The notes beneath the pieces are model-generated. The model was not told the DNA's origin, searched no databases, and worked only from the letters and a program-made list of their open reading frames with translations. From a virus, in IMG/VR virus record IMGVR_UViG_3300021959_000445, positions 1 to 22,185 of that record: DNA of 22,185 nt; one strand, written 5' to 3'. The position numbers and the translations under genes were made by a program. Shown one piece after another: positions 1-22,185 of the stretch (position 1 is its first letter; each line of letters begins with the position of its first letter).

Positions 1-661
1 GGCTACCTGTGCCATCCTGCGTGATCAAAATAACCCCGCTCTGACCCGCCACAGCATTGGTTGGGTTAGCGAGTGTCCGGTTGCCGCCCAGCGTCACGCT
101 GTAATTGTTCGACGCCGAAAAATCTGGCGTGATTGTTGCCCCATCCGTCAGCGCAGTAATCGTCCCCCGCTGTGCTGCCGTAAAAGTCTGCGCCGTGCCA
201 AGTGCTGCGCGGCTTGCCCAGCTAAGCGTTCCAGCAGCATCAGTCGTCAGGCTTTGACCGCTGGTGCCATCCGTTGCAGGCAGTGTCCAGGTGACATTGC
301 TGGTAACCGTTGCCGGTGCCTGCAGAGCAACCCAGTTGCTGCTATCGGAATCAGCAAAACGCACATCGCTCTGTGCATTCAGCGTGATGTTGCCCGTGAA
401 GGTCGCGCCGCTGGTGCTGACCAGTCCGAGGTTCGCGGCAGTTACGTCGCCAATCGTGATCCACGCCGAGTTAGCACCGTTGCGCAGCTTCAATAACGCT
501 GGGCTGACCCCGGTATCAATCCACCATTGGTAGGCGTAGGTGGTAGTTGGTGCAGTAGCACCGCTGTTCTGGCTGACGGTTGCCGCCAGGATCGTGTTCA
601 ACTCAGCCCGGAAGTTTGCACCGGACTGGTTGGCTAAGACGTAGTCAGTGGCTTGGCTCAT
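1..661 (-). CDS. Tail fibre protein, N-terminal part (cut by window edge)
   Basis: An open frame starts at the ATG whose last two bases lie in the stop of the upstream tail-tip gene (ATGA overlap) and stays open for 220 codons to the left edge. The start reads MSQATDYVLANQSGANFR. It is rich in Thr, Ser, Ala, Asn and Gly and has the low-complexity beta style of phage fibres. Residues around 45-75 (WWIDTGVSPALLKLRNGAN) and around 110-140 (VRFADSDSSNWVAL, WTLPATDGTSGQSLTTD) match segments I recognise from many phage fibre shafts. The position right after a J-like gene is where lambdoid phages place side-fibre genes. It probably contacts the host surface. The C-terminal receptor-binding part is not in the window. 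Confidence 0.85.
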   Translation of the reverse strand, partial: MSQATDYVLANQSGANFRAELNTILAATVSQNSGATAPTTTYAYQWWIDTGVSPALLKLRNGANSAWITIGDVTAANLGLVSTSGATFTGNITLNAQSDVRFADSDSSNWVALQAPATVTSNVTWTLPATDGTSGQSLTTDAAGTLSWASRAALGTAQTFTAAQRGTITALTDGATITPDFSASNNYSVTLGGNRTLANPTNAVAGQSGVILITQDGTGS

Positions 662-3600
662 GCGATCTGCCTGCCGTGACCCACGGCTTGATAGTCGAAA
701 GTCTTACTTACGATGTTAGCCCCACTGTCGCGGAAGGTCACGGTGAAGCCTGTGCGGCTAATACTTGTGACCGTGAAATAATCACCGGCGTCCATATCCT
801 GCGCCGTGATGCCAACACTCGGGGTGGCATAGAACGCCGTCGGGAAGGTGACGCTATAAGCAGATGCCCCACTCGTCTTATTGCGTTCGCTTTCAATGCG
901 CCGCTGGAACTGAGTGATCACGCCAAGCTCTTCCACCACCACGTTTTGTGCAGCATTGGAGCTAGTGGAAATCATCTTGAACTGGAAGCCGCGACCGCGT
1001 GTGGTGTTATTGACGAACGGTTGGAACGTGCTCCACGTTGGCGTGCCAGCAGGATCATCGTTGGTGTGGCGCACATACAGCTGACAGTTGGCAGCGCCAA
1101 GGTCATCGCCGTCAATGTCGTCCCAGAGATCAATCAAATCGGTGCGATCATCCCAAGCGTTGCCCGGTTCAAATGCACGGGTCTTCAGGATGTTGCGCAG
1201 GTCAATGTCGTAGACACCGCCGAGATCCAACGTTTCATAGAACTCATAGCTGCCTTGCGGGACTGCGCCGCCGATGTAGTCGATCAGACCCAAGCCGTCC
1301 CAGTTACCGTCGGTTGCCATGTCGTCAACCAACGTGTCGGAGGCAAGAATCAGCCCGTTTTCGCTGGTGCTGAACGCCATGTTGGTGGCGGTGCCATTGA
1401 AGGCGGGGGTGTTGTCTTCCTCGCGATACTGCTGAATTAGGAATGCATCCTGCGGAGCAGGTAGGTCAACGATGACTGTGGCAATGCCTGCGGATTCGTT
1501 GCCGGTTGAGTCGATGGCACGAATCATGTAGGTGCCTTCCAGCAAAGGCACGATCTTGCGGGTGCTGCCGCCATTGACTGCAGGCACAATGTCGTTGCCG
1601 TCGCCCCAGCCAGCACTGCCGTCAGTTAGGGGGCTATGGCGAATGCGGATTTGACCGCCGATCCGCACGTCAATATCAACGGTCTGCGGCCAGTACAGCT
1701 CAGCGTTTTTGTCGTCAATCGGCGCAATAAACAGATCCGGAATGGTTACCGGCGGCGCTGTTTTGCCGATAGCGTCAAACGTTCCAGTTGCAGCATTGCT
1801 GCCAACGCGGGCAGAGTTTTCAGTCGTAACTTCAAACTCATAACGTCCGACTTCGGTGTTGCGGATTTCGTATTCAGCTGATTTGGGATACGCCGTCGTC
1901 CAGTTGCCGTTTTCCAGCCGATAGCGGAATTTGTACTGGAATGCAGCTGCTACGGACTGCCAGCTAACAACAATCCGCTGGGCAACTTGACCGTTGTTTT
2001 CGTACAGGAATTCCTGTGCGGTGATATTGGTGGTTGCCGGAGGCGGCACGTTGAGGTTGGTGACATCCCGAACCGGAATCTCTTGATGCCGCTCCACATA
2101 GGCATACTTCTGCTGCAGATATGAAATGCCCGTGATGGCATAGGTCAGACCGTCTTGCTCGCTGACCGTCAGCACACGCCAGAGCGTTGGGCGAACATCG
2201 TCAGAGCTGATGACGAATACCGCACCCGGCTGCGGCGTAGATGGCAGTTCCGTTTCAAGGAAAATAATGTTGCCCGAGCTGCTGCTGATCCGGCTGCTGC
2301 CAAACGTTCCATCAGGCAGAAGAACACGGATGACAGGATTTAGGTTGCTGGCTGGGATGACCGTTGCAGTCGTGTCGTCGATTGCAATTTGAGTTGTGGT
2401 TGCGGTGTTAACCCGACCGCCGCGACGCTCACCGCTGATGACAGGGTCATAGACCTGAACGACATCACCGGGGCGGACAATCACACCAGCATCAGCCGCC
2501 ACCTCAAAGGCAATCGTGTTGCCCTCGTTCTGATCGGTGTAAAGCATCCATTCGCCAAGGCGGCGAGCTTGACCGCGTGAGGTGCAGGCAAATGCCGAGA
2601 TGTCAGCTTTGACCACGCCGTATTTGGCAATGGCGTCAACATCTTCGACAACTTCGTATTGGATCTCCCGGGCATCGAGATCCATGTATGCAACCTGCAC
2701 CACCGTGTGGCGGGTTTTGAGGCTGCTGCCGCTATAGGTGAAGTTGCCGCCGACAACGTTTGCCGGAGTGAAGCAGTAGCTGAAATCGGTAGGACGGTCT
2801 TGGCTAAGTGCCAGTGCGCCAGTAGACCAAAACGGCATCGCTCGGAATACCGAGCACATGTCATTGATCAGTTTGTATGCAGCTTCTTGGGTTTGGATAT
2901 TGACCGAACAGGAGAAGCGGGGTTCGTAAGTGTTGTTGCCGTCATTTAGACCGTGCCTGCCGGTTTGGGGGTCGTAGTCATCAGTGGTGCCACTACGGCC
3001 ATCAGTTGTGTAGGTGTTGCGAGCCGAGCAGTATTGGCTGGCTTCAAAGAATGCCCATTTGTCGAGATTGGCGGCATTGATATGGTCACCTAAGCCGTAG
3101 CGGTTGTTGGTCAACAAGTCCCACAGCACCCAAGCGGGATCTGAGGTCCATTGTCTGCCGCCGTAGGTATAGCCGCCGCTGGTGTTCTCGGTAAATGTGC
3201 CGTCCCAAGGCTCATCACGAAAAATCAGAGCGCCACGTCCGTAAGGTCCAATGGCAGGACGGGCATTGCTAGGGATTTGGACTTTGATGCCGCGAATGCG
3301 GAATGCACGCTGCGGAATACTTGCAAATTGCTCAGCAGGAAGCACAAAGCCGCACAGAGCACTATTGGGATACCGCAGCTTCGAATAGCGGATTTCGCTG
3401 TAAGAAGCCCAATAAACTTTGTCAATTCGGGTTACACCAGAAGGATCACCGTTGGGGGGTTCCAGTGTTTCGCGGACTATGCGGACGGCAAAACTTGTTG
3501 TAAACAGGCTGGGATGAACGACATCTACGACAACTGTGCGCTGGTACAGGTCGCTGGTACGACCTGAGATTTGCATTCGGGTGTCGCCGCTAGGGATGCC

Positions 3601-4104
3601 GCCATAGGAGGGGTCGCTGGTGAATGCACCACCGTCGTATGAAACTTCAATGCGGAAGTTGACCTGCGTTCCACCAAAATCGCCGTTCGCGTAGAAATAC
3701 TCCAGTCGTGGAACGGAGAACGTGACGCGGACCGCATCGACTGTTGTATCGGTAATCGTGCGGGTTACTGGGCTGCCGTACTGGATTTCAACGCCAACGT
3801 TGTAAGCGGTTTCACCTGCGCGGAAGCCACGAATCCAATCCTGTGATTGTTCACCGTAACGGTGGTAGGCAAGAACGCCTTTGTAGTTGTAATCGTCGTC
3901 CCGAGGATTAGTGGGATCTGCGCCAGATTGCAGGATGGGTTGATTGTCTAAATAAATATCTTTGAGGGCTGCAGTGTTGTACGCTTCCGTATCGCGCGTA
4001 TAGTTTTTTGCTGAAGGGAAGCCTTCAATCTCGCCCTCGCTGAGCAGATCAAGGATCCGCGCGTACTGCGAGTTATTTAAATTGTCGCGAGAAATTAAAG
4101 GCAT
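658..4104 (-). CDS. J: Tail tip attachment protein, lambda gpJ-like (central fibre hub)
   Basis: This 1148-residue protein is about the length of lambda gpJ (1132) and sits in the J position after K- and I-like genes. Residues about 320-500 resemble the Phage-tail_3 domain, with the typical WVLWDLLTNNRYGLGD stretch. Two fibronectin-III-like beta domains follow at about 690-780 and 785-882. The C-terminal 85 residues form a small beta domain (YATPSVGITAQDMDAGDY, then FDYQAVGHG) of the type that ends many tail-tip proteins. It should form the trimeric distal hub that caps the tail and joins the fibre. It starts 2 bases after the I-like stop and its stop overlaps the fibre start. The family assignment is strong; a receptor-binding role is inferred from gpJ. 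Confidence 0.93.
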   Translation of the reverse strand: MPLISRDNLNNSQYARILDLLSEGEIEGFPSAKNYTRDTEAYNTAALKDIYLDNQPILQSGADPTNPRDDDYNYKGVLAYHRYGEQSQDWIRGFRAGETAYNVGVEIQYGSPVTRTITDTTVDAVRVTFSVPRLEYFYANGDFGGTQVNFRIEVSYDGGAFTSDPSYGGIPSGDTRMQISGRTSDLYQRTVVVDVVHPSLFTTSFAVRIVRETLEPPNGDPSGVTRIDKVYWASYSEIRYSKLRYPNSALCGFVLPAEQFASIPQRAFRIRGIKVQIPSNARPAIGPYGRGALIFRDEPWDGTFTENTSGGYTYGGRQWTSDPAWVLWDLLTNNRYGLGDHINAANLDKWAFFEASQYCSARNTYTTDGRSGTTDDYDPQTGRHGLNDGNNTYEPRFSCSVNIQTQEAAYKLINDMCSVFRAMPFWSTGALALSQDRPTDFSYCFTPANVVGGNFTYSGSSLKTRHTVVQVAYMDLDAREIQYEVVEDVDAIAKYGVVKADISAFACTSRGQARRLGEWMLYTDQNEGNTIAFEVAADAGVIVRPGDVVQVYDPVISGERRGGRVNTATTTQIAIDDTTATVIPASNLNPVIRVLLPDGTFGSSRISSSSGNIIFLETELPSTPQPGAVFVISSDDVRPTLWRVLTVSEQDGLTYAITGISYLQQKYAYVERHQEIPVRDVTNLNVPPPATTNITAQEFLYENNGQVAQRIVVSWQSVAAAFQYKFRYRLENGNWTTAYPKSAEYEIRNTEVGRYEFEVTTENSARVGSNAATGTFDAIGKTAPPVTIPDLFIAPIDDKNAELYWPQTVDIDVRIGGQIRIRHSPLTDGSAGWGDGNDIVPAVNGGSTRKIVPLLEGTYMIRAIDSTGNESAGIATVIVDLPAPQDAFLIQQYREEDNTPAFNGTATNMAFSTSENGLILASDTLVDDMATDGNWDGLGLIDYIGGAVPQGSYEFYETLDLGGVYDIDLRNILKTRAFEPGNAWDDRTDLIDLWDDIDGDDLGAANCQLYVRHTNDDPAGTPTWSTFQPFVNNTTRGRGFQFKMISTSSNAAQNVVVEELGVITQFQRRIESERNKTSGASAYSVTFPTAFYATPSVGITAQDMDAGDYFTVTSISRTGFTVTFRDSGANIVSKTFDYQAVGHGRQIA

Positions 4105-4106
4105 GA

Positions 4107-4757
4107 TCAGTACACCGCCGACTCAGGATCATCAGTCAAGATTGCGGCAGATACAGTGACACTGCCAACAATCGTTTCACCGTACACAATCGGGACTGGT
4201 ACGCCCTGTCTGCTGACGTTTTGAATCCCGCTGAAGTTATATGACTTGCGGGGATCTTGACTGCTAAACGTTTCGCCAAGACCTGCGCTAACGCCTAGCT
4301 GCGGGACTGGACTTATCAGTTGAGCGACGCCGCCAAGTACCAATGATGCGCCGATGGTGCCAATTGCAACGGCAGCAGATCCACCGATTGCACCAGTTAC
4401 ACCTAATCCCAAAAAGCCGCCTGCCACTGGACCAAGGATGATTGCAGCGGCGATAAGAGCAACGCCAGCCAAAATTTTCCCGACACCACCAGCACCAGCC
4501 ATTACAGGCACAATTTTGATTTCCTCTTCTGCTCCAATCGGGTAGTGAAGCTGTTCAGGTTGGTCGCCAATATCTAAAGCGTTATTTGATATCAGCACTT
4601 TGTAATACTGGTCCGACATGTGGCTGCGAACCGTCGGAAAATTTGCCAGCAAGAAACGGACAGCCTCGGCGGGGTTGGCAACGTCAGCCTGAAAAACGCG
4701 GCGCTTCAGGAATTTTGCCAGCGAGCCATAGACCTTGATCTTGCGCAGCATCGTCAA
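4107..4757 (-). CDS. I: Tail assembly protein, lambda gpI-like
   Basis: The first 80 residues look like the small beta-grasp domain of the Lambda_tail_I family (RKIKVYGSLAKFLKRRVFQ, PIGAEEEIKIVPVMAGAGG). A long Gly/Ala/Ile hydrophobic stretch follows at about 90-165 and may insert in or touch a membrane. The C-terminal part (SRQGVPVPIVYGETIVGS) is also usual for the family. In lambda, gpI is needed for tail-tip assembly but is not found in the finished virion. The start ATG overlaps the stop of the K-like gene (ATGA), so the two are probably translationally coupled. A second Met at residue 3 is an equally possible start. Confidence 0.9.
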   Translation of the reverse strand: MTMLRKIKVYGSLAKFLKRRVFQADVANPAEAVRFLLANFPTVRSHMSDQYYKVLISNNALDIGDQPEQLHYPIGAEEEIKIVPVMAGAGGVGKILAGVALIAAAIILGPVAGGFLGLGVTGAIGGSAAVAIGTIGASLVLGGVAQLISPVPQLGVSAGLGETFSSQDPRKSYNFSGIQNVSRQGVPVPIVYGETIVGSVTVSAAILTDDPESAVY

Positions 4758-5464
4758 ATCCGGCTGATGTGACGCAGGACTCGCCCTGTGATCTCTTGAT
4801 AATAGCCGCCATAAAGGTCGCGGCTACTGAGGCGACCTCGGACGTGCTGCAAAATCATCCCATCACCCAAATACACCGCACAATGGCTTAAGCCTTTCGT
4901 GCCAAGTGCCATCAGCAAGGCATCGCCTTGGCGTAATCCATCAACACGGTCAATATCTTTGAATCCCGTTTCCTCGTAGCACCGCTCAAACAGCGGGTCA
5001 GCGTTGAACGCATCTGGTGTTGCCGGACGGTCCCAGTCGCGTAACTCCAGTGCCCACTCCTGCTGATACCAGTCACGCACCAACGTCCAGCAGTCGCTAA
5101 CGCCCCATACCCAAGGTCTGCCAACTAAAGGCGCTTGGTAGCCGCAAGGCTGATATGTCGCCCACGTTTCCTCGTGCGGCTGGACGATGTGCCACAGCAA
5201 ACCAGATTTTTCGGCAGAGATTTTGTCGGCTTCGCTTGGCTGGGGTGAGCAGTTGGGATGGCTGTGCACTACAGCGACAATTTCGCCTGCATCCTCCGCG
5301 TCGGCGTAGTCTTCTGGATCAAGCAGGAATTGATCCATCTCCGGTTGCAGGTTTTTGCATGGCCGGTAGCGCTCGCGCCCTTTGACCACAACCAGCAAGC
5401 CGCAGGCTTCACGCGGTGCTTCGGTTTTGGCGTGCTCCAGTGCCGCCGTTTTCCACTCACTCAT
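4754..5464 (-). CDS. K: Tail assembly protein, lambda gpK-like: JAMM peptidase plus NlpC/P60 domain
   Basis: Two enzymatic domains are visible. Residues 1-100 carry a complete JAMM/MPN metal motif: E19, then HSHPNCSPQPSEAD at 67-80 (H67, H69, S77, D80), which fits HxH-x7-S-x2-D. Residues 110-236 form an NlpC/P60 peptidase with likely catalytic Cys125 (SDCWTLVRDWY), His194 (HCAVYLGDG) and His207. Lambda gpK has the same arrangement. The peptidase half probably cuts peptidoglycan or processes a tip component during tail assembly or DNA entry. All catalytic residues appear intact. The start overlaps the L-like stop by 4 bases and the stop overlaps the I-like start by 4. Confidence 0.95.
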   Translation of the reverse strand: MSEWKTAALEHAKTEAPREACGLLVVVKGRERYRPCKNLQPEMDQFLLDPEDYADAEDAGEIVAVVHSHPNCSPQPSEADKISAEKSGLLWHIVQPHEETWATYQPCGYQAPLVGRPWVWGVSDCWTLVRDWYQQEWALELRDWDRPATPDAFNADPLFERCYEETGFKDIDRVDGLRQGDALLMALGTKGLSHCAVYLGDGMILQHVRGRLSSRDLYGGYYQEITGRVLRHISRI

Positions 5465-6393
5465 CCGACGTAAGTGCCAAGTGATGGGAAGCTGCCGAAG
5501 GGCACGCCTTCATCGGCATTGGGGTCGAACCGCAGTTCGCAACTACTTAGGCGTTTGCCGCACACGTCATCTGCAGCGCTACTTACAGTGTTGTCATTGA
5601 CATCGAAGTAATTGCTGCCGGTGTAGCCGCATTCGGTGCTGCGGTATTTCCACTGGCAGATGTTGGCGATGCACTGGCGCTTGGGTGCCCGAACATTCGC
5701 TAAGTCGAAGGCGCTGACCAGCTCAAACTCAACTACGTCGCGGTTCTCGGTAACCTTGCGATCCACATAGAAAATTTCCCGTGGCGCTTCGGCAGTGGGG
5801 TCAGGAGTGCCGTAAGGGTTGGTATCTCCGGGGAAATTGACTGCATCCAGATACCGCGCCATCGTGCGAATCCGCGTCAACTTCGCACCGCACAAGTCGT
5901 TGCCGGGGTTGGTTGCGTTGATCTCGATCATGATTAACGACAACAAGCTGAACAGGTTTGAGACCCGCACCTTTGGACGCGGAAGCTGACCATTGCCCAA
6001 ATACTCAAACCCGTCAATTTCGATCGGATAGCGGGTGTATTGGTTGCCGTTCCAAGTGACGCCTGTGTTTGGCGTTTTAAGGGTCAAACCGGCGTGAAAA
6101 CGATACGTCGAATCAGCACCATGCAATGCGGCAAACGTTTCCAGCTCATATAGGTCAATGATCGCCGTGGGCGAGAGGTCAGATAACTCCGGTGCAACCG
6201 CACTGACCGACAACCAAACGACAGTGTTGTCGTTGACCTCTTGGCTGCCAATCGTTGCCCAAACCGGTTCACTGCTGCCGCTTGTACCAGCAGTCGTACA
6301 CCGGAAAACCAGTCCCGTTCCAGGGGTCGTTGTTGGACGGACAACATCCCCTACCGCGTAGGAGTTACTCGCCTGCCATGCGGTGTAAGCCAT
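5461..6393 (-). CDS. L: Minor tail protein, lambda gpL-like, with extra N-terminal binding module
   Basis: Residues from about 70 to 310 match the Phage_tail_L family, which builds the tail tip above J. The C-terminal part has five cysteines (C241, C246, C255, C278, C285). The last four fit the spacing of the cysteines that hold an iron-sulphur cluster in lambda gpL; the cluster here is inferred. Residues 1-65 are unusual. WQASNSYAVGDVVRP, RCTTAGTSGSSEPVW and DNTVVW resemble a small carbohydrate-binding-like module common on phage fibres but not part of lambda gpL. The start lies directly after the M-like stop (TAAATG). An N-terminal fusion is the likely reason the protein is longer than lambda gpL (232). 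Confidence 0.88.
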   Translation of the reverse strand: MAYTAWQASNSYAVGDVVRPTTTPGTGLVFRCTTAGTSGSSEPVWATIGSQEVNDNTVVWLSVSAVAPELSDLSPTAIIDLYELETFAALHGADSTYRFHAGLTLKTPNTGVTWNGNQYTRYPIEIDGFEYLGNGQLPRPKVRVSNLFSLLSLIMIEINATNPGNDLCGAKLTRIRTMARYLDAVNFPGDTNPYGTPDPTAEAPREIFYVDRKVTENRDVVEFELVSAFDLANVRAPKRQCIANICQWKYRSTECGYTGSNYFDVNDNTVSSAADDVCGKRLSSCELRFDPNADEGVPFGSFPSLGTYVG

Positions 6394-6735
6394 TTACGGT
6401 TCGAAGACTTGGCGGAAACTGGCTGAAATCGTGGCGCGGTTCACGTAAGGGATTGATTTGGTCCATTGATCGCAACGCCACTTGTAAGCAGTTGACTCAC
6501 CAAGAGGGGTCCAATCAAAGGCGTCGCCGTCATTAGCGCGAGCGTCGAGGAACGCTTCAATCGTGTCGGCGTCGGTTTCGGAAACTTCCCAAGTCAAATT
6601 CCAGGTTTTAGGGTTCTGGTTCAAGCCGAAGCGCAGCACCTGTTCGTAGCCGTCGCCAAACTTGACGACGCGATTCGTTGGAGCGCTGGACTTTTGGGCG
6701 CCGTAAGTTGGTGTTATCGAAGGGAACGTAGCCAT
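6394..6735 (-). CDS. M: Minor tail protein, lambda gpM-like
   Basis: This 113-residue protein matches the Phage_min_tail family in length and pattern: FGDGYEQVLRFGLNQNPKTW near residue 26, then the WEVSETDADTIEAFLDAR helix, and FDWTPLGE followed by YKWRCDQW. In lambda, gpM joins the tip complex around the tape measure before tube polymerisation. The start ATG shares one base with the tape-measure stop (TAATG), so translation is probably coupled. The next gene, L-like, starts immediately after its stop. No oddities were seen. Confidence 0.93.
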   Translation of the reverse strand: MATFPSITPTYGAQKSSAPTNRVVKFGDGYEQVLRFGLNQNPKTWNLTWEVSETDADTIEAFLDARANDGDAFDWTPLGESTAYKWRCDQWTKSIPYVNRATISASFRQVFEP

Positions 6736-9332
6736 TAGGCGAGGAGACCTCCCGGACGCTTCTGCTTAATCAATTCTGCCTGCACTGCAGCACCAATGGC
6801 ACGTCCCAGTTGAGCGGCGTCAGGCTGGTTGCCTTGGACATTGGTGCCAGAAGCATCAACGTTCACGGTGACGTTTGCGCCGCCCATTCCGTGGTTTGGA
6901 ACGATATTCCCTTGGGCGCCAGGGACAAATAGCTCAGGGCCTCGTTCTCCTACGAGGTAGGGCGATCCGGCGGATACAGAGCCGCCGCCGGCACGTTTTC
7001 CGAATCGACCGCTAAGGATGCTAAGCAAGCCCACACCTTGACCGGCGGGATCACCGGCATCTGCAAGAGTATTTAGACCAAAGCGGAACAACGCACTTGC
7101 CATAGTCTGTAGTGCGTTGGCAAGACTCTGCCGCCAAGAGTCAGTCGCAAAAATTAAATCTTCAAATACCTTTGTTGTGGATATACCAAGCTGGTTTACA
7201 AGATTGTTCAGTTGCTGCTGCGCTTCGATCTGCTGGTTCTTAATGTCTAAAAGCCGGAACTCCGCGTTCGCTTGATCTGCAGCATTTTCAACACCGTCTT
7301 TCTCAAGTTCCTGAATACGCAGGTTCAGCTCATAATCACGTTCGCGGCCTTGAATTTCCGCGGCTAAACGATTGATCCGTTCATTACTACCTCCAAGAGC
7401 TTGATCACGTGCATCATTTATACGCTGTTCGACCGCTGCAATTTGATACGCGGCCTCTAAGCGAGCTCGGTACTTCTCTACTTGTAGACTTTGCAGTTTG
7501 GCCGCCTTCTCTTGAGTGGGAATGTCCTCAAGAGCCACGTCATTTTCTTGTTTACGAATATCCAAAAGTTTTAAAGTTTGATTAAGTCTAATTCCAGTAA
7601 TTTCATTGCCCCGCAATTCTGCTTTGTACAGGTCTTTCTGTACAGTTGTCTGGTCTACAAGTAAGACATAGGCGTTTTGTAACTGCGCCAGCTGGCTCTG
7701 ACGTTCTTTACCACGCTTAGAGTCCGTCATTGACTGCGTAAGCTGGTCCTCTAGCTTTACTAATTCAGTTTCTTGGTTTAAAGCATCTTGAATACGTTTT
7801 AGGTCCGCCTTTAGTTTCTCTTCAACGCCCTTGCCTCTGTCTTTAGCTAGCTTTTCTGGGGAAATATCTTTTAGACGTGCGACAATCCTATCGAGACCTG
7901 GGATTTTTATACCACCGATCTGAAAGCTTTGTAGATATTGTGTTAGTTGTGCGGCAAGTACAACGGCCTGTGCGAGTCTCCCGCGAACTTCATCCCAGAA
8001 GTTGACTTGAGAGGCTACAGCAACCCGACTCTTAATACTCTCTTCCGTTACAAGTGCCAATAGTTTTTTCTGTGTGCCAACAGCACCGTTAACTTTCAGA
8101 TCTAAGAGCAGAGTTTTGGCCGCTTCGTTTCCGATAACTTTGCGTAAGCTCACTACAGCTTGTAGGGCCTTCTGCTGATTGACAGCTGCAGCGGCAATAG
8201 CCTCAAAGGTTGAAGCTTCGCCTACACCAGTGAAAACCCCTACAAGGGCCTCTCGGATTTTTCCATCTTTAAATTGTTTATAGGCGCTTAGTAAATCTAA
8301 AACTTCGTCCGTTTCAATGCTGAGAGCAGATGCAAGTCCGCGTACACTTGTAGCTGTTGTTTGTGTTGCACTTCCAGTATTTTTAACGCTGGAATTTAGC
8401 GCCAGTAGCTGTTTGTCTAGCCGGTCTGCTTTATCAATAACGTCTCCTATTGCCGTGCCTACGATGGACAAAGCAAAACCAAAACCACCTCCCAGTAATC
8501 CACCAGCCAAACCACCTGCTGCGCCACCCGCAGCCGCGCCACCACCTTGTCCGAATAAAAGAGGGAAGCCGCCACCGATTAGTCCACTGCTGATAGCGCT
8601 ACCAAAATCGGCTTTTGCGCCTAGGCGACTGAGCATTCCGGGGGCTCTTTGTGGGCCTATAGGTGCTCCATACTGATTAGATGTTGGTACGGGCGTCTTC
8701 AGTAACTCGTTGTTTACGGCTTTAATTCTTAAAGCTAATTCTTTATATTCTGCGGAACCTCTATCTACTATCGCTATAGTGTCTTCTAGTACATTAGTAT
8801 AGGTTAATAAAGCGTTAGTTGTATTTGCTGGTTTGAAGGACAGTAAGTCCTGTAAGGAAGAGAATGCCCCAAATGCGGGACCCCCTGCCCCCGGTTTTGC
8901 CATTAAGGCAAAGGTATTAGCGACTGTTTGTGCCTCGGTATTAAACCTCTTTAGTCCACTAAGGGCGGCACTAAAGTCTGTTTTGGCGATTGCTTGAGTA
9001 AAAGTAGTCCATTCGCCTTTGCCGAATTTTACATTCGCCCGGTATGCGCGAAACTGAGCACTCTGCTCCTTTAAGGCAGAACTGCCCTTGGTAATAACGC
9101 CCGTAAATTCACTAAAGGACCTAGCGGCCTCTAATGCGGCCTTTTTGTTTGCATTTATTTCATCCTTTGCGGCTCTACGGGCGTCGGCTACTTTCTTTTG
9201 TGTACTTACGCCCGATTCTTGTATTCTGGCTAGATCTTTTTCAATCGATCTCAGCTCTTTTAGTTGCTGAGTAAGCCTAGTCAGATTACCTGACTGTACG
9301 TTTACGCCGATATTGATGCCATAGTCGGCCAT
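6735..9332 (-). CDS. Tail tape measure protein
   Basis: At 865 residues this is the longest protein of the tail-shaft genes and follows the chaperone pair, as tape measures do. It is mostly helical with charged, Gln-rich coiled-coil stretches (about 20-75 and 500-720). A Gly/Ala-rich hydrophobic segment at 247-300 (GGFPLLFGQGGGAAAGGAAG and on) is the usual membrane-active part. The C-terminus ends with the common YLVGERGPELFVPGAQGNIV module. By the usual rule of about 0.15 nm per residue, the tail would be near 130 nm; this is an estimate. The DNA for roughly residues 1-750 is clearly AT-richer and uses different codons from the capsid genes, suggesting separate origin. It starts 31 bases after the frameshift ORF stop. 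Confidence 0.95.
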   Translation of the reverse strand: MADYGINIGVNVQSGNLTRLTQQLKELRSIEKDLARIQESGVSTQKKVADARRAAKDEINANKKAALEAARSFSEFTGVITKGSSALKEQSAQFRAYRANVKFGKGEWTTFTQAIAKTDFSAALSGLKRFNTEAQTVANTFALMAKPGAGGPAFGAFSSLQDLLSFKPANTTNALLTYTNVLEDTIAIVDRGSAEYKELALRIKAVNNELLKTPVPTSNQYGAPIGPQRAPGMLSRLGAKADFGSAISSGLIGGGFPLLFGQGGGAAAGGAAGGLAGGLLGGGFGFALSIVGTAIGDVIDKADRLDKQLLALNSSVKNTGSATQTTATSVRGLASALSIETDEVLDLLSAYKQFKDGKIREALVGVFTGVGEASTFEAIAAAAVNQQKALQAVVSLRKVIGNEAAKTLLLDLKVNGAVGTQKKLLALVTEESIKSRVAVASQVNFWDEVRGRLAQAVVLAAQLTQYLQSFQIGGIKIPGLDRIVARLKDISPEKLAKDRGKGVEEKLKADLKRIQDALNQETELVKLEDQLTQSMTDSKRGKERQSQLAQLQNAYVLLVDQTTVQKDLYKAELRGNEITGIRLNQTLKLLDIRKQENDVALEDIPTQEKAAKLQSLQVEKYRARLEAAYQIAAVEQRINDARDQALGGSNERINRLAAEIQGRERDYELNLRIQELEKDGVENAADQANAEFRLLDIKNQQIEAQQQLNNLVNQLGISTTKVFEDLIFATDSWRQSLANALQTMASALFRFGLNTLADAGDPAGQGVGLLSILSGRFGKRAGGGSVSAGSPYLVGERGPELFVPGAQGNIVPNHGMGGANVTVNVDASGTNVQGNQPDAAQLGRAIGAAVQAELIKQKRPGGLLA

Positions 9333-9363
9333 GGCTGAACGTACTGTTACTGCTCAGCCAAGT

Positions 9364-9558
9364 CTATCGCGATCCAGCGACTCTGGCCCCACGACCCGTT
9401 CTGGCACGATCCATTGCCTTTTCTTCCTCTTCACCCTTAAGGGCGTAGTAGGCAGCCCAGCCAACTAACTCTTCTTGCGTTAAGTCACGAGAAAGCTGGG
9501 CGACCGTCATGCCCAATTCCTGTGCGAGGAAGTAAATAAAAAACCAATCCCTCTTAGC
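9364..9558 (-). CDS. Tail assembly chaperone, downstream frame made by frameshift (lambda gpT-like)
   Basis: This frame has no good start of its own upstream of an internal ATG at residue 17. It is open from just after the A-run near the end of the upstream chaperone to a TAG, giving 64 residues. It begins AKRDWFFIYFLAQELGMT and carries LTQEELVGWAAYYALKGEEE, the type of conserved WxAYY segment seen in the second half of tail chaperones of many siphoviruses. It lies between the first chaperone ORF and the tape measure, exactly where lambda gpT lies. It is +1 relative to the upstream frame. I infer it is made only as a C-terminal extension of that protein, binding the tape measure during tail assembly. 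Confidence 0.8.
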   Translation of the reverse strand, partial: AKRDWFFIYFLAQELGMTVAQLSRDLTQEELVGWAAYYALKGEEEEKAMDRARTGRGARVAGSR

Positions 9559-9565
9559 TTTTTAG
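9554..9565 (-). other. Probable programmed +1 frameshift site in tail chaperone pair
   Basis: In the first frame the codons read CTA AAA AGC TAA. The P-site Lys tRNA on AAA (9562-9560) can move forward one base to another AAA (9561-9559) with full re-pairing. The next codons then become GCT AAG AGG GAT TGG, the start of the conserved downstream frame. A -2 slip gives the same frame but pairs less well, and no -1 slip reaches it. Lambda uses -1; phages with -2 (Mu) and +1 shifts at this gene pair are known. Confidence 0.7.
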
Positions 9566-9904
9566 ATCTGCCTTCGCTTCCTCCACCTTTTGGTCCGTAC
9601 CGGAAGTCAGCATTGCTAGCTGGATTTCTTGGAGGACAGTTGCGTCGACATCGCGGCGAAGAGCAGCGCGGTCACCGTCGGAAAACAGACGCTTACCCTC
9701 TTTGTCTAAGGCTTTCTGTACCATCAAATTAAGTGCAAAATCACCAGCATCATCGGATTCCGTGCGCTTTTGAATCGACTCTCGCTCTGCGATCGTCAGA
9801 GGATGCCAAAACACCTCGAGTACGACCTCGCCTTCGACTTTGACTTCGTGCTTGTAAAGCTGGCTGACGCCAAACTTATTCCTTAGAAGTTCTGCAGCTC
9901 GCAT
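9554..9904 (-). CDS. Tail assembly chaperone, first frame (lambda gpG-like)
   Basis: This 116-residue, charged, mostly helical protein lies between the tail terminator and the tape measure. That position, its size and the frameshift ORF after it identify it as the G-type chaperone that keeps the tape measure soluble and recruits tube subunits. It starts MRAAELLRNKFGVSQLYK and ends EEAKADLKS before TAA. In unshifted translation it stops there. With the shift at the A-run five residues before the end it would gain 64 residues. I do not recognise a named family from sequence alone; context carries most of the call. Confidence 0.85.
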   Translation of the reverse strand: MRAAELLRNKFGVSQLYKHEVKVEGEVVLEVFWHPLTIAERESIQKRTESDDAGDFALNLMVQKALDKEGKRLFSDGDRAALRRDVDATVLQEIQLAMLTSGTDQKVEEAKADLKS

Positions 9905-9936
9905 GGGATGCTGTTGTTTAACCCTACAATACTATC

Positions 9937-10365
9937 CTACGCGGTCGCCGTAAACTGGCATGAAATTACGCCTATGAAGTGGGACCTATCTTCTACATCC
10001 AGTGGTGTGGGGCCGACGATGTCTAAAACTCGAGGTTTTGCGCTGTAGGTGTCGGTATAGCCGCTGGCGTTCACAGAAGTTAGCCCATCGATCACAGCTT
10101 CACTAATCGCAGAAAGCACCGATGTGCCAGCAGACTTTGGCACGTATACATTGCACTGGATCGTTCCTGCGTAATAATCCTGCGCAGCACCTTGGTTTTG
10201 GAGTGTTGCTTGGCCAAAATTTACCGACATTAAAATGTATTTCTCGCTTTTACCTGGCCGCGTGAAAGCGACGTTGTCGTAAACCATCCGTACATCACCA
10301 TCGGCGCTCGAGACAGCGTCAGTTACAGCCTTTTCAAATGCCGCACGAGCGTTGACGAGAGTCAT
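9937..10365 (-). CDS. Tail terminator / tail completion protein (DUF4128-like)
   Basis: The 142 residues have the alternating helix-strand pattern of small tail terminators: an N-terminal helix (NARAAFEKAVTDAVSS), then strands with VYDNVAFTRPGKSEKYI and a C-terminal strand ending ISCQFTATA. The length and style fit the DUF4128 / tail terminator group, which caps the finished tail tube and forms the joint to the neck. It sits after the HK97 gp10-like gene and before the chaperone pair, which is the normal place. It starts 2 bases past the upstream stop. Confidence 0.75.
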   Translation of the reverse strand: MTLVNARAAFEKAVTDAVSSADGDVRMVYDNVAFTRPGKSEKYILMSVNFGQATLQNQGAAQDYYAGTIQCNVYVPKSAGTSVLSAISEAVIDGLTSVNASGYTDTYSAKPRVLDIVGPTPLDVEDRSHFIGVISCQFTATA

Positions 10366-10367
10366 GA

Positions 10368-10865
10368 TCAGATCTCCGTATAGCCAATATACGTCTTACC
10401 GGCAGTCGAGCCAAATACACCTTCTTTCGCCGCAGAAGCGATAGAGATACGTGGCTTACGCTCCCTAAACTTTTCCTTAACAAGACGAGCCATTTCAGGG
10501 CCTTGTACAAAAGCCTGAACTTTACCGCTTTCTAATGCATAAATTGCGTATTCGGCACTATTACCAATGTAAACTCTTCTCTTGTAGTTAAATTGCTGGG
10601 GCGGATAAAAGCGTGCTTTAATCTGATAATTTGTTCCTTTTTGTTTGCGTAAATCACTCCAGGGAGTGTAATCTTCGACCTTGTCTACCGGTTGGATCGG
10701 AGAGGACGCGGCCTTCCAGCTGGAGGCAAAAAAGCCGGTGTAGACAGGACTGCGCTTTTTAGTTGCTAACCGTCGCATTGTTGTACGGATCAGATCGTTG
10801 AAACTTGCCTGTATATGAGCCTCGAGGTCAGGCATGATCTGATCTATTGCTTTTTGTTTGGCCAT
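10368..10865 (-). CDS. HK97 gp10-like neck / tail-completion protein
   Basis: This basic protein of 165 residues has an N-terminal helix (DLEAHIQASFNDLIRTTMRR), then SPVYTGFFASSWKAA, the typical 'P-x-x-TG-x-L/F-x-x-S/W' pattern of HK97 gp10-like proteins. A later NSAEYAIYALESGKVQAF stretch matches the family's second conserved part. Members take part in joining head and tail. The protein has a long inserted basic middle (QIKARFYPPQQFNYKRRVY). Its start overlaps the upstream stop by one base. The local DNA is AT-richer than the capsid and connector genes. Confidence 0.8.
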   Translation of the reverse strand: MAKQKAIDQIMPDLEAHIQASFNDLIRTTMRRLATKKRSPVYTGFFASSWKAASSPIQPVDKVEDYTPWSDLRKQKGTNYQIKARFYPPQQFNYKRRVYIGNSAEYAIYALESGKVQAFVQGPEMARLVKEKFRERKPRISIASAAKEGVFGSTAGKTYIGYTEI

Positions 10866-11251
10866 CAGAAGCGCACCAGCAAGATGTATAGGTACTCTTG
10901 GCCGCCGCGATAGGTTTTAATGTCAGTAATCTGCGCGGTGCAGCTGGTTCCGGCGTAGGTAAGTGTTATTTGGTCCTCAAAAGTTGGTTGATTATTACCG
11001 ATCAGATTGGGGCTGATATACAGCTTGGCCTGGCGTTCTTCGCGGCCTTCCTCTTCTTGGGAGACAACAAACTCAACAGGCACCTTGATGCTGCTATAGC
11101 TGGTGTCTGTTGTCGTTAATGTCCCAGTTGCATAGTCGTAACTGGGAGATGATTTGCGGGTATAGGTGATGCTGGTGTCGAGGGCTGTGCCAAAGTCCGC
11201 GACCAAGGTTTTGGCCACGTTTTTGAACAGGGTGTCGAGTGTGCCGGCCAT
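10865..11251 (-). CDS. Head closure / head-tail joining protein
   Basis: The 128-residue protein is placed between the connector and the gp10-like gene, where phages carry the head closure (stopper) protein. It is beta-rich, with a short N-terminal helix (DTLFKNVAKTLVADFG), a run with TYTRKSSPSYDYATGTLTTT and EEGREERQAKLYISP, which is usual for head-tail joining proteins of this kind. The call rests on position, size and general pattern; I see no catalytic motif. It ends one base into the following start and begins 2 bases after the preceding stop. Confidence 0.65.
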   Translation of the reverse strand: MAGTLDTLFKNVAKTLVADFGTALDTSITYTRKSSPSYDYATGTLTTTDTSYSSIKVPVEFVVSQEEEGREERQAKLYISPNLIGNNQPTFEDQITLTYAGTSCTAQITDIKTYRGGQEYLYILLVRF

Positions 11252-11253
11252 AA

Positions 11254-11784
11254 TTAGCCCCTCACAACACGTACTTGATAGCTGCCGCTACCTCCAAGGC
11301 AATAAGCGCCAAGATAAGACTGCAGCCAAGGATAAACATCGAAGACGTTATTGACGGTGCCGGTTGCTTGGCTCTTGGTGTTGTACTTGACCTCCATTTC
11401 GCCGAGCTTGACTTGCTCGTACAGGCCGGTGTCACCCGTGGTTCCGGTGATGGCATCGGTGTCGTTGGCTAGAGCGCGTGCCAGCTCGTAGGCGGCGTAC
11501 TTGATGTCGGCGGGGATGGCGCTGCAAGTCAGCTCGACTTGGTCAACGTGGTAGTTATTGCGCGGCCACTTCAGGGCTTGGTCGTTATCGCAGCGGTCGC
11601 CGTAGAAATTGAGGCTGTCGATCCAGCGGGTAGCTGAAATCAGGGAGCGGTTCTTTTGGTCGTCGGTTTTGTCGTCCCAGGTGGAGGAAGCGGGGACGGT
11701 TTCGAAATATGAGTTGGCCTCGGCCAGCGTTACATAGCTGTTGGCCGTCGTACTACTCAATGTGGCGTTAATAGTGGCTGCCAC
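11254..11784 (-). CDS. Head-tail connector (adaptor), DnaT-like family
   Basis: It starts at a GTG after the terminator that follows the capsid gene. The pattern ANSYVTLAEANSYFETVP, then STWDDKTDDQKNRSLISAT and LKWPRNN is that of phage proteins often labelled 'putative DnaT-like ssDNA-binding protein'. In practice these occupy the head-tail connector position, so I read it as the adaptor that docks under the portal. Residues 95-120 (IPADIKYAAYELARALAND) are the family's second helix. No strong ribosome-binding site is seen before the GTG. The DNA-binding label of the family name is not supported by anything here. Confidence 0.8.
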   Translation of the reverse strand: MAATINATLSSTTANSYVTLAEANSYFETVPASSTWDDKTDDQKNRSLISATRWIDSLNFYGDRCDNDQALKWPRNNYHVDQVELTCSAIPADIKYAAYELARALANDTDAITGTTGDTGLYEQVKLGEMEVKYNTKSQATGTVNNVFDVYPWLQSYLGAYCLGGSGSYQVRVVRG

Positions 11785-11826
11785 AACTACGCAAACTATT
11801 TCTCACAGTGTAGCGGCAATAAAAAA

Positions 11827-11846
11827 GCCCCACCCGAAGGTGGGGC
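11827..11846 (-). terminator. Rho-independent terminator after the major capsid gene
   Basis: An 8-bp perfect stem (GCCCCACC / GGTGGGGC) with a CGAA-type tetraloop is followed, on the minus strand, by a run of six T. It lies 25 bases downstream of the capsid stop and before the connector GTG. It probably lowers read-through so that capsid is made in excess over neck and tail proteins. Confidence 0.9.
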
Positions 11847-11871
11847 CGTATCCCTCGTATCCCTAAGAAAG

Positions 11872-12954
11872 TTAGGGGATAGCGGTGGTGTCGAGGGGAG
11901 TGTTGACGATGACTTCGACCATGGGGATCAGGTCGACGTCGTAGGTGGCGCTCCAGTTACCAGCGGTGGCCAGGGCGGCGTTGGTCGGGTTGTCAGAGCC
12001 GGAGGTCCACTTGGTGCCCATCACGTGATAGACCGAGTGGTAGTCAACCGAAAGAACGTCCTGCTTGGACAACACGTTGCGGTCGGCTTCGATCCGCAGG
12101 TCCTGTTGGACGCCTTCCAGGATGCTGCCGCCCTTGGCGAGGAAGCAACGGAACTCGCTGACGTGGGTGGAAGTACCGGGGCGAACGGTGTTCACCGCGG
12201 GATCCATGATCACGCGCATACCGGCGAATTCGCCGATGGCACGAGCGCCGACGCCCACGCCGCCGCCACCCCAGGTCACGGCGCCAGAGGCAGCCAGTGC
12301 AGAGGTCGAGAAGGTCAGGAGGCCAACCTGATACAGGTAGAAGCCAACCGAGGGGTGGACGACCAGGGTGTCCAGCTCGTCACCACGCTCGCCCAGGGCT
12401 GCACGAGCCTCGGCAACCGTGGCGGCGGTCAGGTAGTTGGCTTCGGTTTGACCGGAGGTTGCGCCAACTGCTTTGTCCAGAGAGTGGGAGGACAGAGCGG
12501 TGCCGAACAGACCAGCAAGCTGGGAGAACAGACGGGCGCTGTTCAGCTTGTTGATGGCGTCGGCCAGCTGGTTGCGGATGTGAAGCATGGGGTCTTCCCC
12601 AGCCGCGAGCATCGCCACGTCGTCCACTGCATACGCGAAACCGCGATGGCAGATGCTGGCGATTTGGGTGGCGGTCCCGATCTTCTGGGGAGTCAGGTAA
12701 CCAGCGGTGCTGGTGCCCCAGGTAGCGGTGCCGTCCATGATCTCCTCAGTGGGAGACACGGGGTTGAACTCGGGGACTTGGATGCGGGTGCCGCCTTCGC
12801 GGGCATCCAGCAGGGCGTTACGAACAACAGCGCCGCTCTTCAGGAAGAGGCTGCGCTCCTTGATCGCCTCAGACACGTAGGTGCTGAGATTATTGCGCTT
12901 GACGATGTCCGCCAGAAGGACACCGCCGGAATAGTTCTGAAACGGCGCGGCCAT
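11872..12954 (-). CDS. Major capsid protein (gp13-like, HK97 fold)
   Basis: The 360 residues begin MAAPFQNYSGGVLLADIVKR and include the usual N-arm, then GGTRIQVPEFNPVSPTEEIM and KIGTATQIASICHRGFAYAV, all typical of the phage major capsid gp13-like group. The middle has LVVHPSVGFYLYQVGLL and the end SVDYHSVYHVMGTKW. It follows a scaffold gene, has a ribosome-binding site (GGAG seven bases before ATG) and a strong terminator after it, all consistent with the most abundant virion protein. The gene is markedly GC-rich with few rare codons. A long open frame of 363 codons on the opposite strand is a shadow of its codon bias. Confidence 0.92.
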   Translation of the reverse strand: MAAPFQNYSGGVLLADIVKRNNLSTYVSEAIKERSLFLKSGAVVRNALLDAREGGTRIQVPEFNPVSPTEEIMDGTATWGTSTAGYLTPQKIGTATQIASICHRGFAYAVDDVAMLAAGEDPMLHIRNQLADAINKLNSARLFSQLAGLFGTALSSHSLDKAVGATSGQTEANYLTAATVAEARAALGERGDELDTLVVHPSVGFYLYQVGLLTFSTSALAASGAVTWGGGGVGVGARAIGEFAGMRVIMDPAVNTVRPGTSTHVSEFRCFLAKGGSILEGVQQDLRIEADRNVLSKQDVLSVDYHSVYHVMGTKWTSGSDNPTNAALATAGNWSATYDVDLIPMVEVIVNTPLDTTAIP

Positions 12955-12984
12955 TTCAAACTCCAGGGGAAAGGTTTACGTGGT

Positions 12985-13001
12985 TCAAGTCACGGACTTG
13001 A
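12985..13001. other. Small hairpin between scaffold and capsid genes
   Basis: TCAAGTC and GACTTGA form a perfect 7-bp stem around an ACG loop in the 65-base gap before the capsid ribosome-binding site. No T-run follows on either strand, so it is not a clear terminator. It may stabilise or process the capsid mRNA 5' end. Confidence 0.35.
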
Positions 13002-13019
13002 GTGGTGTCCCACGGGGAC

Positions 13020-13742
13020 TCAGCGACCTGCTTCCCTTTTCAGCACGGCTGCAAGGTCAGGATCGCTAGCTTCCAAGGCCATTTGCCTCGTTAGGTTAAT
13101 ACTACCTTCCTTGTAAGGATTAGTCATTCCAGGCGCAATCGTTGCGTTCGGAGTGGGTTTGGCGCCCATTCCGGCTGCACTGCTTGGCTTGAAATGATGC
13201 TCAAAACCAGAACCGGGGTTCTTGAGGTTTGAGAGGTAGGTAGTAACATCCTGCTCCACGCCACCGTCAAGGATTACGACGCGGCCGTCGTCATTCTTGC
13301 GGAGGTTGCTTTGCAGGAGTTGGAGCATTTGCTCCGCGTTGATTGCACCAGCCTGGCTGATTGCTGCCAGGGCGGATGTGCGCATTGCCGCCTTTTCGTT
13401 GGATGAGCGGAGTTCATCCAGGTGGCGATTGAGGTCGGCAATCTGTTGGTCTTTGTCCTGGGCGGTGCGGTTGGCTTCCTCCCAGAGGTCTTTCCACTGA
13501 CCTTGGTCTTCGAGCGTTTTGCGGCGCTGGTCGTCTTGTTTTTTGTAGACCTCGTCGAGTTTGGTCTTGATGCCTTGGAATTTTTCCTCGGCTTCGACGG
13601 CCTGCGCCTTTAGTGCTGCAAGCTGACTCTCGTACTCGGCACGAAGCTGAGCAGATTGGTCAGGTTGTGGAGCGGTGTCGAGTCCAGCCACGGGCTGGTC
13701 AGGAGTCACCACGGGCGTCTCCTGGATGACTTGCTCTTCCAT
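13020..13742 (-). CDS. Capsid scaffolding protein
   Basis: A 240-residue acidic, Gln/Glu-rich protein with a long predicted coiled coil at about 30-120 (LRAEYESQLAALKAQAVEAE, then KDQQIADLNRHLDELRSS). The N-terminus is disordered and Pro-rich, and the basic C-terminus ends AVLKREAGR. It directly precedes the major capsid gene. All of this is typical of scaffolds, whose basic tail binds capsid subunits and which leave the head before packaging. No protease motif is seen, so maturation cleavage would need another factor or does not occur. Confidence 0.85.
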   Translation of the reverse strand: MEEQVIQETPVVTPDQPVAGLDTAPQPDQSAQLRAEYESQLAALKAQAVEAEEKFQGIKTKLDEVYKKQDDQRRKTLEDQGQWKDLWEEANRTAQDKDQQIADLNRHLDELRSSNEKAAMRTSALAAISQAGAINAEQMLQLLQSNLRKNDDGRVVILDGGVEQDVTTYLSNLKNPGSGFEHHFKPSSAAGMGAKPTPNATIAPGMTNPYKEGSINLTRQMALEASDPDLAAVLKREAGR

Positions 13743-13744
13743 AT

Positions 13745-13927
13745 TTAGAAGTCAGGGGTTTCAGTGGGGGTGTCGAAAGACTTGGTGCGGCGCTTGGGGC
13801 GCGATTGTTCTGCAGGTTCCACAGCGGGTGCGGCTTGAGCGCGACCCACGTAGGCATCATTCAGATCTACAAGTTGCCACTTGTAGCTGCCGTCAGGCTG
13901 CAGAACTTTGTCAAGCGATTCGGCCAT
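13745..13927 (-). CDS. Small conserved-position protein, function unknown
   Basis: A 60-residue protein starting MAESLDKVLQPDGSYKWQLV and ending in a Pro/Arg/Lys-rich tail (SRPKRRTKSFDTPTETPDF). It ends 2 bases before the scaffold start, so it belongs to the head operon. The order WQLVDLNDAYVG after a short helix suggests a small folded part and a disordered tail. I do not recognise a family. It may be a head-assembly accessory; only its location supports this. Confidence 0.6.
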   Translation of the reverse strand: MAESLDKVLQPDGSYKWQLVDLNDAYVGRAQAAPAVEPAEQSRPKRRTKSFDTPTETPDF

Positions 13928-13970
13928 GACAAAGGAACGAGTGCTCTTTTAGTCTACAACAAAAGAAGAT

Positions 13971-14753
13971 TTAGACAGTTGCACCAAGTTCGTCGATGTT
14001 TGCCGGAGAAAGATTTAGCCACGCGCTGCCGTTATATCCCTCAAAGCGGTTTTCAGTGGTGTTGTATCGGATAGTTCCGGTGGTAGGTGTGCCGGGGCGT
14101 TCAGCAGTAGTTCCAACAGCAACGAAAGTGTCGGAGCCGGCGGGTCCTTGAGGTCCGGTTGCACCTGTAGCGCCAGTCAGACCTGTGTCGCCCTGCGGGC
14201 CTTGGGGACCTTGCGGTCCGGTTTCACCCTGAGGTCCTTGTGGTCCAGTGGCGCCTGTTGCGCCCGTTAGTCCGGTGTCGCCTTGGGGACCTTGGGGTCC
14301 GGTTGCGCCCGTTGCACCCGCGGGTCCCGTTTCACCTTGAATACCTTGCTCGCCTTGGATGCCTTGTGGGCCTTGAGGACCAGTGGCGCCTGTTGCACCA
14401 GTGGCGCCGGTGGGTCCGGTGGGACCTTGAGGGCCTGTGTCTCCGGTGTCCCCCTTGTCGCCTTTGTCGCCTTTTTCGCCCTGCAGGCCGGTGTCAGAAG
14501 TCTTGAGTGCGGTGGAACGGGGAGTGCCGTCCAGACTTTGCGTGCCGATGGCGACGGGTTGGCCGCTCCAGCCGTTTTCGGTGCGGGGGCCGTAGAGACG
14601 TTTGCTACTTACATCGACATACCAGTCGCCCGCGGTGCCGATGTCGTTGGGAGGACCGTCACCCGAATGCAGATTGTTGAATTGCTCGAAGCGCTTGGCG
14701 AGTTTTACCAGCGCGGTGATTTGCGCCAGCGTTAGGTGTTGCTGGGTCGCCAT
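13971..14753 (-). CDS. Collagen-like head-module protein
   Basis: Residues 1-88 form a non-repetitive N-terminal part with [20 protein letters not shown], a module frequent before collagen repeats in phage structural proteins. About 39 Gly-X-Y triplets follow from residue 92 to 206 ([19 protein letters not shown] and on). The block around 158-176 recurs at 188-205, showing expansion by duplication. The C-terminus ([20 protein letters not shown]) is a known short beta module for trimer registration in phage fibres. It is therefore probably a trimeric fibre. Its place between portal and scaffold suggests a head fibre or decoration rather than a tail fibre, which is inference. It starts 3 bases after the portal stop. 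Confidence 0.85.
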
Positions 14754-14756
14754 TGG

Positions 14757-16289
14757 TTACTGCAGCAAAGCTTGGATAAGGCGTTCCATCTGGTCTTCGC
14801 TGCCGGACGCTTCGGCTTCAGTCTGCTCTTCCTCTTCGGTTTCGAGCGCTTCCTCTTCGGCGGTGGATTCGGTGGCGATAGGGAGCACTTCGCCTTGGAC
14901 CAAGATCTGGCGGAACTCGTCGCGGCCCAGCACGTTTTGTTCGTACAACGCGGTCAGGGCGGTGATGTCTTGGCCGATCAGACGGTCGATGTCGAAGTCG
15001 CGGCTGATCTTGACCTCTGGCGGCTCCAGTTGGAGATAGTTGGCGGCCAGATTGAAGCTCTGTTGGAGGGTTTGCTCCAGGTCCATGGAGACCATGGACA
15101 GCATGGAGTTGGTGTCGACGCGGTCAAGACGGCGGGCGTCCGCAGACTCGGCAACAAACTTCTGCTGGCTCAGGGTGCTGATGCCCAGCGTTGCCATCTG
15201 CTGCTGGAGTTCGCGGATCTCGTTGGACTGGGCCTCGAAGGCGCTGGAGGCGGGCTCTACGTAGTAGACCTTGTTGCCCGGTTGGGTGGCCATTGCGTAG
15301 TTCACGCTGATGGCCATGTCCTTGGTCTGGTCGTCCCAGCCCTCAAGGACGAGCATCGGCTGGGAGGCGATGTGCAGGCTGTGGATAAGGTCGGCTTGGC
15401 GCTGGAAGTGGGCCAGGTTCAGGTAAGCGATGTCCAGCAGCGGGGGCTTGCTGACCAGCGTGTCGGTCTTGTTCGAGTACAGCGTGACAAGCGGGATTTC
15501 ACCCAGGCTGTAATCGCCGGACTCCACCAGCTCATAGTCAGAGGTGCTGGTCGTCGCATCAAATGAATTTGGATAGGGGAAGCCGCCGGCAGTTTCTTTC
15601 TTGGTTTCTGTCTGGCGGAAAATGCGATACCGGCCGGGCTCGATGACGCGGACTTGGTCGAATAGCTTCTCGCCGAATTCGCCGTCGGGGACAACTGCCT
15701 TTTCGGCGATGCGGACTTGGATCAAACTGCCGTAGTTGACCTCGCGGTCCAGGCGCCAGCCGTAGATGTGGGTGGGGTCGATCTCGATCCAGTAGGGGCG
15801 GCGGTTGAGGGCGCGTTCTTCGGCGAGGCTGCGGGCGCCAGTTGGGGCGGGAAAGTCGACCAGGGTGTGGCTGTGGCCGTAGGTCAACGCGCAGATCAAA
15901 GCGCGGCGGGCGTATTCGTCGAGATCGGAGCCGCAGCCGTCAACGTCCTTGGAGAAAACCTCGGTCCAGTAAGGGTCGCCGGTCAGTGTGATCGGCTTGC
16001 GCAAGATCAGTCCTGCTGCTGCACGGATCAAACGCTGCGTATAAGGCGAAAACACTGCACGATTCACTCGTGCCAGATATGCCGAATAGTCCTCGCGGGG
16101 TTCCAGCGGAAGGAAGGCTTCGCTGTTGTCGCGTAAATACTCCGTGCCGAGTGTCACGGCCTTCATGATCTCCCAGCCCTTCATTTGCTCCAGCACGGCT
16201 TGCGTGCGGGTGAAGGGGTTGTCCGTTCCGCCCATGTAGGTGGAACTGACGAGGTGGGTGCGGATTTGGCCGGGGACGGAGTAAGTCAT
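14757..16289 (-). CDS. Portal protein (DUF4055 family)
   Basis: The 510-residue protein matches DUF4055 portals. It begins with TQAVLEQMKGWEIMKAVTLG, then YSAYLARVNRAVFSPYTQR and LIRAAAGLILRKPITL. Next come WIEIDPTHIYGWRLDR and, in the stem and crown regions, PGNKVYYVEPASSAFEAQSN. The C-terminal 35 residues are very acidic (EEEALETEEEEQTEAEASG). It forms the dodecameric ring at one capsid vertex through which DNA enters and leaves and to which terminase docks. It lies downstream of terminase and upstream of scaffold and capsid, the usual order, except for the tail-tube-like gene in between. Confidence 0.92.
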   Translation of the reverse strand: MTYSVPGQIRTHLVSSTYMGGTDNPFTRTQAVLEQMKGWEIMKAVTLGTEYLRDNSEAFLPLEPREDYSAYLARVNRAVFSPYTQRLIRAAAGLILRKPITLTGDPYWTEVFSKDVDGCGSDLDEYARRALICALTYGHSHTLVDFPAPTGARSLAEERALNRRPYWIEIDPTHIYGWRLDREVNYGSLIQVRIAEKAVVPDGEFGEKLFDQVRVIEPGRYRIFRQTETKKETAGGFPYPNSFDATTSTSDYELVESGDYSLGEIPLVTLYSNKTDTLVSKPPLLDIAYLNLAHFQRQADLIHSLHIASQPMLVLEGWDDQTKDMAISVNYAMATQPGNKVYYVEPASSAFEAQSNEIRELQQQMATLGISTLSQQKFVAESADARRLDRVDTNSMLSMVSMDLEQTLQQSFNLAANYLQLEPPEVKISRDFDIDRLIGQDITALTALYEQNVLGRDEFRQILVQGEVLPIATESTAEEEALETEEEEQTEAEASGSEDQMERLIQALLQ

Positions 16290-16293
16290 TTAT

Positions 16294-16569
16294 TCACCAC
16301 TTGGTGCGGTCCGCCCAGTAAGCGGCTGACATCTTGCCCTTTGCAATGTTGCTTGCGTGGCGGGCTTTGAAGGCAGCACGGCGAGATTTGTCTGCTTGGC
16401 TTTCGCCCTTACGCGCCGGTGAGCCACTGACTCCCTGTTGCCCGAAGCGGATTAACCGCACTTTGTCCCCTTCCTTGGCCAGCACGGCATGGGATTTGGT
16501 CGGGTGGTTCGGGGTGCGTTTGGGCTTGTTGTACCCAGCAAACTTCTCGCCGTGATGCTCAATCATCAT
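16294..16569 (-). CDS. Small basic phage protein, function unknown
   Basis: A 91-residue, Lys/Arg/His-rich protein: HHGEKFAGYNKPKRTPNHPT, then KSHAVLAKEGDKVRLIRFGQ and FKARHASNIAKGKMSAAYWA. I recognise this pattern (KSH-x-V-x-AK-x-GDK-x-x-x-IRFG and FKARH-x-x-NI-x-KGKMSAAYWA) from small proteins shared by many cyanophages and other marine phages, where function is unknown. The two ATG codons in a row at the start overlap the stop of the 59-residue gene. The end is 4 bases before the portal start. Its basic charge and place beside the portal fit a packaging or head role, but nothing proves it. Confidence 0.8.
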   Translation of the reverse strand: MMIEHHGEKFAGYNKPKRTPNHPTKSHAVLAKEGDKVRLIRFGQQGVSGSPARKGESQADKSRRAAFKARHASNIAKGKMSAAYWADRTKW

Positions 16570-16738
16570 CGTCCTCCACTTCGATCATCACTTCGATGCC
16601 GGCAGCTAGGCGCGTCATTAACGCACCAAAGTCCACGCAGTCCGTGGGTGTGAGGAAAGTGAAGGTGGCTGAAGTCATGCGTGTCTCGGCGTCCACTTCG
16701 AGGTGGATGCATCCGCCGGGGCAGATTCGAGTACCCAT
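16559..16738 (-). CDS. Small acidic-tailed protein with CPGGC motif, unknown
   Basis: An open frame of 59 residues fills the gap between the tail-tube-like gene and the basic 91-residue gene. It reads MGTRICPGGCIHLEVDAETR and ends with EVEDDDD, with Cys at 6, 10 and 34. The stop TGA overlaps the next gene's start region by 11 bases, which fits translational coupling. CPGGC recalls metal or redox pairs, but only three cysteines are present. No family is recognised. Its support is the snug fit in the operon and sensible codon use. Confidence 0.6.
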   Translation of the reverse strand: MGTRICPGGCIHLEVDAETRMTSATFTFLTPTDCVDFGALMTRLAAGIEVMIEVEDDDD

Positions 16739-16760
16739 GAGTTCAGTCTCCGGCTATGCC

Positions 16761-17183
16761 TTACTCAAGGTTGCCGGTGATCGTGCCGCTCGTCACGAAG
16801 TTGCAGGTAACAACAACCAGATCACCAGTGGTGGAGGCGATGTCCATGCTGGTGATAATGCCGGCAAAGTTCACCGAGTCGGAACCAGGGGTGCTGCCGG
16901 TGGTGAACAGCTCGAAGGTGGCGTCGGCGGTATCGCCGGTGGTCAGCACGTCCTCGATGAAGCCGGCTTGGCCGGTTGCATCAGCGTTGTAAACCAACTC
17001 GACGGTGCCGGAACCGGAGATCAGGCTGCCAACAAAGGAGCGGAAGGTGTCGCCGTGGTCGGTGACATCAAGGGTGTCTTTGGTAATGTTCAGCGTCCAG
17101 CTGCGGGTGCCAACGATGGTTGCGTTGGTAGTACCAGCGGCATCGAACTGAACAGAACCTTCTTCGCCGCGAAGAATGGCCAT
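16761..17183 (-). CDS. Major tail tube protein (displaced position)
   Basis: The 140 residues have the beta-rich pattern of tube proteins: MAILRGEEGSVQFDAAGTTN, then TRSWTLNITKDTLDVTDHGD and TFRSFVGSLISGSGTVELVY. The 'W-x-L-x-x-x-x-D-x-x-D-V-T' part followed by 'F-x-G-x-x-x-G-x-G' is common in TP901-1/lambda-type tube subunits. It should polymerise around the tape measure. The gene lies between terminase and portal instead of between tail terminator and chaperones, where I find no other tube candidate. A decoration or tube-like accessory protein is an alternative. Confidence 0.75.
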   Translation of the reverse strand: MAILRGEEGSVQFDAAGTTNATIVGTRSWTLNITKDTLDVTDHGDTFRSFVGSLISGSGTVELVYNADATGQAGFIEDVLTTGDTADATFELFTTGSTPGSDSVNFAGIITSMDIASTTGDLVVVTCNFVTSGTITGNLE

Positions 17184-17199
17184 GACTAGACAGTGGAAG

Positions 17200-17211
17200 G
17201 GTCTATAGACC
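17200..17211. promoter_or_regulatory. Perfect 12-bp palindrome before the tail-tube gene
   Basis: GGTCTATAGACC is a perfect palindrome 17 bases upstream of the tube start, in the only sizeable gap of this part of the operon (17184-17255). A TATAGA on the minus strand could serve as a -10 box, although no good -35 lies 17 bases upstream. It may be an operator or a local promoter element. Confidence 0.3.
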
Positions 17212-17239
17212 GGAGTCTAACTCTTTAGTTGTCGTAAAT

Positions 17240-17264
17240 CACGGCAGGATTTCGCTTAGCCGTG
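17240..17264 (-). other. Hairpin over the stop codon of the 116-residue gene
   Basis: CACGGC and GCCGTG form a 6-bp stem with a 13-base loop that holds the stop codon. Only ATTT follows on the minus strand, so it is a weak terminator candidate at most. Confidence 0.25.
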
Positions 17265-17606
17265 GTAACCAGCAACGATGTGTGGGGTCAAAGTAACCGT
17301 TCCAGAAGAAATGGCTGCAATACGCATCCGAATCTTTGTTGCGGCTCTGCCCTCGTAAAAGTAGACGTATTGGCCGGCGCTATTAATGGTTTTGCCGGTG
17401 TCGATTGTGAACCAGCTGCCATTGCCGTTGAAATTGGCTTCCAAGGCAATAGTGAAGTTGGCAGAACTGGTGACGTTTGCAGCAAAACTGTACTGGCTGC
17501 AGTGGGCGTGGACCTCGAACCAGTCGTCAACGGCACTCATGGTGTTGCCGGTGTGCTCGACCGTGTTGGTGAAACGGTCTACAGCTACGGTTCCAATGTT
17601 GGCCAT
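17256..17606 (-). CDS. Beta-rich virion-like protein, unknown
   Basis: The 116 residues are strongly beta in pattern (VAVDRFTNTVEHTGNTM, then FTIALEANFNGNGSWFTIDT and FYEGRAATKIRMRIAAISSG), resembling a jelly-roll or Ig-like fold. A good ribosome-binding site (GGAG, nine bases before ATG) points to high expression. It sits next to the tail-tube-like gene and could be a capsid decoration protein or a second tail component. I do not recognise a named family. It begins 2 bases after the preceding stop. Confidence 0.7.
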   Translation of the reverse strand: MANIGTVAVDRFTNTVEHTGNTMSAVDDWFEVHAHCSQYSFAANVTSSANFTIALEANFNGNGSWFTIDTGKTINSAGQYVYFYEGRAATKIRMRIAAISSGTVTLTPHIVAGYHG

Positions 17607-17608
17607 GG

Positions 17609-17800
17609 TTACTTTCTCCGTTTTTTGGCGGTTTTGGCGGCTTGTTTGAAGGCTTTGGCGGTGGGGGCGCCTTTAGAGCCGGGCTTGCGCATTTTTTCGC
17701 CCGAGCCAGCCTCGATGCGCTTGCGTTTGGCGTTGATATTGGCGTACAAACCCAGTTTTTTCTTGGCTTTTTTCTTCTTATCGCCGTAGTGCTCGGGCAT
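17609..17800 (-). CDS. Very basic small protein found beside phage terminases
   Basis: A 63-residue, Lys/Arg-rich protein: MPEHYGDKKKKAKKKLGLYA, then INAKRKRIEAGSGEKMRKPG and SKGAPTAKAFKQAAKTAKKR. The central 'LYANI-x-AKRKRI-x-x-GSGEKMRKPG-x-KGAPT' pattern is one I know from many marine phage small proteins, usually close to structural or packaging genes. The charge suggests nucleic acid contact, perhaps in packaging, but no function is established to my knowledge. It lies 29 bases after the large-terminase stop. Confidence 0.75.
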   Translation of the reverse strand: MPEHYGDKKKKAKKKLGLYANINAKRKRIEAGSGEKMRKPGSKGAPTAKAFKQAAKTAKKRRK

Positions 17801-17829
17801 AACTACTTTTTGCGGGCGTTACACGCATT

Positions 17830-19080
17830 TTAATAAATACGGTAGGAAGTTTTGCCCAATGTGCCGATTTTTGCCAGGTTAAATTGTTGTAGACACATGT
17901 AGCCGAAGGCGTCGAATGCGTGGTCAACGCCCAAATTCTTGTTGGGGAGGCCAGTTCCAGGTGCGTAGGTGAGTGTGCGGAGGGATTTGATTAACTCTTT
18001 GCAGCGCGGGTGGATGTAGGTGCGGCGGGCTCCAGTTGCATCGAGGAGGGCGGTGTTGACGCAGGTGATTTTGTCGCGGATTTTCCAGGGTGCTTTGGGG
18101 CTGGAGACGTTGAAACCGCTGCGGCGCAAGATGTTGTGGTCCGTGAGGCCGACACCGCTGGTTTTGCGGGCGCCACCCGTGGGGTCGGGGCAGGCAATAA
18201 TGCGGCGCTCCACGCCGAAACGGCGGGTGACTTCTTCCGCGAAATCCCACGTGGTGGCGCCACCCGTCAGCATGATTTCGTCGAACACGTAGAGGTTGTC
18301 GTCCTTGCGGACGGCGCAGATGCCTGACATTGGGTCGACGTTGAAGTCCACTCCAAGCAGGACCGGCAGGACGCTGATGTCTTCGGCTTCGGTGCTGATG
18401 TTTTCGTCGCCGAAACTGACCGCTACCAGGCCCGAAAGGTTCTCGAAGCTGGCCTCGAATTCTTGGCGGAAGGTGCGGGCGTCGAGTTGGCCACGGGCGG
18501 CTTCGATTTCTTCGGGCGGGACGTTGTCGCCGTCGATTGTCGTGAATTGCCACCGGCTCCAGTCGTCGTCGCCGCTGTCGGCGTATTGCCAGAGTTCGTA
18601 GAACCAGCTGGCCGTGCCGTCGGGGGTGGAGATGAAGAGTGCCCAGCCCTGTTTGTCGGCCAAGGCGGGGCGGATGACTTCGAACCAGACTTCGCTCGAC
18701 ATGAAGGCGGCTTCGTCGAGGACGACGCCAGCGAGGCTTCTACCCCGCAGGGCCATCGCGTTCTCTGTGCCCTTCAACTCGATCGTTGAGCCGTTTACTA
18801 GCTCGATCTTCAGGTCCGTCTCGTTCTTTGACTTGATCCAGGCTTTCGGGACCAGCTTCTTCATCACCTTCCAAGCGATGTCCTTCGCCATCCGGTATGT
18901 AGGGGCCGCGTAGAAAAAAGTTTCCCCCGGTCTTTCGATTGCTCCACGCAATAATTCGATGCACGAGAGGTAGCTCTTGCCGAAACGTCTACCCGCTACT
19001 AACACCCGGAAGCGTTTGCGACTGTTAAATACTTCGCCTTGGGCATATCGGAGGTTGAGTGTTCCAGCCGCCGTCGTCAT
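17830..19080 (-). CDS. terL: Terminase large subunit (packaging ATPase and nuclease)
   Basis: The N-terminal ATPase has a Walker A motif GRRFGKS at 30-36, an adenine-side AAPTYRMAKDIAW at 58-70, Walker B VVLDEAA at 119-125 (D122, E123) and motif III FISTPDG at 149-155. The C-terminal RNase H-like nuclease shows D245 (GVDFNVDP), D299 (CPDPTGG) and D386/D390 (VDHAFDAFGY). All motifs appear intact, and 416 residues is usual for the compact class. It pumps DNA into the head through the portal and cuts the concatemer. No clear ribosome-binding site precedes the ATG. The upstream gap holds GTAC-rich repeats that could control it. Confidence 0.95.
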   Translation of the reverse strand: MTTAAGTLNLRYAQGEVFNSRKRFRVLVAGRRFGKSYLSCIELLRGAIERPGETFFYAAPTYRMAKDIAWKVMKKLVPKAWIKSKNETDLKIELVNGSTIELKGTENAMALRGRSLAGVVLDEAAFMSSEVWFEVIRPALADKQGWALFISTPDGTASWFYELWQYADSGDDDWSRWQFTTIDGDNVPPEEIEAARGQLDARTFRQEFEASFENLSGLVAVSFGDENISTEAEDISVLPVLLGVDFNVDPMSGICAVRKDDNLYVFDEIMLTGGATTWDFAEEVTRRFGVERRIIACPDPTGGARKTSGVGLTDHNILRRSGFNVSSPKAPWKIRDKITCVNTALLDATGARRTYIHPRCKELIKSLRTLTYAPGTGLPNKNLGVDHAFDAFGYMCLQQFNLAKIGTLGKTSYRIY

Positions 19081-19186
19081 TTGTATTTTTAGGGGTACTT
19101 TCTAGGGTATTACAGAAATCGCAACCCTACCCCCCTGTAGTACAGAAGAAAGAAATGCGGATATATCAGTAGGTTCCCCGCACCCC

Positions 19187-19300
19187 CGTACAAACGTACT
19201 ATTTTTGCAACACTCCCCCCTATTGAGAATAGTACGGGTGTACTCCCAAGAGATTTATAAAATACTTGGGAGTATCCGTGTACTAACGTACAGCTGTACT
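19187..19300. promoter_or_regulatory. Cluster of LexA-box-like GTAC-N4-GTAC sites upstream of terL
   Basis: Four GTAC-N4-GTAC units occur within 114 bases: 19188-19199, 19232-19243, 19280-19291 and 19288-19299, the last two sharing a half-site. With flanks, three fit the reported cyanobacterial LexA consensus RGTACNNNDGTWCB: AGTACGTTTGTACG (minus), AGTACGGGTGTACT (plus) and AGTACAGCTGTACG (minus). An AT-rich TATAAA lies between them on the minus strand at 19254-19259 and could be a -10 box. LexA or a phage-encoded relative may repress transcription into terL and the structural genes. Confidence 0.6.
19231..19284. repeat. Large imperfect inverted repeat
   Basis: Two 20-base arms (19231-19250 and 19265-19284) match at 16 of 20 positions, with a perfect inner stem of 10 (TACTCCCAAG / CTTGGGAGTA) and matching AGTAC / GTACT ends. 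The 14-base loop is AT-rich. It overlaps two of the LexA-like sites. There is no T-run, so an operator, packaging site or attenuator is more likely than a simple terminator. Confidence 0.7.
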
Positions 19301-19307
19301 ACTCCGC

Positions 19308-19427
19308 CTAGCGGTGGTGATCTGCCCACAGACAGACAGCACCGGCAGCAGCGAGGCCGCAAGCGATTGGCAGGGCTGCGGTGGATGCAGCGCCAGCGAA
19401 GAACAGGCAGGCGGAGGTTTTGAGCAT
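19308..19427 (-). CDS. Tiny membrane peptide (39 residues), unknown
   Basis: A short frame between the two terminase genes reads MLKTSACLFFAGAASTAALP and continues with a second hydrophobic run to WADHHR. It has a basic start and one long apolar stretch, so a single membrane helix or signal-like segment is likely. A hairpin ends one base before its ATG, which leaves no obvious ribosome-binding site. It could be a small holin-like or regulatory peptide, or chance. No family is recognised. Confidence 0.35.
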   Translation of the reverse strand: MLKTSACLFFAGAASTAALPIACGLAAAGAVCLWADHHR

Positions 19428-19428
19428 T

Positions 19429-19452
19429 GGGAAGTTGTCCCGTACAACTCCC
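19429..19452 (-). other. Hairpin between terS-like gene and the tiny membrane ORF
   Basis: ACAACTCCC pairs with GGGAAGTTGT, with one bulged base and a five-base loop. On the minus strand it ends one base before the ATG of the 39-residue frame, so it could block that start or weakly end terS-like transcription. No T-run follows. Confidence 0.4.
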
Positions 19453-19535
19453 ATAGTGTATCACAGAACAGAGCAGACCGCGAGCGGGTAGGCGTGCCAG
19501 CCGCAACGGCTACCTGGGGTAGTGGTTCGGGTGTA

Positions 19536-19994
19536 CTACTCCCGGCTGCGCTTGTCGTCGATGGAGATATTGAGGGTCGGAGCGGCTGCGGCTGCGGCCT
19601 CCGGTGCAACCTCCCCAGCAACCATGCCTAGGTCGCGCATGAGCAACTGCGCTGTGCCGATCTGGCCCTTGCGTAGCGCCAGCTCGATTGCCCGGAATCT
19701 CATGCCCTGGAGACGTGAGACTACGGACTGCCTATCTTGCTCCCAATCCTTCTCATTCCACTGTTTGACCTCTTCCCAGTCGCGCCAAGCTGTAGCTTCG
19801 GCGATACTTTCACGATCAGAGTGATCTAGCACCAGTTGGCGGACAGTCAAACCCGATAACTGCCGCTTGTAGAGCCTCTTCCTACGCTCCTCAATTACCG
19901 CGTCAGGGTTCCGCTTCCCGTAAGGTCGGGCCTTCTTTACCTCTTGCCCTTCCGAATCGCTCACGGTTCCAGTCACTAACTGTTGTGAACCCAT
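19536..19994 (-). CDS. terS: Probable terminase small subunit
   Basis: I choose the ATG at 19994 (MGSQQLVTGTVSDSEGQEV) because AAAGG lies five bases upstream and the frame before it looks like noise and crosses a terminator. The 152 residues have a basic N-part (KKARPYGKRNPDAVIEERRK), a likely helix-turn-helix (RQLSGLTVRQLVLDH at 45-59), a charged helical middle and a LALRKGQIGTAQLLMRDLGM helix. An Ala-rich linker and beta tail (PTLNISIDDK) follow. This order, a DNA-binding N-part with a helical oligomer core and a short tail, and the place upstream of terL fit the small terminase that recognises viral DNA. The 540-base distance to terL is unusually large. Confidence 0.65.
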   Translation of the reverse strand: MGSQQLVTGTVSDSEGQEVKKARPYGKRNPDAVIEERRKRLYKRQLSGLTVRQLVLDHSDRESIAEATAWRDWEEVKQWNEKDWEQDRQSVVSRLQGMRFRAIELALRKGQIGTAQLLMRDLGMVAGEVAPEAAAAAAPTLNISIDDKRSRE

Positions 19995-20052
19995 GCTAAC
20001 CTTTGCGGCCTCAATCGTTTGCAAGTGAGCGAAGCGAACGCCGCAAACAAAA

Positions 20053-20072
20053 GCCCGGCAACTAGGCCGGGC
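20053..20072 (-). terminator. Rho-independent terminator of the 88-residue gene
   Basis: A perfect 7-bp stem (GCCCGGC / GCCGGGC) with a six-base loop is followed on the minus strand by TTTTGTTTG. It lies 24 bases after the stop of the 20096-20362 gene and 59 bases before the terS-like start, so terS probably needs its own promoter or read-through. Confidence 0.85.
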
Positions 20073-20088
20073 GACTAGGTGAGCAGTT

Positions 20089-20382
20089 GCGCCAGTTAGA
20101 AGCCGATGGCGTAGGTATCTGCGTCGATGCTGTGGCAGGTGACGCAAGACCACTCAACGCCGCCCTTGGTTGCTGCCCGAAGCGCTGCGGTGATCGGTCC
20201 CTCGTCAAAGGTGGCCGAAGCGCGCCACGTTGTCTCGCTGTCGCGTTTGATGGAAGCGAGCCAGCGACTGCCGCGAGTGTTGGTCGGTCCGGCGTAGCGC
20301 ACCACTGCACAAGCTGTAGAGCCTGAGACGTAGGAGCCGGTCCACTGGAAAGTCTGAGCCATGATGCGATCGCGCCAGTTAG
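20089..20382. repeat. 11-bp direct repeat flanking the 88-residue gene
   Basis: GCGCCAGTTAG occurs at 20089-20099, over the stop codon, and at 20372-20382, just before the start. The gene and its terminator thus look like a compact cassette. The second copy also forms a small CGCGC / GCGCG hairpin and touches the HIP1 octamer GCGATCGC at 20366-20373, the only full one I noticed. Confidence 0.5.
20096..20362 (-). CDS. Small protein of unknown function (moron-like cassette)
   Basis: The 88 residues begin MAQTFQWTGSYVSGSTACAV and include ASIKRDSETTWRASATFDEG and VEWSCVTCHSIDADTYAIGF. The pattern is alternating small beta strands with a CVTCH motif near the end. CxxC-H recalls haem or zinc sites, but one copy without other context proves nothing. 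It stands alone with its own terminator and short flanking repeats. No family is recognised. The start ATG is supported by gene size and lack of other in-frame starts. Confidence 0.6.
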   Translation of the reverse strand: MAQTFQWTGSYVSGSTACAVVRYAGPTNTRGSRWLASIKRDSETTWRASATFDEGPITAALRAATKGGVEWSCVTCHSIDADTYAIGF

Positions 20383-20431
20383 CGCGGGTGAGGTTGTCTT
20401 GTGAAACAATACAGACGCAAGCGGCCTGCTG

Positions 20432-20728
20432 TCAAATCCCCAGATACAGGAAGTCGTAGGCGCCGGGTTCCTCTGCGCAGTTGCAGGCCCATGTCCAAAG
20501 CACGCGGGCTCGGTTCTCTTGGTGGTCGCACAGCTGAGAAGCGTCCCAGCAACCAAACTCCCGGAGATACCCACGAAACAACCAGGCGGGACCGTCAAAG
20601 CTCAGGCGATCCAACCAGAAGGCAACGGCATCATCGACCGAGCCCTGAGCGCTGCAATCTGCAATGCACTCAAGCGGCAACTGGCGGCGAGCGTTGCGGC
20701 CATCAAACCACTGATTCCGATAGGTCAC
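20432..20728 (-). CDS. Small acidic protein, unknown, coupled to upstream gene
   Basis: A 98-residue acidic protein, rich in Trp, Cys and Asp: MTYRNQWFDGRNARRQLPLE, then DDAVAFWLDRLSFDGPAWLF and RENQ-free C-part VLWTWACNCAEEPGAYDFLY. Four cysteines are present (two in the N-half, two or three later), but no regular metal spacing is visible. Its ATG overlaps the stop of the upstream gene (ATGA), strong support for a real two-gene unit. No function can be assigned. The opposite-strand frame here is Arg-rich and rejected. Confidence 0.65.
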   Translation of the reverse strand: MTYRNQWFDGRNARRQLPLECIADCSAQGSVDDAVAFWLDRLSFDGPAWLFRGYLREFGCWDASQLCDHQENRARVLWTWACNCAEEPGAYDFLYLGI

Positions 20729-21027
20729 TTGGTCGCCTCTTTAGCAAAGCGGAGCGCGGTGTAACCCGTGACAGAAGGCCAGGCGCTGAACTCGTGCGGC
20801 CTATCAGTAGCCACAAAAACCACTTGCCAACCTCCTGTGCTGACCATGGTTCCATGCTCGGGGTTGATCCGGTAAAGCTCGCGTTCAGACTGGCCACGGA
20901 TCCAGTCAGCCGCTGATTCATCGCTCTGGTACACGACGTGCGGATTGACCAGGCGCACAGCTTGGGCGACATACTGCAAGCTTGGCTCATCCCAAGTGAC
21001 GCGGGGCCAGGGTCGTTCGTTTGTCAT
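20725..21027 (-). CDS. Small protein of unknown function, first gene of minus operon
   Basis: I place the start at the ATG at 21027 (MTNERPWPRVTWDEPSLQYV), since the longer frame begins at a TTG without a ribosome-binding site. The 100 residues contain VRLVNPHVVYQSDESAADWI and a beta run GGWQVVFVATDRPHEFS. The mix of helix and strand suggests a compact alpha/beta fold. The start codon lies inside one arm of an inverted repeat, so its translation could depend on RNA structure. It is coupled to the next gene by an ATGA overlap. No family is recognised. Confidence 0.65.
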   Translation of the reverse strand: MTNERPWPRVTWDEPSLQYVAQAVRLVNPHVVYQSDESAADWIRGQSERELYRINPEHGTMVSTGGWQVVFVATDRPHEFSAWPSVTGYTALRFAKEATK

Positions 21028-21083
21028 GATGCTCAGTCGAGCGGTACTGCCAAACAGTACAGCATCATTCAGCAAGCGGTCAA
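21026..21083 (-). promoter_or_regulatory. Promoter with overlapping dyad for the minus operon
   Basis: On the minus strand TTGACC (21083-21078) and TACTGT (21059-21054) are 18 bases apart, a good sigma-70-type promoter. The -10 box lies within the dyad GTACTG-ccaaa-CAGTAC at 21044-21060. An outer pair ATGATGCT (21026-21033) and AGCATCAT (21061-21068) extends it with a ten-base bulge. A repressor site is likely. In RNA the same repeat would fold over the start codon at 21027. Confidence 0.55.
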
Positions 21084-21129
21084 GCTCGCGTCCCGTGCTA
21101 GTGTTTAACAGTTAGCCTCACTTGGCAAC

Positions 21130-21576
21130 ATGCCCTCCACATTCAGCACCACCGAGCCAGCGCTAACCCGTACCAAGGCCCGCAAACAAGCGGCAAAGGA
21201 TGCCAGACAAGCGGAGCGGGACCAGATTCGTGACCAGAAGCGTCAGCTACGCGACCTTTGCTACATAGCCGAGCACCAGACAATCCCGGCCGCCATGGCC
21301 CAGGAGTTCTGGCAGCAGCTGATCCAGCTACAGCACGAACACGGCAAGGAAGGCACCACGGAGTTCTGGTGGGCCATCGTGCCCAAGTGGGAGCAGATCC
21401 AGCTAGGCCGTGGTGGTGGCTTGTGCCCTGACTCGATGCGGCCAGCCAATGCCCCAAGCCTCAGCGAGACTCACAAGCGGGTTGCCGCTGCCCTTGAACG
21501 TGCCAGCCACAACACCCGGACGCTGGACGCTTCGCAAGTGCTCCAAGCTTGGGCACTCGAAGACGGCACCGTCTGA
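21130..21576 (+). CDS. Basic helical protein, unknown (first plus-strand gene)
   Basis: The 148 residues begin MPSTFSTTEPALTRTKARKQ and continue as a strongly charged helix (KDARQAERDQIRDQKRQLRD), then FWQQLIQLQHEHGKEGTTEF and WWAIVPKWEQIQLG. A coiled coil at about 12-45 is likely. The gene is divergent from the minus operon, with only 102 bases between starts, and no clear ribosome-binding site is seen. The direction change suggests it belongs to the early module. No family is recognised; a DNA-binding or replication-linked role is possible but unproven. Confidence 0.6.
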   Translation: MPSTFSTTEPALTRTKARKQAAKDARQAERDQIRDQKRQLRDLCYIAEHQTIPAAMAQEFWQQLIQLQHEHGKEGTTEFWWAIVPKWEQIQLGRGGGLCPDSMRPANAPSLSETHKRVAAALERASHNTRTLDASQVLQAWALEDGTV

Positions 21577-21578
21577 GG

Positions 21579-21604
21579 TTTTCCACAGTTTCCACATTTC
21601 CACA
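21579..21604 (+). repeat. Three tandem DnaA-box-like repeats
   Basis: TTTTCCACA (21579), GTTTCCACA (21588) and ATTTCCACA (21596) follow each other at 9- and 8-base steps. The first equals the DnaA box reported for cyanobacteria and the others differ at the first base. They lie directly after a stop codon, in the 40-base gap between two plus-strand genes. They may be part of a replication origin or an operator. Confidence 0.55.
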
Positions 21605-21616
21605 ACCCCAGAAATT

Positions 21617-21871
21617 ATGCGCATTGACACCAGGCAGGGCCAAACCCTCACCGTCTCGCTTGAAGCACTCCAGCGAATACCTGGGGGCCATCCTGAGCCC
21701 ATAGTGGAGTTCAGGTATCCCGGTGGGATTCTGTGCTCCAGCTACTACCTTTCAACCTTCCTAGCTGTCCCGGATGGCCTCTGCCTAGAGGGTGACCGTT
21801 TTATGCGGCAGGATCTCAGCTCCAGTGCTGTTGCAAGCGTAAAAGCTTGGATTGAGCAGGCCACGGCCTGA
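21617..21871 (+). CDS. Small protein of unknown function
   Basis: I choose the ATG at 21617 because the frame upstream overlaps the preceding gene and looks non-coding. The 84 residues read MRIDTRQGQTLTVSLEALQR, then EPIVEFRYPGGILCSSYYLS and end SAVASVKAWIEQATA. Short strands are followed by a C-terminal helix. It lies 40 bases after the preceding gene, separated by the tandem repeats, and a hairpin follows its stop. No family is recognised. There is no strong ribosome-binding site, as is common in cyanobacteria. Confidence 0.65.
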   Translation: MRIDTRQGQTLTVSLEALQRIPGGHPEPIVEFRYPGGILCSSYYLSTFLAVPDGLCLEGDRFMRQDLSSSAVASVKAWIEQATA

Positions 21872-21883
21872 AGCCCCAGCCCT

Positions 21884-21900
21884 GCCCTAACCGGTAGGGC
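21884..21900 (+). terminator. Possible terminator hairpin after the plus-strand genes
   Basis: GCCCTA and TAGGGC form a perfect 6-bp stem with a five-base loop 12 bases after the stop of the 84-residue gene. Only a weak TCCTTACTTCC follows, so termination is uncertain. It lies between convergent genes. Confidence 0.5.
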
Positions 21901-21948
21901 TCCTTACTTCCTTACGGGTGAGACTCACGGGACCCGTTTGAGACAGCC

Positions 21949-22089
21949 TCACCGCTTGGACCGCCTACGCTTCTTAGCTCCAGCCACTCCCTCCCTTACG
22001 GTGCCGTCAGGTTCTTTGTCGCCCAGTAGGACCGCCAAGCCATAGAGGCCGATGAGGATGCCAGCGAGAATCAGCATTGCTCCAGCCAT
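21949..22089 (-). CDS. Small single-pass membrane protein, unknown
   Basis: A 46-residue frame begins MAGAMLILAGILIGLYGLAV with a clear membrane helix at 4-23. A short acidic part (GDKEPDGT) and a very basic tail ending KKRRRSKR follow. The basic tail should stay in the cytoplasm. The length and layout recall small holin- or spanin-like or phage membrane peptides, but no lysis partner is seen here. The gene converges on the plus-strand pair, and three direct repeats lie directly upstream. No family is recognised. Confidence 0.5.
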   Translation of the reverse strand: MAGAMLILAGILIGLYGLAVLLGDKEPDGTVREGVAGAKKRRRSKR

Positions 22090-22092
22090 CGC

Positions 22093-22146
22093 TATGAATG
22101 GCGAATTTCTTACACAGTATGAATGGAGTTTTTAGGCTATGAATGG
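22093..22146. repeat. Three TATGAATGG direct repeats (iteron- or operator-like)
   Basis: TATGAATGG occurs at 22093, 22118 and 22138, each followed by G and an AT-rich tail (GCGAATTTC, AGTTTTTAG, CGTTTTTGT). Steps are 25 and 20 bases, close to two helical turns. They lie directly before the start of the 46-residue membrane-protein gene on the minus strand, where CCATTCATA copies could be activator, repressor or initiator sites. More copies may lie beyond the window edge. Confidence 0.6.
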
Positions 22147-22185
22147 CGTTTTTGTGGTTTATGCCTGAACCGGGATTTCTAAGTT

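Follow-up and report, generated by a model that had tools for sequence, protein, structure and literature searches.

The window analysed here is a virus record of 22,185 bases from IMG/VR, taken whole, and carries on its minus strand two overlapping open reading frames (ORFs) immediately 5' of a tape measure gene. Gene order on this strand runs from the terminase, portal and head genes through a tail terminator to the overlapping pair, followed by the tape measure gene and lambda-like tail tip genes (Table 1). The zero-frame ORF ends with GCA GAT CTA AAA AGC TAA (...A D L K S, stop), and skipping one A joins the two halves at residue 115. The resulting fusion is 179 residues long, not the 175 given in an initial annotation of this DNA, which had rightly placed the conserved W-A-A-Y-Y segment in the C-terminal part. 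That annotation also held that the downstream frame lacks its own start, which is true at the junction but not of the whole frame: a TTG and an ATG (9510) lie 16-17 codons past its opening.

Table 1. Features of the predicted tail chaperone locus, in window coordinates.
Feature	Coordinates	Strand	Remarks
Tail terminator, directly upstream of the pair	10365..9937	-	PHROG 179, E 9.6e-12; PF13554, E 2.3e-5
Zero-frame ORF, predicted short tail assembly chaperone (gpG-like)	9904..9554	-	116 aa; TAA at 9556-9554
Shine-Dalgarno-like GGAGG, candidate stimulator	9584..9580	-	17 nt upstream of the slip codon; in 64/64 distinct window-clade sequences
+1-frame stop TAA, 5' bound of the shift	9564..9562	-	Last base is also the slip codon's first A; equivalent in 139/205 distinct relatives
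Predicted slip site AAA_AGC	9562..9557	-	P-site AAA 9562-9560 to AAA 9561-9559; then GCT 9558-9556
+1-frame ORF, predicted gpT-like extension	9561..9364	-	TAG at 9366-9364; no start at its head; holds W-A-A-Y-Y
Tape measure protein, directly downstream of the pair	9332..6735	-	PHROG 1538 (tail length tape measure protein), E 1.9e-12

Gene position, PHROG profiles and fold point to a lambda G/GT-type tail assembly chaperone, and bear out the initial annotation, which had recognised a tail chaperone pair. We predict with high confidence that this is the product of the locus and that its long form arises by a +1 slip at AAA_AGC. The first half alone matched PHROG 344 ("tail assembly chaperone", E 5.8e-7), and the second half matched PHROG 26456 (E 1.2e-8) and PHROG 337 ("tail protein", E 2.2e-5). 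PHROG 16513, also a tail assembly chaperone profile, covered residues 33-154 of the fusion and thus spanned the join (E 4e-6), and was much weaker against the first half alone (E 0.012). Sequence searches of Pfam, NCBIfam and PDB gave no matches for the chaperone. An AlphaFold model of the fusion, built from alignments that left out rows with frame-shifted loci or a GenBank record, was of modest quality (pLDDT 63.8, pTM 0.47). Its best fold match in the PDB was 2OB9, the tail assembly chaperone of HK97, at a probability of 0.99 and with an E-value of 0.035 that is not significant by itself, and its matches among viral structures include tail assembly chaperones.

Like lambda gpG/gpGT and other -1 chaperone pairs, the locus specifies a short and a frameshift-extended form, lies amid tail genes with the tape measure immediately after it, and keeps its frameshift-joined C-terminal domain in relatives. 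The pair very likely has the same role as gpG/gpGT. Lambda shifts -1, and the majority form of the family does so at a slippery heptamer, whereas the window phage would shift +1 at AAA_AGC; direction is not essential to the family, because +1 and -2 cases are reported. Of 78 window-clade loci, 73 have the tail terminator next to the chaperone. It occupies this place in both the window clade and the second main clade, L082, whereas in the -1 clade L076 the gene directly before the chaperone is that of the major tail protein. The window has its major tail protein gene (PHROG 10528) at 16761-17183, between terminase and portal, which places it some 7 kb upstream of the other tail genes. Between the genes for portal and major head protein, at 13971-14753, lies a 260-residue ORF with collagen-like Gly-X-Y repeats.

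We collected relatives by six scans of viral contigs, with several GenBank phages added, and obtained 374 loci containing both halves. The frame relation was +1 in about two thirds of these and -1 in the remainder. AAA_AG stood at the junction of every one of the 245 loci with a +1 relation and a complete upstream ORF (205 distinct sequences), and the full hexamer was AAA_AGC in 198 distinct sequences, AAA_AGT in 5 and AAA_AGA in 2. The initial annotation had proposed a +1 relation between the halves, which this shared relation and hexamer support. It had further suggested aligning related phages to see whether the frame relation and the A run are kept; the relation and AAA_A are, but the fifth A of the window's run falls in a freely varying Leu codon, and the run is four A's long in most relatives. 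Chance and sequencing error are excluded as explanations of the pattern, because the 245 loci come from many separate metagenomes and share both frame relation and hexamer.

The same comparison delimits the signal. The TAA just 5' of the window junction closes the +1 frame, which is also the -2 frame, so a forward shift must fall on AAA or AGC; likewise, where relatives have a +1-frame stop over the first A, the slipping codon can only be AAA or AGC. The codon preceding AAA_AGC encodes Leu, Met, Ser, Ala, Ile or Thr, and the signal is therefore AAA_AGC and not a longer word. Among relatives the zero frame stops 1-9 codons past the slip AAA, so the signal does not include an A-site stop codon. 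The codon read after the slip would be GCN in nearly all of them. Among the database phage records examined, AAA_AGC occurred only in an uncultured single-cell record, MH327491. No chaperone relatives were found in bacterial genomes, and so there is no prophage context; the host is probably a picocyanobacterium, judging only from related isolates on Synechococcus and Prochlorococcus. One L082-clade locus (L130, 2046-2504) has an internal deletion of about 79 nt that breaks the frame of its first half, and is either a defective copy or an assembly error.

Selection was examined by counting changes in 136 sequences of the two clades nearest the window, its own and L082, along a tree from which the junction had been left out. 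The slip Lys codon was AAA in all 136, with no third-position change, whereas 61 other conserved codons averaged 17.2 such changes (minimum 4) and three other conserved Lys codons had 10-14 each; the Leu before it uses all six codons. The site is thus conserved at the nucleotide level beyond what the protein requires. Over the first 15 codons of the +1 frame after the slip, the changes came to 5.3, 4.1 and 16.9 at the first, second and third codon position respectively, and the first in-frame start is usually at least 10 codons in. By these counts purifying selection acts on the +1 frame as early as its first codons, ahead of any start codon. This protein-like pattern right after the slip, with no start before it, is the strongest evidence here for a single joint translation product.

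We infer from these features that slippage would occur in the cell with an efficiency low enough for most ribosomes to terminate at the TAA and release the short form. In a minority, peptidyl-tRNA-Lys would sit on AAA in the P site with AGC waiting in the A site, and would slip forward by one base. Having re-paired with the overlapping AAA, it would leave GCT to be read next, yielding the fusion; the C-terminal domain of this form would connect tape measure and tail-tube subunit. As expected of a G/GT-type pair, the short and long products would both bind the tape measure, and the long one the tube protein as well. Movement of P-site tRNA-Lys from AAA to the overlapping AAA is the best-supported mechanism, because AAAA is invariant while the preceding codon varies freely; such forward re-pairing is possible in all 205 distinct sequences. 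The initial annotation had likewise invoked AAA-to-AAA re-pairing but on a run of five A's, of which only the four of AAA_A are conserved. A rare A-site codon was rejected as the driver: AGC is not rare in the phage, being the 13th commonest codon of the window genes (24 per 1000). Since the hexamer also occurs once in frame within the tail terminator gene, AAA_AGC is not sufficient by itself. Downstream RNA structure was likewise rejected: single window-clade sequences fold well there (mean Z about -2.2), but RNAalifold over 53 of them gave no consensus structure, and none was found in the L082 clade.

An upstream Shine-Dalgarno-like element is a candidate +1 stimulator, and its conservation exceeds what codon choice explains. 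Mean anti-Shine-Dalgarno pairing energy in the window clade was -9.3 kcal/mol, and synonymous shuffling weakened it to about -4.8 to -6.4 kcal/mol. The L082 clade has the element AAGGAGGT and its variants about 22 nt before AAA in 69 of 81 sequences, again well beyond synonymous shuffles, and there the encoded residues vary while pairing is retained. The element was weaker in other +1 clades and mostly absent from -1 clades (8/84, against a background of 1% per 9-mer). In published cases the Shine-Dalgarno element stands 3 nt away in +1 shifts and 9-14 nt away in -1 shifts (PMC5009743), so spacings of 17 or about 22 nt fall outside both ranges, and the prfB-type arrangement, 3 nt from the slip codon, is not found here.

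A -2 shift, as used by phage Mu (PMC5009743), ends in the identical frame, and the initial annotation had allowed for it beside +1; its product would carry an additional Lys at the join (...ADLKKAKRDW). A Shine-Dalgarno-like element far upstream is also more typical of backward shifts, with their spacings of 9-14 nt. Slipping back by two would nevertheless place tRNA-Lys on UAA, UGA, UCA or UUA; the bases before AAA vary freely, and the four invariant A's fit exactly the need of a +1 slip but not that of a -2 slip. The two directions are therefore unequal alternatives, and we regard -2 as very improbable. Less probable again is that the halves are two separate proteins, the second initiated internally or by coupling from its own TTG or ATG near 9510-9515. 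An AGGA does lie 7 nt ahead of ATG 9510 in the window, but only 43 of 134 aligned relatives share this ATG, and 11 of 138 have no start codon at all in the +1 frame. Purifying selection on the +1-frame codons ahead of the start also argues against internal initiation, as does the finding that no start codon follows the conserved Shine-Dalgarno-like element at a suitable distance.

The remaining explanations place the frame change outside the ribosome, and we consider both extremely unlikely. Homopolymer errors are common, and a viral UniProt entry of 179 residues, D6PII1, gives an alignment of 170 columns at 70% identity, as expected of a gene read in frame. An error of sequencing (named by the initial annotation as its own possible undoing) or of assembly within the A run is nonetheless at odds with a run of only four A's in most relatives, with the agreement of so many independently sampled loci and with the maintenance of the frameshift bounds by selection; for the family as a whole, sequence comparison has already refuted it. 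The A-rich site might also suggest transcriptional slippage, but four or five A's are too few: such sites consist of eight or more A's, or of combinations of runs (PMC3711429).

Other relatives preserve the same fusion of homologous halves through a -1 instead of a +1 shift, mostly at A_AAA_AAC. They include cyanophage KBS-S-2A, Pelagibacter phages HTVC202P and HTVC026P, and the L076 clade; cyanophage S-2L also has the -1 relation, but without this heptamer. Prochlorococcus phages P-HS2 (L379) and MED4-117 (L380) show a -1 relation near 1770, with the second half unannotated; their junction, GCA AAG GAA TCC TAA, lacks A_AAA_AAC and has no evident slip site. Trees of 72 and 51 representatives have well supported branches that force at least four changes of direction, and a +1 group of three loci (L268, L275 and L365) adjoins KBS-S-2A within a -1 clade. 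The position of the root, and hence the order of these changes, is uncertain on the trees. AAA_AGC and AAA_AAC differ in a single base. A broader reading, about which we are slightly more doubtful than confident, is that AAA_AGC serves as the general +1 slip site of a large aquatic siphovirus group, probably largely cyanophage-related; that it is stimulated by a long-spaced Shine-Dalgarno-like element of a kind not known to act on +1 shifts; and that +1 (AAA_AGC) and -1 (A_AAA_AAC) shifts have repeatedly replaced one another while the fusion was kept.

Ty1/Ty3-type +1 sites, such as CUU_AGG and GCG_AGU, are eukaryotic and depend on a scarce tRNA. The window site resembles them in slipping forward while an AGN sense codon occupies the A site; it differs in its P-site codon, AAA, and in that AGC is not rare among the phage's codons. 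The prfB site (CTT_TGA_C) shares the +1 slip of a P-site tRNA to an overlapping codon and an upstream Shine-Dalgarno-like element, but has a 3-nt spacing and a stop codon in the A site, in place of a sense codon and a spacing of 17 or about 22 nt. A +1 shift in a tail chaperone gene is not new as such: the SEA-PHAGES training data of PRFect contain 350 forward slip-site cases in these genes (PMC10885494), and HSTV-2 has a forward shift in its tail chaperone gene (PMC5009743). The PRFect authors state that no general motif is known for forward shifts (PMC10885494). These phages share gene and direction with the window phage; the present family differs in having one hexamer over 205 distinct sequences and a Shine-Dalgarno-like element in its two main clades. 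By the evidence of sequence, the forward frameshift of this marine phage is genuine and belongs to a known type, but we did not find its site in earlier descriptions. In the literature searched, outside which lie most subscription journals, we found no report of AAA_AGC with tail frameshifts, nor of its breadth, the long-spaced Shine-Dalgarno-like element or the repeated switching of direction.

The hexamer, in its 205 distinct sequence contexts, offers a natural set of variants in which +1 slippage of tRNA-Lys can be studied, and shows that either direction of shift can replace the other in evolution provided that the chaperone fusion is made. The motif would also let annotation tools recover the missing second halves of chaperone genes, which the records of the related isolates examined give as short "hypothetical" ORFs.
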